From positions 1 through 64,000 of the forward strand of contig JANXBE010000001.1 in the NCBI GenBank assembly GCA_025060175.1: a stretch of DNA of 64,000 nt, in the 5' to 3' direction. The notes beneath the pieces are model-generated. The model did not search any database. It saw only the letters and a program-made list of their open reading frames with translations, and was not told the origin of the DNA. Every line of letters begins with the position of its first letter. The first letter of the stretch is position 1. The position numbers and the translations under genes were made by a program. Below, one piece after another: positions 1 to 64,000 of this stretch. This stretch comes from Thermomicrobium sp. (GTDB taxonomy: Bacteria; Chloroflexota; Chloroflexia; Thermomicrobiales; Thermomicrobiaceae).

Positions 1-301
1 GGGGGCGATTACGCCGCAGGTGGAGTTTGAGGCGGAGGTGTACGTGCTGTCGAAGGAGGAGGGGGGGCGGCACACGCCGGTCTTTGCGGGGTATCGGCCG
101 CAGTTTTACATTCGGACGACGGACGTGACGGGGGAAGTAGCGGGGCTGCCGGCGGGGGTCGAGATGGTGATGCCGGGGGACAATGTGCGGCTGCGGGTGG
201 TGCTGGACAAGCCGGTGGCGCTGGAGGAGGGGTCGCGGTTTGCGATCCGGGAAGGTGGACGGACGGTCGGCGCCGGCGTCGTCACCAAGATCGTGCGATG
301 A
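1..301 (+). CDS. tuf: Elongation factor Tu, C-terminal fragment
   Basis: Only the last ~100 codons lie in the window; the open frame runs in from base 2. EF-Tu is the GTPase that delivers aminoacyl-tRNA to the ribosome. The visible part is domain 3, recognised by the stretch [19 protein letters not shown], then [15 protein letters not shown] and a terminal [18 protein letters not shown] block, all standard for bacterial EF-Tu. The GTPase domain is off the left edge. It is followed by rpmG, tRNA-Trp, secE and nusG in the common bacterial order, which supports the call. Confidence 0.97.
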
Positions 302-339
302 GGTAGTCGACTGGCAAACGAGCTGGGAGCTGTGGTATC

Positions 340-510
340 ATGGCGAAGAAAGCGAAGGCCGACCGGATCATCATCACGCTGGAGTGCACGGTCTGCCGGG
401 AACGGAACTACGTGACCGAGAAGAACCGTCGGAACGATCCGGGGCGGCTCGAGCTCCGCAAATACTGTCCGCGGTGTCGTCAGCACCAGACGCATCGCGA
501 GACGCGCTGA
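340..510 (+). CDS. rpmG: 50S ribosomal protein L33
   Basis: A 56-residue basic protein starting [19 protein letters not shown]. It has two CxxC pairs (C16/C19 and C43/C46) that make the zinc ribbon of C+ type L33, and the usual ending with [17 protein letters not shown]. It binds 23S rRNA near the ribosomal E site. The gene starts 38 bases after tuf and is followed by tRNA-Trp, the normal position for rpmG. A clear Shine-Dalgarno is not obvious upstream; the start rests on family alignment. Confidence 0.96.
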
Positions 511-533
511 CGAGCGGTCGGCCGGGGCTGTAC

Positions 534-606
<73 letters not shown>

Positions 607-721
607 CCGAGTTTCCCGGTCGTTCACGAGCCCCGGCCGAATGTCCGGAGGGGTTGAGCCGGGCGGCTCGCCCCTTTTTCGCGTGAGGGTCGGCGCCGTG
701 GCTGAGCGACGGGATGGAAGC

Positions 722-991
722 ATGACGACGAAAGCGCACAGTCCAGTCCGCGCCGGTGGGCAAGCCAAGGTCCAGGATCGTCCGGCGAAGCCGAAATCGG
801 GTCGGCTTGCTGCCCTCCGTCGACTCATGGCTGACCTGCGAGCCGAATGGCGCAAGATCACCTGGCCCGATCGAGAAACGACGCGCAAGTTGACCTTGCT
901 CGTGATCGGATTAGCGGCAGTGCTTGGGGCCATCCTTGGGGCGGTGGACGCGTTGTTCGTGCGGCTCTGGCAGCTTCTTGGGGGGTTGTGA
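722..991 (+). CDS. secE: Preprotein translocase subunit SecE
   Basis: Small inner-membrane subunit of the SecYEG channel, 89 residues from the chosen ATG. A basic N-terminal half is followed by the family signature RAEWRKITWPDRETTRK and one membrane segment (LTLLVIGLAAVLGAILGAVDALF). In-frame upstream starts exist, but residues before MTTKAHS look like translated leader. The gene overlaps the possible GTG start of nusG by the GTGA at 988-991, consistent with cotranslation. Confidence 0.93.
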   Translation: MTTKAHSPVRAGGQAKVQDRPAKPKSGRLAALRRLMADLRAEWRKITWPDRETTRKLTLLVIGLAAVLGAILGAVDALFVRLWQLLGGL

Positions 992-996
992 AGACT

Positions 997-1584
997 ATGC
1001 CGCGGTCACTTCGGGAACGCCTTGCACAGAAGCGCGGCGCAGTGCAAGAGGCAGAGCAGCCCGGGGAATGGTACGTGCTGCATACCTATTCGGGGTACGA
1101 GAACAAGGTCCGCCAGAATCTCCTGCACCGTGTGGAGACGATGGATGTCGCGGACAAGGTTTTCGAGGTCGTGATTCCCACGCAAGAGGAAATCGAGATT
1201 CGGGGCGGTCAGCGGCACACGGTGCAACGCAAGGTGTTCCCCGGGTATGTGCTCGTGCGCATGATTCTCGATGACGAATCATGGCACGTGGTCCGAAATA
1301 CGCCGGGTGTGACGGGTTTCGTGGGCGTCGGCAACCGCCCGGTTCCACTGGATCGCGCGGAGGCGGAGGCGATCATCCGTGGCGCGAAGGTGGAGCAGCC
1401 CAAGGTGCGGATGACGTTGCTGCCGGGTGATGTGGTTCGTATCATCGATGGGCCGTTTACCGATTTCCGCGGTGTCGTCGACGAGGTCGACAACGAGAAG
1501 GGCAAGGTGCGTGTCCTGGTGTCCTTCTTCGGCCGGGAAACGCCAGTGACGCTCGATTTCCTGCAGGTCGAACGAGAAACGTAG
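997..1584 (+). CDS. nusG: Transcription termination/antitermination protein NusG
   Basis: NusG binds RNA polymerase and couples it to Rho or the ribosome. About 195 residues: an N-terminal NGN domain ([19 protein letters not shown], later [11 protein letters not shown] and [10 protein letters not shown]) and a C-terminal KOW domain ([22 protein letters not shown], then [15 protein letters not shown]). The start could be ATG 997 or the in-frame GTG at 988 that overlaps the secE stop; a G-run at 981-985 could serve either. It sits directly between secE and rplK as usual. Confidence 0.96.
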
Positions 1585-1652
1585 TCCGACTGCGCCTATG
1601 TGGCGCCAGCGCAGGATGGCCTGATTCGCCCAGAAGCGGGAGGAACGAAACC

Positions 1653-2078
1653 GTGGCCAAAAAGGTCAAAGCGATCGTCAAACTGCAGTTGCCCGCCGGC
1701 AAGGCAACCCCGGCGCCCCCGGTCGGTCCCGCACTCGGGCAGCACGGTGTTCCCATCATGAACTTCGTCAAGGAGTACAACGAGAAGACTGCTCACCTTG
1801 CCGGACAGATCATCCCGGTCGTCGTCACCATCTACGAGGATCGTTCGTTCACCTTCGTGCTCAAGACCCCACCGGCGGCCGACCTCCTCCGGCGCGCCGC
1901 GGGGGTTGACAAGGGCGCGAACGATCCCAAGCGGCAGAAGGTCGGGCGTGTCACGCGCGAACAGATCCGCGAAATCGCGCAGTTGAAGTTGCCGGATCTG
2001 AACGCGCGGGATCTGGATGCAGCGATCCGCATGATCGAGGGGACCGCCCGGAGCATGGGCATCGAGGTCGTCGGCTGA
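1653..2078 (+). CDS. rplK: 50S ribosomal protein L11
   Basis: A 141-residue protein beginning with [23 protein letters not shown], with the proline-rich L11 signature [22 protein letters not shown] and an RNA-binding C-terminal domain ending in [16 protein letters not shown]11 forms the base of the stalk region and binds the GTPase-associated centre of 23S rRNA. A GGGAGGAAC Shine-Dalgarno lies about 8 bases upstream. First of the rplKA pair after nusG. Confidence 0.97.
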
Positions 2079-2134
2079 GCGAATCGCGTGGGAGGAGCAT
2101 CCGGCTCCGAGCGAACCACGAGGGGGCGAGTACG

Positions 2135-2860
2135 ATGCCGAAGCATGGCAAGAAGTATCTGGAAGCGCTCAAACTGGTCGACGTGACCCGACGGTATCCG
2201 CCGCGGGAGGCGGTCGGGCTCGTCAAACAGGTCGCGCACGCCGCGTTCGACGAGAGCGTCGACCTGCACATCAAGTTGACGATCGATCCGCGTCAAGCTG
2301 ACCAGAACGTGCGTGGTACGGTCACGTTGCCCCATGGCACTGGCCGCACTCCACGGGTGCTCGTGTTCGCGGTCGGTGAGGCGGCGCGCGTGGCCTCGGA
2401 AGCGGGTGCGGACTACGTGGGTGTCGATGATCTGATCCGGGAGATCGAGGGAGGCTGGCTCGAGTTCGACGCTGCGATCGCGATGGCCGATCAGATGGGG
2501 AAGGTCGGCCCGTTAGGCCGAATCTTGGGGCGCCGTGGCCTGATGCCCAATCCTCGGACGGGGACTGTCGTCCGCAATCCCGAGGATCTGCCAGCCGTGA
2601 TTCGGGAGATCAAGGCTGGTCGTGTGGAGTTCCGCAACGACCGTACCGGCAACATCCACATCCGGATTGGGCGCAAGCGTTTCAACGAGCAACAGTTGCT
2701 TGAGAACTTGTATGTGGCGGTGGACGCGATCGCTCGTGCGCGACCAGCTGCCGTAAAAGGGCAGTTCTTTCGCTCGATGACGATCGCGCCGACCATGGGA
2801 CCAGGCATTCCCTTGGACGTGGCGACGACACTCGAGGAGGCACGCTCGTTCGTCAAGTGA
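2135..2860 (+). CDS. rplA: 50S ribosomal protein L1
   Basis: A 241-residue protein starting MPKHGKKYLEALKLVD. Recognisable L1 blocks include DLHIKLTIDPRQADQNVRGTV, LPHGTGRTPRVLVFA, the segment GRILGRRGLMPNPRTGTV and the C-terminal MGPGIPLDV. L1 builds the mobile L1 stalk and in many bacteria represses its own operon. It follows rplK after 56 bases, and the purine-rich CACGAGGGGGCGAG upstream is the likely ribosome site. Confidence 0.97.
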   Translation: MPKHGKKYLEALKLVDVTRRYPPREAVGLVKQVAHAAFDESVDLHIKLTIDPRQADQNVRGTVTLPHGTGRTPRVLVFAVGEAARVASEAGADYVGVDDLIREIEGGWLEFDAAIAMADQMGKVGPLGRILGRRGLMPNPRTGTVVRNPEDLPAVIREIKAGRVEFRNDRTGNIHIRIGRKRFNEQQLLENLYVAVDAIARARPAAVKGQFFRSMTIAPTMGPGIPLDVATTLEEARSFVK

Positions 2861-2972
2861 TACACTCCGGGGTAAATCGATGCCGCGCCGATGACCGCTG
2901 GGGCGCGCAGCGCTTAATCATCCAGCCGAGGCGCGGGGTGGTAGTGTGACGGTCACCGAGAGGACCGCTGGA

Positions 2973-2998
2973 CCCCCTGCGCATGCGCAGGGGGTTTT
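2973..2998 (+). promoter_or_regulatory. Leader hairpin upstream of rplJ (possible L10 attenuator)
   Basis: The rplA-rplJ gap holds a perfect inverted repeat, CCCCCTGCGC (2973-2982) and GCGCAGGGGG (2985-2994), followed by TTTT at 2995-2998. It looks like an intrinsic terminator but lies only 18 bases before the rplJ start, just ahead of its AAGGAGG site. In many bacteria this interval is an L10-binding leader that controls rplJL; an attenuator role here is inference. The simpler reading is the end of the rplKA transcript. Confidence 0.7.
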
Positions 2999-3016
2999 CG
3001 ATGGAAGGAGGTGCTC

Positions 3017-3556
3017 GTGCCGACGCCTGAAAAGGCTCGTCAAATCGACGAGATCAGCGACATCCTGCGATCTGCGAGTGTCGCGATTCTTACCGACTAC
3101 CGTGGACTCAACGTCGCTGATCTGACGACCTTTCGGCGACGCCTCCAGGAGCAGCAGGCGAATGTCCGGGTCGTGAAGAACACGCTGACGCGGATCGCGG
3201 CAGAGCGGGTCGGGAAGACCAACATCGTGTCCCTCCTCGAGGGACCGACAGCCCTGGTCCACTCGACCGGTGATCCGGTCGTCGCAGCGAAGTTGACGGT
3301 CGAGTTCGCTCGGCAGTCGCGTATCTTGACCGTCAAGGGAGCGTTGCTGGGAGATCAGTTGTTGAGCGCGGCTGACGTCGAGGCGCTCGCGACGCTACCG
3401 CCACGGGAAGAGCTCCTGGCGAAGGTCGTGGGTGGGCTCCAGGCGCCGCTCTATGGACTGGTCTCGGTTCTGAGTGGTCCGATCCGGGGCCTTCTCTATG
3501 TGCTCCAGGCTCGTGCTCGGCAGTTAGAGGGGCCGAGTTCAACGGAAGCAGCGTGA
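3017..3556 (+). CDS. rplJ: 50S ribosomal protein L10
   Basis: L10 anchors the L7/L12 stalk on 23S rRNA. The protein is 179 residues from GTG 3017 (MPTPEKARQIDEISDIL), with the L10 pattern ILTDYRGLNVADLTTFRRRL, VVKNTLTRIA and GPTALVHSTGDPV, and a C-terminal helix for L12 binding. The start is set by AAGGAGG at 3005-3011, five bases upstream; the in-frame GTG at 3011 overlaps this site and is unlikely. rplL follows after 45 bases. Confidence 0.95.
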   Translation: MPTPEKARQIDEISDILRSASVAILTDYRGLNVADLTTFRRRLQEQQANVRVVKNTLTRIAAERVGKTNIVSLLEGPTALVHSTGDPVVAAKLTVEFARQSRILTVKGALLGDQLLSAADVEALATLPPREELLAKVVGGLQAPLYGLVSVLSGPIRGLLYVLQARARQLEGPSSTEAA

Positions 3557-3601
3557 ACGAGTGGTCGGTCTCGGTCGTGGTTGACAGGAGGAAGGGTGGA
3601 A

Positions 3602-3997
3602 ATGGCGGTCGGACAGGAGAAGCTCGAGGAGATCATTCAAGCGATCGAGCAGATGACGGTACTGGAGTTGTCGCAGCTCGTCAAGGCGCTGGAGGAGCGC
3701 TTCGGTGTCACCGCGGCTCCCGTCGCCGTCGCTGCCGCGCCGGCGGCTGGGGCAGCACCGGCAGCTGCTCCGGCGGAAGAGGAGAAGACGGAATTCGACG
3801 TGATCCTGAGCGACGTGGGGCCGAATAAGATCCAGGTGATCAAGGTCGTACGCGAGCTGACGCAGCTCGGTCTGAAGGAAGCGAAGGATCTCGTGGAAGC
3901 GGCCCCGAAGCCGGTCAAGCAAGGCGTGCCGAAGGCTGAGGCAGAGTCGATCAAGGCCAAGCTGGAGGCGGTCGGAGCGAAGGTGGACATCAAATAG
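3602..3997 (+). CDS. rplL: 50S ribosomal protein L7/L12
   Basis: The stalk protein that recruits translation GTPases, 131 residues. The N-terminal dimerisation domain ([20 protein letters not shown]) is joined by an Ala/Pro hinge (about residues 38-58) to the conserved C-terminal domain with [20 protein letters not shown] and [20 protein letters not shown] 3602 is favoured because AGGAGGAA at 3586-3593 lies eight bases upstream. A GC-rich hairpin follows at 4005. Confidence 0.97.
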
Positions 3998-4004
3998 CTG
4001 GATG

Positions 4005-4038
4005 GGGCGGGCGTCAGGTCTGGAGCTGGCGCCCGCCC
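4005..4038 (+). terminator. Hairpin terminator after rplL
   Basis: GGGCGGGCG (4005-4013) pairs with CGCCCGCCC (4030-4038), and the stem extends through TCAG/CTGG with one wobble pair to about 13 bp. It starts seven bases after the rplL stop. No uridine tract follows, so it may act as a weak or factor-assisted terminator. The tRNA-Pro promoter follows immediately. Confidence 0.6.
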
Positions 4039-4046
4039 GTACCCTG

Positions 4047-4055
4047 TGCTATACT
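4047..4055 (+). promoter_or_regulatory. Extended -10 promoter for tRNA-Pro
   Basis: TGCTATACT fits an extended -10 (TG-n-TATACT), with TATACT at 4050-4055. It would start transcription near 4062, six bases before tRNA-Pro. No good -35 is visible. The bases after the -10 (GCGGTCGA) are also found after the -10 of the darA promoter at 49421. Confidence 0.6.
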
Positions 4056-4067
4056 GCGGTCGAACTT

Positions 4068-4143
<76 letters not shown>

Positions 4144-4150
4144 CTCGGGG

Positions 4151-4168
4151 CCGCACCTCGAGGTGCGG
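4151..4168 (+). terminator. Hairpin after tRNA-Pro
   Basis: A perfect 18-base palindrome, CCGCACCT-CG-AGGTGCGG, ten bases past the tRNA, followed by a pyrimidine-rich CTCTCCCTTTCC. It is the likely terminator of the tRNA-Pro transcript. Confidence 0.6.
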
Positions 4169-4185
4169 CTCTCCCTTTCCGAGGA

Positions 4186-4815
4186 ATGACGACGGTGTCA
4201 GTCACAGGGTCGCCGATCCGTATTCTCATCGCTGACGATGAGCCGATCATCCGGCTCGATCTGCGCGAGCTCCTGACCTCGCTGGGGTATGACGTCGTCG
4301 GAGAGGCCGCCGACGGTCGTACCGCGGTTGAACTCGCGCGGAAACTCAAACCGGATCTCGTCATTCTCGATATCAAGATGCCGGAAGTAGACGGCATCGG
4401 CGCTGCCGAGACGCTCTATCGGGAACGATTGGCCCCGGTCGTTCTGCTCACGGCCTACAGCGAGCGGGAGCTGGTCGAGCGGGCGCGCCGCGCTGGTGTC
4501 GCGGGCTATCTCGTGAAGCCCTTCCGCGAGAGCGAGATCATGCCGGTCATCGAGCTCGCGCTGGCACGGTTCGGTGAACTCCAGCGGTTGGAACGGCAGG
4601 TAGTCGAACTGCAGGAGGCACTGGAGGCGCGCAAGTTGATCGAGCGTGCCAAGGGCGTGCTCATGCAGATGCACGGGCTGAGCGAGGCTGAGGCGTTTCA
4701 GCGCATGCGCCGTCTCAGCATGGATAGCCGAAAGTCGATGCGCGAAATCGCGGAGGCCATTCTCCTCGCGCAGCAGTTGGAGAGCGGCGGTCGACTCGGT
4801 GAGCCCCGCGCGTGA
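4186..4815 (+). CDS. Response regulator with receiver and ANTAR output domains
   Basis: A two-domain regulator of 209 residues. The receiver (about 10-125) has the acidic pair D17/D18, phospho-acceptor D62 (VILDIKMPE), T89 and K111 (YLVKPF). A helical linker leads to an ANTAR domain (about 145-205, LIERAKGVLMQMHGLSEAEAF, then REIAEAIL), which in known members binds paired RNA hairpins and prevents termination. No histidine kinase is adjacent and no target leader was found nearby. GAGGA at 4181-4185 nearly abuts the ATG, so GTG 4195 is an alternative start. Confidence 0.9.
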   Translation: MTTVSVTGSPIRILIADDEPIIRLDLRELLTSLGYDVVGEAADGRTAVELARKLKPDLVILDIKMPEVDGIGAAETLYRERLAPVVLLTAYSERELVERARRAGVAGYLVKPFRESEIMPVIELALARFGELQRLERQVVELQEALEARKLIERAKGVLMQMHGLSEAEAFQRMRRLSMDSRKSMREIAEAILLAQQLESGGRLGEPRA

Positions 4816-4938
4816 ATTCCTCCCGTGCGGGGCGGTACGAGCCGGTGGTGCGCCGCGCCATTCCGGGCCGCGGCACGGAGCGGCGGTTCGAGGAGTGTAT
4901 CGGCATCACCACCGGGCGTGACGGTGGCGTTTCGGCGC

Positions 4939-6237
4939 TTACGGTGTCGCAGTCGGTACGGGCGTCGCTGGCGTGCGCACGGTCACCTGAACGATCTCCG
5001 GTACGACGCGTTGGTACTGGACCCCGGCCGGTAGGGTGACGCGGACCGGCAATTGGTAGATCCCCGCGTCGGCGTTCTCGAGGTCGACGAAGACGAGGAT
5101 GTCACTGGGCTGGAGCTGCTGCAGGACAGCGCTGGAGCCGCTGATCTCCAGCTCGACCGTCGCGGGAGAGAGTTCCACGACCGTGCCAGGGCGAATGTTC
5201 AACGCAGTCACGGGAATACCCTGGAGTGTTCTGGTCTCTTCCGTCCGTCGTATCTGTACCGAGACGTTGACCGTCTTTGGATCGACGGTGACTCCCGCAG
5301 GCAGGCGGCTCGTGTCGAGAGGAACGTCCCAGAGGATTCGTGGCTCGCTCCAGCCTGAGACGTCGATCGGCGTGGTAGTCAGGTACGGGATCGCCGCGAG
5401 AGCGGATTCCGGTCCTTCGACAACGACCTCGTCGGTCGGGAAAACGGTCGGTGGGCCTGCCAGCTCATAACCGGGCGCGAGGCGGTCTGCCCCGACCACG
5501 GTAGGGATGACGCGACGCACCTGACCGCGTACACGGAGGTCGACGGCAACGGTTGCGGTCGAGGGTTCGATCACGATGCCTGGGACGACGATGCCGTTGC
5601 TATCCACCGGGACGAGAGAGACCGTGTCCTGAAAACTTTCGTTCCGACCGGACACCTCGACGGGTGCGGTGACCCGTGCCACCGCTTCGACGCGTCGTTC
5701 TGGTCCGCGGATAACGACCGTGGAAGGGTCGGCGCGGGTCGAAAGCACGTGCACGTTCGGCGGCAGGTCAGTGGGTAGGACGACCACAACCGGTACACCG
5801 GAGCGCTCGACTCGACGGTCGACCTGTATCGTCACGTCGGGTGGGATCACCTCGAGGGTACGGAGACGGCTCGGGAGCCGGATACGGACACGGCGCGTGT
5901 AGATACCCGGTGCCTCGACATCGTGCAGGTCGACTGTCGCTTGGATGGCTCCGCTCTCCAAAGCCTGGACGCGGCTCTGTGCTCCTTGGATGCGCACCGT
6001 AACAGTGGGAAGATCACTCACAATAACGAGATCATCAGGCAGGTCCTGGGGAATGACAGGGATGTTGGAGATCGTTCGCTGCACTTCTGGATCATTGCTG
6101 GCCTCGACCCAGGCCCACAGACCGAAGGCGAGGACGAGCGCGATCACGAAGCGAGCGACGTTCTCCCGTCGCAACGCTGGCTTCAGGTTATCCCAACCGT
6201 GACGCAGAAGCTCGCGCGTCCTCACGAGTCGAGCCAC
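4939..6237 (-). CDS. cdaR: YbbR-domain protein (CdaR-like regulator of diadenylate cyclase)
   Basis: A 432-residue membrane-anchored protein. A short basic N-terminus is followed by one membrane segment (FVIALVLAFGLWAWVEA), then about four YbbR repeats, and a Pro/Thr tail (ATPVPTATP). In Firmicutes, CdaR of this type sits next to the diadenylate cyclase CdaA and modulates it from outside the membrane. Here the gene overlaps the end of cdaA by 50 bases on the same strand, so the pairing holds. The symbol is transferred by context and domain, not by close similarity. Confidence 0.85.
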   Translation of the reverse strand: MARLVRTRELLRHGWDNLKPALRRENVARFVIALVLAFGLWAWVEASNDPEVQRTISNIPVIPQDLPDDLVIVSDLPTVTVRIQGAQSRVQALESGAIQATVDLHDVEAPGIYTRRVRIRLPSRLRTLEVIPPDVTIQVDRRVERSGVPVVVVLPTDLPPNVHVLSTRADPSTVVIRGPERRVEAVARVTAPVEVSGRNESFQDTVSLVPVDSNGIVVPGIVIEPSTATVAVDLRVRGQVRRVIPTVVGADRLAPGYELAGPPTVFPTDEVVVEGPESALAAIPYLTTTPIDVSGWSEPRILWDVPLDTSRLPAGVTVDPKTVNVSVQIRRTEETRTLQGIPVTALNIRPGTVVELSPATVELEISGSSAVLQQLQPSDILVFVDLENADAGIYQLPVRVTLPAGVQYQRVVPEIVQVTVRTPATPVPTATP

Positions 6238-7102
6238 TCGCTGACTCCTTCATAGCCGGAGCGTCGGTCGGTTCCTCGCGGAAGGAGCGACTCAGGACCG
6301 ACGAAAAGCGTCGGCGGGTCGTTTCGTCCAGATGCAGCAAGACGCGCAGTGTCCGACGGAGTCGTTCCGCATCCATGTTGCGATACAGACGGCCATTGAC
6401 TGCCAGGGAAATCTGGCCGGTTTCCTCGGAGACGATGATCGCCACGGCATCCGATTCTTCCGTGATGCCGACACCGGCGCGGTGGCGGGTGCCCAGTTGC
6501 ACGTCAGAGAGATTCTCGCTCAGCGGCAAGACACACCCCGCGGCCAGGATCCGATTGCCGCGGATGATGACTGCCCCGTCGTGCAGCGGCGAGTTCGGGA
6601 AGAAGATGTTGACGAGAAGCTGTTGCGTCAGCGTGGCGTCGAGCGGGATCCCCCGGTCGGCATAGTCCTGGAGCCCAGTTTCCCGTTCGATGACGATGAG
6701 CGCTCCGTACCGGAAACGGGCGAGCTGGGTGACCGCACGCGTCACTTCCTCGATCGTCTCCTCGGTCTGTGGCTCGTGGCCGCTCAAGGGCGTCCGCAAC
6801 CACGCGCTGGTGTGCCCCAACCGTTCGAGAGCTCGACGCAACTCGGGTTGGAACACGACCGGTATGGCGATAATGAGGGCAGGGAGCGCTTGGCTCAACA
6901 GCCAGTTGAGTGCTTGCAGCTGGAGGAGATTGGCTGCGCCGACGACCGCCACGATCAGAATCACGAGGCCGCGAACCAGTTGTGCCGCTCGTGTCCCCTG
7001 GATTACCCAGAGAAGCCAGTAGAAAATCAGTGCGACGGACAGAATGTCCACCACCGCCCGCAGGTCGATGCGGGTGAAGATCCAGGGCAGGTTCGCCATC
7101 AC
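6188..7102 (-). CDS. cdaA: Diadenylate cyclase, membrane type (CdaA/DacA)
   Basis: Makes cyclic di-AMP from two ATP. The protein has 304 residues: three N-terminal membrane segments within about the first 90, then a DAC domain with the catalytic DGA (D175-A177, in NSPLHDGAVIIRGN) and the ATP-binding GTRHRAG (around H207). A Ser/Arg-rich tail follows the domain. cdaR overlaps its 3' end by 50 bases. A candidate c-di-AMP receptor of the DarA/PstA type is encoded at 49468, so signalling is probably functional. MMAN offers two adjacent start codons. Confidence 0.95.
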   Translation of the reverse strand: MMANLPWIFTRIDLRAVVDILSVALIFYWLLWVIQGTRAAQLVRGLVILIVAVVGAANLLQLQALNWLLSQALPALIIAIPVVFQPELRRALERLGHTSAWLRTPLSGHEPQTEETIEEVTRAVTQLARFRYGALIVIERETGLQDYADRGIPLDATLTQQLLVNIFFPNSPLHDGAVIIRGNRILAAGCVLPLSENLSDVQLGTRHRAGVGITEESDAVAIIVSEETGQISLAVNGRLYRNMDAERLRRTLRVLLHLDETTRRRFSSVLSRSFREEPTDAPAMKESASGSTREDARASASRLG

Positions 7103-7142
7103 GATTCGTCCCTGCGACTCGCCACGCCTGCGTGCCGTGCGA

Positions 7143-7151
7143 ATTCTACCA
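7143..7151 (-). promoter_or_regulatory. Possible extended -10 promoter for cdaA-cdaR
   Basis: On the minus strand TGGTAGAAT lies about 42 bases upstream of the cdaA start, in the 113-base gap after the helical-repeat gene. No convincing -35 is seen. It could let cdaA-cdaR be transcribed separately from the rplI-dnaB operon. Confidence 0.4.
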
Positions 7152-7215
7152 TCCCTTCTCGTTCCGGGAACGCGGCGCTGGACTCGTGCCGCACGGTCTC
7201 CTAGTCAGATGCCGA

Positions 7216-8931
7216 CTACGGCACCGTCTCTGTCCGGGCTGTGAGACGGCGATGGAGCGCCCGGAGATCCTCGAGCTGCGCGCGGGCTGCCGCATCGGCG
7301 GGGTCGAGGGCCGCGAGTTGTTCGGCCGCCACGAGCGCTTCGTCCAGGCGACGCGCCTGTAATGCGGTCTGGATCGCTGTCCACAGCTGGTGTCGAGCGC
7401 GATCCGGTTGACCAGCACGCAGGAGAGCGGTCGCGGCGGCGATATGGCGGGCCGGGTTCGTCGGATCGGTCTCAGCCAGCATTTCGGCAACGAGCGCGAG
7501 ACGGGTGCGATCATCGGCGAGTTCAGCCAGAGCGGCGGCCCGTTCGAGCAGCATGCGCTCCGCTGCTCGATCTCCGCGGCTCGCTGCTCGTTGGGCCGTC
7601 GCGAGGAGCGTATCGATCGCTCTGGTCGGTTGTCCAGCTCGGGTGTCCGTCGTGACCAGGAACTCGAGCGCTTCCCGGTCGTGAGGATCCAGTTGGACCA
7701 GTGCCCGCAGCGTCCGGAGTAACCCTGGGCGGTCGTTGCGGAGGCGGCACAGCTGCGCTGCGAGCCGCGCGACTTGGATCGCCGCCCTGGTGTGGCCCAC
7801 GAGGTCCAATCGGTGTGCCAATTCGAGGAGTTCCGGCAGCGTCGGTTGAAGCGCATGAAGCAGCGAGAGGGCTCGTTGGGACAACCGTTCACTGCTGACA
7901 CAGAGTGCGTACTCGACGATCGAGAGGGGTTCGATGGTCGGGAGCAACGCACGAGCGACCTCGGTGGACTTCTCGGCGGCCGCGATCGACGCGAACAGTT
8001 CAAGGAGTAGGGTCTCGATTTCTGGCGTGACGGAGGTCGGCGGAATCCATCGGACGGCGAGCAGCGCGACGAGGTGACGTTCGACCGGTGAATGCGGCGT
8101 TGGGACAGACAACAAGTGTTGCGCGAGTGGCGCGAGATCGACGGAATCGTCCCCGACGAGGAGCGCGAGCAGGAGCGTGCGGGGCGATGGCTTGTGGAGA
8201 TACTCGGTCGCGGCGAGACTCTTGAGGTGGCGAACTTCGCTCGGTTCGATCGCGTTTCGGCGGAGGGGCTCGAGCACAGCGTGGAGCATGCTCCAGCAGA
8301 GCGGCTCCGGAGCAGCTGCGGCGAGCTTGAGCGCGGTCGCTCGCTGCCAGGGCGTTGGCAATTCGCTGCTCGGTGGAGGAGCGGTCAGCAGGTGATGCAG
8401 AAGTCCTTCGTCGGGAGTTTCGAGCGCGAGTGTGGCGAGACACCACCAAGACTCCGGTTCGAGCGGAAAGCGCGCGAACCACTCGGCGGCGAGCTCGCGC
8501 GCGACTGCGCGTGCACCGTTCTCGGCTAGCCGGTGCACAACGAGAGGCAGAAACGCGCGTCGCACTGGCGCTAGCCCGGCGAGGAGGCGCTGGCCGAGGT
8601 CGGGTAGGGAGTCGAGGTCAGGATCGAGGAGCCACGAGAGGGCACTCGATTCGGTCGGGCCGCTCCAATTCGGTTCCAACGCGTTCCGCCGTTGGATCGA
8701 TCGCCAGAGGAGCCGGGCCTGCTGCGGGCGGTCTTGCAGCAGATTGAACAGGGCGAGCGCGAGATATGGAGCGGGAAAGTCGGGTGTCGTGGCGATCGCC
8801 TCCAGGAGTCCATCGAGCACGCATCCCCATGCACCGCGTCGAGCCCATAGAGGGAGGCGGTCGAGTGTTGGTAGAGACAGATGCTCGAGTTCCCAGTACC
8901 GGAGAATGGCTGCTTTCGTCGCCGACACCAT
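7216..8931 (-). CDS. Helical-repeat (TPR-like) protein of unknown function
   Basis: A 571-residue protein, very rich in Ala, Leu and Arg and predicted to be all helical. Its C-terminal third has repeating ~34-residue units such as LVTTDTRAGQPTRAIDTLLATA and AATALLRAGQPDRARHQLWTA, with alanines spaced as in tetratricopeptide repeats. No signal peptide, membrane segment or catalytic motif is visible. It lies between the helicase-loader ATPase (105-base gap) and cdaA (113-base gap), all on the same strand. I do not recognise a function; a scaffold role is the usual guess for such proteins. Confidence 0.8.
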   Translation of the reverse strand: MVSATKAAILRYWELEHLSLPTLDRLPLWARRGAWGCVLDGLLEAIATTPDFPAPYLALALFNLLQDRPQQARLLWRSIQRRNALEPNWSGPTESSALSWLLDPDLDSLPDLGQRLLAGLAPVRRAFLPLVVHRLAENGARAVARELAAEWFARFPLEPESWWCLATLALETPDEGLLHHLLTAPPPSSELPTPWQRATALKLAAAAPEPLCWSMLHAVLEPLRRNAIEPSEVRHLKSLAATEYLHKPSPRTLLLALLVGDDSVDLAPLAQHLLSVPTPHSPVERHLVALLAVRWIPPTSVTPEIETLLLELFASIAAAEKSTEVARALLPTIEPLSIVEYALCVSSERLSQRALSLLHALQPTLPELLELAHRLDLVGHTRAAIQVARLAAQLCRLRNDRPGLLRTLRALVQLDPHDREALEFLVTTDTRAGQPTRAIDTLLATAQRAASRGDRAAERMLLERAAALAELADDRTRLALVAEMLAETDPTNPARHIAAATALLRAGQPDRARHQLWTAIQTALQARRLDEALVAAEQLAALDPADAAARAQLEDLRALHRRLTARTETVP

Positions 8932-9036
8932 GCGTGCGTCCTATCGCTCGCGGCCAAGTCGAGGGACGCTCACCCGCCCGGCGTTGCGGTCCCTACTGAC
9001 AAAGAACGGCAGACGAGTGACGGAGTTGGAGTCCCA

Positions 9037-9855
9037 TCACTGCGGTAGTCGGGAGCGACGCAAACGGTAGTCTCCGGCTCGAATGAAGACGGCGCGACAG
9101 ATCGCGCGGTCACACAACCGCGATCGGATGCGCTCGTCCAGATCGTCGAGGTCGCGGTTCGTGGTGATGACCGTCGGCTTACGCTGATTGTATCGGTAGT
9201 TGATGATCTGGAAGAGCTTCTCGGTCGCCCACGGTGTGGTGTGTTCGGTCCCGAGATCGTCGAGGACGAGTAATCCGGCGTTCCGGACTTGTTCGAACCG
9301 GGTGTCGTAGCTCTCGCTCCGGTCTGGTGCGAAGGTCGCGCGGAGATAGTCGAGGAGATCGGGAACGACGGTGAAGAGCGGTAGCAGACGCTGATGGTGC
9401 AGGACATAGTTTGCGATCGCGGCAGCCAGGTGCGTCTTGCCGCACCCGAATCCACCCATCAGGAGCAGCCAGCCGTCGGGGTTGCGTGCGTACTCGAGAG
9501 CGATCCGATACGCATCGCCGACTCCAGGTACCGAAGGATCGAAGCTTTCGAAGGTCCAATCTTCGAGTTGCTCGAGGCCACTCAGCTCGAGGTATTGGCG
9601 AAGGAGCTTCGACTCGCGCTCGCGGATCTTGCACTCGCAGGGGATGATACGTCCGAAATTGGGATGACCGACCGGGACGTCCAACCGGAGGTAGCCAGCG
9701 CCGCGACAAATTGGGCAGCCGTCTTGGGTCCCTGGGGCGAGGGATGCCCCTGCCGAGGAGTCATTCTGGGTCGTTGAAGAGCGGGGCGTATTTACCCCGG
9801 AGGTATTTCTCCGGATCGAGTTGACGAGCGCGTTGATCTCGCGAATGGGCTTCAT
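9037..9855 (-). CDS. DnaC/DnaI-type helicase-loader AAA+ ATPase
   Basis: 272 residues from ATG 9855. An N-terminal zinc-binding motif (C47/C50 in DGCPICRGAGYL and C73/C75 in IPCECK) precedes an AAA+ domain with Walker A GGFGCGKTHLA, Walker B LLVLDDLG and sensor ITTNRDL, as in DnaI, DnaC and IstB-like loaders. These load hexameric DnaB onto DNA. dnaB lies two genes upstream, supporting a replication role over a transposition role. The start is preceded by GAAGGGCGG and overlaps the DnaD-like gene by 95 bases; no start codon follows the overlap before the zinc motif. Confidence 0.88.
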   Translation of the reverse strand: MKPIREINALVNSIRRNTSGVNTPRSSTTQNDSSAGASLAPGTQDGCPICRGAGYLRLDVPVGHPNFGRIIPCECKIRERESKLLRQYLELSGLEQLEDWTFESFDPSVPGVGDAYRIALEYARNPDGWLLLMGGFGCGKTHLAAAIANYVLHHQRLLPLFTVVPDLLDYLRATFAPDRSESYDTRFEQVRNAGLLVLDDLGTEHTTPWATEKLFQIINYRYNQRKPTVITTNRDLDDLDERIRSRLCDRAICRAVFIRAGDYRLRRSRLPQ

Positions 9856-10468
9856 CGTGCCGCCCTTCGGTCGCCCATCGTTCGAGGATCCGCTGGATAT
9901 AGCGCCAGTTGCGGCGTCCGTAGTGTACCGCTTCGGTGATGGCTGCCTCAACCCAGGAGGCGGGAAACTGTTCCAACGCGTCGGCCAGCTGCTCGGCGAT
10001 CAACGGCGTCAAGGGGCCGATATTCTGTTCATAGAGTGCGAACGCATTCGGCCGTTCGACGGTGACGCGCTCGACCGCCCCCTGGCGAGTGGGCAACAAG
10101 GAGACGGGAGCGCGACGAGCGAGCGCGATCGTTTCCGGCGTCGCGAGTGCGACCCAGTCGGTCGTCGTCCCGCGCTGGTTCGTCGTTCGGAGTAGCACGA
10201 GGAATCCGCGAGCGACTGCCACGTTGACGGCACGGAGGAGTTCCGATTCCGGGTCACGGTCCGTGCCACGAGGCCGTAGAGCCCGTCGTAGTCCAGGGTC
10301 AGCGGACAGTGTCGCCAACGGAACCGCTGACGCACCGGCGCGTGCCGTGAGACGAGCGACCGTCAACACGACTTTGACCGTGTCGAGGTCGTGTGCCGCG
10401 GTCACCAAGCGATCTGCCAGCTCGACCGGGAGACAGTACGAACTTTCCGACAGCAGCTTGGCATCCAT
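9761..10468 (-). CDS. DnaD-domain replication initiation protein
   Basis: 235 residues. The C-terminal part carries a DnaD/DnaB2 domain: NAFALYEQNIGPLTPLIAEQ, then WVEAAITEAVHYGRRNWRYI and QRILERW, followed by a short tail ending KYLRGKYAPLF as in other DnaD proteins. The N-terminal half is probably a winged-helix domain. In Firmicutes, DnaD works with DnaI in primosome assembly. Here it sits between dnaB (14-base gap) and the loader ATPase (95-base overlap), so the same role is likely. Confidence 0.85.
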   Translation of the reverse strand: MDAKLLSESSYCLPVELADRLVTAAHDLDTVKVVLTVARLTARAGASAVPLATLSADPGLRRALRPRGTDRDPESELLRAVNVAVARGFLVLLRTTNQRGTTTDWVALATPETIALARRAPVSLLPTRQGAVERVTVERPNAFALYEQNIGPLTPLIAEQLADALEQFPASWVEAAITEAVHYGRRNWRYIQRILERWATEGRHDEAHSRDQRARQLDPEKYLRGKYAPLFNDPE

Positions 10469-10482
10469 CCTGTCGCTCCCGC

Positions 10483-11835
10483 TCAGGTCCCCGGCTCTCG
10501 ATAGAGTTCGAGGTCGGCGAAACGCGCCGTGCGCTCGAAGAAGCGAAGGTGAACCGTATCGGTCGGACCGTTCCGATGCTTGGCGACGATGATCTCGGCG
10601 ATCCCGCGGCGATCGGTGTCCGGATTGTAGATCTCATCGCGATAGATGAAGATGACGACATCGGCGTCCTGCTCGAGGCTTCCGCTCTCCCGGAGATCAC
10701 TCAGGAGGGGCCGATGATCGGTGCGCGTTTCGACAGCGCGCGATAGTTGGGAGAGGGCCAGAACCGGGACGTTGAGTTCGCGTGCCAGTGCCTTGAGTCC
10801 ACGAGAGATTTCGGAAATCTCTTGGACACGATTTTCGGCACGACGAGCATGCATGAGTTGCAAATAGTCCACGATGACGAGGTCGAGTCCATGCTCCGCC
10901 ATGAGTCGTCGGGCCTTGCTCCGAAGCTCCATAACGCTGATGCCTGGCGTATCGTCGATGAAGATCTTCGCCTCAGCGAGGCGACCGAAGGCACGGGAGA
11001 TCGCGTCCCACTCGTGTTCCTCGATGTAGCCCAGCCGTAACCGGTGTGTATCGATCCCGGTTTCCATGGCCAGCAGTCGTTGTACGAGCTGTTCGGCCGA
11101 CATCTCGAGGCTGAAGAGCCCGACGACCTTCCCTGCCTTGACCGCAGCATGGTGGGCGATGCTCAACTGAAACGATGTCTTCCCGACCGAGGGTCGGGCT
11201 GCCAGGATGATGAGATCGGAACGCTGCAGCCCCCCGGTGAGCTTGTCGAGGTCAGCGAAGCCGGTCGGGACACCGATCACCTCGCCGCGATGGTGCTGAA
11301 TGTAATCAAGCTTTTCGAAGAATTGCTCCAAGACCTGACCGACCGAAACGAAGTCGCGGCTCGCGCGGCGCTGGGACACATCGAAGACGAGCCGCTCCGC
11401 TCGTTCGATCGCCTCGTCCGCATCGATGCGCTCGTCGAAGCCCAGACGCACGATCTCCGTGCCAGCGCCGATGAGACGCCGCAGTGTCGCCGTGCGCTCG
11501 ACGATCCGCGCGTAATACTCGACATGGACAGCACTCGGCACGACGCTCAGCAGCTCGGTGAGGTAGGCCACACCGCCGGCGTCCTCGAGTCGGCCAGTTC
11601 GTTCGAGCTCGTCGACGACGGTGACGAAATCGGCCGGCACGCGACGGTTATACAGATCGAGGAGCGCTTCGTAGATGATGCTGTGACTACCCCGGAAGAA
11701 ATCGTCGGGACGCAAAAAGGACGCGACGCGAATGATCGCATCGCGGTCGATCAGGAGACTGCCCAGCACGGCTTGCTCGGCCTCGATGTTGTGGGGCGGT
11801 AACCGTTCCGTCGCCTCAGCAGCCGTGCTTGCCAT
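10483..11835 (-). CDS. dnaB: Replicative DNA helicase DnaB
   Basis: 450 residues, the normal length. The N-terminal domain starts [18 protein letters not shown]. The RecA-like domain has Walker [13 protein letters not shown]1a [17 protein letters not shown], Walker [12 protein letters not shown], and [15 protein letters not shown] with the conserved [13 protein letters not shown]. It unwinds DNA at the fork. rplI precedes it by 12 bases and the two loader genes follow. No intein is present, which is worth noting because dnaB is a frequent intein host. Confidence 0.97.
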
Positions 11836-11847
11836 GGTGTCCCCCGC

Positions 11848-12315
11848 TCACTGGCTCTGCTCGGACGATTCCTCCGGCACGACCTCGACGATGACCGTGG
11901 GGCGAAGACGACCGACGAGATGGATGGAGACGCGGTGCTCGCCGAGCGAACGGATCGGGTCCGTGAGTTCGACGGCCCGCCGATCGATCTCGTGTCCCAC
12001 GAGCCGGCTAACCCGTTCGGCAATATCACGTGCAGTGATCGATCCGTAGAGACGTCCGCTCTCCCCGACTCGCGCTGGAATCACCACGCGCAGCCCCTCG
12101 AGGCGCTGCGCCAGGTCACGCAGGGCTCGCTCCGCCTTCTCGACTTTCCGGCGCTGCGCCGCGAGCCGTGCCTCTGCGACCGCTACACGCTCCGGCGTGG
12201 CCGGTTCCGCGAGCCGCCGCGGGATCAAATAGTTGCGTGCGAAACCGTCCGAAACCTCGTGGACCGTCCCGGCTTGCCCGACGTTGGGGACATCGCGGAG
12301 CAGAACGACCTTCAT
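11848..12315 (-). CDS. rplI: 50S ribosomal protein L9
   Basis: 155 residues from ATG 12315 (MKVVLLRDVPNVGQAGTVHE), with the N-terminal rRNA-binding motif GFARNYLIPRRLAEPAT, the long connecting helix, and a C-terminal domain (GRLYGSITARDIAE). The start is fixed by GGGAGAGAGG about five bases upstream; the extra in-frame upstream codons cover the promoter leader. rplI next to dnaB is a common bacterial pairing. Confidence 0.96.
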   Translation of the reverse strand: MKVVLLRDVPNVGQAGTVHEVSDGFARNYLIPRRLAEPATPERVAVAEARLAAQRRKVEKAERALRDLAQRLEGLRVVIPARVGESGRLYGSITARDIAERVSRLVGHEIDRRAVELTDPIRSLGEHRVSIHLVGRLRPTVIVEVVPEESSEQSQ

Positions 12316-12348
12316 CGCCTCTCTCCCGTTTCTGGCTCTCGAGCCCAG

Positions 12349-12364
12349 GGGTGTTCGTACACCC
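12349..12364 (-). promoter_or_regulatory. Palindromic element in the rplI-dnaB leader
   Basis: Plus-strand GGGTGT-TCGT-ACACCC, a perfect 6-bp inverted repeat with a 4-base centre, lies between the -10 box and the rplI ribosome site. Fourteen of its bases (12349-12362) recur exactly in the dnaN leader at 36711-36724. It is a candidate operator or leader hairpin; the binding factor is unknown. Confidence 0.5.
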
Positions 12365-12381
12365 AAGAGACTACCCAGTCA

Positions 12382-12411
12382 ACTATACCGAGCAGCTGAC
12401 GAGGATCGCAA
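12382..12411 (-). promoter_or_regulatory. Promoter of the rplI-dnaB operon
   Basis: On the minus strand, TTGCGA (12406-12411) and TATAGT (12382-12387) are 18 bases apart, a good sigma-70 type promoter. Transcription would start near 12375, about 60 bases before rplI. Confidence 0.75.
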
Positions 12412-12788
12412 TTTTGCCTGTTTGGCAGTGACGGCGGGTTGTCCTCGAGTGGTATGGCGCAGCGCGCGATCGTTACTGGACAGGGCCACTTCGAGGCGCA
12501 GACCGTCGTCGGTTGTGGAAGTCGTGCGGTCGGCAGACGTCGATCGCGACGGTGGAGAGCGGAAGTCGGGCAGGGGGGGATGTCCCGTACTGTGGTCCAC
12601 AAAGCGGACGCCGGTTTCTCTCGACCGCGACCCGAGGAGCGCCGCCACGGGAGCCAATCGTCGGTCGACGATGGCTGCCACGCCTCAGCCGTCCTTTGGC
12701 CGATCGCCGACTCGCTCGCAGCTGCGTTCCGAGGGTGCGGAGGCGGAACTCGGCTCCCGTCCGGGAACGAGGCGGATCGGCCAGATCG
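12412..12788. other. Intergenic, no gene seen
   Basis: About 380 bases between the divergent rplI and DUF4258 promoters. Open frames here translate into Arg/Ser-rich strings without family features, and I see no RNA gene or strong hairpin. Confidence 0.5.
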
Positions 12789-12818
12789 TTGTCACATGAC
12801 GATCAGTTATGGTATAAT
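12789..12818 (+). promoter_or_regulatory. Promoter of the DUF4258-like gene
   Basis: TTGTCA (12789-12794) and a perfect TATAAT (12813-12818) are 18 bases apart. The start of transcription would be near 12825, giving a leader of under 20-30 bases. Confidence 0.75.
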
Positions 12819-12842
12819 TGTCGTCCTTCGCGGGGAAAGGCG

Positions 12843-13184
12843 GTGCAATCGCGGGTGGAAAGGAGTGTACCCATCGTCGGGAAAGTCCTTCGACTCACGG
12901 AGCATGCGGTCGAGCGTTGTGCACAACGTGCGATCCGGATCGAACACCTCGAGTTCGCCATCGAGCATGGGCGGGTCTTTCAGGGACCAGAGTGTTTCGT
13001 GGTGTTCTTCGGCAAGCACGAAGTCAAGCGCCACCGGTGGCTCGGCAGTTGGGTCGAGCATCTCGATGGGCTCACGATCATTCTGCAGAAGGACGCTGGC
13101 TCGGTACTGACCGCCTACAAGAATCGGGGCGGTCCGCGACGAGCAGGGCGTAAGCGCGACGCGCTGCTCGCGGACGCGGCGTAG
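12843..13184 (+). CDS. DUF4258-like small protein
   Basis: About 113 residues if it starts at GTG 12843, or four fewer at GTG 12855; no ATG fits, and GGGGAAAGG at 12832-12840 is the only ribosome-site candidate. The core reads LRLTEHAVERCAQRAI, then FAIEHGRVFQGPECFVVFFG and GLTIILQKDAGSVLTAYK. This H..R..R plus late TAY pattern is that of DUF4258, a RelE-like fold seen in some toxin genes. No antitoxin partner lies beside it. A basic tail (RRAGRKRDALL) follows. It is monocistronic, so function is unknown. Confidence 0.7.
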   Translation: MQSRVERSVPIVGKVLRLTEHAVERCAQRAIRIEHLEFAIEHGRVFQGPECFVVFFGKHEVKRHRWLGSWVEHLDGLTIILQKDAGSVLTAYKNRGGPRRAGRKRDALLADAA

Positions 13185-13236
13185 CAGAGCGGCGACGATC
13201 GGCATCGTCGGTTGCACCGCTCCCTTTCCCCGCTCG

Positions 13237-13998
13237 TCATTCCGCTTCGGACAACAGGCGCCGGACGACCTCGTAAAGAGCGATCGAGCCGGCGACTGCG
13301 GCGTTGAGCGAGGTGACGCGGCCGAACATCGGAATCATCACGCGGACATCGGCGCGTTGGAGGAGCACCGGCGAGAGTCCCCGCCCCTCGGACCCGACGA
13401 GTAAGGCGAGGGGAAGCGGGAGCGGCGCTGCGAACAGCGATTGTGCTTGCGCTCCTGCTTCCAATGCGATGATCCAAAAGCCACGTTCGCGGAGATCGTC
13501 CACGGCTCGCCCGAGGTTGGTCACGAGTGCGACCCGCACATGCTCGACCGCTCCGGCCGACGCGTTGACGACTGCGGGGCTGATCGGGGCTGCGCGTCTC
13601 TCCGGAAGAATCACCCCCTGAACTCCGACCGCCTCGGCTGTTCGCAAGAGCGTCGCGATGTTTTGCGGGTCTTGCACGTGATCGAGTACGAGGACGATGC
13701 TGGTGGGATCGGTGACGCACACGTCGTCCAGTGGCACGTACGGATAGGGACTCGTCTCCAGAACGACACCCTGGTGGTTGACCGGACCGACGATGCGATC
13801 GAGTTCGGCGCGGGACACCACCTGCACCGGCACGCCGCGTGCCCGTGCCTGGTCGATCAACGTGGCGATGCGTGACTGACTCTCGAGGCCAGCGGCAACG
13901 AGCATCCGCCGATGACGTCGTCGACCGCGCAGGGCCTCCGCGACGGCATTGCGTCCATAGAGGAATTCGCTGACTCGTCCCGGTTGCAGCCGCCTCAT
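13237..13998 (-). CDS. rlmB: TrmH/SpoU-family RNA 2'-O-methyltransferase (RlmB-like)
   Basis: 253 residues from ATG 13998. An N-terminal substrate-binding domain starts [15 protein letters not shown]. The SPOUT domain shows motif 1 [20 protein letters not shown], motif 2 [12 protein letters not shown] and motif 3 [22 protein letters not shown], the trefoil-knot SAM site. RlmB methylates G2251 of 23S rRNA; the exact target here is inferred. ATG overlaps the cysS stop in ATGA. The cysS-rlmB pair is conserved in many bacteria. Confidence 0.88.
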
Positions 13999-15389
13999 GC
14001 CCAGTGCCAGGTCGTCCCGGACGGTGTGTCCTCGACCACCACGCCGAGTTCGTTCAGGCGACTGCGGATGAGGTCGGCCAATGGCCACTGCTTGTCGGCG
14101 CGCAGACGGTCACGCACGTCGAGGAGAAGTTCGACGAACGGTTCGGCTGCGTGCTGGTGCGATGGATGGTCATCGAACCGGAAGCCGAGGACGCTCGCGA
14201 GCTCGCGAAGCGTCGCTTGCGCATACCGGATCGCGACGAGCGACTCCTCGGCGGCACGGGCGCGGTTAATGGCACGGGCCAGTTCGAAGAGTCGCGCCAG
14301 GGCTGCGGGCGTATTGAAGTCGTCGTCCATCGTGTCACGGAAGCTCTGCCGCGTCTGGTCGGCGAGTGTCGCCAGGGCGTGGTCGGGACGGGGTGGAGCG
14401 TCCACATCGGCGCCACGGAGTGCCTGGCGAAGCCGTTCGAACCCGCGCGACGCAGCCTCGAAAGCCTCCGCCGTGAACGTGAGGGGGCTCCGATAGTGGG
14501 AACTGAGGACCAACAGGCGAAACGGACCAGCCCCGCCTTGGGCCAGCAACTCGCGGATGGTGATCAGATTGCCGATCGATTTACTCATCTTTTCGCCGCC
14601 GAGTTGCAACAGGCCGTTGTGCAGCCAGTAGCGGACGAACGGCTTCTTACCAGTGAACGCTTCCGACTGGGCGATTTCGTTCTCGTGGTGCGGGAATATG
14701 AGATCAGCACCACCGCCGTGGATATCGATCTGGTCCCCGAGGTGTCGGTAGATCATGGCACTGCATTCGATGTGCCAGCCCGGTCTCCCGGCCCCCCAGG
14801 GACTTTCCCAGGCCGGCTCGCCTGGTTTCGCCCGCTTCCAGAGGGCAAAGTCCATCGGGTGTTCCTTGCGTGGATCCACCTCTACACGAGCACCGGCGAG
14901 CATCTCGTCCAGGGTACGATGCGACAGTTTCCCGTATTCAGGAAACGAGAGGATCCGGAAATAGACATCGCCGTCGACAACGTAGGCATGGCCTTTGCGG
15001 AGTAGCCCTTCGACCATCGCGATGATCGTGGGAATCTCGTGCGTCGCGCGCGGATAGATCGTCGCTGGCTTGATGTTCAGTGCTGCGGTTTCGTCCAGCC
15101 AGGCATCGATGAGCTGTTCAGCGAGCTCGGTCGGTGGAATACCGAGCGTGGCGGCACGCTGGATGATCTTGTCATCCACGTCAGTGAAGTTCATGGCGAA
15201 CGTCACGCGGTAGCCGGAATACTCGAGGTAGCGTCGGATCATATCGAAGACGATGGCTGACATGGCATGGCCGATGTGCGCATCCGCGTACACGGTGGGC
15301 CCGCAGACGTACATCCGGACGTGACCAGGCTCGAGTGGTTCGAAGCGTTCCTTCTCCCGACTCAGGGTATTGGTCACGTACAAAGCCAT
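13995..15389 (-). CDS. cysS: Cysteinyl-tRNA synthetase
   Basis: 464 residues from ATG 15389 ([16 protein letters not shown]). Class I signatures are present: [16 protein letters not shown] with zinc ligand C29 and the HIGH motif, further zinc-site residues in GWHIECSAM and [13 protein letters not shown], and KMSKS in [11 protein letters not shown]. It charges tRNA-Cys with cysteine. The start is supported by GAGAGGA about nine bases upstream. rlmB overlaps its stop by four bases. Confidence 0.97.
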
Positions 15390-15460
15390 CGATACGTTCC
15401 TCTCACCACGCCGCACGATGCGGTTTTCATACGAGGATACCCGAACCGGAGCGGATGACG

Positions 15461-15492
15461 AAAAGGGCGGGCGATCGACCGATCGCCCGCCC
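15461..15492 (-). terminator. Intrinsic terminator after fmdB-like gene
   Basis: On the minus strand GGGCGGGCGATCG (15492-15480) pairs with CGATCGCCCGCCC (15477-15465), a 13-bp stem, followed by TTTT at 15464-15461. It lies 18 bases beyond the fmdB-like stop and separates it from cysS. Confidence 0.85.
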
Positions 15493-15509
15493 TGCGCTCC
15501 CGGAGCGAT

Positions 15510-15755
15510 TCAGTCCTTGTTGGAGGTCGAGGAAACAGCCTCCGATTTGCTCTCGCTTTTCCCGTCGCCACTCGTGCTGCGTTTGTAGTCGGTGATATAG
15601 AAACCGGAGCCCTTGAAGATGATCCCGGCGGGGAAGAGCAGCCGACGGACGGTCTGTCCACACTTCGGGCACGTGGCGACTGGTTCATCGGAGAACCGTT
15701 GCTTGACTTCAAAACGGTGCCCACAACTCGCACATGCGTACTCGTAGATCGGCAT
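15510..15755 (-). CDS. FmdB-family zinc-ribbon protein
   Basis: 81 residues: MPIYEYACASCGHRFEVKQR with a first CxxC (C8/C11), a second in ATCPKCGQTVRRL, then FKGSGFYITDYKR, which is the complete FmdB/CxxC putative regulatory pattern. The Ser/Lys-rich tail looks disordered. Members are common but biochemically uncharacterised. GGAGGGG seven bases upstream supports the start. It has its own promoter and terminator. Confidence 0.9.
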   Translation of the reverse strand: MPIYEYACASCGHRFEVKQRFSDEPVATCPKCGQTVRRLLFPAGIIFKGSGFYITDYKRSTSGDGKSESKSEAVSSTSNKD

Positions 15756-15802
15756 CGACCACCCCTCCTCGGCGTCTCAACGCCGTCGCGTTCACGCTCG
15801 GA

Positions 15803-15831
15803 ATTGTAGTCGAGGGAGGCACGTTGAGCAA
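15803..15831 (-). promoter_or_regulatory. Promoter of fmdB-like gene
   Basis: On the minus strand TTGCTC (15826-15831) and TACAAT (15803-15808) are 17 bases apart. The element lies directly after the polA stop. Confidence 0.7.
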
Positions 15832-15834
15832 CTC

Positions 15835-18579
15835 CTAGTAGGAGAGTCTGATATAAAGCGGCTCAAGGTCGGCCCAATTCGGCCCGGCTTTCGTTTCCAC
15901 TTCGAGCGGTACGGTCAAGGACACGACGCTGCGCATCGCCGAAACGACGAGATGCGCGACGAGGTGCAGCTCCGATTCCGGCACTTCCAACACGAGTTCG
16001 TCATGCACTTGCAGTAGGAGACGACTACGCAGGCTTTGGTCGGCGAGCGAGCGATGGACACGGATCATCGCCAACTTCATGATGTCAGCAGCGGTTCCTT
16101 GCAGGGGCATATTCACCGCCATGCGCTCAGCCGCTTGCCGACGAGCTGGGTTCGTGGAGTTGATCTCCGGAATGTACCGGCGCCGACCGAACAGCGTCTC
16201 GACATACCCCACCGCGGCAGCCCGCCGTTTGGTTTCGTCCAAGTACCGTGCCACTCCAGGAAACCGCTGGAAGTAGGCGTCGATGAATCGTTGGGCCTCC
16301 TGGCGACTCATTCCGGTATCGCGGGCCAGCCCGTATGCTTGCATCCCATACATGATGCCGAAATTGACGACTTTCGCGATTCGGCGCATGTCCGGCGTCA
16401 CCGCCTCGAGCGGAACCCCGAACACCTCTGCGGCCGTTGCAGCGTGGATGTCCTGTCCCTCGGCGAACGCGCGAAGCAGCGCTGGATCTTGGCTGAAGTG
16501 CGCCATGAGCCGCAATTCGATCTGCGAATAGTCGGCGGAGAGGAGGAGAATCGGTTCAGCCGCGATCCGAGACGCTGGTCGATTGTCAGCGACGAACGCG
16601 CGGCGCACGGCGAGACCGAGTTCACCACGGGCAGGAATGTTCTGCAGGTTCGGGTCGGAGGAACTCAAACGTCCGGTCGCGGCTACGGTCTGATGGAAGA
16701 TCGTGTGCACGCGTCCCGTCTCCGGATGGACAGCACGGGGCAAGGCGTCGACGTACGTCGATTTGAGTTTCAAGAGTTGTCGGTATTCGAGGATCGCGTC
16801 GATGATCGGATGAGCGTCCCGGAGTTCCTCGAGGACCTCCTGGGACACGGAGTAGCCGGTCTTGGTTCGTTTCCCGCGGGGAAGCCGCAGGTCATCGAAC
16901 AGGACCGCGCTAAGTTGGTGGGGCGAATTGATGTTGAAGGGGTGGCCGGCGAGTTCGTAGATGCGCCGTTCGAGCGACCGGAGTTGACCGTCCATTTCGG
17001 CCGACAGCCGGTGCAGGTACGGAACGTCGATCGCGATACCGGCTCGTTCCATGTCGATGAGCACATCGATCAACGGCAATTCGATCTCCGTAAAGAGCTG
17101 GAGCTGGTTCTGCATCGCGAGCTGCGGATGCAATACGTCGACCAGTCGGAAGGTGGCCTCGACGTCGGCACAGGCATAGTCGGTGACACGAGCGATTTCC
17201 GCTCGATCCATCGTTCGTTGGCGTTTCCCGCGACCGATCAGCTCGACGATGTCTTGCATCTCCCAACCGAGCTTGGTGAATGCAAGCTCTTTGAGGCCGA
17301 CGGACGTTTCCCCGAGAAGGTACGCTGCGATCATCGTGTCGAAATCGATGCGCGGTCGGGGAAACCCGGCACGTTCGAGAACCAGAGCGTCGTACTTTCC
17401 ATGATGGGCATAGCGCTGGGGCTTCGCGGTGCGCGTGAAGCGGGCAAGCGCGTGCACGACCGTGTCCCGTGGGAGCTGCGCGTCTCCGGTGGTATGCCCG
17501 AGCGGGATGTAATAGCTCCGATCCGGGGCGGTGGCGATGGCGAGGCCCACGAGCTCTGCGTACATCGGGTGGACCGCGGTCGTCTCGACGTCCAGCGCGA
17601 ACGCGTGGCATCGTTCGAGGTCTTGGACGAGTTCCGCCAGATCCGACTCGGTGAGGACGGTGCGTCGCCGTGACTGCGGTTGCGGAACCGCAACGCCTTT
17701 TCTTGGCTGCGGGAGACGTGGGACGAGACTGCGAAACTCGAGCGTTCGAAACAAGGTGAGTACTCGTTCGCGGTCGAATTCACCGAATCGAGCGCGGTCG
17801 AGGTCGAGTGTGACGTCTGCATCGCGGACGATCGTGGCGAGCTGTCGACTCGCGATCAGCGTCGTACTCGCTGCGCGAAGCGCGTCGCGGACTCGCGGTG
17901 GGTTCACGTCCTCGATCCGCTCCAGCATCGCCTCCAAAGAGGGAAAGCATTGGAGCAAGCGGGTTGCAGTCTTTTCACCGATGCCTGGGACGCCAGGGAT
18001 ATTATCGGAGGGGTCACCGACGAGCGCCTTGTACTCGGGAAGGCGTTCCGGTGGAAAGCCGTATCGTTCGACGACCGCTTGGCGATCATAGACGCGATAG
18101 TCACCGAATCGCTGCCGTCCGGGCAGGATCACCCGCACGTGCTCGTCAACCAGCTGCAACAGGTCGGTATCGCCTGTCACGATCAGGACTTCGAGTCCCT
18201 GTTCGACCGCCTGTTGGGCGAGGGTGCCGATCAGATCGTCGGCCTCGTAGCCCTCGCGAACGACGATCGGGATCCGGAGCGCCTCGAGCAATTCCCGAAT
18301 GCGTCCCAGCTGGTGTTTGAGGTCATCGGGCGTCTCGGGACGGTGCGCCTTGTAGTCCCGATAGAGGTCGTGTCGAAAACTGCGTCCACTGTCGAAGCAC
18401 ACGACCACGTAGTCCGGGGCGAAGTCGTGCAGTACCTCGAGTAACATGCTCGTGAAGCCAAAAACGACGTGCGTGGGCTCTCCGCTGCTGGTCGCGAGGG
18501 TAGGGGGAAGCGCGTGATACGCACGGTAGGCGAGTCCGTGCCCATCGACCAGCACGAGACGGGGACGAGCATCGTCCAT
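15835..18579 (-). CDS. polA: DNA polymerase I
   Basis: 914 residues with all three domains. The 5' nuclease (about 1-290) begins RLVLVDGHGLAYRAYHALPP and has YEADDLIGTLA and VTGDTDLLQLV. The 3'-5' exonuclease keeps its metal ligands: D330/E332 in FALDVETT, HHGKYDALVL and YACADVEATF. The polymerase carries LLSADYSQIELR, the O-helix RRIAKVVNFGIMYG, and LLLQVHDELVLEVP. It fills gaps and removes primers. Many thermophile Pol I enzymes lack proofreading motifs; this one retains them. Confidence 0.97.
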   Translation of the reverse strand: MDDARPRLVLVDGHGLAYRAYHALPPTLATSSGEPTHVVFGFTSMLLEVLHDFAPDYVVVCFDSGRSFRHDLYRDYKAHRPETPDDLKHQLGRIRELLEALRIPIVVREGYEADDLIGTLAQQAVEQGLEVLIVTGDTDLLQLVDEHVRVILPGRQRFGDYRVYDRQAVVERYGFPPERLPEYKALVGDPSDNIPGVPGIGEKTATRLLQCFPSLEAMLERIEDVNPPRVRDALRAASTTLIASRQLATIVRDADVTLDLDRARFGEFDRERVLTLFRTLEFRSLVPRLPQPRKGVAVPQPQSRRRTVLTESDLAELVQDLERCHAFALDVETTAVHPMYAELVGLAIATAPDRSYYIPLGHTTGDAQLPRDTVVHALARFTRTAKPQRYAHHGKYDALVLERAGFPRPRIDFDTMIAAYLLGETSVGLKELAFTKLGWEMQDIVELIGRGKRQRTMDRAEIARVTDYACADVEATFRLVDVLHPQLAMQNQLQLFTEIELPLIDVLIDMERAGIAIDVPYLHRLSAEMDGQLRSLERRIYELAGHPFNINSPHQLSAVLFDDLRLPRGKRTKTGYSVSQEVLEELRDAHPIIDAILEYRQLLKLKSTYVDALPRAVHPETGRVHTIFHQTVAATGRLSSSDPNLQNIPARGELGLAVRRAFVADNRPASRIAAEPILLLSADYSQIELRLMAHFSQDPALLRAFAEGQDIHAATAAEVFGVPLEAVTPDMRRIAKVVNFGIMYGMQAYGLARDTGMSRQEAQRFIDAYFQRFPGVARYLDETKRRAAAVGYVETLFGRRRYIPEINSTNPARRQAAERMAVNMPLQGTAADIMKLAMIRVHRSLADQSLRSRLLLQVHDELVLEVPESELHLVAHLVVSAMRSVVSLTVPLEVETKAGPNWADLEPLYIRLSY

Positions 18580-18608
18580 AGGCAGCGCATCCTCTCTTCG
18601 TCGGAGCG

Positions 18609-18614
18609 ATTATA
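18609..18614 (-). promoter_or_regulatory. Putative -10 of polA
   Basis: TATAAT on the minus strand (in CATATAATCG) lies 30 bases before the polA ATG. No convincing -35 is seen at 16-18 bases. Confidence 0.45.
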
Positions 18615-18701
18615 TGCCGGCGTTGCACTCGCATCTCAGGGAACTCTTAGGGAGGGCCGCTACGCTTGGGAGTGAGGACGACGAATGGTGAACTCGCAGC
18701 T

Positions 18702-18710
18702 TGCTATAAT
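18702..18710 (+). promoter_or_regulatory. Extended -10 promoter of the moxR operon
   Basis: TGCTATAAT with TATAAT at 18705-18710 is a consensus extended -10. The leader to the moxR-like start is about 108 bases. Confidence 0.6.
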
Positions 18711-18824
18711 TCGCGTGCTTTCGTGTGCTCTCGGACGGGTAGGCGGGGAATCAAGGCATGAACGCGTCGCGGTCGCTGCACGGTCCAGACGCGCGGCCCG
18801 TTTCGCTGTTGGGATGGGGTGACG

Positions 18825-19835
18825 ATGACCACCGTGGAGATGGTACGAACGCTCTCCGAACGCATCGCCGAAAACGTGGAACGCGTGATCGTCGGGAAGG
18901 GGCGAGAGGTTCGGTTGGTTCTGGTCGCTCTGCTCTGTCGCGGTCACGTCCTGATCGAGGACGTCCCTGGCGTCGGCAAGACCGTGTTGGCGAAGGCGAT
19001 CGCGCGGAGCATCGGTTCGACGTTCAAGCGGATCCAGTTCACGCCTGATCTTCTACCGTCCGACATTACCGGCGTCAACGTGTACAACCAGCAGTCAGGA
19101 CGTTTCGAGTACCGCCCAGGGCCGGTCGTAGCGCACATCGTCCTCGCGGATGAAATCAATCGAGCCACACCGAAGACCCAATCAGCATTGCTGGAAGCGA
19201 TGGAAGAGGGACAAGTGACGGTTGACGGGGTGACTCATCCGTTACCGGATCCGTTCGTGGTTTTGGCGACCGAGAATCCGATCGAGTACGAAGGTACGTT
19301 TCCGTTGCCTGAAGCGCAGCTGGACCGCTTTCTGATCCGCCTCTCGCTGGGCTATCCGAGCCGTCGGGGTGAGATCGAAATGTTGAGTCGTCAGCATTAC
19401 GAACATCCGTTAGAGCGACTGGGACAGGTAGCGACGTTGGAGGAACTGCGCGCGGCGCAGGATCAAGTGCGCCGCGTCTACGTCGACGACCTGTTGAAGG
19501 AGTACATCGTCTCTCTCGTCGAGGCGACACGTCGGCATGAAGACGTGTACTTGGGTGCGGGTCCTCGCGGTTCGCTCGCGCTCTACAACGCCGCGCGGGC
19601 TTGGGCAGCGATGCAAGGGCGCGACTACGTGATCCCTGACGACATCAAGGAATTGGCTGAACCGACGCTCGCGCATCGGATCATCGTCAATCCGGCGGCA
19701 CGGATGCGACACGTCGATGCGCGAGCGATCGTACGCGAAGTGGTCGCGAGCGTGCCGGTGCCGGGAGCGCGACCCCTCGGTGGTTCCAGTGGGGAAACGG
19801 TCACTCGCCGCCGCATCCCGTTCGGTGGATCGTGA
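18825..19835 (+). CDS. MoxR-family AAA+ ATPase
   Basis: 336 residues from ATG 18825 ([20 protein letters not shown]). Walker A is [16 protein letters not shown], Walker [21 protein letters not shown], and the MoxR-specific segments [20 protein letters not shown] and [17 protein letters not shown] follow. These chaperones activate metal-binding or membrane proteins. It is the first gene of a three-gene set with DUF58 and transglutaminase genes, the usual partners. GTG 18819 is an alternative start but overlaps the GGGATGGGG ribosome site. Confidence 0.93.
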
Positions 19836-21088
19836 TGATCTGGATCCGAGTCGTCGTCATCGTCGGAATCGTCGCCATCCTCTCACAGCTGAACCGCTGG
19901 GTCGTCTTCGACAAGCTGTTCGTCGTGCTACTGACCTTGCTCGGTCTTTCGTTCGTATGGAGCCGCCTGGCGCTCAACGGTCTGGTCGTGACACGCCGTA
20001 CGGCCAGTGACCGGGCGCACGTGGGCGACCTCCTCATCGAGCAGGTGCACATCGAGAACCGCAGCCGCCTGGCGAAGTTGTGGGTCGAGGTCATCGATCA
20101 CTCCGATCTGCCTGGCCATCGCTTGAGTCGCGTCGTCAGTCTCGCTGGTCAGTCCGGCATGAGTTGGCGTGCCAAAACCCAGTGCACCCAACGGGGGCGG
20201 TTCCGGTTGGGGCCGATGGTTCTGCGGGCGACCGACCCGTTCGGGCTGTTCGAGCGACGCGTCGTGGTTCCCGCGACCCAAGAACTCGTCGTCTATCCGG
20301 CCCTCGTCGACCTGACGACGGTTCGCTTGCCGGCGGGCGAGCTGCCGGGCGGGAACGCACTACAGAAGCGCACGCCGTTCGTGACGCCGAACGTCGCTGG
20401 CGTGCGCCAGTATGTGCCGGGCGATAGCTTCAACCGCATCGCGTGGAGCGCTTCGGCTCGGACCGGCCAGTTGATGGTCAAGGAGTTCGAACTCGATCCG
20501 AGTTCCGACGTGTGGCTCGTCCTGGACGGCGATAGCCGCCACCACGTGTACCGCGGTGCTGGCTTCTCGGAGAACACCGACCCGAGTGGGGTTCAAGCTG
20601 TCCTAGACTCGACAGAAGAGTACGCTGTGACGATCGTCGCCTCGCTTGCGCGCTATTTCTTGGACCAGAATCGGGCGGTCGGGTTGATCGCGTCCGCCGC
20701 CACTCCAGTCGTCTTGCCAGTGGATCGAGGCGCTCGCCATCTGCTCAAGATCCTGGAGCTGCTAGCGGTATTCCGTGCGGACGGTACGACGCCCCTCCAC
20801 GCGGTATTGCTCGGCGAGCAGGCGCGCGTCGGCAAACAGACGACGTTGATCGTGGTCACCCCCTCGACGGATGAGGAGTGGGTGCGAGCGCTCGCCGAAC
20901 TCACGATCCGATCGGTACGGAGTCTCGCGATCATCGTGGAGCCGAGCACGTTCGGAGGTACCGGGAACTCGCTTCTGGTGGCCAGCGAGTTGACGGTACT
21001 GGGGGTTCCCTTCGTGCTGGTCAAGTGTGGGGACGATCTGCGCCGTGCTTTGGCCGTTCCCTCTGGACAGCTCGCAGCTGGGCATTAG
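19835..21088 (+). CDS. DUF58-domain membrane protein
   Basis: 417 residues. Two hydrophobic N-terminal segments (WIRVVVIVGIVAILSQL, then LFVVLLTLLGLSFVW) are followed by a beta-rich region and the DUF58 core (GVRQYVPGDSFNRIAWSASA, then GQLMVKEFELDPSSDVWLVL), which belongs to a von Willebrand A-like fold. The moxR stop and this start share the TGATG junction. MoxR/DUF58/transglutaminase sets are widespread and thought to act in envelope-protein maturation; no molecular role can be read here. Confidence 0.9.
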   Translation: MIWIRVVVIVGIVAILSQLNRWVVFDKLFVVLLTLLGLSFVWSRLALNGLVVTRRTASDRAHVGDLLIEQVHIENRSRLAKLWVEVIDHSDLPGHRLSRVVSLAGQSGMSWRAKTQCTQRGRFRLGPMVLRATDPFGLFERRVVVPATQELVVYPALVDLTTVRLPAGELPGGNALQKRTPFVTPNVAGVRQYVPGDSFNRIAWSASARTGQLMVKEFELDPSSDVWLVLDGDSRHHVYRGAGFSENTDPSGVQAVLDSTEEYAVTIVASLARYFLDQNRAVGLIASAATPVVLPVDRGARHLLKILELLAVFRADGTTPLHAVLLGEQARVGKQTTLIVVTPSTDEEWVRALAELTIRSVRSLAIIVEPSTFGGTGNSLLVASELTVLGVPFVLVKCGDDLRRALAVPSGQLAAGH

Positions 21089-21094
21089 GGGGCG

Positions 21095-23833
21095 ATGATG
21101 TGGCGATTCCTGTCGAGACGGCTCACGCCGGAGGTCGGCTGGTTCGCCTTCTCGGCGCTGGTGGCGCTGCACCTTCTGGCAGGTTATTCGACGTATCGAG
21201 CCGATTGGTCGGACGGCTTGATCGTGACCGTCCGTGCGATCATGCTCGGCACGTGTCTGGCATACGTCTTGGGACGCGTGCTGGCTCTCCCTGAATGGGC
21301 GGCGCATCCATCTGCTGCTGTCCTGGGTAGTGCCGGGATTCTCTGGCTCTTACAGGGATTGTTGAGCGATCAGCTGGGGGGGTGGAGAGAGAAGCTCGCC
21401 TTCCTTTGGGTCCGTTGGGAGCGGTGGTTTTCCGCAGTCCAAGCGGGGACACGTGCGGAGGACTTCTATCTCTTCCTGCTGCTCATGGCGATCGCGCACT
21501 TTCTGGTCGGCTATCTTGCGACATGGTTGCTCGTTCGTCACTCTCACCCTTGGGTCAGCGTGTTCCTGCCGACGACGGTGGTGCTGCTGAATGCGGGTTA
21601 TTCGCGCCACGTTTCTACCCTGTTCGTTGCGCTCGTCATTCTGTTGGACTTATGGATCGTCGGTCGCGTGCTCTTCGTCCAGCGGATGCAGCGCTGGCAG
21701 CGGATGGGGCTGATCTTCAACGGCACGGTCGCCTGGCAATCGTTGTGGATTCTCGCCTGGCTTTCGGTCGGCGTTCTGCTTTTCGGATGGATCGTGCCGT
21801 TCAATACCCACTCGAGCCGGGTTGCCGCGGCGCTGCAGCCAGCACGTGGTCCCTGGATGGAGGTTCGAGACACGCTGGCGCAGTGGTTCCCCTCGATCCG
21901 TGGTCCAGGAGGGAGCGGAGGCGGGTCGGGCGGGTATGCGAGCTTCGGCGACCGCTTCGAGATCGGTGGCCCGTTGCGGCTGAGTGATGAGCCGGTCTTG
22001 GTCCTCGCCGCGAACAACGCCGCCTACTTGACGGTGCGAACCTACGATACGTACACCGGTCGAGGTTGGCGATCGAGCGCGGTGCCCGAGGCAGTCGAGT
22101 CGTCCCAATCCGACTCATCCTCGTCGGAGACGGCGGCTCCGAGTCAGCCGGTTCCCCTCGTCGAGTTCGCGCATGACGAGGAATTGCCGAAAACCGAGAG
22201 GAGCGGCCGTGAGCGGGAGACGCTCCGTTATCACATCGAGGTCCTGCAAGCGCGTGGTCCTGCGCTCCCGGTCACGGGCGATCCTGTTGCCTTCAGCATT
22301 CCGGTACGAGCCCTCTACGGCTGGAGCGAGAGCGAGCGATGGCGAACGCTCGATGTGCGCACGACGCAGCGGGAAGAGGTTCCGATCGAACTGCGAGCGT
22401 TGATCGATCTGGTGCGTGACCTGGAGTTCAGGCCCCCGGAGCGGGTCGGTCAGGGGGAGCTGACTCCCACCCCGGATCCATACCGCGACCGACCATGGTT
22501 TTGGTGGTTCATGGCTGGTTCGCCGGCCCTCCCGCAGCTCGATCGTACGTTGCAGCAGCTCGCGGATCGAGGGATCGAAGTCACATTGTGGTGGGAGGCA
22601 GATGGGCAAGGGAGCTTCCGTATCTCCAGGATCGCCTATCGCGGGCGGTTACCCGATTACGCGGACCTCGAGGCAGTCTTCCCGTCCGAGGGGATGAGCC
22701 GTGGTCTCGCCTACGATATCGTGACTGCTGTCAGTCGCGCGACGCCTGACCAGTTGCGCGCCGCTGGTCACGAAAGTGGGCAGACGGCGGATGACGGTGC
22801 CCACGTGGTCGTTACCCCATACGGCGTCTACCCCCAGGATCTCTACCAGCGCTATACCCAGCTTCCGGAGACCGTGACGCAGCGGACGAGGGAACTGGCA
22901 GCGTCCCTGGCGGCGGGGCGATCGAACGCGTACGACATCGCGAGCACGATCGAAGCGTTCGTTCGGGAGCGCATTACCTACAACGAGGCTGCACCGATCC
23001 CCAGCGGCCTCGATGCGGTCGACACGATACTCTTCTTGCGACCGGAGGGCTACTGCACGTTCTATGCCTCGAGCATGGCGGTGCTGCTCCGTGCAGTCGG
23101 GATCCCGGCACGCGTCGCGGTGGGGTACTATCCGAGCGACGAGTACGACAGCGAGTTGGGCGGATTCGTCTATCGGGACCGCAATGCCCACGCATGGGTG
23201 GAGGTGTTCTTTCCGGGGTACGGCTGGATTCCGTTCGAACCTACATCCTCGCGACCGCCGATGCAGCGCGGCACCATCCCAGGCCAGGACGATCTCTTGC
23301 CACTGGATCCGTCGCTCGGTGTCAATTTGCCGACCGACGAACGGTTCGGGCTGCTTCCGCCAGGTCTGGAACGGGCCGAAGGAGCGGGCGCCGTTGGAAG
23401 CGCCGCGGCGGGGTCGGGAATGGGTCAGGGCACAGTGCGAACCCTCGTTCTCTCCACTGTGCTGATCGTCCTGGTGGGTGTCGGCGCGGCCCTCGGCCTC
23501 TGGTGGGTCTGGGGAACGTGGCGTCTCTCGCCGACAGCCCGTCTCTTCGCGCGCTTCCAGCGACTGGCAAGCGTGGCAGGCGTTCGTCGTCGAGACAGCA
23601 TGACGCCGCTCGAGTTCGCCTGGGAAGTCGGGCGTGTCGTCCCGGGTACCCGTCGAGCGGCCGAGAGTCTCGCTCGTCTCTACGTGCGCGAACGGTACGG
23701 TCGACGCACACCGAGTCCGGAAGAGGTCCGGCTCGTCAGTCGCGCATGGAGAGAGATCTTGCGCCCGCGGCTGGTGCGAGCCGTCCTTCGGATTCGGCCT
23801 CGTGCCGAACGTGGCGCAGACCACGCCGAGTAA
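21095..23833 (+). CDS. Transglutaminase-like membrane protein (TgpA type, DUF3488/DUF4129)
   Basis: 912 residues. The N-terminal half has about six membrane segments (to residue ~240). A glycine-rich linker (PGGSGGGSGG) and a large extracytoplasmic region follow. The transglutaminase core shows C in PEGYCTFYASSMAVLLRA, H in RDRNAHAWVEVFFPGYGW and the FEPTSSRP block common in TgpA proteins. A further membrane helix (TLVLSTVLIVLVGVGAALGL) leads to a C-terminal DUF4129-like domain. It is last in the moxR operon, after a seven-base gap. The substrate is unknown. Confidence 0.9.
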   Translation: MMWRFLSRRLTPEVGWFAFSALVALHLLAGYSTYRADWSDGLIVTVRAIMLGTCLAYVLGRVLALPEWAAHPSAAVLGSAGILWLLQGLLSDQLGGWREKLAFLWVRWERWFSAVQAGTRAEDFYLFLLLMAIAHFLVGYLATWLLVRHSHPWVSVFLPTTVVLLNAGYSRHVSTLFVALVILLDLWIVGRVLFVQRMQRWQRMGLIFNGTVAWQSLWILAWLSVGVLLFGWIVPFNTHSSRVAAALQPARGPWMEVRDTLAQWFPSIRGPGGSGGGSGGYASFGDRFEIGGPLRLSDEPVLVLAANNAAYLTVRTYDTYTGRGWRSSAVPEAVESSQSDSSSSETAAPSQPVPLVEFAHDEELPKTERSGRERETLRYHIEVLQARGPALPVTGDPVAFSIPVRALYGWSESERWRTLDVRTTQREEVPIELRALIDLVRDLEFRPPERVGQGELTPTPDPYRDRPWFWWFMAGSPALPQLDRTLQQLADRGIEVTLWWEADGQGSFRISRIAYRGRLPDYADLEAVFPSEGMSRGLAYDIVTAVSRATPDQLRAAGHESGQTADDGAHVVVTPYGVYPQDLYQRYTQLPETVTQRTRELAASLAAGRSNAYDIASTIEAFVRERITYNEAAPIPSGLDAVDTILFLRPEGYCTFYASSMAVLLRAVGIPARVAVGYYPSDEYDSELGGFVYRDRNAHAWVEVFFPGYGWIPFEPTSSRPPMQRGTIPGQDDLLPLDPSLGVNLPTDERFGLLPPGLERAEGAGAVGSAAAGSGMGQGTVRTLVLSTVLIVLVGVGAALGLWWVWGTWRLSPTARLFARFQRLASVAGVRRRDSMTPLEFAWEVGRVVPGTRRAAESLARLYVRERYGRRTPSPEEVRLVSRAWREILRPRLVRAVLRIRPRAERGADHAE

Positions 23834-24125
23834 CGGTGGCGTCCATGCGGCTCGTCGTGGGGTCAGATGGAGCACTGGTGTGGGCGAGTCCGCACGCGGC
23901 AGGGCTTTCCGCAGCAGGAGAAAGCGCCTCGTCGCCCCGCTCGCGAGGCGCCGAGGCGTGTCCGGTAGGGTGTACCGCGTTGGAAACGCGACCACGTCGT
24001 GGAGCCGCCCGATGGTGCGCTCTTCGGAGGGAAAGGTTGCTTCTCGCCGGCGGAGGGGCGGTGCGGAGGACGGCAACGCTCGCACGCTTCTGCGCGGTGC
24101 GTGCGGCGGCTGTGGGCCGAACGAT

Positions 24126-24163
24126 CGGAGCCGTTTCGGCGGACCGACCCCGAAACGGCTCCG
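24126..24163 (-). terminator. Hairpin between convergent tgpA-like and hppA genes
   Basis: CGGAGCCGTTTCGG (24126-24139) pairs with CCGAAACGGCTCCG (24150-24163), a perfect 14-bp stem with a 10-base loop, 25 bases beyond the pyrophosphatase stop. It can serve either strand; no T run follows. The remainder of the 23834-24188 gap shows no gene. Confidence 0.65.
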
Positions 24164-24188
24164 TCCGCACCGCGAGAGTACAGGAGTG

Positions 24189-26249
24189 TCAGCCCCAGCC
24201 GAATGCCTTCACGACGAGTAGCGCGACGATATTGACCACCTTGATCATCGGATTGATGGCTGGACCAGCCGTGTCTTTGTATGGGTCGCCGACCGTGTCT
24301 CCGGTGACGGCTGCCTGATGGGCAAAACTCCCTTTACCACCATGGGCACCGGATTCGATGAATTTCTTCGCGTTGTCCCATGCTGCGCCACCGGTCGTCA
24401 TGGAAATGGCGACGAACAAGCCGGTCACGATGGAGCCCATCAACAATCCACCGAGCCCCTCCTTGCCGAGCAGTGCCGCCACGACGATCGGCGTCAGGAC
24501 CGTGATCAGCACTGGCACGAGCATCTGACGGAGCGCTTCACGGGTGACGATGTCCACGGCGCGTCCGTACTCCGGTCGGGCCCGTCCTTCCAAGAGGCCT
24601 GGAATCTCTCGGAACTGGCGTCGGACTTCCTGCACGACGGCACCGCCGGCCTTGCCCACTGCTTCCATCAGGAAACTCGCGAAGAAGTACGGTAACGCCG
24701 CGCCCACGAAGATACCGATCACGACGCGCGGATTGGACAGTTCGAATGCCAGCTGCTGCGCCAGCTCCAGATAGTACGATGCGAAGAGAACCAGCGCGGC
24801 TAGTCCAGCCGAGCCGATCGCATACGCCTTGGTGACCGCTTTGGTCGTATTGCCGACGGCATCGAGCGGATCGGTGACGTTCCGCACGTCATCGGGCAGT
24901 TCAGCCATTTCGGCAATGCCCCCAGCATTGTCGGTGATCGGACCGAACGAATCGACCGCCACGATCATGCCGGTCATCGAGAGCATCGCCATGGCAGCGA
25001 CTGCCAGACCGTAGAGTCCACTGTGGGGCGAGGCGGGGCTGACCGTCAGGTTGTACGCGACATAGATGGCGAGCGCGATGAGGACGATGGGCGGGAACGT
25101 CGCCTGCATCGAGACTGCGAGGCCGCTGATGATGTTGGTGGCGTGACCAGTCTCCGACGCGGTGGCGATCCGCTTGACCGGACTGTACTTTTCGGACGTG
25201 AAGTATTCCGTGAACACGACCATCCCGATGGTGACGATGAGACCGACGAGCGCACTCAACCAGAGCTTGGCGGTGGCCGACAGCGAGACTGTGAGGCCGA
25301 ACAGGGAGATCGGGCCATCCGTGATGACCGGGTTGTCGGCCATGAGCCAGGCGGTGACCGGATAAAAGAGGATCGCTGCGAGCAGCATCGATGCGATCAC
25401 GCCCTTGTAGAGCGCGCGCATGATCGAGCGGCTCGCGTCGAGGCGGACGAAAAAAGTGCCGACGATCGAGGCGAGGATAGACACGGCACCGAGCGCGAGT
25501 GGGTAGACGACGGCGACTTCGGTATCGAAGACCAGATGACCCAGAAGCATGGCGGCGATCGCGGTGACCGCATAGGTTTCGAACAGGTCGGCTGCCATCC
25601 CGGCGCAATCACCCACGTTGTCGCCGACGTTGTCAGCGATCACTGCGGGGTTACGTGGATCATCCTCCGGAATGCCGGCTTCGACCTTGCCGACGAGGTC
25701 GGCGCCGACGTCTGCAGCTTTCGTGTAGATGCCGCCACCGATCCGAGCGAACACGGAAATCAAGCTGCCACCGAAACCCAGACCGACGAGCCCCGTGACG
25801 CTCCGCGTCACGAGATAGAACGCGGTCACAGCCAGCAAGCCGAGACCAGCCACGAGAAGACCAGTCACAGCCCCGCCTCGAAAGGCGACGTCGAGGGCGC
25901 GCTCCAAGCCACGCTTCGCCGCCTCAGCGGTCCGAACGTTGGCGCGAACGGCGATCGACATTCCGATGAAACCGGCGAGTCCGGAAGCGATCGCTCCGAC
26001 CAGAAACCCGATCGCAGTGGTCCAATCCACCGCCAGACCGAGGATGACGGCGACGATGAGCGCGACGATCGCGACCAGACTGTACTGCCGCCGCATGTAC
26101 GCCTCAGCGCCCTCCTGGATCGCGAGTGCGATCGCCTGCATGCGCTGGTCTCCTCGTGGCTGCGCTAGCACCCAGCGAATCAGCGCCGCGCCGTACACGA
26201 GCGCAAGGACGGCTGAAGCCAGCGCCAGATAGAGCGTGAGATTCTCCAT
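24189..26249 (-). CDS. hppA: Proton-pumping membrane pyrophosphatase, K+-independent type
   Basis: 686 residues with about 16 membrane segments. It couples PPi hydrolysis to proton export. The PPi/Mg site is intact: [20 protein letters not shown], then [25 protein letters not shown], and the C-terminal [18 protein letters not shown]. The subtype position in [19 protein letters not shown] is Lys, followed three residues on by Thr; K+-dependent enzymes have Ala and usually Gly or Ala there. This assigns it to the K+-independent class. It is transcribed alone, downstream of the cox operon. Confidence 0.95.
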
Positions 26250-26345
26250 CGTGTCGTCACCCCTCCCTCGTCAGTCGCAAGTCCCACCGACTCCTCCACT
26301 CGAGGAGCATTCTCGACAAGGCCGAGGACAAACCTTCAGACAGAT

Positions 26346-26378
26346 GCTCCGGCCAGACGGTACCATCGTGGCCGGAGC
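26346..26378 (-). terminator. Terminator after the cox operon
   Basis: GCTCCGGCCA (26346-26355) pairs with TGGCCGGAGC (26369-26378), a perfect 10-bp stem that starts 27 bases past the coxD stop. The 13-base loop holds a GGTACC palindrome. No strong T tract follows on the minus strand. Confidence 0.6.
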
Positions 26379-26405
26379 GACACAAGACGATCGTTTGCGC
26401 CGTCA

Positions 26406-26723
26406 CTACGGTGTCAGCAGCGGCTGGCCGTAAATGTGATAGATGGCGGCCATCGCAGCGAAGATGCTGACCGCGATGACCATACCCCACACAAAGATTC
26501 CGGTCAACAGTCGATTATCGAACTTGAGATGCATATAGTACGCGACGACCAAAACGAACTTCACGATCGCGAACAGGATCAGAATCGGTGCAGTGAGAAC
26601 GCCCAGAGACGACTCGAACACGTAAGTCAGTACCTCCAGGACAGTCGCGATGGTGAGCAAGACGAGAATACGGATCCAGGTGGCTGGCCCTGGGTGTGCC
26701 TCGGCAGCCGGTCGCTCGTGCAT
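26406..26723 (-). CDS. Cytochrome c oxidase subunit IV, bacterial type
   Basis: 105 residues from ATG 26723, preceded by AAGGGAGC. Three membrane helices: ILVLLTIATVLEVLTYVF, LTAPILILFAIVKFVLVVAYY followed by the family tag MHLKFD, and VWGMVIAVSIFAAMAAIYHIY. This is the small prokaryotic subunit IV (CtaF/CoxD). It is last in the coxB-A-C-D operon; the order and spacing (40 bases after coxC) support the call. Confidence 0.85.
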   Translation of the reverse strand: MHERPAAEAHPGPATWIRILVLLTIATVLEVLTYVFESSLGVLTAPILILFAIVKFVLVVAYYMHLKFDNRLLTGIFVWGMVIAVSIFAAMAAIYHIYGQPLLTP

Positions 26724-26763
26724 CGCGCGCTCCCTTCGCAAGCCTCGCCGTCCACCGACCGAT

Positions 26764-27366
26764 TCAATAGGGCATCAGATACACCAGCATGAAGATGATG
26801 ATCCAGACGATGTCGACGAAGTGCCAGTACAGCGTGGTCACGAAGAAGCGTTCAACATGAGCTGGCGTCAGCTTGCCGAAATAGGACAGGAGCCACTGAA
26901 CCAGGAGCCAAACCACACCGATGAAGACGTGCGTACCGTGAAAGCCGGTGAGGACGAAGAAGGTCGTACCGAACAGATTCGCGGTCAGCGTCAACCCCTC
27001 ATGGTAAAAGGTGATGAATTCGTAGTATTGCCCACCGAGGAAGAGGGCGCCAAGCAGGATGGTTCCGAGCAACCAGCCTCGGAACCCACGCATGTCGGCG
27101 CGCTCGAGTGCGGTCAGTGCCATCACGATCGAGAAGCTGGAGAGCAGGAGGACGGCCGCAGACACCGAAGTGTACGGAATATCCAAGACGTCGCGCGGAT
27201 AGGGGGGCTCGAAATACCGACCGCGATACGCGAAGTAGACCCAGATCAGCGAGCCGAAGAACATGCAGTCGCTGGCGAGAAACGTCCACATCATCAACCG
27301 GTTGTGGGAGATACCGGTGGTGGTGTGTTCACCGACCGGCTGCGCCTGCGCGTGCGAGTGGCTCAC
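26764..27366 (-). CDS. ctaE: Cytochrome c oxidase subunit III
   Basis: 200 residues with five membrane segments, the short form typical of caa3 oxidases. Features include LMMWTFLASDCMFFGSLIW, LLGALFLGGQYYEF, the FHGTHVFIGVVWLL block and the final TLYWHFVDIVWIIIFMLVYL. It stabilises the catalytic core and the proton-uptake paths. It lies 107 bases after subunit I and before subunit IV. Confidence 0.95.
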   Translation of the reverse strand: MSHSHAQAQPVGEHTTTGISHNRLMMWTFLASDCMFFGSLIWVYFAYRGRYFEPPYPRDVLDIPYTSVSAAVLLLSSFSIVMALTALERADMRGFRGWLLGTILLGALFLGGQYYEFITFYHEGLTLTANLFGTTFFVLTGFHGTHVFIGVVWLLVQWLLSYFGKLTPAHVERFFVTTLYWHFVDIVWIIIFMLVYLMPY

Positions 27367-27473
27367 TCCGGCACCCCTCCCATGTTCACACTCCGTCCTC
27401 CTCGTTCATCCTGCCAGTCAGACTCGGGCAGGGCAGTAGAAGATCCGCCAACCCCTCCCAGCCCAGAACTCAC

Positions 27474-29393
27474 TCACGAGACGTGCGCCTCTTCGTGCTC
27501 GATCGCCGGCTCGAAGTGCCAGCCGAGCAGTCCGAAGAACACCACGAGCGCTCCCAGGCCGACGACCGGGAATCCGAGCGATCCCAGCGTTTCAGTACCG
27601 TGCATGACCATGCCCGCTGCCATGGCAGTCAACCCAGCGGACACGATCATTGGCCACCAGGACGGCTTGGGGAGATGGACCCCAGCTGGAAGCCCGTGAC
27701 CTGGATTGTCCTGGTGGAACGTTGCTGGCTTGCGGCGCTCGGAGATGTCGGTCGCAGCAGCGTCGTGATGACCGTCGCCGTACTTCTCCAGCCAGAACGC
27801 ATCGCTACCGCGCACAGTCGGGATGACCGCGAAGTTGTAGGCGGGTGGCGGAGACGGAATCGTCCACTCGAGCGTCCGGCCGTCCCACGGATCGGCAGGC
27901 GCGTCTGCAGGCCGCCGCATCGTCTTCAGCACGTTGAGCAAGAGCACGACCTGGGCGAGCCCGAGGACGAAGGCACCGACGGTGATGACCATATTCCAGG
28001 TGCCCCACCCGGTCTCGGCCGAGTAGGTGAAGTAGCGCCGCGGCATGCCGTCGAGGCCCACGAAGTGCATCGGGAAGAAGGTGAGGTTCATACCGAGGAA
28101 CGTGAGCCAGAAGTGAAGACTGCCGAGCCGCTCGTCCAAGAGACGACCGTACATCTTCGGGAACCAGTAGTAGGTGGCGCCGAGGAGCGCCATCACGATG
28201 ACACCGAAGATGACGTAGTGGAAGTGGGCGACGATGAAGTACGAATCGTGCTGCTGATAGTCCAGGGGCACCGTCGCGTGCATGACGCCAGTGACGCCGC
28301 CGATCATGAGGAGCCACACGGCGGCGGAGGCGAACTTCATCGGCGCCTTGAAGTCGATGGAGCCGCCCCACATCGTCGCGAGCCAGTTGAACACTTTCAC
28401 GCCCGTCGGAATACCGATCAACATCGTCGACGCGGCGAACAGCGCATTGGGAACCGGGCCGAGACCGACCGTGAACATGTGGTGAGCCCAGACGAAGAAG
28501 CTCAGGAAGGCGATCGCGATACCAGCGAAGATGACGAAGGGAGCACCGAACAATGGCTTACGCGAGAAGGTCGGAAGGATCTCCGAGATGATTCCCATCG
28601 GGGGCAAGACCAGGATGTAGACCTCGGGATGACCGAAGATCCAGAACAGGTGTTGCCAGATGACCGGGTCACCGCCGTGTACCGGGTTGAGGAAGAGCGT
28701 ATCGAAGTAGCGGTCGAACATGATCACGAAGAGTCCGACCGTCAAAGAGGGGAAGGCGAGCAGGATCAGGATCGCAGTGATCAGGACCATCCAAACGTAG
28801 ACCGGCATGCGCATCAAGGTCATGCCCGGTGCGCGCATGTTCACGATCGTCACGAAGAAGTTGAGCGCACCGGCGATCGAGCTGATACCCAGCACTTGCA
28901 GACCGAGATTCCAGAAGTCCAGGCCCGGCCCAGCCGAGTAGAGTCGGCTGCTGGACAAGTTGGCATACCCAGTCCATCCTGCGTCAGGCGCATGGCCGAA
29001 GAGGAAACTCGACCACAGAAGGAGAGAGCCGAAGAGGAACGACCAGTAGGAGAAGGCATTGAGGCGTGGGAAGGCGACGTCCCGCGCACCGATCATCAAC
29101 GGCACTACGATGTTGAAGAAGGCCGCGTTCAGCGGCATGGCCACGGCGAAAATCATCATCGTGCCATGCATGGTCATGATTTCGTTGTACGTCTTCGGAC
29201 CGAGGAAGTGCATATCGGGTTGCGCGAGCTGGATGCGCATCAGGAGCGCCAACAACCCTGCGAGCAGGAGATAGATGATGGATGTCCAGTAGTACAGAAG
29301 GCCGATCTTCTTGTGGTCGACCGTCGTCAACCACTCGACCACCGCGGAGCGTCGGTAACCAGCCTGCTCGAGTCGAATCGCTGCCTCAGCCAT
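27474..29393 (-). CDS. ctaD: Cytochrome c oxidase subunit I
   Basis: 639 residues, the haem-copper catalytic subunit that reduces O2. The copper-B site and His-Tyr crosslink are in FWIFGHPEVYILVLPPMGI, the His pair is in FFVWAHHMFTVG, the proximal haem ligands are in VAHFHYVIFG, and MHGTMMIFAVAMPLNAAFFN carries the first haem-a histidine. Twelve core helices are followed by a C-terminal extension with two more hydrophobic segments (WWPMIVSAGLTAMAAGMV and LGALVVFFGLLGW). It is located between subunits II and III. Confidence 0.97.
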   Translation of the reverse strand: MAEAAIRLEQAGYRRSAVVEWLTTVDHKKIGLLYYWTSIIYLLLAGLLALLMRIQLAQPDMHFLGPKTYNEIMTMHGTMMIFAVAMPLNAAFFNIVVPLMIGARDVAFPRLNAFSYWSFLFGSLLLWSSFLFGHAPDAGWTGYANLSSSRLYSAGPGLDFWNLGLQVLGISSIAGALNFFVTIVNMRAPGMTLMRMPVYVWMVLITAILILLAFPSLTVGLFVIMFDRYFDTLFLNPVHGGDPVIWQHLFWIFGHPEVYILVLPPMGIISEILPTFSRKPLFGAPFVIFAGIAIAFLSFFVWAHHMFTVGLGPVPNALFAASTMLIGIPTGVKVFNWLATMWGGSIDFKAPMKFASAAVWLLMIGGVTGVMHATVPLDYQQHDSYFIVAHFHYVIFGVIVMALLGATYYWFPKMYGRLLDERLGSLHFWLTFLGMNLTFFPMHFVGLDGMPRRYFTYSAETGWGTWNMVITVGAFVLGLAQVVLLLNVLKTMRRPADAPADPWDGRTLEWTIPSPPPAYNFAVIPTVRGSDAFWLEKYGDGHHDAAATDISERRKPATFHQDNPGHGLPAGVHLPKPSWWPMIVSAGLTAMAAGMVMHGTETLGSLGFPVVGLGALVVFFGLLGWHFEPAIEHEEAHVS

Positions 29394-29525
29394 CGGTGTC
29401 CTCCTGCACCGTCCTGTCAGCGCGGCGTCTCATCGCGTGGCGCATTCGGGTCTTCTCACCTGCCACGAACCGCAGCTCGACACTCCCCACCGCAGCGCTG
29501 CTCTCTCGAGGTTCCTCTCGACATT

Positions 29526-30620
29526 CTACTGCGAACGCAGGTACGCGACGATGGCGTCCACCTCTTCCGGGGTGAGCAATTGGTTCTGCTGGGCGCGGAT
29601 CTTCCACCACTTTTCCGCCATGATCGAATACGGCTTGACGGCTTCGGTCTCGGCGATCCACCGATGCAGATTCTCCGGCGTGTTCGGCAGGAAGGCGGCC
29701 ACGGTCTGTCGCTCGGAGAAGTACGCCAAGTTCGGCCCGACGGCGAGAATCTTGTTGATCGGCGTCGACGGGTCGTAGGTGGGATTCATGCTGTGACAAC
29801 CGGCGCAGCCTGCCGCACCTTCGAACAGCTGCTTACCGGTCGCCGCAAGCGTACCCGGGGCTGGATCGGGTGCCGGTCGGCGGTGCTTGTCCACCCAGGC
29901 GTCGAATTCCTGTTGAGAGTGCACGACGACGCGAAACTGCATGTGGGCGTGTTGAGCGCCGCACAGTTCAGCGCACTGACCGTAAAACACCCCGGTCTCT
30001 TCCGGCGTGAAGACGAGGGTGTTCTCGCGCCCAGGAATCGCATCGACTTTGCCTGCAAGACGCGGAGGCCAGAACGAGTGAATGACATCTTGTGAAGTGA
30101 TCGAGAGAACGACTGGACGATCGACGACGAGGTGGAGGTCTCCGGCCGTGACGATCCCGAACTCAGGGTACCGGAACTCCCACCACCACTGGTGCCCGAT
30201 CACCTGGACGCGCAAGGCGTTGCTTCCCGGGCCAGGATCCCGGTTCAGCTGGAAGACGAGGCGCGTCGACGGAATCGCGATCAGCGCCAGAATGATTGCT
30301 GGAATGAGCGTCCAGGCGATCTCGAGGCGGGGATTGCCATGCACTTGTGCAGGGATCCGCGTATCGCCGGGCTTGCGCCGGAAGAGGACGATGTTCAGGA
30401 GCATCCAAACGGTCACGAGGAGGAAGACCGCGACCGAGAGCCACCAGACCGGTACGACGAAGAGATCCCAGATGTGACGAGCCTGGTCACCAGCCGGGTC
30501 GGACGTCGAGGCGATCTTCCCGCCGATGACGCCGCAACCACTCGTCGAGGAGGCGAGTCCGATCAAGGAGATGACTGATACCCAGGAGCGCCGGAGCCGG
30601 ATCGCTCTGGTCTTCTTCAC
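29526..30620 (-). CDS. ctaC: Cytochrome c oxidase subunit II with fused cytochrome c
   Basis: 364 residues from GTG 30620. A lipoprotein-like leader (SVISLIGLASSTSGC) precedes two membrane helices (LSVAVFLLVTVWMLLNIVLF and IAWTLIPAIILALIAI). The CuA domain follows, with HQWWWEFRYPEFG and the site GQCAELCGAQHAHM. A C-terminal cytochrome c domain with CAGCH and a late Met (YSIMAEKW) makes it a caa3-type subunit. It accepts electrons from cytochrome c donors. It is the first gene of the operon. The lipobox is weak, without Leu at -3. Confidence 0.95.
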   Translation of the reverse strand: MKKTRAIRLRRSWVSVISLIGLASSTSGCGVIGGKIASTSDPAGDQARHIWDLFVVPVWWLSVAVFLLVTVWMLLNIVLFRRKPGDTRIPAQVHGNPRLEIAWTLIPAIILALIAIPSTRLVFQLNRDPGPGSNALRVQVIGHQWWWEFRYPEFGIVTAGDLHLVVDRPVVLSITSQDVIHSFWPPRLAGKVDAIPGRENTLVFTPEETGVFYGQCAELCGAQHAHMQFRVVVHSQQEFDAWVDKHRRPAPDPAPGTLAATGKQLFEGAAGCAGCHSMNPTYDPSTPINKILAVGPNLAYFSERQTVAAFLPNTPENLHRWIAETEAVKPYSIMAEKWWKIRAQQNQLLTPEEVDAIVAYLRSQ

Positions 30621-30690
30621 GCGTCCCGTTCCTTCCCCGCAGCACATCCCCTGTCGCTCCGGGCGCGCGAACGGCCAGGAGCCCGGCGCT

Positions 30691-30719
30691 ATTCTACCCA
30701 GGCTGGTGAAGCCTGTCAC
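30691..30719 (-). promoter_or_regulatory. Promoter of the cox operon
   Basis: On the minus strand GTGACA (30714-30719) and TAGAAT (30691-30696) are 17 bases apart, about 70 bases before the ctaC start. Confidence 0.65.
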
Positions 30720-30837
30720 GAGTCGGAGGGCACTGGGAAAGCGAATCGGCCGAGGCCTCGGTGAGCATCCGCGCACCGGAGTGGGATCGGGAGCTGTCGC
30801 CGCTGTCTCGTGGTTGCCAACCTGTCGATCGTGGCGC

Positions 30838-30866
30838 TTGTGCGGTGCTCGTCAGCTGATTACACT
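30838..30866 (+). promoter_or_regulatory. Promoter of acetyl-CoA synthetase gene
   Basis: TTGTGC (30838-30843) and TACACT (30861-30866) are 17 bases apart, about 65 bases before the acs start. It is divergent to the cox promoter. Confidence 0.55.
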
Positions 30867-30931
30867 ACGGAACAGACACGCTCGTTCAACGAAACCCGCT
30901 TCGGCGTTCGACGGAACGAAGGGAGACGCAG

Positions 30932-32920
<1,989 letters not shown>

Positions 32921-32944
32921 GAGCGACGCGCTGCGTCACAATGG

Positions 32945-32973
32945 ACGGCGGAGCCGAGCGGCTCCGCCGTTTC
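32945..32973 (+). terminator. Intrinsic terminator after acsA
   Basis: ACGGCGGAGCC (32945-32955) pairs with GGCTCCGCCGT (32960-32970), an 11-bp stem with loop GAGC, followed by TTTCTCGT. It lies 24 bases after the acsA stop. Confidence 0.8.
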
Positions 32974-33013
32974 TCGTGTCTACCGTCTGTCTGCAGCGAT
33001 TGTGAGGTTCGGA

Positions 33014-34201
33014 ATGCCGACACCGGTCATCGTCAGTGCAGTGCGAACTCCCATCGGCAGGTTCGGTGGTAGTCTGAAGGACATTCCAGCCTGGCGTCTC
33101 GGCGCGGTGGTGATCCGGGAGGCGCTCCGTCGGTGTGCTGTCGATCCGGCATCGGTCGACGAAGTGCTGCTCGGCAATGTCCTCCAGGCTGGACAGGGGA
33201 TGAACCCAGCTCGGCGGGCAGCACTCACGGCTGGTTTGCCGGATCGCGTGCCTGCGATGACGATCAATATGGTCTGTGGCTCAGGGCTTCGCGCCGTCGC
33301 GATGGCGGCACAAGCGATCATGCTCGGCGAAGCGGCGATCGTCGTGGCCGGTGGCATGGAAAGCATGTCGCAAGCCCCGTATCTGCTCGCGGAGGCACGC
33401 TTCGGATACCGTCTGGGGCACGGAACGTTGGTGGACTCGATGCTCTCGGATGGCCTCACGGACGCGTTCGAGAGCTGCCACATGGGGATCACGGCGGAAA
33501 ACATCGCGCGTGCCTACGGTATCGGGCGAGAAGAGCAGGATCGCTATGCGCTCGAGAGCCAGCAGCGCGCGGCACAGGCCTGGATGAAGGGGGCGTTCGC
33601 TGAGGAAATCGTGCCCGTGGAGGTCAGCGGGAAGCAGGGAACGACCATCGTTGAACGCGACGAGCACGTGCGACCAGAGACGACGCTCGAGACGCTCGCG
33701 AAACTCCGACCGGCTTTCGATCCGGAGGGGACGGTGACCCCAGGGAATGCCTCGGGGATCAACGACGGAGCGGCTGCAGTCGTCGTCATGGAACAGGGTC
33801 GTGCCCGAGAACTCGGGATCGAGCCGTTGGCCGTCATCCGTTCGTGGGCATGGGCAGGAGTGCCGCCGAGATTCATGGGCCTCGGACCGATCCCGGCACT
33901 GCGGCGAGCGCTCGAACGGGCTGCCCTGACGGTCGGAGACCTCGATCTCTACGAAGTCAACGAGGCCTTCGCAGTCCAAGTGCTCGCGGTGCAGCGCGAG
34001 CTCGGTCTCGACCCCGACCGACTGAACATTGCGGGCGGTGCGATCGCTCTCGGTCATCCCATCGGTGCGAGTGGGGCGCGTATCCTGGTGACGCTGGTGC
34101 ACGCCTTGCGCAGAACGGGCGGCCGACGGGGTGCAGCGGCGTTGTGCATCGGGGGCGGAATGGGGATCGCGATGGTCGTCGAGCGTCCTGCGGAGCAGTG
34201 A
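33014..34201 (+). CDS. Acetyl-CoA acetyltransferase (thiolase)
   Basis: 395 residues from ATG 33014 ([20 protein letters not shown]); GAGG six bases upstream favours it over GTG 33002. Thiolase active sites are complete: nucleophile Cys in [30 protein letters not shown], His in [17 protein letters not shown], and the C-terminal Cys in [17 protein letters not shown]. It may act in acetoacetyl-CoA synthesis or beta-oxidation; acetyl-CoA synthetase next door suggests acetyl-CoA metabolism. Substrate range cannot be told from sequence. Confidence 0.93.
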
Positions 34202-34238
34202 GCTGGCTGCTCGCGCTGGCGCGGACGGAGCGTCGGTT

Positions 34239-34259
34239 GCTGGCCACGGCGTGGCCAGC
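34239..34259. terminator. Hairpin between convergent thiolase and recF
   Basis: GCTGGCCAC (34239-34247) pairs with GTGGCCAGC (34251-34259) across a 3-base loop in the 64-base gap between the two stops. No T run is present. It could work on both strands. Confidence 0.5.
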
Positions 34260-34265
34260 GGCGTG

Positions 34266-35483
34266 TCATCCCTGCCCCACGGTCACTCGGGGATCGTCGA
34301 ACTCGATGTGCCCGTCCACCAGCCGCGCGAGCGGCAGCGAGGCGAGGGTGTGGTCGTGCAAGGTCGAGGGATCGGCGGCAGTGAGCAGTTTTTGGGCAGG
34401 GATCGTCGCGAGTGACAGGAGTAACCGCCGTCGATGGTCATGGTCCAGCTCGGACAGCGCGTCGTCGAGCAGGAGCAGCGGCCAGTCCGCCGTCGCGCGG
34501 TGAATCGCTCGGATCTCCGCCAACTTTGCGGCGATGACTGCTAGGCGCTGCACTCCTCGGGAACCGATAACGGCGAGCAGCTCGCCGTCCAGGATCCACT
34601 GGAGGTCGTCGCGATGCGGACCGACGAGGGTGTTTCCGCGACGCAGTTCATCCAGACGGGACTCCTCGATGGACTGTCGATACCGGAGGCCGACCAGTGC
34701 TTGCGCTTCCGCGGCGGGAAGCTCGCAGACTTCCCCGGCGATCGACTCGGGGAGCGGAATACTGGATTGGTAGCGAGCGGTCAGTGTCCGTGGTCGCGCA
34801 GTGAGCCGACTGAACTCGGTCGTCAGGTCCCGCGCCCAGGTGGTGACGAAGCGTAACCGCGCGACGATCAGGTACGTCCCGTAGGTGATAATCTGCTCAT
34901 CCCAGAATGCCAGCTGTTCCTCGATGGTTCGCCGATCCTGGCTCTGCAGTTGCTTGAGAAGACTGTTCCGTTGCTCGAGACAACGGGAGTAGTGAGCGAG
35001 CGAGCGGAGGTAGGCCGGATCGATCGTCGACAAGAGGATGTCGAGAAAGCGACGACGAACGTGAGGACTTCCCGAAACGAGTTCGATGTCCTCCGGCGAG
35101 AAGAGGACGACGCGTAGTGTCCCCACGAAGTCGAGCGCTCGAACCGCCCGACCGTCACGCCGGTAGCGTTTGCTCACGGAGGCATCAGCGCGCTCGGCGA
35201 GCAGCGTGATCTCCAGGGTATGGCGACCGGTGGATGTCTCCAGGTGACCGACGAGGCGCGCGTACGGCGGCAGCCCGAGTTCGCGTCCGCTCGTCAGGTT
35301 GATGAGATTGCGCTCGCTCGACACGCGGAACGACTTCGTCGTGGCCAAGAGGTAGAGGGCTTCCACCAGGCTGGTCTTGCCCGCACCGTTCGAGCCGACG
35401 AGACGGAGACCAGTCGGAGCCCAGTCGAGCTGCAAGTGCCGGAAGCAACGAAACTCTTCCAGCTCGAGCCTACGGATCTGCAT
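34266..35483 (-). CDS. recF: DNA replication and repair protein RecF
   Basis: 405 residues, SMC-like ABC ATPase that helps load RecA at gaps. It starts MQIRRLELEEFRCFRHLQLD. Walker A is GSNGAGKT (30-37), the family block is TTKSFRVSSERNLI, VLFSPEDIELVSGSPHVRRRFLD follows, the signature region is GSRGVQRLAVIAAKLAE, and Walker B is PLLLLDDALSELD. It lies 70 bases downstream of dnaN on the same strand, the classic dnaN-recF order. Confidence 0.95.
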   Translation of the reverse strand: MQIRRLELEEFRCFRHLQLDWAPTGLRLVGSNGAGKTSLVEALYLLATTKSFRVSSERNLINLTSGRELGLPPYARLVGHLETSTGRHTLEITLLAERADASVSKRYRRDGRAVRALDFVGTLRVVLFSPEDIELVSGSPHVRRRFLDILLSTIDPAYLRSLAHYSRCLEQRNSLLKQLQSQDRRTIEEQLAFWDEQIITYGTYLIVARLRFVTTWARDLTTEFSRLTARPRTLTARYQSSIPLPESIAGEVCELPAAEAQALVGLRYRQSIEESRLDELRRGNTLVGPHRDDLQWILDGELLAVIGSRGVQRLAVIAAKLAEIRAIHRATADWPLLLLDDALSELDHDHRRRLLLSLATIPAQKLLTAADPSTLHDHTLASLPLARLVDGHIEFDDPRVTVGQG

Positions 35484-35553
35484 GTGTCATTGCCTCATCG
35501 ACGAACAGGGTGCAACGGGTGGCCGGTTGCGTCGCGGAGTCCGTCGATCGACC

Positions 35554-36696
35554 TTACGCGGTGCCGATGACCATGGGCATGACGACGTGGACGAACGACT
35601 CGTCGGAGACGGGCCGGAAGACCCCGGCGGCGTTGGGTGACGTCATCTCGATCGCGATTTCGGTCGCCTTCACGACGGAGAGGATATCCGTCAGGTACCG
35701 ACCGTTGAAGGCGATGGTGGCCTCCGGCCCGTCGACGCGGGCCGGGAGCACGTCCTCGGTCTCGCCGGCATCGGCGGCCTGTGCCGACACGATCAGCGAA
35801 CCGGGGTCGAGTTCGGAGTCGCCAGGGACGAACTGCAGTTTCACGACCTCGTTGTTGGACTGTGCGAAAATCTTGGCTCGACGGGCCGCTGCCAGAAAGG
35901 TTTCCCGGTCGACCGTGACGCGAGTGCGCCATTGCTTGGGAATGATCTGGCGGAACTCCGGAAAGCTCCCATCGATCAACCGCGAGAGAAATTCGAAGCG
36001 TCCGCTGCGAGCGAGCAGTTGGCTGCGGTTCGGGGTGACGAGGAGAGCAACGGTCTCGTCGCCGTCGGAGAGGACACGGGCGAGTTCTCCGAGTGCCTTC
36101 GCGGGTACGATGACCGCCAGGTCTGCCGCCGGCGGTTGCGCGAGCGACACGGTGCGGACCGAGAGCCGAAAGCCATCGGCTGCAGCGAACGTGAGTTCCT
36201 GGCCCCTGAACTCCAGGAGTACACCAGCGAGGACCGGCCGGCTATCGTCGGTGGCAGCAGCGAAAACGACTTGGCTCACCGCCTCACGCAGATCCTCGGT
36301 GCCGATGGTGGCTGTCGGTGGTTGCTCGCCGATCCGCGCGATGGTGGGGAAGTCCTCTGCAGGGAGTCCGGGGATTCGTGCCTTCGAGGTACCACAGGTG
36401 ACGCGGAGATCCGTTTGCCCAGGAGAAGCGACCAGGGTCAGGTCTTGTCGAGGCAGGCTGCCGACGAACTCGGAGAACACGTCAGCGCGGACGCTCAGCT
36501 GACCCGGCTCGAGGACCTCGGCAGGACATACGACGCTGAGCGCGATCTCGAGATTGGTTGCCGTGACGCGGAGCGTGTTGTCAGCCGCAACGAGAAGCAG
36601 GTTGCTCAAGATGGGGAGCGTCGACCGCCGGGCAACTGCGCGGGATACTTGATGCAGCGCTCGCTCGAGTTCGGCCTGGTGGCACCGCAACTGCAC
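35554..36696 (-). CDS. dnaN: DNA polymerase III beta sliding clamp
   Basis: 380 residues from GTG 36696 (MQLRCHQAELERALHQVSRA); GGGAGGAG seven bases upstream fixes this start over the earlier in-frame ATG. Three clamp domains are recognisable, with STLPILSNLLLVA, PVLAGVLLEFRGQELTFAAADGF and, at the end, FVHVVMPM. The ring tethers the polymerase to DNA. dnaA is not beside it, unlike in many genomes, and no DnaA-box cluster was seen. The leader shares an element with rplI-dnaB. Confidence 0.96.
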   Translation of the reverse strand: MQLRCHQAELERALHQVSRAVARRSTLPILSNLLLVAADNTLRVTATNLEIALSVVCPAEVLEPGQLSVRADVFSEFVGSLPRQDLTLVASPGQTDLRVTCGTSKARIPGLPAEDFPTIARIGEQPPTATIGTEDLREAVSQVVFAAATDDSRPVLAGVLLEFRGQELTFAAADGFRLSVRTVSLAQPPAADLAVIVPAKALGELARVLSDGDETVALLVTPNRSQLLARSGRFEFLSRLIDGSFPEFRQIIPKQWRTRVTVDRETFLAAARRAKIFAQSNNEVVKLQFVPGDSELDPGSLIVSAQAADAGETEDVLPARVDGPEATIAFNGRYLTDILSVVKATEIAIEMTSPNAAGVFRPVSDESFVHVVMPMVIGTA

Positions 36697-36710
36697 GAAT
36701 CGCTCCTCCC

Positions 36711-36726
36711 GGGTGTTCGTACACAC
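36711..36726 (-). promoter_or_regulatory. Palindrome-like element in the dnaN leader
   Basis: Plus-strand GGGTGTTCGTACACAC; its first 14 bases are identical to the element in the rplI-dnaB leader. It lies between the -10 and the ribosome site. Arms GTGT/ACAC flank TCGT. Confidence 0.5.
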
Positions 36727-36737
36727 TCTCGGATGGT

Positions 36738-36746
36738 ATTATACCA
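36738..36746 (-). promoter_or_regulatory. Extended -10 promoter of dnaN-recF
   Basis: Minus-strand TGGTATAAT (TATAAT at 36738-36743) is a consensus extended -10, about 42 bases upstream of the dnaN start. No good -35 was found. Confidence 0.65.
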
Positions 36747-36994
36747 GCCTACCGGTCGAGTCTCGACCACGTCCTTGGCCGCAACGCGTCGCTTGCTCGG
36801 TCTGCCGGGTTCCGATACGGCCGCGGTGGCGTCGATCGATGGGACGCGGCTGCGATCGTCGGAGACCACGCCCCTCGCCGACAATCGCCTCCGGCTCCGT
36901 TCGGCGACGACGCTGACCGTCGCACGCGCAGGTACCAGGCTCAGCGACCACTCCGCGACGGCTGGCGACGAGATAGAGAGGGGTGAGGGGGCGT

Positions 36995-37023
36995 TTGGGG
37001 CGGACCGGGATCTCGAGTATGAT
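36995..37023 (+). promoter_or_regulatory. Promoter of the possible annealing-protein gene
   Basis: TTGGGG (36995-37000) and TATGAT (37018-37023) are 17 bases apart, about 34 bases before the ATG at 37057. The promoter is divergent to dnaN. Confidence 0.5.
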
Positions 37024-37056
37024 TAGCACGGATGTTCGACTCGAGAGGAGTGAACG

Positions 37057-37653
37057 ATGGCGACCGAGCGGACAGAGCGACCGGGGTTCGACCCCTCGAA
37101 GTTTTTGACGAAAGTGAACGGCAACGACTACCTGGAAGTGAAGTGGCGCCTGCTGTGGTTCAGGACGGATCACCCGGACGGGGAGATCGAAACCGAGCTC
37201 ATGCACCATGCGGACGGCGTCGCGATCTTCCGTGCCCGCGTGCGGATACCGGGCGGCGGTTCGGCGACCGGGTGGGGAAGCGAGTCCGCTGATGACTTCG
37301 TCGACTATCTCGAAAAGGCTGAGACGAAGGCACTCGGACGCGCGTTAGCTGCACTCGGATATGGAACGCAGTTCTGCCCTGACTTCGAGTTCGGAGCAGC
37401 CGATCACCGTGTCGTCGACGCGCCGATCGAGAGTGGTCGACTCGCAAGGCGACGAGGGGCGAGCGGACGAGCGACACCGCGGCAGCTCGAATACGTACGT
37501 GACATGGCGCGTCGTCTCGGCATGACAGAGGATGAGTTGGAAGCTCAGGTTCGCGAACAGTTCGGCACCGGGCTCGAGGGCTTGGGTCGGCAGGATGCCT
37601 CGACGTTCATCGAGATGCTTCGGCAGCGGCGGCACGTCCACGAAGCCGCCTGA
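37057..37653 (+). CDS. Possible Rad52-like single-strand annealing protein
   Basis: 198 residues with a strong GAGAGGAG ribosome site. The N-terminal ~110 residues (NDYLEVKWRLLWFRTDHPDG, then IFRARVRIPGGGSATGWGSE, and EKAETKALGRALAALGYGTQ) resemble the layout of Rad52-fold annealing proteins: a strand-rich core, then a helix with T/S-AL-RAL. The C-terminal segment (ATPRQLEYVRDMARRLGMTE, then DASTFIEML) is a small helical module often found at the end of phage-type recombination proteins. Its position divergent from dnaN-recF fits a DNA-repair role. The assignment is inference from pattern, not clear homology. Confidence 0.5.
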   Translation: MATERTERPGFDPSKFLTKVNGNDYLEVKWRLLWFRTDHPDGEIETELMHHADGVAIFRARVRIPGGGSATGWGSESADDFVDYLEKAETKALGRALAALGYGTQFCPDFEFGAADHRVVDAPIESGRLARRRGASGRATPRQLEYVRDMARRLGMTEDELEAQVREQFGTGLEGLGRQDASTFIEMLRQRRHVHEAA

Positions 37654-38277
37654 ACGAGGGGATCGGAGCGGCGGGTGGTCTGACCTGGCAGCCGCGGGGC
37701 TACGGGGCGACTGCTGATTCTGGTCCAGCACGAGACGAGAGCGAACGCATCGACGCGCCGGGCGAGGGCGGCGCCGCGTGATCGACGCCCACGGCGAGTC
37801 GGCCCCTGATGCGCGCGCGGTGATCCATCCGACTCGACCGGGAGGACTCTCCGGGCACGTGCATCTTCCCATGGCGAACGTCAGCGTGGAGGAGGGACAT
37901 GAACCGTGAGCGGCTCCCGCGGCATCGGTTCGACTCGAGTGCCGCCACGCTGGTATTCGCTGCGCTCGCCGCGACCGTCACAGGCGCTCCCGAGGGATGC
38001 TTCGAGCAACGAACGACGCAACGCCCATGACCAGACGCCGGCCGGGAGGCGCGGGGAGGTCATCGAGAGACGCTGCAAGGGCACCCTGGCGGCATCGTGG
38101 TCGGATGGCGAGCACGACGGATCGATGACCGATGCGGACCGTACGCTGCCGACCGGTCCCCTTTCGTCTCGGCGGTTGTGCGCCTGTTGCTGCAGGAGCG
38201 GAGTGCCCAGGGTATCCGGCTGCCGACGTCGAGCGCTGTATCACGGTGCGGCCGCGAGGGTGCGACGCGCCCCGGGT
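37654..38277. other. 624-base gap without a firm gene
   Basis: No recognisable gene between the possible annealing protein and the queA stop. Long frames here are Arg-rich shadows. One small open frame with a good ribosome site is listed separately at 37899. No RNA gene or terminator was recognised. Confidence 0.5.
37899..38030 (+). CDS. Possible small ORF, 43 residues
   Basis: ATG 37899 is preceded by GGAGGAGGG with only a one- to two-base spacer, in the queA/annealing-gene gap. The product starts MNRERLPRHRFDSSAATLVF and continues AALAATVTGA, a weak signal-peptide-like profile (basic start, Ala-rich hydrophobic part), and contains one Cys. No family match is recognised and codon bias cannot decide at this length. 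It may be spurious. Confidence 0.2.
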   Translation: MNRERLPRHRFDSSAATLVFAALAATVTGAPEGCFEQRTTQRP

Positions 38278-39339
38278 TCAGAGGATCAACATCGCGTCAC
38301 CGAAGCTATAGAAGCGGTAGCGTTCGCGAACTGCTTCGCGATACGCCCGGAGGATCAATTCTCGTCCGGCGAAACTGGACACGAGGAGGATGAGCGTACT
38401 CCGTGGGAGGTGAAAGTTCGTGATCAGGGCGTCGACGACTCGCCACTGGTACCCGGGATAGATATAGAGATCGGTCCATCCAGTCAACTCGCGGACCGCT
38501 CCCTGTGCGAGCGCCTCGTGAATGGACTCCAACGTCCGCGCCGCTGTCGTTCCGACCGCGACGATCCGATGGCCGCTCCGGCGCGCCTCGAGGATGCGAG
38601 CAACTGTTTCAGCCGGCACGCGGTACCACTCGGCGTGCATCATGTGTTGCCGCACATCGTGAACCTCGATCGGCTTGAAGGTACCGATTCCAACATGCAG
38701 CGTCAACGAGGTGATGCCGATGCCTCGCTGGCGCAGTTCGGCGAGGAGGCGTTCGGTGAAGTGGAGTCCAGCCGTCGGTGCCGCGACCGAACCAGGGTGC
38801 GTCGCATAGACCGTCTGGTAGCGTTCCGGGTCGCGGAGCGGTGCCCGGATGTACGGAGGGAGTGGGACATGCCCGTACGCCTCCAACCGCGCAGTGATGC
38901 TCGGGCTGAGTTCGACGACGACCGAGCCACCGGTTCGCCGTTCGCAGATCCGCAGTGGTGCGGGCTGGACGCTCTCGCTCTCACGCGGCAGGACGTCGAT
39001 CGTCTCACCAGGCTGGAGTTTGCGTGCTGGTCGCGCGAGGGCGAGCCACACGGTCGTGCCCTCGAGGGGCTGCACCAGCAGAATTTCGACGTTCCCACCG
39101 GTCTTTCGCTTGCCGAAGAGCCGAGCGGGTAAGACCCGTGAATCGTTGATGACGAGGAGGTCACCGGGGTCGAGGAGCGACGGAAGTTCCCGGAAGACGC
39201 GATGCTCGAACGTGCCCGTCGCTCGTCGCACGACCATGAGGCGCGCAGCGTCGCGTGGCTCGATCGGTTCCTGTGCGATCAGCTCTTCGGGAAGCTCGTA
39301 TGCGTACTCGTCCAATGAAAAGGCGAGTTCCTCAGCCAT
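38278..39339 (-). CDS. queA: S-adenosylmethionine:tRNA ribosyltransferase-isomerase
   Basis: 353 residues from ATG 39339 ([20 protein letters not shown]), the penultimate-step enzyme of queuosine synthesis. Signature segments are [69 protein letters not shown], and [21 protein letters not shown]. The start overlaps the ruvB stop by eight bases. ruvB-queA coupling is common in bacteria. Confidence 0.96.
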
Positions 39340-40393
39340 CGTTGACCGGTACCTCGACGAACCCCTCGAGCGTCCCCTGGACCACCGCTCGGTCGGCCGG
39401 ATAGGGTACACCCAAATGCTCGTACGCCCGGCGGGTGGCGACGCGCCCGCGCGGTGTGCGCTGCAGGAAGCCGAGTTGCAGGAGATACGGCTCGTAGACG
39501 GTCTCGATGGTGTCTGCCTCTTCGCTCGTTGCGGCGGCCAGGGTTTGGATGCCCACCGGACCACCGTCGAACTTCTGCACGAGCGTTCGGAGAATGAGCC
39601 GGTCGATGTCATCCAGCCCGTAGGCATCGATGGCCATACGATCGAGCGCCGTACGGGCCAGGTCCGCGTCGATGCAGCCGTCTCCCATGACCTGCGCATA
39701 GTCGCGGACTCGTTTCAAGAGGCGAATGGCGATCCGTGGTGTCCCGCGTCCTCGCCGTGCGATCTCTTCGGCTCCCTCCTGCGTGATCGGAACCTGCAGG
39801 ATGCGGGCGGCCCGCTGCACGATCGCGCACAGGGCTGGGAGATCGTAGAAATCCAAGCGATAGGTAGCTCCGAAGCGATCGCGCAGCGGCGAGGTGAGGA
39901 GGGCAAGGCGAGTCGTTGCGCCGACGAGCGTGAAACGCGGTAAAGAGAGACGGACGCTTCTCGCGGCGGGTCCCTTGCCGATGACGAGATCGACAGCGAA
40001 ATCTTCCATGGCGGGGTACAGAACCTCTTCCACGAGCCGATTGAGCCGGTGGATCTCGTCGATGAACAGGACGTCCCCAGGTCGGAGATTGGTCAGGATG
40101 GAGACGAGGTCACCTGGTCGCTCGATAGCCGGACCGCTCGTAATGCGGAAATTGACGCCCATCTCGGCTGCGATGATGCCGGCAAGGGTTGTCTTGCCGA
40201 GACCCGGTGGTCCATAGAAGAGCAGATGATCCAACGGTTCGTTTCGTTCTCGCGCTGCGCGGATGGCGATCGTCAGACTCTCCTTGACGCGGTCCTGGCC
40301 GATGTACTCGACCAAGCGTCGCGGGCGAAGTGATTCTTCGATGGACTGTTCGCTTGTGCTCGCTTCCGGTGAGACGAATCGGGGTTCGCTCAT
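39332..40393 (-). CDS. ruvB: Holliday junction branch-migration helicase RuvB
   Basis: 353 residues. Starts with a flexible N-terminus, then [18 protein letters not shown]. Walker A is [19 protein letters not shown], Walker [25 protein letters not shown], sensor 1 [20 protein letters not shown], and the winged helix ends [20 protein letters not shown]. It works with RuvA, which is not adjacent. queA is translationally coupled downstream. An extended -10 lies just upstream. Confidence 0.97.
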
Positions 40394-40415
40394 CGCACCA
40401 CCCTCGTCCGAGGGG

Positions 40416-40424
40416 AGTATAGCA
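40416..40424 (-). promoter_or_regulatory. Extended -10 promoter of ruvB-queA
   Basis: Minus-strand TGCTATACT, with TATACT at 40416-40421, about 23 bases before the ruvB ATG. No -35 needed to be invoked. Confidence 0.6.
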
Positions 40425-40447
40425 CGGCGCGAACACCCGTTCGGATG

Positions 40448-40642
40448 TCAGCTCCTGACCTCAGGTGGGAGCTCGGCTTCGTCGATCAGGAGGATCGGAA
40501 TACCGTCTTCGATCCGATAACGGCGGCGACACCGGACACAGGCGAGCCGATCGTCACGCAGCTCGAGTTCCCCGTGACAAGCGGGACAGGCCAGTAGCGC
40601 GAGAAACTCCGGATCGATGATCGGTCGAGTCGCGTCGGCCAT
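40448..40642 (-). CDS. Trm112-like zinc-ribbon protein
   Basis: 64 residues from ATG 40642 (MADATRPIIDPEFLALLACP). Two zinc-binding pairs, CPAC and CVRC, flank a short beta hairpin, and the C-terminal YRIEDGIPILLIDEAE is the Trm112/YcaR pattern. Eukaryotic Trm112 activates methyltransferases; bacterial small members are uncharacterised. It sits 24 bases beyond the ruvB promoter on the same strand. The longer in-frame upstream start is less likely as a ribosome site (GGAG) precedes 40642. Confidence 0.85.
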   Translation of the reverse strand: MADATRPIIDPEFLALLACPACHGELELRDDRLACVRCRRRYRIEDGIPILLIDEAELPPEVRS

Positions 40643-41149
40643 CGGGCATGCTCCATCCTCTTTGCGGTGGATGATACCGTACGAGCGGATCGTCACCGTC
40701 CTTTCTCCAGCGCGATCTCGGTGCCTCATCGGAGCGGAGTGCGCTCGGCTGCGAGCGCACCGCGGGTCGGCGCGTCGGGTACCGCACAGGGCGACGGATC
40801 ACGCTTCTGACCGCGCACCGTAGCACCGACTGCTCCGCCCGAAGGCCGCCGTTCCGGAACGGCTCGGACACTGAGTCCGAGCATGCCGTCGGGTGCCATC
40901 GCATCCTTCGGGCGTGTCGAAACGTCCGAGCTGAGGGAACGGGGGGCGTGCTCCCCGAGGCGCAGCGATCCCGCTCGCGGTCAGGAGAGTCGGGGATCGG
41001 TCGGTGTCGCGGTTGGCCGTGACCGCCGGAGTCAGCTGACGACCATGGTGAGGCGGGAAGCGTCTGAAGGGAGCCGAGAGGCCGTCGACGTGCCTGGGAG
41101 TGCCCCGAGCGATGAGCGGCGTGCTGTCCGCCGAGCAGGTCGCAATGAG
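40643..41149. other. Intergenic, no gene seen
   Basis: About 500 bases between the Trm112-like gene and the stable-RNA unit. Frames covering it are Arg/Ser/Pro-rich shadows. A possible -10 (minus-strand TATCAT, 40671-40676) for the Trm112-like gene is the only element noted. Confidence 0.5.
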
Positions 41150-41173
41150 AAAGCCCCGGCGAGCAACCGGGGC
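41150..41173 (-). terminator. Intrinsic terminator of the tRNA-Leu/rnpB/tRNA-His unit
   Basis: Minus-strand GCCCCGG and CCGGGGC (41173-41167 with 41159-41153) enclose a 7-base loop and are followed by TTTCTC. It begins just past the tRNA-His discriminator. Confidence 0.8.
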
Positions 41174-41175
41174 GG

Positions 41176-41249
41176 GGTGCCTCACGGGGCTCGAACCCGT
41201 AACCACTGGATCCACAGTCCAGCGCTCTGCCAATTGAGCTAGAGGCACC
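41176..41249 (-). tRNA. tRNA-His (anticodon GTG)
   Basis: The acceptor stem pairs GTGCCTC with GAGGCAC. The anticodon loop CTGTGGA carries GTG between CTGGA/TCCAG. An extra 5' G (41249, G-1) can pair with discriminator C (41176), the histidine identity feature, and is encoded here. The 3' CCA is not encoded. It lies nine bases downstream of the RNase P RNA. Confidence 0.95.
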
Positions 41250-41258
41250 GTGAAGGAC

Positions 41259-41622
41259 GAGCGATGTCGAGCGAGTAAGCCGAGTTCTGTTCGTGGCGGT
41301 CATCTCTCTCGCCCGTGCGGCGCACGGACGGTCGCCTCGTCACCTCCGCGACTGCTCTCAACCTCGGGCCTGGGCGAGCAACCTCATCGCGGCCCGGTCG
41401 GAGATTGCTGCGGGGAGGATTGCCCTTTTCACCCCGGACACTGTCCGGTCGTCGTCTCTGTTGCTCTCACGTCGGCGCTCGGAAACCGACGTGCCGTTCT
41501 GGACTGTCAGCGGCGCCGGTCACCGCTGCCCTGGCTTCACGCCAGGCACCCTGCTCTCTGCAGCTCGGACTTTCCTCTGGCATCCCGTAGGATGCCAGCG
41601 ACCGCCCTGCCCGACATCGCTC
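41259..41622 (-). ncRNA. rnpB: RNase P RNA, class A
   Basis: The catalytic RNA that cuts tRNA 5' leaders, about 364 bases. P1 is closed by GAGCGATGTCG (from 41622) and CGACATCGCTC (to 41259). The universally conserved 5' block reads AGAGGAAAGTCCGAGCT, followed by AGAGCAGGGTGCC, and the 3' part contains CAGAACTCGGCTTAC just before P1 closes. All are on the minus strand. It is flanked by tRNA-Leu and tRNA-His in one apparent transcript with a promoter before and a terminator after. Confidence 0.95.
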
Positions 41623-41653
41623 ACGGTGAGGACGTGCCTCACCGGACCGGCGG

Positions 41654-41738
<85 letters not shown>

Positions 41739-41768
41739 CCGTCGAGCGTTCCAACGCTCGCAGGCACC

Positions 41769-41777
41769 AGTATACCA
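41769..41777 (-). promoter_or_regulatory. Extended -10 promoter of the stable-RNA unit
   Basis: Minus-strand TGGTATACT (TATACT at 41769-41774), about 25-30 bases before tRNA-Leu. It is likely to drive tRNA-Leu, rnpB and tRNA-His together. Confidence 0.6.
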
Positions 41778-41913
41778 CGCAGCGTCTGCCTCCGACAAGG
41801 CTCGGTGAGCACGCAGCACAGTGTCGAGCGCAGGCTGGGCGGCCGCCGCGAGCGTACACGAAGCCGTTCGACGGGTCGCGGGACGGGAGCCGCGGACTGG
41901 CGCAGTGTCTCGG

Positions 41914-43629
41914 TCACTCGCTGACTCGTGCCTCCTCCTCATAATAGTCGACACGACGAGCAGCGATGATCGCCTGGATCTCCTGCATGCCGATGCCCAG
42001 TCGATGGAGTGTGTGCCGCACCATTTCGAGTCCAGCCTCGAAGCTGGGATGGACGACCTCGGTTGCCCCGGCTTCCACGAGGCGGGTCACGAAGGCACGC
42101 CGGTCGGCGCGCGCGATGATATCGAGGGACGGATTCAAAGCCCGCGCCAGACGAACCGCTGTCTCGGCAGCGAAGGCGTCGGGAACCGCGACGACGAAGA
42201 CGCGCGCGGTCGGCGTGCCGGCGGCGAGCAGCACCTGCTCGTTGGCCACATCTCCGTACACCGTCTCGATTCCTCGTCGGCGCAGTTCGCGCACCAAAAC
42301 CGGATCGCGGTCGATGACGATGTACCGGAAGCGCCTCCGCTGAAGAACCCGGCCGACCTCTCGACCGGCCCTCCCGTAGCCGGCGATCACCACGTGCATC
42401 CGATACTGGCGGGAGGGAACGCTCGCATCGGCTTCCCGCAGGACTGGCTGTCGAGCGAACAGGCGCAGGGGCAGCTCGAGGAGCCACCGTGCGCGCTCGG
42501 TCATGGCGAGGAGAACGGTGTTGAGCAGGAGCGATCCGATGGCTGCCCCGATCATGGCGTTGTAAACTGCTGTGTCCAGGATCCCGAATTGCAGACCGAG
42601 TAGACCCAGGACGAACGAGAACTCACCGATCTGGGCGAGGAAGGCCCCGGCCCGCAGCGCGATCCCGGGTGGGTAGCCGAGTGCTGTGACGACCGCTGCA
42701 GCGATGAACCCCTTGACGACCGTCACGACCACAAGAATCGTGAGGGCGATCGGCCAGGCGTCGAGGAGGCCGATTGGATCGGCGAGGAGACCGAGACCAG
42801 CGAAGAACATGATGCCGAAAACATCACGCAGCGGTAACACACCGCCGAGCACCTGGTAGGAAAACTCCGATTCGGAGACGACGATGCCAGCCAGGAACGC
42901 TCCAAGCGCGAAAGAGAGACCGGCCCATTCGCTCGCGACAGCGGTTCCGAACGCGAGAAGGACGACGGCGAGGAGGAACAATTCGCGCGAACCGCTGCGC
43001 GCCACCAGAAAGAGCACGCGCGGCACGACTCGGACCCCGAGAACAGTGATCGCCAAGAGCGCCAGCGCAGCGATGCCGAGTGAGCGACCGAGTGGCAGGG
43101 CGATCTCCGTCCAGTCCGATGCGGTGAGCGCAGGAATGATGGCAACGAGCGGAACGACGGCGATGTCCTGCGCGAGAAGGATCGCGGCCGTCGGTCGGGC
43201 GGCCGGTTGCGCGAGCGTGCCTCGCAGCTCCATGAGGGTAAAACCGATCACGGAACTCGAAATGGCTGAGAGCTCGGCCAGTACGAAGGCCTGTGCTGGT
43301 GGCAACCCGATGGCCCAGTAGACTGCGAATGCCGCCACAAGCGTGATGCCGATCTGTAACGCGCCACCGCGAGCGACCGTCTGGCGCAGTTCGACGAGTT
43401 CGCGGAAGGAGAATTGCACACCGAGCGAGAACATCAGAAACGTCACGCCGAAGTCCGCGAAGGCCTGGACCAGACTCGGATCCCGGTGTTCCAGGATCCG
43501 GCCGAGCACGAGTCCAGCCAGGAGATACCCCATCACCACCGGCTGACGGAGCCGCGCGGCGACGAAACCGAGGAGAATGGACAGGCTCGTGACCGAGAGG
43601 AAGAGGACGAAAACGGCCTCTCGTTCCAC
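41914..43629 (-). CDS. CPA2-family monovalent cation:proton antiporter with TrkA-N domain
   Basis: 571 residues from GTG 43629, preceded by AGAGGA. About 12 membrane segments (to residue ~380) form a Kef-type exchanger: RQPVVMGYLLAGLVLGRIL, LSAISSSVIGFTLMELRGT and LLAQDIAVVPLVAIIPAL. A cytosolic Rossmann domain follows (MHVVIAGYGRAGREVGRVLQ, VIDRDP, VYGDVANEQVL), a TrkA-N/RCK-N module that senses NAD(H)-type ligands. No RCK-C (TrkA-C) domain follows, so the usual c-di-AMP binding site of such antiporters is missing. Whether it moves K+ or Na+ is unclear. Confidence 0.9.
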   Translation of the reverse strand: MEREAVFVLFLSVTSLSILLGFVAARLRQPVVMGYLLAGLVLGRILEHRDPSLVQAFADFGVTFLMFSLGVQFSFRELVELRQTVARGGALQIGITLVAAFAVYWAIGLPPAQAFVLAELSAISSSVIGFTLMELRGTLAQPAARPTAAILLAQDIAVVPLVAIIPALTASDWTEIALPLGRSLGIAALALLAITVLGVRVVPRVLFLVARSGSRELFLLAVVLLAFGTAVASEWAGLSFALGAFLAGIVVSESEFSYQVLGGVLPLRDVFGIMFFAGLGLLADPIGLLDAWPIALTILVVVTVVKGFIAAAVVTALGYPPGIALRAGAFLAQIGEFSFVLGLLGLQFGILDTAVYNAMIGAAIGSLLLNTVLLAMTERARWLLELPLRLFARQPVLREADASVPSRQYRMHVVIAGYGRAGREVGRVLQRRRFRYIVIDRDPVLVRELRRRGIETVYGDVANEQVLLAAGTPTARVFVVAVPDAFAAETAVRLARALNPSLDIIARADRRAFVTRLVEAGATEVVHPSFEAGLEMVRHTLHRLGIGMQEIQAIIAARRVDYYEEEARVSE

Positions 43630-44361
43630 CGTCGTTCCTCTACTCCGCTTCGGAGCGGCTTTCTCGCCGCGCTGCTGCAGCATACCAAGTTGGAAACACG
43701 ACGGCCCGATCCGGTGTCGTCGTGAACCCGTCCGACGTCACTCCGCTTACCGCTCCGAGGACTGCGTCGCTCTTTCCGAAAGTCGGCGGGGTTTCCTCAG
43801 GATGGAGACGAACGGTAGCGCGAAACAGGTGCTCGCAGGGAGTATCGAGTCATCGACGGTCGAGCGACGGCGACCAGAGCGCCTGCGCCGGTCCCGTGCG
43901 CGAGAGGCAGCGTGAGGTCAGACCGGACGGCGGTTACCGCGGAAGCGTGCCTCGCTGCTGCACGCGGCCACGCAGATCGCGGTTCCTGGGGACATGTGGC
44001 GTCACGGCAGAGCGTTCGCGATCAGTGCTCGGCAGGACGAAGGCGGATCGAGCGCATCGGGGTACGGATGCTCGAGTCGCGCCTCATTCGTGTCATCCGC
44101 GCTCTGTACCGTCCGAGGCAGGCTCCGTCGCAGTGCGAGGACTGCGCGTGGGGTGGCATCGTCACGGCCAGCGCCACCGATGCGCTGGCGGTACCCGTCG
44201 TCGGTTGACGGGGGGTTCTCGGTACGCCCACGCCGAGGGAAGGAGCGCTCGCGTCTGGCGGCGTGTGGTTCCCCTCGGTCGTCACTGACCACGGAGGACC
44301 GGGGCCGTCCATGCGCTGAGCGGCGACACCCGGGAATGTGGTGACTCGCTCGACCTGCCAC
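43630..44361. other. Gap of ~730 bases without a gene
   Basis: It lies between the divergent antiporter and alaS genes. Open frames are short, Arg-rich and lack ribosome sites. I looked for a T-box leader before alaS and found no T-box sequence. Confidence 0.5.
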
Positions 44362-44390
44362 TTGACGCGGTGAAGTGTACGGACGATACT
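44362..44390 (+). promoter_or_regulatory. Promoter of alaS
   Basis: TTGACG (44362-44367) and GATACT (44385-44390) are 17 bases apart. A second -10-like TAGAAT at 44434-44439 has no matching -35. Confidence 0.6.
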
Positions 44391-44392
44391 AC

Positions 44393-44402
44393 TGTACGTA
44401 CA
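44393..44402 (+). promoter_or_regulatory. Palindrome TGTACGTACA at the alaS start region
   Basis: A perfect 10-base palindrome beginning two bases after the -10 box, so it spans the expected transcription start. Extended by one base, TGTACGTACAC differs at one position from TGTACGAACAC, the minus-strand core of the rplI-dnaB and dnaN leader elements. Confidence 0.45.
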
Positions 44403-44517
44403 CTGAGGCATGGAGGCGGATGCTGCTCTCCGCTAGAATCGTGATTCGCGAGTGCATGCCGCAGCGGGAGTGTCGATGACGGCTCGAGCGAGCCGGAGGG
44501 TTGGGAGTTCGAGCGAC

Positions 44518-47157
44518 ATGAAGAGCAGCGATATCCGCCGTGCCTTCGTGGAGTTCTTCGCCGAACGGGGACACGTCCAGGTTCCGAGTTCGTCGCTGAT
44601 CCCGACTGACCCGACCGTTCTCTTGACGACGGCCGGAATGCAGCAAATGGTGCCGTTCTTTCTCGGCCTGGAACGCCCGCCGCACACGCGGTTGACCTCG
44701 ATCCAGAAGTGCTTTCGAACCGTCGACATCGACGAGGTCGGTGACGAGAGTCACCTGACCTTCTTCGAGATGTTGGGCAATTTCTCGGTCGGCGACTACT
44801 TCAAAGCGGAGGCGATCAGCTGGGCGTGGGAGTTCCTGACCGAGCGTTTAGGCATTCCCGCGGAGCGCTGGTATCCCACGGTGCATCCGGACGATGCGTT
44901 TTCCTACCAGTACTGGCGCGACGTGATCGGAGTGCCTCCTGAGCGGATCTTCACGTTGGAAGACAACTGGTGGGGGCCGGTCGGGGCGACCGGACCGAAT
45001 GGACCGGACTCGGAGATCCACTACGACCGAGGCCCTGAATTCGGCTGCGGACGGCCGACCTGCGGACCAGGATGCGACTGTGGTCGCTTCCTGGAGACCT
45101 GGAACCTCGTGTTCATGGAGTTCTATCGCGAAGCCGATGGCACGCAGCGGCCGTTGCCACGGAAGAATATCGACACCGGCATGGGACTCGAACGGATCTC
45201 GCTCATCATGCAGGGGGTGGATTCCGTCTTCGAGACGGACCTCTTCTATCCGATTTTGACGGAGGCAGCGTCGATTGCCGGTGTCCGGTACAAGGAGGAC
45301 AGGCGCGTCGATCGTTCGTTGCGCGTCATGGCTGATCACGCCCGCGGTGTCGTCTTCCTGGTCGGTGATGGTGTTTTTCCGAGCAACGAGGGACGCGGCT
45401 ACGTGCTGCGTCGCGTACTCCGACGGGCCGTGCGGCATGGGCGGCTGCTCGGCATCGAGCGTCCCTTCCTCGGACGACTCGCGGACGTCGTGATCGAATT
45501 GTTCTCGCTCTATTACCCGAACCTCGCAGAGCAGCGGGAGCGGATCCATCGCGTGATTGCGCACGAGGAGGAGCACTTCCAGCGCACGTTAGCGACGGGC
45601 TTGGCGCGTTTCGAGACCGTGGTAGACGAGGTGCAGCGTTCCGGTGAGCGGGTCATTCCCGGGGACGAGGCGTTCCGACTCTACGATACGTTCGGCTTTC
45701 CGTTGGAACTCACGGAAGAGCTCGCGCGAGAGGCTGGTCTGACGGTCGACCGCGAGGGATTCCAGCGAGCTCTGGAACGACAACGTCAGGCGAGCCGAGT
45801 CAGCATGGGGCGTTTCGCCGATACGCAGCGCCAGCGCGCGGCATTCTATGCCCAGTTCGCTGGCCGACCCACAGAGTTCGTCGGCTACGAGCAGCTCTCG
45901 AGCGAAGCCGAGGTGTTGGGCATTCTCGGGATCGACGAGCGACGTCAGGAAGCCCTGGCTGGGGAGGAAGTCGAAGTCATACTCGACCGGACGCCCTTCT
46001 ATGGCGAGTCAGGCGGGCAGGTGGGTGATACAGGGGAACTGCGTGCAGAAACAGGGGTCTTCATGGTGCAGGATACCCAGCGTCCGACGCCCGACCTGAT
46101 CGTCCACCGGGGCAAAGTGCGCGAAGGGTACATCCGAGTCGGGCAGCGCGTGTTTGCGATGGTCGATGCCGACCGACGGGCGGCGATCCGCCGGAACCAT
46201 ACGGCGACGCATCTGTTGCACGCGGCGCTGCGCCGGGTGCTCGGAGCGCACGCTGCCCAAGCGGGGTCACTGGTCGCTCCCGATCGGCTCCGGTTCGATT
46301 TCGCGCATCAGGAGGCGGTGCGCCCTGCTCAGCTTCGCGAGATCGAGGAACTCGTCAACGAACAGATCGTCCGAGACCAGCCAGTCGAGGTAGCGCACCG
46401 ACCGCTGCGCGAGGCGCTGGCGCAGGGCGCCATCGCACTGTTCGGAGAGAAATACGGGGAGATCGTTCGAGTGGTCTCCATCGCAGAGTTCAGTACGGAA
46501 CTTTGCGGTGGCACCCACGTGCGACACACCGGCGAGATCGGCTATTTCCTGATCCTCGACGAAACGAGTGTGGCCAGTGGCATCCGGCGTATCGAAGCAG
46601 TCACCGGTCCGGCAGCTGTGCGGGCAGCTCGCCGGATGGTGGATCTGGCGACGGAAGCGGCCCAGTTGCTGCACGTTCCCGTGGAACGACTACCGGAGCA
46701 GGTGGGACGGTTCCAGCAGCTCATCCGCGAGCAGGAACGGGAGATCGCGCGTCTGTCGGCGGAACTGGCTGTCGAGCGGGTGGCACCTCTGGTCGAGGCG
46801 GCTGATCGCGTCGACGGCTTCCGCATCATCAGTACGCGCATCGAAGTCTCCTCGCTCGATGTGCTCCGTCGACTGGGAGACCGGTTGCGGGAGCGCATCG
46901 GTTCCGGGGTGGTCATTCTGGGTACGGCGATCGATGATCGCCCCACCATTCTGGCGATGGCGACCCGCGATGCGGTGGAGCGCGGTGTCCACGCAGGACG
47001 AGTGGTGCAAGTCGCGGCTCCGGTGCTCGGAGGGCGAGGCGGTGGGCGTCCTGACGTGGCGCAGGGCGGTGGGGCTGATGCCTCGCGACTCGACGAAGCG
47101 CTCGCGGTGGCGCGTGCTGAAGCTGAGCGTCAGCTTCGCGGCGAGATGACCCGTTGA
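44518..47157 (+). CDS. alaS: Alanyl-tRNA synthetase
   Basis: 879 residues from ATG 44518 (MKSSDIRRAFVEFFAERGHV). ATG 44476 is in frame and has GGGAG five bases upstream, so it cannot be excluded. The class II catalytic core includes FFEMLGNFSVGDYFK, WNLVFMEFYRE and GMGLERI. The editing domain has NHTATHLLH and CGGTHVRHTGEIG, whose His and Cys residues bind zinc. A coiled segment and a glycine-rich C-Ala domain end the protein. It attaches alanine to tRNA-Ala and clears Ser/Gly errors. Confidence 0.96.
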   Translation: MKSSDIRRAFVEFFAERGHVQVPSSSLIPTDPTVLLTTAGMQQMVPFFLGLERPPHTRLTSIQKCFRTVDIDEVGDESHLTFFEMLGNFSVGDYFKAEAISWAWEFLTERLGIPAERWYPTVHPDDAFSYQYWRDVIGVPPERIFTLEDNWWGPVGATGPNGPDSEIHYDRGPEFGCGRPTCGPGCDCGRFLETWNLVFMEFYREADGTQRPLPRKNIDTGMGLERISLIMQGVDSVFETDLFYPILTEAASIAGVRYKEDRRVDRSLRVMADHARGVVFLVGDGVFPSNEGRGYVLRRVLRRAVRHGRLLGIERPFLGRLADVVIELFSLYYPNLAEQRERIHRVIAHEEEHFQRTLATGLARFETVVDEVQRSGERVIPGDEAFRLYDTFGFPLELTEELAREAGLTVDREGFQRALERQRQASRVSMGRFADTQRQRAAFYAQFAGRPTEFVGYEQLSSEAEVLGILGIDERRQEALAGEEVEVILDRTPFYGESGGQVGDTGELRAETGVFMVQDTQRPTPDLIVHRGKVREGYIRVGQRVFAMVDADRRAAIRRNHTATHLLHAALRRVLGAHAAQAGSLVAPDRLRFDFAHQEAVRPAQLREIEELVNEQIVRDQPVEVAHRPLREALAQGAIALFGEKYGEIVRVVSIAEFSTELCGGTHVRHTGEIGYFLILDETSVASGIRRIEAVTGPAAVRAARRMVDLATEAAQLLHVPVERLPEQVGRFQQLIREQEREIARLSAELAVERVAPLVEAADRVDGFRIISTRIEVSSLDVLRRLGDRLRERIGSGVVILGTAIDDRPTILAMATRDAVERGVHAGRVVQVAAPVLGGRGGGRPDVAQGGGADASRLDEALAVARAEAERQLRGEMTR

Positions 47158-47218
47158 CCCGACCGGAACGCCGTCACTCGCCGCACCGCGACGAACGGTG
47201 ACGCTGGGAGGTGCTGTG

Positions 47219-48652
47219 GTGTGGCGACCGATTGCCGGATCGGGGGTGTCCGAGGAACAGCGACCTCGTCGGAGCCGCGGGTCGTCGACGCAGCGTGATG
47301 GCTCGCCCGCTGACGGACCCATCGACTCATCGTGCGTGGAGCAGACGGCCGACCTCGCGACCTACGTCCCGTCGAGGGGGCGTGCGCAGGCACCAGCGAG
47401 CCTGCTGCGGCGGATCGCTCCTCCCCGTCCCGATTCCCGGTCGACGAGTGTCGCTCCCGGGGACGTGGATGCCGGATGGGCTGTTCGGCGGGAGCACCGG
47501 TCGCGCCCGGTGGGGCGCCTCGAGCGGATGCGGTCGATCCGTTGGGTGTTGCGTATCTGCGCCGCGCTGCTGGCGACGGCCTCGATCGTCCTCGCTGCAG
47601 CGGTGACGGTTCCTTCTGCGACCGTGCACATTACCCCAATAGTCCGGGAGCGCAAGCTCAGCTTGACGTATGGGATTGCCGAGGGGAACGTCGATTGGAC
47701 GGTCCCGACTCGGCGTGTGACCACCGTGGTGCGAGTGGAGGCTGAGCGTGACGCGACTGGGGAGAAGCAGGTTCCGGACGGGTTTGCGAGCGGTGTGGTG
47801 CGTTTCGTCAATGCGGCGACCGAGGCGGTGGCGATTCCAGCTGGAACCGAACTCTCTGGTGCGAACAGCGTGCGCTATCGCCTCACGACCGATATCGTCG
47901 TGCCGGCTGCGGACCCGTTCGGAACTCAGGCGTTCGGGGTGGCGGAGGCTCCGGTCGTGGCGACTGTCCCAGGCCCGGTGGGGAATGCCGAGGTCGGAAC
48001 GGTGAGCGGGCGATTGGCGACCCAGATCCTCTACCGCAACGTCGCAGCGATCACAGGTGGCACGGTGCGTACGGTGCGGTTCGTGACGAAAGCGGATCTC
48101 GAGGCACTCCGGGAAGACGTCGAGCGGGCGCTGCGGGAACGAATCCGGTCAGCGCTCCAGGGGGCGCTGCGGGAGGGAGAGGTGCTCATCGACGACAGTA
48201 TCCGGCTCGGTTCCCTGGACGTAGAGTTCTCGCAGCCCGAGAACGCGGAGAGCGATCGGGTGGTTGCCCGGGGTACGCTGACGGTCTCGGCACTGACCTA
48301 TGCCCCTGAAGCGGTGCATCGGGCAGCACAGGAGGAGGCAGCACGCCGGCTGGCGCGATCCACGCAGGGGGATGAAGTATTTCTCGGCAACACGTTACGT
48401 TTCGGCGAACCAGAGGCGATCGGTGCGAACACGTGGAGAGTCGAGGCGACGGCGCAGGTTCGAGTCGTTCCTCCCGAGACCGAACTGCGGGCAGTGCGGG
48501 AAGAGATCGCCGGCGAGGGTGTCGGGGAAGCACTGGCACGTCTGCGATCGATCCCTGGAGTCGCGGCCGTCCAGATCCAGGTCTGGCCGTCTTGGTGGCC
48601 TGCTCGCTTGCCGGATCGGGCATCGCGTATCCAGGTGGTCGTCGATGACTGA
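47219..48652 (+). CDS. Baseplate-J-like domain membrane protein
   Basis: 477 residues. The start at GTG 47219 is set by GGGAGG seven bases upstream. A disordered, Arg/Ser-rich cytosolic N-terminus of about 100 residues precedes one membrane helix (ICAALLATASIVLAAAVTV). The rest is predicted beta-rich and outside the membrane, with a Baseplate_J-type segment (FASGVVRFVNAATEAVAIPA, GTELSGANSVRYRLTTDI, PGPVGNAEVGTV). No other phage genes are near, so this looks like a cellular envelope protein. It overlaps ruvX by eight bases. Function unknown. Confidence 0.75.
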   Translation: MWRPIAGSGVSEEQRPRRSRGSSTQRDGSPADGPIDSSCVEQTADLATYVPSRGRAQAPASLLRRIAPPRPDSRSTSVAPGDVDAGWAVRREHRSRPVGRLERMRSIRWVLRICAALLATASIVLAAAVTVPSATVHITPIVRERKLSLTYGIAEGNVDWTVPTRRVTTVVRVEAERDATGEKQVPDGFASGVVRFVNAATEAVAIPAGTELSGANSVRYRLTTDIVVPAADPFGTQAFGVAEAPVVATVPGPVGNAEVGTVSGRLATQILYRNVAAITGGTVRTVRFVTKADLEALREDVERALRERIRSALQGALREGEVLIDDSIRLGSLDVEFSQPENAESDRVVARGTLTVSALTYAPEAVHRAAQEEAARRLARSTQGDEVFLGNTLRFGEPEAIGANTWRVEATAQVRVVPPETELRAVREEIAGEGVGEALARLRSIPGVAAVQIQVWPSWWPARLPDRASRIQVVVDD

Positions 48653-49124
48653 GAAGATCGAGCAACGGGGGCGGGCACTGGGATTGGACGTCGGCGGCCG
48701 ACGTGTCGGGGTCGCGATCAGCGACGAACTGGGGCTCATCGCGAGCCCGCTGACGACGATCGATTTGAACCGTGAGGGGCCAGAGGCGATCGTCAAACTG
48801 GTCGAGCGCTACGCTCCGACCGTCGTCGTGGTCGGACTGCCGATGACCATGCGTGGGCAGGAAGGCGCACAGGCTGCTGAGACGCGACGATTCGTGGAAG
48901 CACTCCGGCCGCATCTCTCCTGTCCGATTGTGTGGTGGGACGAGCGGTTGACCAGCACCGCGGCTGACCGTGCCTTGACCGCCGCTGGGCTTCGGCGGGG
49001 AAGACGCCGTCAGGTGGTCGATGCGGTAGCTGCTGCCCTACTGCTCCAGAGCTATTTGGATGCGCAGCGGACGGGAAGGGAGAGTGACCGGGGTCGTCCG
49101 CGTCGGCAACCCGAGCACGAGTGA
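48645..49124 (+). CDS. ruvX: Putative Holliday-junction resolvase / pre-16S rRNA nuclease YqgF (RuvX)
   Basis: 159 residues from ATG 48645. RNase H-fold motifs: LGLDVGGRRVGVAISDELG with the first catalytic Asp, VVVGLPMTMRGQEGAQA, CPIVWWDERLTSTAADRAL with Glu, and a final Asp in RRRQVVDAVAAALLLQSYLD. YqgF homologues trim the 5' end of pre-16S rRNA in E. coli. It is translationally coupled to the upstream membrane protein. alaS and ruvX are neighbours in many bacteria. Confidence 0.92.
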   Translation: MTEKIEQRGRALGLDVGGRRVGVAISDELGLIASPLTTIDLNREGPEAIVKLVERYAPTVVVVGLPMTMRGQEGAQAAETRRFVEALRPHLSCPIVWWDERLTSTAADRALTAAGLRRGRRRQVVDAVAAALLLQSYLDAQRTGRESDRGRPRRQPEHE

Positions 49125-49397
49125 GCCCGTGGCGGTTCAGGCTCTGGGGAGAGCCGCGAGACCGACAGCAGTGTGTGGAATCGCGGGAAGGCGCGGTTGT
49201 CGGGCTCGCTTTCGCGCCGGGCCGACACTACCGTGGCGATGGATGTGCACCCAGGCCGTAGGCTGACAGGCAGCCCCGCAGCGCTCGACTCCCACCGCAG
49301 ACCCCCAGGGGGCCAAAGCCACAGGAAGGAGTGTGTCGACCCGTCTGGTTCAGCGCCGGGAACGTGGTGGAGGACCGTGGGCGCAACACTGCCGTCA
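49125..49397 (+). other. Intergenic, no gene seen
   Basis: About 270 bases between ruvX and the darA promoter with no recognisable coding or RNA feature. Confidence 0.5.
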
Positions 49398-49426
49398 TTG
49401 CAACGCCGGGATCGCCCCGTTATACT
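49398..49426 (+). promoter_or_regulatory. Promoter of the DarA-like gene
   Basis: TTGCAA (49398-49403) and TATACT (49421-49426) are 17 bases apart. A 10-base palindrome CGGTCGACCG (49428-49437) follows at the expected start of transcription. Confidence 0.75.
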
Positions 49427-49467
49427 GCGGTCGACCGTGTGGGGTGTTCAGAGGGCCGAGAGCAGAC

Positions 49468-49755
49468 ATGAAACTCCTGATCGCAGTGGTTCAAAACGAG
49501 GATGCCGACGCGATCGTCGAGGCGCTTCTAGAGCGCCAATTTCGGGCGACGCGCCTTGCGAGTACCGGCGGATTTCTCCGGCGCGGTAATACCACCCTGC
49601 TGATCGGTGTCGAGGATTCCGACGTCGATACCGTACTGGAACTGATCCGAGCCCATGCTCGAACTCGGGCGCGTCAGGATGCACCCGCGGGCGCGCTGAC
49701 GAGCGCCGCCGCGACGGTCTTCGTCATTCCGTTGGAAGACTACCAGCGCCTCTGA
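49468..49755 (+). CDS. darA: PII-like cyclic di-AMP receptor (DarA/PstA, DUF970)
   Basis: 95 residues starting MKLLIAVVQNEDADAIVEAL. The DUF970 pattern follows: FRATRLASTGGFLRRGNTTL, then LIGVEDSDVDTVLELI and a C-terminal ATVFVIPLEDYQRL. DarA/PstA trimers in Bacillus, Listeria and Staphylococcus bind c-di-AMP; TGGFLR and GNTT are the ligand-loop residues. The window also encodes the cyclase (cdaA), so both synthesis and sensing are present. It is monocistronic with its own promoter, and its output partner is not known in any species. Confidence 0.92.
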   Translation: MKLLIAVVQNEDADAIVEALLERQFRATRLASTGGFLRRGNTTLLIGVEDSDVDTVLELIRAHARTRARQDAPAGALTSAAATVFVIPLEDYQRL

Positions 49756-49768
49756 CTGCACCGCTTCC

Positions 49769-50104
49769 TCATCGGAAAGACGTCCATCGCCGCGAGCGCG
49801 ATCCAGCTCGGAGGCGATGCGCTGCTCGTCTCATCAGGATCAGCGTCACGGTAGCACAGAGGAAGCCGCCCACGAACAGCGATTCGACGGGGATCGACGT
49901 GGCCTGCCAATCGATGAATCGGGCGGTGACGAGCCCGAGGAGCGTGGGATAGACGAGCAGACCCCCCAGAGCGAAGATGATGGCCTCGAGGAACGCGGTG
50001 CGCTGGTCCGCACCGGTGAGCCGACTCCCGAGATAGGGACCGAGTGTCCCGGCGGGGAGCCAGAGGGCGAGTGCCCGAACGATGTCCGCAGTCGTGACGT
50101 CCAT
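49769..50104 (-). CDS. Hypothetical small membrane protein
   Basis: 111 residues with three hydrophobic segments (ALALWLPAGTLGPYLGS, EAIIFALGGLLVYPTLLGLV, and ESLFVGGFLCATVTLILM) and a very basic C-terminus (RRAAHRLRAGSRSRRW). It is convergent with the DarA-like gene, 13 bases between stops. I do not recognise a family. The hydrophobic organisation makes a real gene likely. Confidence 0.6.
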   Translation of the reverse strand: MDVTTADIVRALALWLPAGTLGPYLGSRLTGADQRTAFLEAIIFALGGLLVYPTLLGLVTARFIDWQATSIPVESLFVGGFLCATVTLILMRRAAHRLRAGSRSRRWTSFR

Positions 50105-50446
50105 GCGTGCATCTCCACTGTCGGCCTGACCAAGTCTACTCGGGCCGGCCGCATGCCTCGTGGCAGTTGGTCAGAGTGCAGTGGAACGCGAGCAGCACCG
50201 CGATGGTGCAGATACGTAGGACCGATCGCGGCGTCGTGTCCATACAGCTCGGCGTGGGACGCGCCGGTGGAACCGGCACGCCGCCTGGCGAGAACAGGGT
50301 GCGGAGGAGGGCGCTCACTAGCTGCGACCGGCGCACACGGCGGCCAACGGAGCGTGGTTCGGGTGCCGTGCGGAAGGGGTGTCGGAAGCGTGACGGTTCC
50401 CGACGAGGGTGGGCTGCCGTGCGTGCGGACCATCGTGTGGTGGTGG
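50105..50446. other. Gap of ~340 bases without a gene
   Basis: Between the small membrane protein and the folD stop. I see no open frame with family features, no promoter pair and no RNA structure. Confidence 0.45.
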
Positions 50447-51298
50447 TCACACGTCATCCCCCGTCCAGAGACCAGCGAGTCGCAGAAGATTGCAGGCGAG
50501 AACCGCCGTAGTGACGGGACCGGTGCCCCCGGGAACCGGCGTGAGTGCGGCCGCGACATCGGCGACTGCGGGATGCACGTCGCCCACGACGCGTCCTTCG
50601 ACCACTGTCACCCCGAAGTCGACGACGACGGCGCCGGGCTTGACCATGTCCGGCGTCACGAGCCCCGGATGGCCCACAGCGGCGAAGACGAGGTCGGCTT
50701 GACGAGTCAGAGCGGCCAGGTTTGTTGTCCGGCTGTGGCAGATCGTGACGGTCGCATCGGCAGCCAATAGAAGGAGAGCGAGCGGGCGGCCGACCACAGG
50801 ACTACGGCCGATGACCACCGCATGTTTGCCGGCGATGTCCACCCCGTAGTGTCGGAGGAGGATGAGGCCGCCGAGGGGCGTGCTGGGAGCGATGTGTGGT
50901 CGGCCGACAGCCAATCGTCCTTGCTGCTCGAAGGAGACGCCGTCGACGTCCTTGGTCGGTGGCATCGTGTGCGAGAGCGTGTGCCGGTCGATCGCGGACG
51001 GTAGTGGTTGGAGCGCTAAGATGCCCGTGACCGAGTGGTCTGACTCGAGTTGCTTGATCAGTGTGACAAAGGACGGAATGTCCAAGCAGTCTTCCAGCGT
51101 AAATTCACGCACTTCCAGCTCGAGCGAGCGGAATTGCTTGCGGATAGTGCGGGCGTAGGCGAGGGCCGAGGGGTCGCCGGGGATCAACAGCGCGAGGGTA
51201 GGACGAGCGGTGCCGGATGGAAGGGATGCGAGAAGGGACCGGATCTTGTCGTGCAACTGGGAAACGACCGGTGCTCCAGTCAAGGGACGTGCCGGCAT
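50447..51298 (-). CDS. folD: Methylenetetrahydrofolate dehydrogenase (FolD family), divergent at cyclohydrolase site
   Basis: 283 residues. Family features: SALAYARTIRKQ with the substrate Tyr48, PPTKDVDGV with the conserved Asp, the NADP-binding KHAVVIGRSPVVGRPLALLL, CHSRT, and PVPGGTGPVTTAVLACN. In bifunctional FolD the active-site Lys lies four residues after the Tyr (YxxxK); here that position is Ile52. The usual VQLPLP is ALQPLP, so the Gln is displaced by one. Both residues serve the cyclohydrolase step, so the protein is probably dehydrogenase only. An fchA-like gene lies upstream. GGAGGTGAT precedes the ATG. Confidence 0.9.
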   Translation of the reverse strand: MPARPLTGAPVVSQLHDKIRSLLASLPSGTARPTLALLIPGDPSALAYARTIRKQFRSLELEVREFTLEDCLDIPSFVTLIKQLESDHSVTGILALQPLPSAIDRHTLSHTMPPTKDVDGVSFEQQGRLAVGRPHIAPSTPLGGLILLRHYGVDIAGKHAVVIGRSPVVGRPLALLLLAADATVTICHSRTTNLAALTRQADLVFAAVGHPGLVTPDMVKPGAVVVDFGVTVVEGRVVGDVHPAVADVAAALTPVPGGTGPVTTAVLACNLLRLAGLWTGDDV

Positions 51299-51404
51299 CC
51301 ATCACCTCCGGTTGCTGCTTTCAGCGACGGCGTCGACAGCTGACAGCGCGCTCGGTGCACCGCAGCGACCGAGCGACGAGGACGCATCCTGCGCTCGAGG
51401 CGCC

Positions 51405-51977
51405 TCATTCAAGAATGGACCGCAACTGGACGAGACGGCGCTGGATACCGTCCGCGAACGCCGCTGCTCGGTGAGGTGGGAGAAGGGACAAGTTGGCTTG
51501 GGCCATCGCGAGCGCGGCCTCCACGCTGGCCCGGGCGAGGGCTCTGGCCGCCACGAGATCGGAAGCGGCGAAGGGCGGCACGCTCGGAGCCAAGCGGTTC
51601 AACGTTTCCAGCAGTTGGAGAGCGAGGTCCGCCGTTTGCAGGGGAACCATCGTGGCTCGTTCGACCACCGACTCTCGGTCTCCCGTGGGAATCGTCGGTT
51701 GGAACGTCGAGAGCAGGTCGTGGAGCACCGCACGGTCGAGGTCGGCACGGGCGAGCGCCTGCTCGATGACCGATGCCAAACCGATTGCCAACTCGTGGGT
51801 CTGCGATTGTTCGAGGTGCCGGTGGGCAGCCCGCCGCACGAGGTCACCCAAGGCAGCGGCCTGAGCCAACGTGAGACAGGCCGCGACACCGCCGCCGCAG
51901 CGGTAGCGCGGTCGTCGTATTCGCTCGATGAGTTCGAGCACGGTCCACTCGGCGATTCGGTCCTCCTGCTCGTGCAC
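51405..51977 (-). CDS. fchA: Cyclodeaminase/cyclohydrolase family protein (FchA-like)
   Basis: 190 residues from GTG 51977, with GGAGGG six bases upstream. It matches the stand-alone FTCD_C domain: LELIERIRRPRYRCGGGVAA near the start (PGGG loop, here CGGG), an all-helical body, and ASDLVAARALARASVEAALA near the end. Such domains act as formimino-THF cyclodeaminase or methenyl-THF cyclohydrolase. With no formiminotransferase domain and folD 106 bases downstream, the cyclohydrolase role fits best. The gene symbol is by inference. Confidence 0.75.
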   Translation of the reverse strand: MHEQEDRIAEWTVLELIERIRRPRYRCGGGVAACLTLAQAAALGDLVRRAAHRHLEQSQTHELAIGLASVIEQALARADLDRAVLHDLLSTFQPTIPTGDRESVVERATMVPLQTADLALQLLETLNRLAPSVPPFAASDLVAARALARASVEAALAMAQANLSLLPPHRAAAFADGIQRRLVQLRSILE

Positions 51978-52075
51978 GGTTGTCCCTCCGTCGTCTTGGA
52001 GCCAGGCGAGCCATCTGCCTGCACCGCGTGCCGTGCGCTGGCGCTGGGCTCGAGCGCGCCGTCGCGACCGGACGC

Positions 52076-52081
52076 AGTATA
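52076..52081 (-). promoter_or_regulatory. Putative -10 of fchA-folD
   Basis: Minus-strand TATACT about 100 bases before the fchA-like start. No consensus -35 at the right distance. Confidence 0.35.
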
Positions 52082-52176
52082 GCTCTTCACTCAGTGTCAC
52101 TTTGCTGTCTTTACACTGTCGCATAGAGGGCATGGCTCCCTTCCGCCTCCCCTGTCGTGCCGCTATGGCACACCAC

Positions 52177-52185
52177 TGTGGACAA
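52177..52185 (-). promoter_or_regulatory. Single DnaA-box consensus upstream of the xre-dnaE promoter
   Basis: Plus-strand TGTGGACAA is the complement of TTGTCCACA, a strong DnaA-box form in GC-rich genomes. It lies 12 bases upstream of the -35. No second box was found nearby, so it is not an origin. Confidence 0.4.
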
Positions 52186-52197
52186 GGTGGAAAGGGG

Positions 52198-52226
52198 TTG
52201 ACGGCTGGGCACGGATGGCGTATGAT
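52198..52226 (+). promoter_or_regulatory. Promoter of xre-dnaE
   Basis: TTGACG (52198-52203) and TATGAT (52221-52226) are 17 bases apart. A transcription start near 52233 excludes the longer in-frame start of the XRE gene at 52215. Confidence 0.75.
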
Positions 52227-52289
52227 GCGCGTGTCGGGGTGGCACCGTATGCGCGCGGCGAATTCGCCGAAAGCAGAAAGGTGAGGGCA

Positions 52290-52754
52290 ATGGCGAGCGA
52301 GCCGGTCCTGTTCTTCGGTGAACTGCTGAAGCGGTACCGCGAGTCGGCGCGTCTGTCGCAGAGTCGACTGGCGCAGCGTGCCGGTTTCGATCACAGCTAC
52401 GTGTCGCGCTTGGAAAGCGGGCGACGCGCTCCGACCCGCGAAGCGATCGTGCGACTGGCGGAGGCGCTCGAGCTGACTTCGGCCGAGCGTGACTCGCTGC
52501 TCGCGGCGGCTGGGTTCCTGCCGGAGCAGGCTGAGCACCTCTTCACTGACGAACCCGTCTTGAGTGAAGTGGTCGAGCTGTTGCAACGCCGCGACGTGCC
52601 GGATGCTGTGCGCGAGGATCTGCGCCAGCTTCTGGCGCTGGTCGTGCGCCAGTTCAAGCGGGCCCTCGTCGGCGTCGGTTCGAGCGGTGAGGTGGCGGAC
52701 AGTCTGCCCAGCGAGCGGCGATGGAATGCACGCTGGTCCGGGCAGACCGCCTGA
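52290..52754 (+). CDS. XRE-family transcriptional regulator
   Basis: 154 residues from ATG 52290, with AAGGTGAGG seven bases upstream. The N-terminal helix-turn-helix is clear: LKRYRESARLSQSRLAQRAG, then FDHSYVSRLESGRRAPTREA and AEALELTSAERDSLLAAAGF. The remainder is helical, with no ligand or enzymatic domain recognised. The gene precedes dnaE by 136 bases on the same strand. It could regulate its own promoter, which has the short repeat GTGCC-GCTAT-GGCAC (52157-52171) upstream. Confidence 0.88.
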   Translation: MASEPVLFFGELLKRYRESARLSQSRLAQRAGFDHSYVSRLESGRRAPTREAIVRLAEALELTSAERDSLLAAAGFLPEQAEHLFTDEPVLSEVVELLQRRDVPDAVREDLRQLLALVVRQFKRALVGVGSSGEVADSLPSERRWNARWSGQTA

Positions 52755-52890
52755 CGGCTGTTCCGGAGCACCGATGCGCAGACGGAGCCGTTGGGTGTTT
52801 GGGTACGCTTAAGCGTGTGAAAGCGCACCGCGGTCAGGAGTCGTTGACCTCCTCGCGGGGTGTCAGGCTCGCTCGACGGAGGGGGCGGCA

Positions 52891-55800
52891 GTGTCGCGAC
52901 CGTTCGCGCATCTGCACTTGCACACGGAATTCTCGCTCCTCGACGGGGTCGGACGGATCCCGGAGTACATGGCGCGGGCGCGCGCCACCGGGATCGAGCA
53001 CGTGGGGATCTCAGACCATGGCGTACTCTACGGAATCATCGATTGGTACAAAGCGGCGAAGGCGGAAGGACTCCATCCGATCATCGGTATGGAAGCCTAC
53101 CTGGCACCGCGAACGGTGTACGACCGGGACAAGACGATCTACCATCTCCTCCTCCTCGCTGAAAACGAGCGTGGATACAAGAACTTGCTCAAACTCGCGA
53201 CGCGGGCGAGCCTAGAAGGGTTCTACTACAAGCCCCGCATCGACATGGCGATGCTCGCTGAACACAGCGACGGACTGATCGCGACGTCGGCTTGTCTTGG
53301 AGGACCGCTTGCACACCACCTGCTTCAGGGTGACCGCGAGACCGCGCGGTCTTGGGCGGCTCGCTTGCGAGAGCTGTTCGGTAGCGACCGGTTTTTTGTC
53401 GAGCTACAAGATCACGGACTACCAGAACAGCGTCGGGTCAACAAGGAATTGGTCGAACTCGCCCGAGCGCTGCGACTCCCGCTCGTCGTGACCAACGACG
53501 TGCATTACCTCGAGCGTGACGATGCGAGTATCCAGGATCTGCTCATCTGCATTCAGACCAATTCCACGCTCGACGATCCGAAGCGGATGCGTGTGCAATC
53601 GGATCAGCTGTACTTCAAGCGCCCGGACGAGATGTGGAACCTCTTCGGGGACGAGGTACCGGAGGCGCTTTGGAACACCGTCCGTATCGCGGAGCGGTGC
53701 GACGTCACCGTGGAGTTCGGACGTTTGCATCTTCCGGATCCAGGTATCCCCCCCGGCATGACCGCGGACGAGTATCTAGCTGCCTTGTGCGAGGAAGGGA
53801 TTCATCGTCGGTATCCAGTGGTGACCGAGGAGGTGCGGCGACGCCTCGAGTACGAACTGGACGTCATTCGTCAAACGGGATTTTCGAGCTACATGTTGAT
53901 CGTTCGCGACTTCGCGGAATTCGCGAAGCAACGAGGGATTCTGTACGGTGTCCGCGGGAGTGCAGCAGCGAGCATCGTCCTGTACGCGCTCGGCATCACC
54001 GATGTCGATCCGTTAGCCAATCGGTTGGTCTTCGAACGCTTCCTGAACCCCGAGCGTCGCGAGATGCCGGATATCGACATGGACTTTGCCGATGACCGTC
54101 GTCACGAGGTGATCGAGTATGTGGCTCGCAAATATGGTGCCGAGCACGTGGCACAGATCATCACCTTCGGGACGATGGGGGCGAAGGCAGCCATCCGCGA
54201 TGTCGGACGAGCGATGGGATGGGCGCACGCGGAAGTCGATCGGATCGCACGCTTGATCCCCGCGGGGGTCAATATGACGCTGGAGCGTGCGCTTCAAGAG
54301 AGCCCTGAGTTACGGCAGCTGTACGAAAACGATCCGCGGTCGCGCGAACTGATTGACAACGCGCGGAAATTGGAGGGAATCGCCCGCCACGCAGGAACGC
54401 ATGCGGCTGGGGTTGTCATTTCGGCCTCGCCGCTGGTCGAGCACGTGCCGCTCCAGCGACCAGCCCGTGCGGAAGAGGGGGCGTTACCGACGACGCAATT
54501 TCCGATGGAGACGGTGGCCGAGATCGGCCTCCTGAAGATGGATTTCCTCGGTCTCGCCAATTTGACGATCTTGGCCGATGCCGTCGAGATCGTGCGCCAG
54601 ACGCACGGTATCGAGATCGACCTCAAACGGATTCCGCTGAATGATCCGCTGACGTTCCGCCTGTTGAGCGAGGGACGGACATTCGGCGTTTTCCAGCTCG
54701 AGAGTGCGGGGATGCGTCGCTACATCCGCGAACTGCGTCCAGCTTCCGTGGCGGAGCTCGCGGCGATGATCGCGCTGTATCGACCAGGTCCGATGCAACA
54801 TATCCCTGCCTATTGTCGAGCGAAGCACGGTCTGGAGCCGATCCAGTATCCGCACCCCGACCTCGCGGAAATCTTGGACGAGACCTACGGCATCATCGTG
54901 TACCAGGATCAGGTGTTGCTCATCGCCCGCAAGTTCGCCGGGTACACCCTTGGCGAAGCGGATATCATGCGGAAGGCGATGGGCAAGAAAATTCCCGAAA
55001 AGATGCGCGCCGAACGCGAGCGGTTCATTGCCGGCGCGAAGGCCAACGGTTACAGCGAAGAGGATGCTGAGCGCATCTTCAATCTCATCGAACCGTTCGC
55101 GGGATACGCCTTCAACAAGGCCCACGCGACGTCGTATGCAGTCGTGTCCTATCAGACGGCCTTCCTGAAGGCGCATTATCCGGTCGAATACATGACCGCT
55201 GTGCTCCGCAATGCGCCCAGTCACCCGTCCGGAACCGTCAAGCGGATCGCCGCAGCGCTCGCGGAATGCCAGCAGCTGGGTATTCCGGTGTTGCCCCCGG
55301 ATGTCAATCGCAGCGAGGCGACGTTCACGGTGGAGGCAATGCCGGATGGTGGGAAGGGAATCCGTTTTGGGCTGGCCATGGTCAAACATGTGGGCGAAGC
55401 GGCGATCGAGGCGATCTTGCAGAGCCGAGCCGCACAACCCGAGGGGCGCTTTCACAGTTTCGAGCACTTCTGTGAGTCGGTGGACTGGTCGCTCGTCAAT
55501 CGCCGTGCGGTCGAGAGCCTGATCAAGTGTGGAGCGTTCGACGCACTCGGAGAGCGCAAGATCCTGTTGGCTCAGCTGGAGGGGGCGATTCAGGCGGCGC
55601 AAGCACGGCAGCGGGCATTGCGGCGCGGGCAGATGGATCTGTTCGCAGGTGTCACGCGGGAGCAGGGTAGTCCCCTGCAATTCGCACGACCGGCTGTCGA
55701 TCCCCCGGATATCCCGCGCAGGACGTTGTTGGCGTGGGAACGTGAGCTGCTCGGCGTCTACCTAAGTGCGCATCCGTTGGACGACTTCGTGCCGCTGCTC

Positions 55801-56391
55801 CGCCAGCGGGACATCGTCCAAGTCGCGGAACTGGACGAGGACTCGGTCGGGCAGACGGTCGAGTTGCTCGTGCTGATCAGCGGTTACCGCAAACTGACGA
55901 CGCGGACCGGACGGGTCATGGCCGTACTGCAGGTCGAGGATCGCTCTGGTTCGGTCGAAGTGGTCGCGTTCCCGGATGTCTACGAAGCGGCGCGGGACCT
56001 GATCACCGAGGACGCGATCGTCTTGCTTCAGGCGAAAGTCGAACAGCGGAGCGACGAACTGCAGCTGGTCGCGCAGTCTCTGCAGGATCCGCGTGACCTT
56101 CTCAGAGACGCTACCGACTCGGCCCGCGTGGTTCACGTGCGTCTTCCCGTCAGTGGGGATGTCGAGCAGGATATCGAGCGGATGCATCGGCTCCGAGACC
56201 TGCTCGACCAGTTTCCGGGCGAGTATCGGTTGTGCATTCACCTGCCGTTGGAACACGGTGAAGTCGTCCTCGCGACGCGGTTGCTCGTCGACTGGTGCGA
56301 GGAAGTGGTTCGGATTCTGACCGCGGAATTGGGAGACGGTGCGGTCTGGGTCGAGGAGCGGACGACCGCTGGAGTTCCGGTCGCGGCCTGA
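52891..56391 (+). CDS. dnaE: DNA polymerase III alpha subunit
   Basis: 1166 residues from GTG 52891, a complete DnaE1-type replicase. The PHP domain (about 1-280) keeps all metal ligands: HLHLHTEFSLLDG, ISDHG, GMEAYL, YHLLLLAEN, TSACLGG and NDVHYL. The palm has GVRGSAAASIVLYALGI and PDIDMDFADDRR (394-398 acidic residues). EVQ-like PGPMQHIPAYCRAKHG, a helix-hairpin-helix region and an OB fold (RVMAVLQVEDRSGSVEVVAF) follow. It copies the chromosome. With intact PHP ligands, proofreading by this domain is possible, as shown for Thermus. Confidence 0.97.
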   Translation: MSRPFAHLHLHTEFSLLDGVGRIPEYMARARATGIEHVGISDHGVLYGIIDWYKAAKAEGLHPIIGMEAYLAPRTVYDRDKTIYHLLLLAENERGYKNLLKLATRASLEGFYYKPRIDMAMLAEHSDGLIATSACLGGPLAHHLLQGDRETARSWAARLRELFGSDRFFVELQDHGLPEQRRVNKELVELARALRLPLVVTNDVHYLERDDASIQDLLICIQTNSTLDDPKRMRVQSDQLYFKRPDEMWNLFGDEVPEALWNTVRIAERCDVTVEFGRLHLPDPGIPPGMTADEYLAALCEEGIHRRYPVVTEEVRRRLEYELDVIRQTGFSSYMLIVRDFAEFAKQRGILYGVRGSAAASIVLYALGITDVDPLANRLVFERFLNPERREMPDIDMDFADDRRHEVIEYVARKYGAEHVAQIITFGTMGAKAAIRDVGRAMGWAHAEVDRIARLIPAGVNMTLERALQESPELRQLYENDPRSRELIDNARKLEGIARHAGTHAAGVVISASPLVEHVPLQRPARAEEGALPTTQFPMETVAEIGLLKMDFLGLANLTILADAVEIVRQTHGIEIDLKRIPLNDPLTFRLLSEGRTFGVFQLESAGMRRYIRELRPASVAELAAMIALYRPGPMQHIPAYCRAKHGLEPIQYPHPDLAEILDETYGIIVYQDQVLLIARKFAGYTLGEADIMRKAMGKKIPEKMRAERERFIAGAKANGYSEEDAERIFNLIEPFAGYAFNKAHATSYAVVSYQTAFLKAHYPVEYMTAVLRNAPSHPSGTVKRIAAALAECQQLGIPVLPPDVNRSEATFTVEAMPDGGKGIRFGLAMVKHVGEAAIEAILQSRAAQPEGRFHSFEHFCESVDWSLVNRRAVESLIKCGAFDALGERKILLAQLEGAIQAAQARQRALRRGQMDLFAGVTREQGSPLQFARPAVDPPDIPRRTLLAWERELLGVYLSAHPLDDFVPLLRQRDIVQVAELDEDSVGQTVELLVLISGYRKLTTRTGRVMAVLQVEDRSGSVEVVAFPDVYEAARDLITEDAIVLLQAKVEQRSDELQLVAQSLQDPRDLLRDATDSARVVHVRLPVSGDVEQDIERMHRLRDLLDQFPGEYRLCIHLPLEHGEVVLATRLLVDWCEEVVRILTAELGDGAVWVEERTTAGVPVAA

Positions 56392-56400
56392 TGGCGGCGG

Positions 56401-57726
56401 TCAACGACCCTCCGCACCGAGACGACTGAGCAGCCTGATCACTCCCTCGGGATTACTGGCCAGGACGAGGCACACGTCGCCCGCCCGTGCCAGGTTCAGC
56501 ACCGAGCGGAGCGCCTGCTCCACAGCAGGTTGCGTAACCACAACTGGCGGTAGGACATTGTGGGCGATCCCCTCGCTAAGCGTGCGCAGCCGATCGTCGG
56601 ACGAGAGTCCGTAGGCGACGATCATCCCGCGTACTCTGCCGAGGATGCGTCCGACTTCTCGCAGCTCGTCTTCCGAGAGCCACGGAAAATCGTGCGTGAG
56701 GACGAACGTCTTCCGTGGCTTCCGCTGTCGGATTCCTCTGATCAGGGGTCGAAGCATCCACGGGTAGCGAGCACCGTCGATGAGGACCTCGCGACCGCAG
56801 ATGGGAACGAGGTTGCAGGATCCGGGCAACACCGCGGGAGAGGGCACGAAGCGACTGGTGACGGCGCGGATGGTGGAGGGAGGTATGCCGAGCGCAAGGG
56901 CGAGAGCGGTGGCACACATGACGTTCTGAATCTGGAATGTGAGTGCTCCCTCGAGGGTACAGGGGATCTCCTGCACCTGGAGGAGAGGAACCTCGCTCGG
57001 GATCGTCGTGCGGTGATTCGTCCCCGGACGAGGCGAGGGTTCGTCCGCTCCAGGTCGGGATGTCGCTGCTGCCTCCGTTGGTTGCAGTGTCGCTGCTGGA
57101 GCGGAACGGGAGCCGTAGTGGAGCAGCGCGCGGTTGGTCACGATCGACCCGTTGGAGTACCAGATCGCGGGGGCGCCAGTTGCCCGGCAACGTCGAATGG
57201 CTGGATTTTCTGGATGGAGACCGAAGAGGACCACGCGGCCGGTCCTGCGTGTGGCCAGCTGAAGCACCGCGGGATCGTCGGCGTTCAAAACCAGCGTTCC
57301 TCCAGGATGAACGGCTCGAACGACGATCTCATGTGCACGGGGCGCGGAGCGAACTGCAGGAGCGATCATGCACGTCTCGTCGTTCCCACAGAGCGTCGTG
57401 ATGGCAGCGAGTTCGTACGTCGCCTCGGGCAGTCCGACCGATGCGACGACCGGAGGCTCGAGTTCCTGGATCGCGACATCGAGATCTCCGACGCTGAGTG
57501 CTCGTACGATCGCGGCCCAGGGTTTGAGTTCACCGGCGAGCTGCTGGTCATCGATATACACGCCGCTGGTACACCACAGACCGGCTGCCAGGCGATGGGC
57601 TCGAGCCATGCGGTAGAGCAGCCACGCGACGGTCGATTTGCCGCGCGTGCCGGTGATCGCGACGAGGGGCAGTGCGCTCGGGATGGTTTGCCGTTCAGGT
57701 CGCAGGTGATGTCGCTGGTGACTCAT
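56401..57726 (-). CDS. Mur-ligase-family protein (CapB/CphA-like), substrate unknown
   Basis: 441 residues from ATG 57726, with GAGG six bases upstream. The P-loop is LVAITGTRGKSTVAWLLYRM, the GTRGKS form used by CapB/PgsB and by cyanophycin-synthetase-like ligases. VLNADDPAVLQLA matches the Mur central domain, and FQIQNVMCATALALALGIP the junction to the C-terminal domain. About 45 Pro/Ala/Thr-rich residues (about 210-255) form an unusual disordered insertion. Ligands in this group are amino acids or peptides. It is the last gene of the glmS operon and overlaps rdgB by 32 bases. Confidence 0.8.
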   Translation of the reverse strand: MSHQRHHLRPERQTIPSALPLVAITGTRGKSTVAWLLYRMARAHRLAAGLWCTSGVYIDDQQLAGELKPWAAIVRALSVGDLDVAIQELEPPVVASVGLPEATYELAAITTLCGNDETCMIAPAVRSAPRAHEIVVRAVHPGGTLVLNADDPAVLQLATRRTGRVVLFGLHPENPAIRRCRATGAPAIWYSNGSIVTNRALLHYGSRSAPAATLQPTEAAATSRPGADEPSPRPGTNHRTTIPSEVPLLQVQEIPCTLEGALTFQIQNVMCATALALALGIPPSTIRAVTSRFVPSPAVLPGSCNLVPICGREVLIDGARYPWMLRPLIRGIRQRKPRKTFVLTHDFPWLSEDELREVGRILGRVRGMIVAYGLSSDDRLRTLSEGIAHNVLPPVVVTQPAVEQALRSVLNLARAGDVCLVLASNPEGVIRLLSRLGAEGR

Positions 57727-58366
57727 CGGGACCTCGATGTTCTCCACGGAGCCCTGTGTCGCTGGTGGAGCACCGGAGCCACTGATCGAGAATCACCACT
57801 GCGTGCTCCAGCGCTCGGGCGCGGTGACTGAGACGGTTCTTTTCGTCTGTCGTCATCTCGGCGAAGGTGCGATCGTGACCCAGCGGTCGGAAGATCGGGT
57901 CGTAGCCGAAGCCCGATTGCCCCTGCGGTCGGTCGACGATCGTTCCCTCGACTACCCCTTCCGCCAGCGCTTCCTGGCCGTCCGGATGGACGAGCGCGAT
58001 GACCGCGCGAAAGCGAGCCGTTCGCCGTTCAGGGGATACGGATGCCAATTCCGCCAGCAAGCGCTGGACGTTTTCCTCGTCCGAGGCATGCTCACCGGCG
58101 TAACGAGCAGAGTGCACGCCTGGTCGACCACCCAACGCATCCACTTCCAGTCCCGAGTCGTCGGCTAGTGCGACGAGGCCACTCGCTCGAGCAGCGGCCC
58201 GGGCCTTGATGAGCGCGTTCTCCGCGAAGGTCTCGCCGGTCTCGGGCGGCAGCGAGAGACCGAGCTCGCCTGCGGACACGACCTCGATGCAGGGTGGCAA
58301 GAGTCTCCGCAACTCGGCGATCTTGCCCGGATTCGTCGTCGCGAGGACGATGCGTCGAGTGCTCAT
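57695..58366 (-). CDS. rdgB: XTP/dITP pyrophosphatase (RdgB/HAM1)
   Basis: 223 residues. It hydrolyses non-canonical purine NTPs to monophosphates. Signature: RRIVLATTNPGKIAELRRLL, then ETGETFAENALIKARAAA, ALADDSGLEVDALGGRPGVH, GQSGFGYDPIFRP, and TFAEMTTDEKNRLSHRARAL. All catalytic residues are present. A ~25-residue hydrophilic tail after the domain overlaps the start of the Mur-ligase-like gene. ATGA links it with tatD. Confidence 0.95.
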   Translation of the reverse strand: MSTRRIVLATTNPGKIAELRRLLPPCIEVVSAGELGLSLPPETGETFAENALIKARAAARASGLVALADDSGLEVDALGGRPGVHSARYAGEHASDEENVQRLLAELASVSPERRTARFRAVIALVHPDGQEALAEGVVEGTIVDRPQGQSGFGYDPIFRPLGHDRTFAEMTTDEKNRLSHRARALEHAVVILDQWLRCSTSDTGLRGEHRGPDESPATSPAT

Positions 58367-59211
58367 CGCCGGTCCTCCTCAACGGGACGTGGCCCATGTG
58401 CGGTGAACGCACTCTCAGTATCGGCAGGAGGGAGGACCGACGACAGCCGGAACAACTGCCGCGCATTGTCCGTCGTCTGCGCTGCGATCGCTGTTTCCGG
58501 CGCTCCTCGGAGTCTCGCGACGACCGAGAGGATGGCGCGCAGAAATGCCGGTTCGTTCCGCTGACCACGGTACGGCACGGGTGCCAGGTACGGTGCGTCG
58601 GTCTCCAGAACCAGTCGGCCGAGGGGTGCCTCGCGGACGGTGCGTCGTAGGGGTTCCGCGTTGGGAAAGGTCACGACCCCGCCGATACCGAGGTGAAGAC
58701 CGAGGTCGAGAAAGGCGGCAGCAGTCGTCGGACTACCTGTAAAACAATGCATCACTCCGGCATGTGGAGGCTGGCAGCTTTCCAACATCGCGAGGAGTTC
58801 CTGTTCGGCGTGCCGCTGGTGGAGGACGATCGGAAGTTCGAGTTCTCGCGCTAACTCGAGTTGCCGGCGGAGCACGCGTTGTTGGACAGCGGGATCGACC
58901 GCTTGCCGATAGAAGTCGAGGCCGATCTCACCGATCGCTCGGACGAGCGGATGACGTGCCAGTGTCCGCAATCGTCGTTCGGTGGCCTGGTCGAAGCAGT
59001 CAGCTTCGTTCGGGTGGACGCCGAGTGCGACTACCATGCCTGCTGTCCGCTCAGCAAGTGCGAGAGCCCGATCCCAAGAGTCGGGGGAGAAGCCGATCAA
59101 CACGAAGCCGCGAATGCCGGCTGCCCGGGCTCGCTCGAGCACCGCGTGGCGGTCAGCATCGAACGCCGGGAGATCCAGGTGGCAGTGCGTATCGACCAAC
59201 AACACAGGCAT
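58363..59211 (-). CDS. tatD: TatD-family metal-dependent hydrolase
   Basis: 282 residues. Amidohydrolase-type metal sites: LLVDTHCHLDLPAFD, AIGEIGLDFYR, LPIVLHQRH, VMHCFTGS and VLETDAPYLAP. TatD proteins have 3'-5' exonuclease activity on damaged nucleic acid or D-aminoacyl-tRNA deacylase-like roles. The stop overlaps the rdgB ATG by four bases and glmS ends three bases upstream. GTG 59205 is an alternative start, better spaced from GAGGG. Confidence 0.93.
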   Translation of the reverse strand: MPVLLVDTHCHLDLPAFDADRHAVLERARAAGIRGFVLIGFSPDSWDRALALAERTAGMVVALGVHPNEADCFDQATERRLRTLARHPLVRAIGEIGLDFYRQAVDPAVQQRVLRRQLELARELELPIVLHQRHAEQELLAMLESCQPPHAGVMHCFTGSPTTAAAFLDLGLHLGIGGVVTFPNAEPLRRTVREAPLGRLVLETDAPYLAPVPYRGQRNEPAFLRAILSVVARLRGAPETAIAAQTTDNARQLFRLSSVLPPADTESAFTAHGPRPVEEDRR

Positions 59212-59214
59212 CCC

Positions 59215-61020
59215 TCACTTGACGGTGACGCTCTTTGCGAGGTTGCGCGGTCTATCTGGATCGAATCCCCGGCGGACGGCCAGCTCGTATGCGAGCAGTT
59301 GGGCCGGAACGATCGACACCAGCGGTGACGCATCACCGACGTCGGCGACCGGAACGTGGACATCAAACGCCTCGTCCGGTTCCGGCGAGATACCGACGAT
59401 CCAACCGCCGCGGCTGCGCACTTCCATGGCGCCGGAAAGGATGTCCGGGCGCGTTTCATCGAGCGGCGAGAAAACCAGACACGGGCTACCGTCCTCGATC
59501 AGGGCGATGACGCCGTGTTTCAGTTCTCCTCCCGCGAAGCCCTCGGCATGGATATACGTCGCTTCCTTGATTTTCAGAGCGGCCTCGAGTGCGGTCGGAT
59601 ACGACAGGCCACGGCCGATGACGTAACAATGCTCGGCTGCGACCAAGCGGTCGGCGACCGCTCGGATCCGATCCAGCGTCGCTGGGGCCAGCGCGACCTC
59701 CATCCCCTCGACGGCACGCCAGAGGACATCCAGACCGACGTGCTCGCTCCCGTTCAGGAAATGCGCTGCCAGCAACAGAATCGCGAGTTTCGCAGTGTAC
59801 GCTTTGGTCGAAAGGACGCTCTGTTCGGGGCCTGCGGAGAGAGGAACCGCGAAGTCAGCGAGACGGGACACCGTTGACCCCATCACGTTGACGAGTGCAG
59901 CGACCGTTGCCCCTCGGCGTTTGGCGGCTTGGACCGCTTCGATGACATCGACCGTTTCACCGCTCTGCGTCAAGGCGATCACGAGCGAGCGATCGGTGAG
60001 GAAGTGTTCCTGATACTTGAATTCTGACGCGATGACAGCGTTGACGTGTCGCCGAGCGATACGCGAGAAGAGATAACTGCCACAGAGGGCGGCGTACCCA
60101 GCCGTGCCGCAGCCGACGAGGAACGTCCCGTAGGACTTCGCGATCAGCTCGGCCAGTTCATGAGCACTCTCGAGCCGTTCCCGCAGGATCCGCTCGATGA
60201 CGCGCGGTTGCTCATGGATCTCCTTGATCAAGTAGTGCGGATAGCCGCCGAGCGATGTGTCCGCTGGGTGCACGGTGAGAGGTTCCCAGCGAATCGGGCG
60301 TGGTTCGCCGGTGCATCGGTCGAACAGGCGTGGACCCTCCGCACTGAGCAGCGCGACGTCGTCGTCCCGGAGATAGTAGATCCGTTCAGCGTGACCGACC
60401 AGCGCGATGGCATCCGACGAGACGAAGACGCCTGCCCGGCCGATTCCGATGACCAACGGTGACGTGGACTTGATGGCGACCAGTTGGCGGGAGGGACGGT
60501 GCATGATGATGAATGCGTTCAGTCCCCTGATGCGCTCGAAGGCGTGACGGACAGCAGTGACCACGCGCATCTCCGATTCGACGGGGGTCGCACCGTGCGC
60601 TTCGCGTTCGCTCCGCCGCAGAAGTTCCTCGAGGAGATGTGCGAAGATCTCGCTGTCGGTGGTACTTCGGAAGCGATGACCTGTCGCCTCCAAGGCCTGG
60701 CGCAGCGGGTGATAGTTCTCGATGATGCCGTTGTGGACGACGGCGAGCGTTTCAGTGCAGTCCAGATGCGGATGCGCGTTCTCGTCGGAGACGCCGCCAT
60801 GCGTGGCCCAGCGCGTGTGACCGAGCGCGACGCTGGTGCTCGGTAACGATGGCACTTCGCCTGGAAGCCGCCCTGCCTGTTTGTACACGATGAGGCGCTC
60901 GTCGTTCGAATACGCGATGCCCCAAGAGTCGTATCCACGGTACTCGAGGGTCCGCAGCGCGTCGACGACGGCGCGCACGGGAAGGCCCGTCGCTGACACG
61001 AACCCGAAAATACCGCACAT
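59215..61020 (-). CDS. glmS: Glutamine-fructose-6-phosphate aminotransferase
   Basis: 601 residues from ATG 61020, cleaved to expose Cys1 (MCGIFGFVSATG). The glutaminase domain has LEYRGYDSWGIAY, LGHTRWATHG and HNGIIENYHPLR. Two SIS domains follow (VGCGTAGYAALCGSYLFSRI, ALTQSGETVDVIEA, and VIGRGLSYPTALEAALKIKE), with the C-terminal RGFDPDRPRNLAKSVTVK. It makes glucosamine-6-phosphate for the cell wall. A glmS ribozyme lies in its leader, so expression should fall when the product accumulates. GGGAGG is 11 bases upstream. Confidence 0.97.
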   Translation of the reverse strand: MCGIFGFVSATGLPVRAVVDALRTLEYRGYDSWGIAYSNDERLIVYKQAGRLPGEVPSLPSTSVALGHTRWATHGGVSDENAHPHLDCTETLAVVHNGIIENYHPLRQALEATGHRFRSTTDSEIFAHLLEELLRRSEREAHGATPVESEMRVVTAVRHAFERIRGLNAFIIMHRPSRQLVAIKSTSPLVIGIGRAGVFVSSDAIALVGHAERIYYLRDDDVALLSAEGPRLFDRCTGEPRPIRWEPLTVHPADTSLGGYPHYLIKEIHEQPRVIERILRERLESAHELAELIAKSYGTFLVGCGTAGYAALCGSYLFSRIARRHVNAVIASEFKYQEHFLTDRSLVIALTQSGETVDVIEAVQAAKRRGATVAALVNVMGSTVSRLADFAVPLSAGPEQSVLSTKAYTAKLAILLLAAHFLNGSEHVGLDVLWRAVEGMEVALAPATLDRIRAVADRLVAAEHCYVIGRGLSYPTALEAALKIKEATYIHAEGFAGGELKHGVIALIEDGSPCLVFSPLDETRPDILSGAMEVRSRGGWIVGISPEPDEAFDVHVPVADVGDASPLVSIVPAQLLAYELAVRRGFDPDRPRNLAKSVTVK

Positions 61021-61168
61021 GCGTAGCGAAACCTCCCTTCGGTTCGCGCGCTTCGACCCGCGCACGATCTCAGGGGGATGCGGGCACGATGGCCGCATCC
61101 GACCCGTCTCTGCCCCGAGGAGAGGCGGTTGGCACAGGGAGCGAGACTGCCTGAGCGGGGGCACCTCG

Positions 61169-61306
61169 GTGAGCCTTTGTCCCGGCAGTCACCCACCGGT
61201 TTTGCTCTCACCGTCACGACCGTGCGAGCCGGGAGACCATCCGCCGAAGAGTTCGATCAGTCTCCACCTCGTCGACTCGCCACCTCCACCGACGAGTCCA
61301 GGCGCT
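61169..61306 (-). ncRNA. glmS self-cleaving riboswitch (ribozyme)
   Basis: On the minus strand the leader contains the full glmS ribozyme pattern. Cleavage would lie between A61306 and G61305 before GCGCCTGGACTCG. The P2 partner CGAGTCGACGAGGTGGAG follows, then ATCGAACTCTTCGGCGGAT and the closing TCTCCCGGC. The P3/P4 part reads GCAAAACCGGTGGGTGACTG, with a GTGA tetraloop stem, then CCGGGACAAAGGCTCACCG, which closes a 7-bp stem ending at 61169. Known glmS ribozymes cut themselves when bound to glucosamine-6-phosphate, which lowers glmS mRNA. It lies 148 bases upstream of glmS. Confidence 0.93.
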
Positions 61307-61353
61307 ACGACAACGAACCGCGACCCCGCTCGTTCCGCCTCCCGAACGGGCCG

Positions 61354-61383
61354 ACTGTACCATAGTGCCCAGGACTTCCGCAA
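61354..61383 (-). promoter_or_regulatory. Promoter of the glmS operon
   Basis: Minus-strand TTGCGG (61378-61383) and TACAGT (61354-61359) are 18 bases apart, placing the start about 40 bases ahead of the ribozyme cleavage site. Confidence 0.55.
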
Positions 61384-61525
61384 ACGACCAACGACGAGAG
61401 GGGGCGAAGCGGTAAACTACCCCCAGGTGAGCACGCGGCGTGCTGCTCCGGTGCGTTCGAGTGGCATGCGCCCCGTCCTCGGAGTGAGTCGCGACGATGT
61501 CAGTGAGTCGAGGGATATCTGTCGG

Positions 61526-62851
61526 ATGATTCCACGCTATACGCGACCCGAGATGGGTCGCCTGTGGGGCGAAGAGCACAAGATCGAGCTCTGGTTACGC
61601 GTCGAGATCGCCGTCGCTGAAGCGTGGGCAGAGCATGGCGTCGTGCCTGCCGACGCGTTGGAGCGGATCCGGACCGCGCGGTGCGACCTGGCTCGCATGC
61701 GGGAAATCGAAGCGGAAGTCGATCATGATGTCATCGCGTTCATCCGTGCCACGGTCGAATCGATCGGCGAAGAGGCCGGACGGTATTTCCACCTGGGACT
61801 GACCAGTTCCGACGTCATCGACACCGCGCTCGCGCTGCAGCTCGTGGAGGCGAGCGACGTACTTCTTCGTGACCTGGACGACCTCGCAGCGGCCGTCGCG
61901 GAACAGGCGGTTCGTCATCGTTGGACGGTGATGATCGGACGTACCCACGGCGTGCATGCCGAGCCGATCACGTTCGGGTTCAAGCTCGCGGGCTGGTACG
62001 CGGAACTCTTGCGACAACGGGAACGGTTGGAGCGAGCGCGTGAAGAGGTACGGGTAGGGAAGATCTCCGGTGCCGTCGGAACGCATGCCCACGTGCCACC
62101 GGAGATCGAAGAGGCGGTCCTGACCCGACTCGGGTTGCGCGTCGACCCTGTCTCGACGCAAGTCGTCGGCCGCGACCGGCATGCGGCATTCGTCGCCACG
62201 TTGGCAGGCATCGGTGCCACGCTCGATCGATTCGCCACCGAAATCCGACACTTGCAGCGAACCGAAGTGCGCGAGGTGGAAGAGCCGTTCGATCCGAGCA
62301 ACATGGGTTCCTCCGCCATGCCGCACAAGCGGAACCCGCACGAAAGCGAACGGATCACTGGCCTGGCGCGGTTGCTCCGGAGCTATGTGCACGCCGCGTT
62401 GGAGAACGTGGTGCTGTGGCACGAGCGGGACATCAGTCACAGCTCGGTCGAGCGGGTGATCCTCCCGGATGCGTGCATCGCACTGGACTTCATGCTGACC
62501 TCGATGACGGAGATCGTCCGCGACTGGGTGGTCTACCCGGAGCGTATGCGGGCCAATCTGGATGCGACGTATGGTGCGATCTTCTCCCAACGCGCGATGC
62601 TGACGCTCGTCGAGGCTGGGATGGATCGACAACGGGCATATCGCTTGGTGCAGCGCTTGACTCGTGAGGCTTGGGAACGCGCGGTTCCGTTGCGCGACCT
62701 TCTCCGGGCGGATCCGGAGGTCCAGCTGGTGCTCTCCCCGGATCGGATCGATGAGATCTTCGACCTGGAGCCCTATCTCCGCTACGTGAACCAAGCGTTC
62801 GAGCGTGTCGGTTTGCCGGTTGATGAGAAGGTAAGGGTTGCCGATTCGTGA
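61526..62851 (+). CDS. purB: Adenylosuccinate lyase
   Basis: 441 residues from ATG 61526 (MIPRYTRPEMGRLWGEEHKI). Fumarase/aspartase superfamily motifs: GLTSSDVIDTALALQL, IGRTHGVHAEPITFGFKLAG, GKISGAVGTHAHV and the signature GSSAMPHKRNPHESERI. It cleaves SAICAR and adenylosuccinate in purine synthesis. It is the first gene of a purB-purC-purS run; purC overlaps its stop by GTGA. The in-frame region upstream overlaps the glmS leader and is not coding. Confidence 0.96.
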   Translation: MIPRYTRPEMGRLWGEEHKIELWLRVEIAVAEAWAEHGVVPADALERIRTARCDLARMREIEAEVDHDVIAFIRATVESIGEEAGRYFHLGLTSSDVIDTALALQLVEASDVLLRDLDDLAAAVAEQAVRHRWTVMIGRTHGVHAEPITFGFKLAGWYAELLRQRERLERAREEVRVGKISGAVGTHAHVPPEIEEAVLTRLGLRVDPVSTQVVGRDRHAAFVATLAGIGATLDRFATEIRHLQRTEVREVEEPFDPSNMGSSAMPHKRNPHESERITGLARLLRSYVHAALENVVLWHERDISHSSVERVILPDACIALDFMLTSMTEIVRDWVVYPERMRANLDATYGAIFSQRAMLTLVEAGMDRQRAYRLVQRLTREAWERAVPLRDLLRADPEVQLVLSPDRIDEIFDLEPYLRYVNQAFERVGLPVDEKVRVADS

Positions 62852-63759
62852 CGACGGACGTGCCGGTCGTCCTGACCGTCGAATTGCCGCAGCTTCCGGT
62901 TTTTCGTCGTGGTAAGGTGCGGGAGGCCTTCGATCTCGGTGACCGCCTGCTCTTGGTCGCGACGGACCGCATTTCGGCGTTCGACGTCGTTCTCCCGACG
63001 GGGATTCCTGGCAAGGGAATCGTTCTGACCCAGCTCTCCGCCTTCTGGTTCGAGTGGTTCGGGGGGCGTGTCCGTACGCACTATCTGACCACTCGGCTGC
63101 CTGAGTCGTTCCGACCGTACCGCGCTCTACTGGAGGGTCGGTCGATGCTCGTCCAGAAGGCGGAGCGGATTCCGATCGAGTGTGTCGCGCGCGGGTATCT
63201 GGCAGGCTCGGCGTGGGTGGAATACCAGGAGCGCGGCGAGGTCAGTGGCATCCGCTTGCCAGCCGGCCTGCGGGAGAGCGATCGGTTACCGGAACCGCTC
63301 TTTACCCCGGCGATCAAGTCGGATACCGGACACGACGAGAACATCACCTTCGAGGAGCTGGTCGCGCGGGTGGGACCAGGACTCGCTGCCCGGTTGCGGG
63401 AGCAGACGCTTGCGATCTATGTCGCGGCGGAGGCGTATGCACGCGAGCGCGGCGTCATCATCGCGGACACCAAATTGGAGTTCGGTTGGATCGGTGGAGA
63501 GCTCGCTGTCATCGACGAGCTGCTCACTCCGGACAGTTCGCGCTTCTGGGACGCTGAACGGTACGAGCCGGGGCGCTCCCAGCCGTCCTTCGACAAGCAG
63601 TTCGTGCGCGACTGGTTGATGGCAAGCGGTTGGAACAAGCAGCCACCAGGGCCACCCTTACCGCCGGACGTCGTCGAAAAGACAGCGCAGAAGTATCGAG
63701 AGGCATACCGGCGTTTGACGGGACGGCCGGTGCCGTATCTCGAGGTCGATGTCGAGTGA
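62848..63759 (+). CDS. purC: SAICAR synthetase
   Basis: 303 residues from GTG 62848. Joins CAIR with aspartate using ATP. Signature blocks: VFRRGKVREAFDLGDRLLLV, TDRISAFDVVLPTGIPGKG, PIECVARGYLAGSAWVEYQ, IADTKLEFGW and DELLTPDSSRFWDAE. The long form is typical of non-fused enzymes. The start overlaps the purB stop in GTGA, and purS follows after ten bases. Confidence 0.96.
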   Translation: MTTDVPVVLTVELPQLPVFRRGKVREAFDLGDRLLLVATDRISAFDVVLPTGIPGKGIVLTQLSAFWFEWFGGRVRTHYLTTRLPESFRPYRALLEGRSMLVQKAERIPIECVARGYLAGSAWVEYQERGEVSGIRLPAGLRESDRLPEPLFTPAIKSDTGHDENITFEELVARVGPGLAARLREQTLAIYVAAEAYARERGVIIADTKLEFGWIGGELAVIDELLTPDSSRFWDAERYEPGRSQPSFDKQFVRDWLMASGWNKQPPGPPLPPDVVEKTAQKYREAYRRLTGRPVPYLEVDVE

Positions 63760-63769
63760 GGAGGTCTGT

Positions 63770-64000
63770 GTGAAGGAGACAGGACGCTGGCGAGCCGAAG
63801 TCTTCGTCTCTTTGCGGCCGAGCGTGAACGATCCGCAAGGGCTCGCGGTCCGAGACGGATTACGACGGCTCGGGTATGACGAGGTCGAAGACGTCCGGGT
63901 GGGGCGGTACGTGCAACTGTGGTTGCGGGCCGCTGACGCCGAAACGGCCGAGCGGCGGGTGGCCTCGATGTGCGAGCAGCTCCTCGCCAATCCGGTCGTT
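63770..64000 (+). CDS. purS: Phosphoribosylformylglycinamidine synthase subunit PurS (partial)
   Basis: The 5' 77 codons, cut by the window end. GTG 63770 is preceded by GAGGAGG five bases upstream. The product reads WRAEVFVSLRPSVNDPQG, then LAVRDGLRRLGYDEVEDVRV and GRYVQLWLRA, the PurS pattern of V.V.LrpgvLDPqG with a shared GxxxV..vRxGK-like strand. PurS bridges PurL and PurQ in the FGAM synthase complex. Its place after purC fits a pur operon continuing to the right. Confidence 0.92.
   Translation, partial: MKETGRWRAEVFVSLRPSVNDPQGLAVRDGLRRLGYDEVEDVRVGRYVQLWLRAADAETAERRVASMCEQLLANPVV

Follow-up and report, generated by a model that had tools for sequence, protein, structure and literature searches.

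Clostridium perfringens FolD is reported to act as a dehydrogenase only, with FchA supplying the cyclohydrolase activity in a system of FolD, FchA and Fhs, the formate-THF ligase. Mutants of the human enzyme at Lys56 and Gln100 are likewise said to lose cyclohydrolase activity and to keep the dehydrogenase. Yeast MTD1 (1edz) is a monofunctional NAD-dependent methylene-THF dehydrogenase that has the FolD fold and has lost cyclohydrolase activity; we know of no FchA partner for it. In the FolD cyclohydrolase the Lys serves as general acid/base, the Gln positions the Lys and an Asp positions the pterin, and these residues are described as strictly conserved among orthologues (PMC3338484). A Gln is described as lowering the pKa of a neighbouring catalytic Lys, and Gln is given as an activator for the FolD enzyme (PMC13156950). 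The K53A and Q97A mutants of the silkworm enzyme still hydrolysed methenyl-THF, with a catalytic efficiency close to that of the wild type (PMC6443876), so loss of the Lys or the Gln need not abolish cyclohydrolase activity.

The window analysed here, a 64,000-nucleotide stretch of DNA from Thermomicrobium sp., a thermophile of the Chloroflexota, carries folD (50447..51298, minus strand; PF00763/PF02882), which encodes a 283 aa methylene-THF dehydrogenase predicted to be without cyclohydrolase activity. Directly 5' of it on the same strand, with 106 bases between, lies an fchA-like gene (51405..51977, minus strand) for a stand-alone FTCD_C protein of 190 aa, proposed to be a methenyl-THF cyclohydrolase of a derived subfamily. 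A GGAGG ribosome-binding site stands shortly 5' of the folD ATG at 51298; the fchA-like gene begins with a GTG at 51977, which in the alignment is in register with the ATG starts of its genus relatives. Just upstream of fchA a divergent gene (52215-52754, plus strand) encodes an Xre-type HTH regulator, a possible regulator of the pair. Downstream of folD are genes for a small predicted membrane-like protein with no Pfam match (49769-50104, minus strand) and for a cyclic-di-AMP receptor family protein (49333-49755, plus strand; PF06153, 99 bits).

We consider it likely that in this pair the normally bifunctional FolD has been split, FolD being a dehydrogenase only and the FchA-fold protein performing the hydrolysis to 10-formyl-THF. 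The window FolD, which retains the Rossmann domain and is apparently an NADP-type dehydrogenase, would oxidise 5,10-methylene-THF to 5,10-methenyl-THF and go no further. Its cyclohydrolase step would have been lost with the general acid/base Lys for water attack, now Ile52, and with the positioning Gln, now Leu96. Conversion of methenyl-THF to 10-formyl-THF would then fall to the FchA-fold protein, encoded by a gene of its own immediately upstream in the same direction. We infer this enzymatic division of labour from the sequence, fold, gene order and co-occurrence of the pair, which are described below.

The window FolD matched THF_DHG_CYH (PF00763, 56.7 bits) and THF_DHG_CYH_C (PF02882, 182.8 bits), placing both FolD domains, catalytic and NAD(P)-binding, within one protein, and scored below the NCBIfam FolD equivalog cut-offs (best 265.7 bits against 411). 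Its AlphaFold2 model (mean pLDDT 95.5) was closest among solved structures to Thermus thermophilus FolD (6v6y, TM 0.93), and the phmmer alignment to that protein (211 bits) had zero gaps at both cyclohydrolase motifs. The YxxxK motif, canonically YVRLK, reads YARTI (Y48-A-R-T-I52), so that Ile52 (ATC codon, 51143..51145, minus strand) takes the place of the catalytic Lys (Lys54 in E. coli, Lys56 in the human enzyme). The VQLPLP motif reads ALQPLP (A95-L96-Q97), with Leu96 (codon 51011..51013, minus strand) in the column of the Lys-positioning Gln (Gln98 in E. coli, Gln100 in the human enzyme) and Q97 next to it. Both the pterin-positioning Asp117 of KDVDG (E. coli Asp121; codon 50948..50950, minus strand) and the substrate-site Tyr48 (E. 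coli Tyr50; codon 51155..51157, minus strand) are retained, in columns that are invariant. The first-pass annotation had claimed that the catalytic Lys was replaced by Ile52, that the VQLPLP Gln was out of place and that the KDVDG Asp remained; gapless alignment to characterised FolD proteins of solved structure bears out all three, and the adjacent Q97 is a coincidence. An indel or alignment slip at ALQPLP is ruled out by the ungapped alignment to 6v6y, and a sequencing error or single-genome oddity by the finding that Lys loss is common to the genus, family and order.

It is most improbable that Lys54, two residues on, functionally replaces the lost Lys. Lys54 is on the same helix as the lost-Lys position, and its E. 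coli counterpart, Lys56, is among the putative substrate-site residues (PMC6443876), but by helix geometry a residue two places along points to another side. Moreover, the position two past the catalytic one is Lys or Arg about equally often with the catalytic Lys (94/100 copies) as without it (88/95 copies), and a basic residue there is therefore not specific to Lys-less copies. The alignment excludes Lys54 from the catalytic column, a placement that would have contradicted the first-pass annotation, and the loss of the Lys stands.

FTCD_C (PF04961) was the only domain in the product of the upstream gene (57.5 bits; cut-off 24.5). A phmmer search of this protein against the PDB gave no match; profile and fold searches did, and the AlphaFold2 model (pLDDT 96.0) was nearest to 1o5h, the cyclodeaminase of T. 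maritima (TM 0.86), and to 7vg4, the Fch of M. extorquens (TM 0.81). The gene thus encodes a lone cyclodeaminase/cyclohydrolase domain, as had been proposed from the sequence. FTCD_N, fused or adjacent, was absent from the window's genome (G000, 54% complete) and from a second genus member (G022, 99% complete), which speaks against the FTCD histidine-degradation enzyme as an identity for the window FTCD_C.

In the alignment of the order, the FchA proteins of families f1 and f3 form a derived subfamily with the signature xGGG[V/A/S]xA, Leu85, Leu88, Phe136-x-x-Ser-Asp140-Leu and Asn162. The subfamily keeps GGG28-30, Asp81, Pro112, Ser139-Asp140 and Asn162; of these, GGG, Asp81, SD140 and Asn162 are invariant or nearly so. 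Replaced in it are the PTP that precedes GGG, an Arg, the Gly ahead of SD and two Tyr (both Leu in 21/21 derived proteins), and in canonical FchA the motifs so lost (the PxPGGG prolines among them) are invariant or near-invariant. Catalysis by the window FchA is for this reason less certain than by a canonical FchA, and we infer it for the derived form. A literature search of open papers found none on FchA/FTCD catalytic residues. With the window as reference, dN/dS against genus relatives was about 0.14-0.29 for fchA and about 0.06-0.18 for folD, rough values given that synonymous sites are near saturation; the low values for fchA indicate a maintained gene under purifying selection, evolving faster than folD.

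The derived FchA of the order might instead be non-catalytic, a scaffold or regulator of FolD, with 10-formyl-THF made from formate by Fhs and FolD serving only for NADPH and for methylene/methenyl-THF interconversion. The loss of canonical motifs, the faster evolution of fchA and the presence of Fhs in the genus all fit that explanation, which we nonetheless judge unlikely: the (near-)invariance of GGG, Asp81, SD140 and Asn162, together with clear purifying selection, fits a retained folate site. It is conceivable, and we put it forward tentatively, that Thermomicrobiales-type genomes (f1, f3) hold a new FchA subfamily that carries out methenyl-THF hydrolysis, or some other service to FolD, without several canonical motifs. 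Since the derived FchA co-occurs with FolD lacking both cyclohydrolase residues, the two proteins may act as an obligate unit.

We surveyed 61 genomes of the order. The window's genome, whose nearest named relatives are the bins HR28 and HR27, which we take to be hot-spring organisms, has one FolD and one FTCD_C. No second, intact FolD was found in it at 54% completeness, and FolD was single-copy in each of the five genus members whose completeness was 90% or more. FTCD_C was directly upstream of folD in groups f1, f2 and f3 and in the single f4 genome, and was unlinked to folD in a fourth large group, f5; every full-length operon-linked FolD in the order was without the catalytic Lys. One genome (G003) carried an intact Lys+Gln FolD away from fchA and also a FolD without the Lys, next to fchA and fhs (L083, L142).

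Genes fchA, folD and fhs are consecutive in sister genera and groups. The window's genus has an unlinked fhs (C11:202355-203989 in the window's genome), and this Fhs could supply 10-formyl-THF without any cyclohydrolase, which counts against the split. Four genomes of f5 with completeness of at least 90% (G032, G037, G041, G044) have a Lys-less FolD, a stand-alone FTCD_C and no Fhs match, leaving FchA as their only recognised enzymatic route to 10-formyl-THF. PurH, a user of 10-formyl-THF, was present in 19/21 members of the window's own family, to which that search was limited. Also counting against the split is one genome (G029, L092; 93% complete) that has a Lys-less FolD and in which neither FTCD_C nor Fhs was found; this is either a matter of assembly gaps or a real counter-example.

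The survey was extended to 141 Chloroflexota genomes, with most FolD copies read at residue level. All 55 FolD copies adjacent to FTCD_C, from 26 families, were without the Lys; 39 retained the Gln and 16 did not. Genomes without FTCD_C held 27 FolD copies with Lys and Gln and three without Lys. As to these three exceptions, one genome has other intact copies (G166), one is 87% complete (G087) and one has a second copy outside the residue count (G110). Where FTCD_C was elsewhere in the genome, 16 FolD copies had Lys and Gln, one had Lys and Glu (G179) and 22 were without Lys, about half of the latter being second copies in genomes that also carry a linked pair. For 15 of the 17 Lys-keeping copies (14 with Lys and Gln, plus that of G179) the genome's FTCD_C was fused or directly paired with FTCD_N, which identifies that FTCD_C as the histidine-degradation enzyme and not FchA. 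Several Chloroflexota also have second FolD paralogues with FVLD, YLLD or YVLD signatures (L206, L224, L229, L256, L258, L263, L268), unlinked to fchA and with both residues absent.

Gln loss in Chloroflexota was almost confined to Lys-less copies, with G179 the one Lys-keeping exception. The most likely order of events is therefore that the Lys was lost first, with the Gln decaying afterwards in a number of lineages. For much of Chloroflexota the split would be an ancestral state, and the Lys loss is ancient and phylum-wide, not a local event. Our literature search found no paper on a FolD/FchA split in Chloroflexota.

A second phylum gave a similar pairing. Among 61 genomes of Bacillota, the phylum of Butyricicoccus, 13/13 FolD copies beside FTCD_C had lost the Lys and/or the Gln, and each genome without FTCD_C held at least one FolD with both. 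Five of the 13 had Lys replaced by Ala and Gln by Phe, Met or Leu. The other eight, all in Clostridia-type genomes (L332, L333, L336, L339, L340, L331, L343, L351), retained the Lys and had Glu in place of Gln (e.g. GIMVELPLP), apparently a second route by which the cyclohydrolase may have been switched off in Clostridia. The FolD of rumen Acidaminococcaceae has Leu and Met at the Lys and Gln positions (six loci: L012, L014, L018, L021, L029, L041) and KDMDC in place of KDVDG; a stand-alone, unlinked FTCD_C was present in 5/5 Acidaminococcaceae genomes checked.

For the Chloroflexota and Clostridia-type genomes combined (221 FolD copies), 93 copies were broken and adjacent to FTCD_C, none was intact and adjacent, 40 were broken and non-adjacent, and 88 were intact and non-adjacent. 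Thus 93/93 copies beside an FTCD_C gene were without Lys and/or Gln, and 55/57 genomes without FTCD_C kept an intact Lys+Gln FolD (copies grouped by genome handle, order members by locus). The co-occurrence of Lys loss with a neighbouring fchA, which the first-pass annotation had proposed to check across related genomes, holds on these counts. Fisher p-values were tiny, and shared ancestry makes them not meaningful. On the tree there were about seven state changes and four independent pairs on supported branches, that is, about 4-7 independent switches; FTCD_C presence changed the same way in about two of the four pairs and the opposite way in none. With so few switches, significance is out of reach for a phylogenetic sign test. 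The association is clean, yet it falls short of significance once phylogeny is corrected for; what supports the claim is that counter-examples are nearly absent and that the pattern is replicated in separate lineages.

These data also bear on whether the window FolD is still bifunctional, with Lys and Gln dispensable because other residues arrange the water or because spontaneous hydrolysis is fast in hot conditions, and with the FchA-like protein doing something else, e.g. formimino-THF cyclodeamination. The presumed hot-spring origin of HR27 and HR28 would be in keeping with rapid spontaneous hydrolysis. Retained hydrolysis in the silkworm K53A and Q97A enzymes would likewise fit (PMC6443876). 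We think this improbable, since the clean co-occurrence with FTCD_C extends over two phyla and includes many lineages without sign of thermophily, and no FTCD_N partner for a role in histidine degradation was found in either of the genus genomes searched (G000, G022). That the bifunctional enzyme lost one activity and a separate cyclohydrolase took it over, as first suggested for this locus, is supported as the best reading by the co-occurrence and by the four f5 genomes without Fhs, on predicted activities and about 4-7 switches. The recurrence of this pairing across the phylum and in Clostridia indicates a split that is real and widely distributed.

Nearly all annotations give FolD as bifunctional. 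In our survey the cyclohydrolase residues had been lost at every folD that adjoins an FchA gene, a situation met in many families of Chloroflexota and in some of the Clostridia. The two residues offer a test for correcting FolD annotations and metabolic models. The natural intermediates (copies with Gln but no Lys, copies with Lys and a Gln-to-Glu change, and copies with neither residue) could be used to dissect the bifunctional mechanism, and the separate dehydrogenase and cyclohydrolase are candidate parts for synthetic formate pathways.

Compared with bifunctional FolD (E. coli, Thermus 6v6y and the DC domain of human MTHFD1), the window FolD shares the fold, the dehydrogenase domain, Tyr48 and Asp117, but is without the catalytic Lys and its positioning Gln. 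To NAD-specific MTD1 (1edz) it is weakly similar (32.9 bits). The window FchA has the all-helical fold, GGG loop, Asp81, SD140 and Asn162 of M. extorquens Fch (7vg4) and the FTCD cyclodeaminase domain (1o5h, 1tt9), whereas its identity to canonical Fch/FTCD is about 16% and it is missing the first three residues of PTPGGG (PTP), an Arg, two Tyr and the Gly ahead of SD. The pair is closest in kind to the monofunctional FolD plus FchA already known from C. perfringens: the window likewise has an FTCD_C gene adjacent to folD, with activities here predicted from sequence. C. perfringens belongs to a different phylum, and the linked FolD of the Clostridia-type genomes surveyed here mostly retains the Lys, with Glu in place of Gln, whereas that of Chloroflexota lost the Lys. 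New here, relative to that system, are the phylum-wide extent of the split, the probable loss of Lys before Gln, the apparent Gln-to-Glu route in Clostridia and the derived FchA subfamily in the order.
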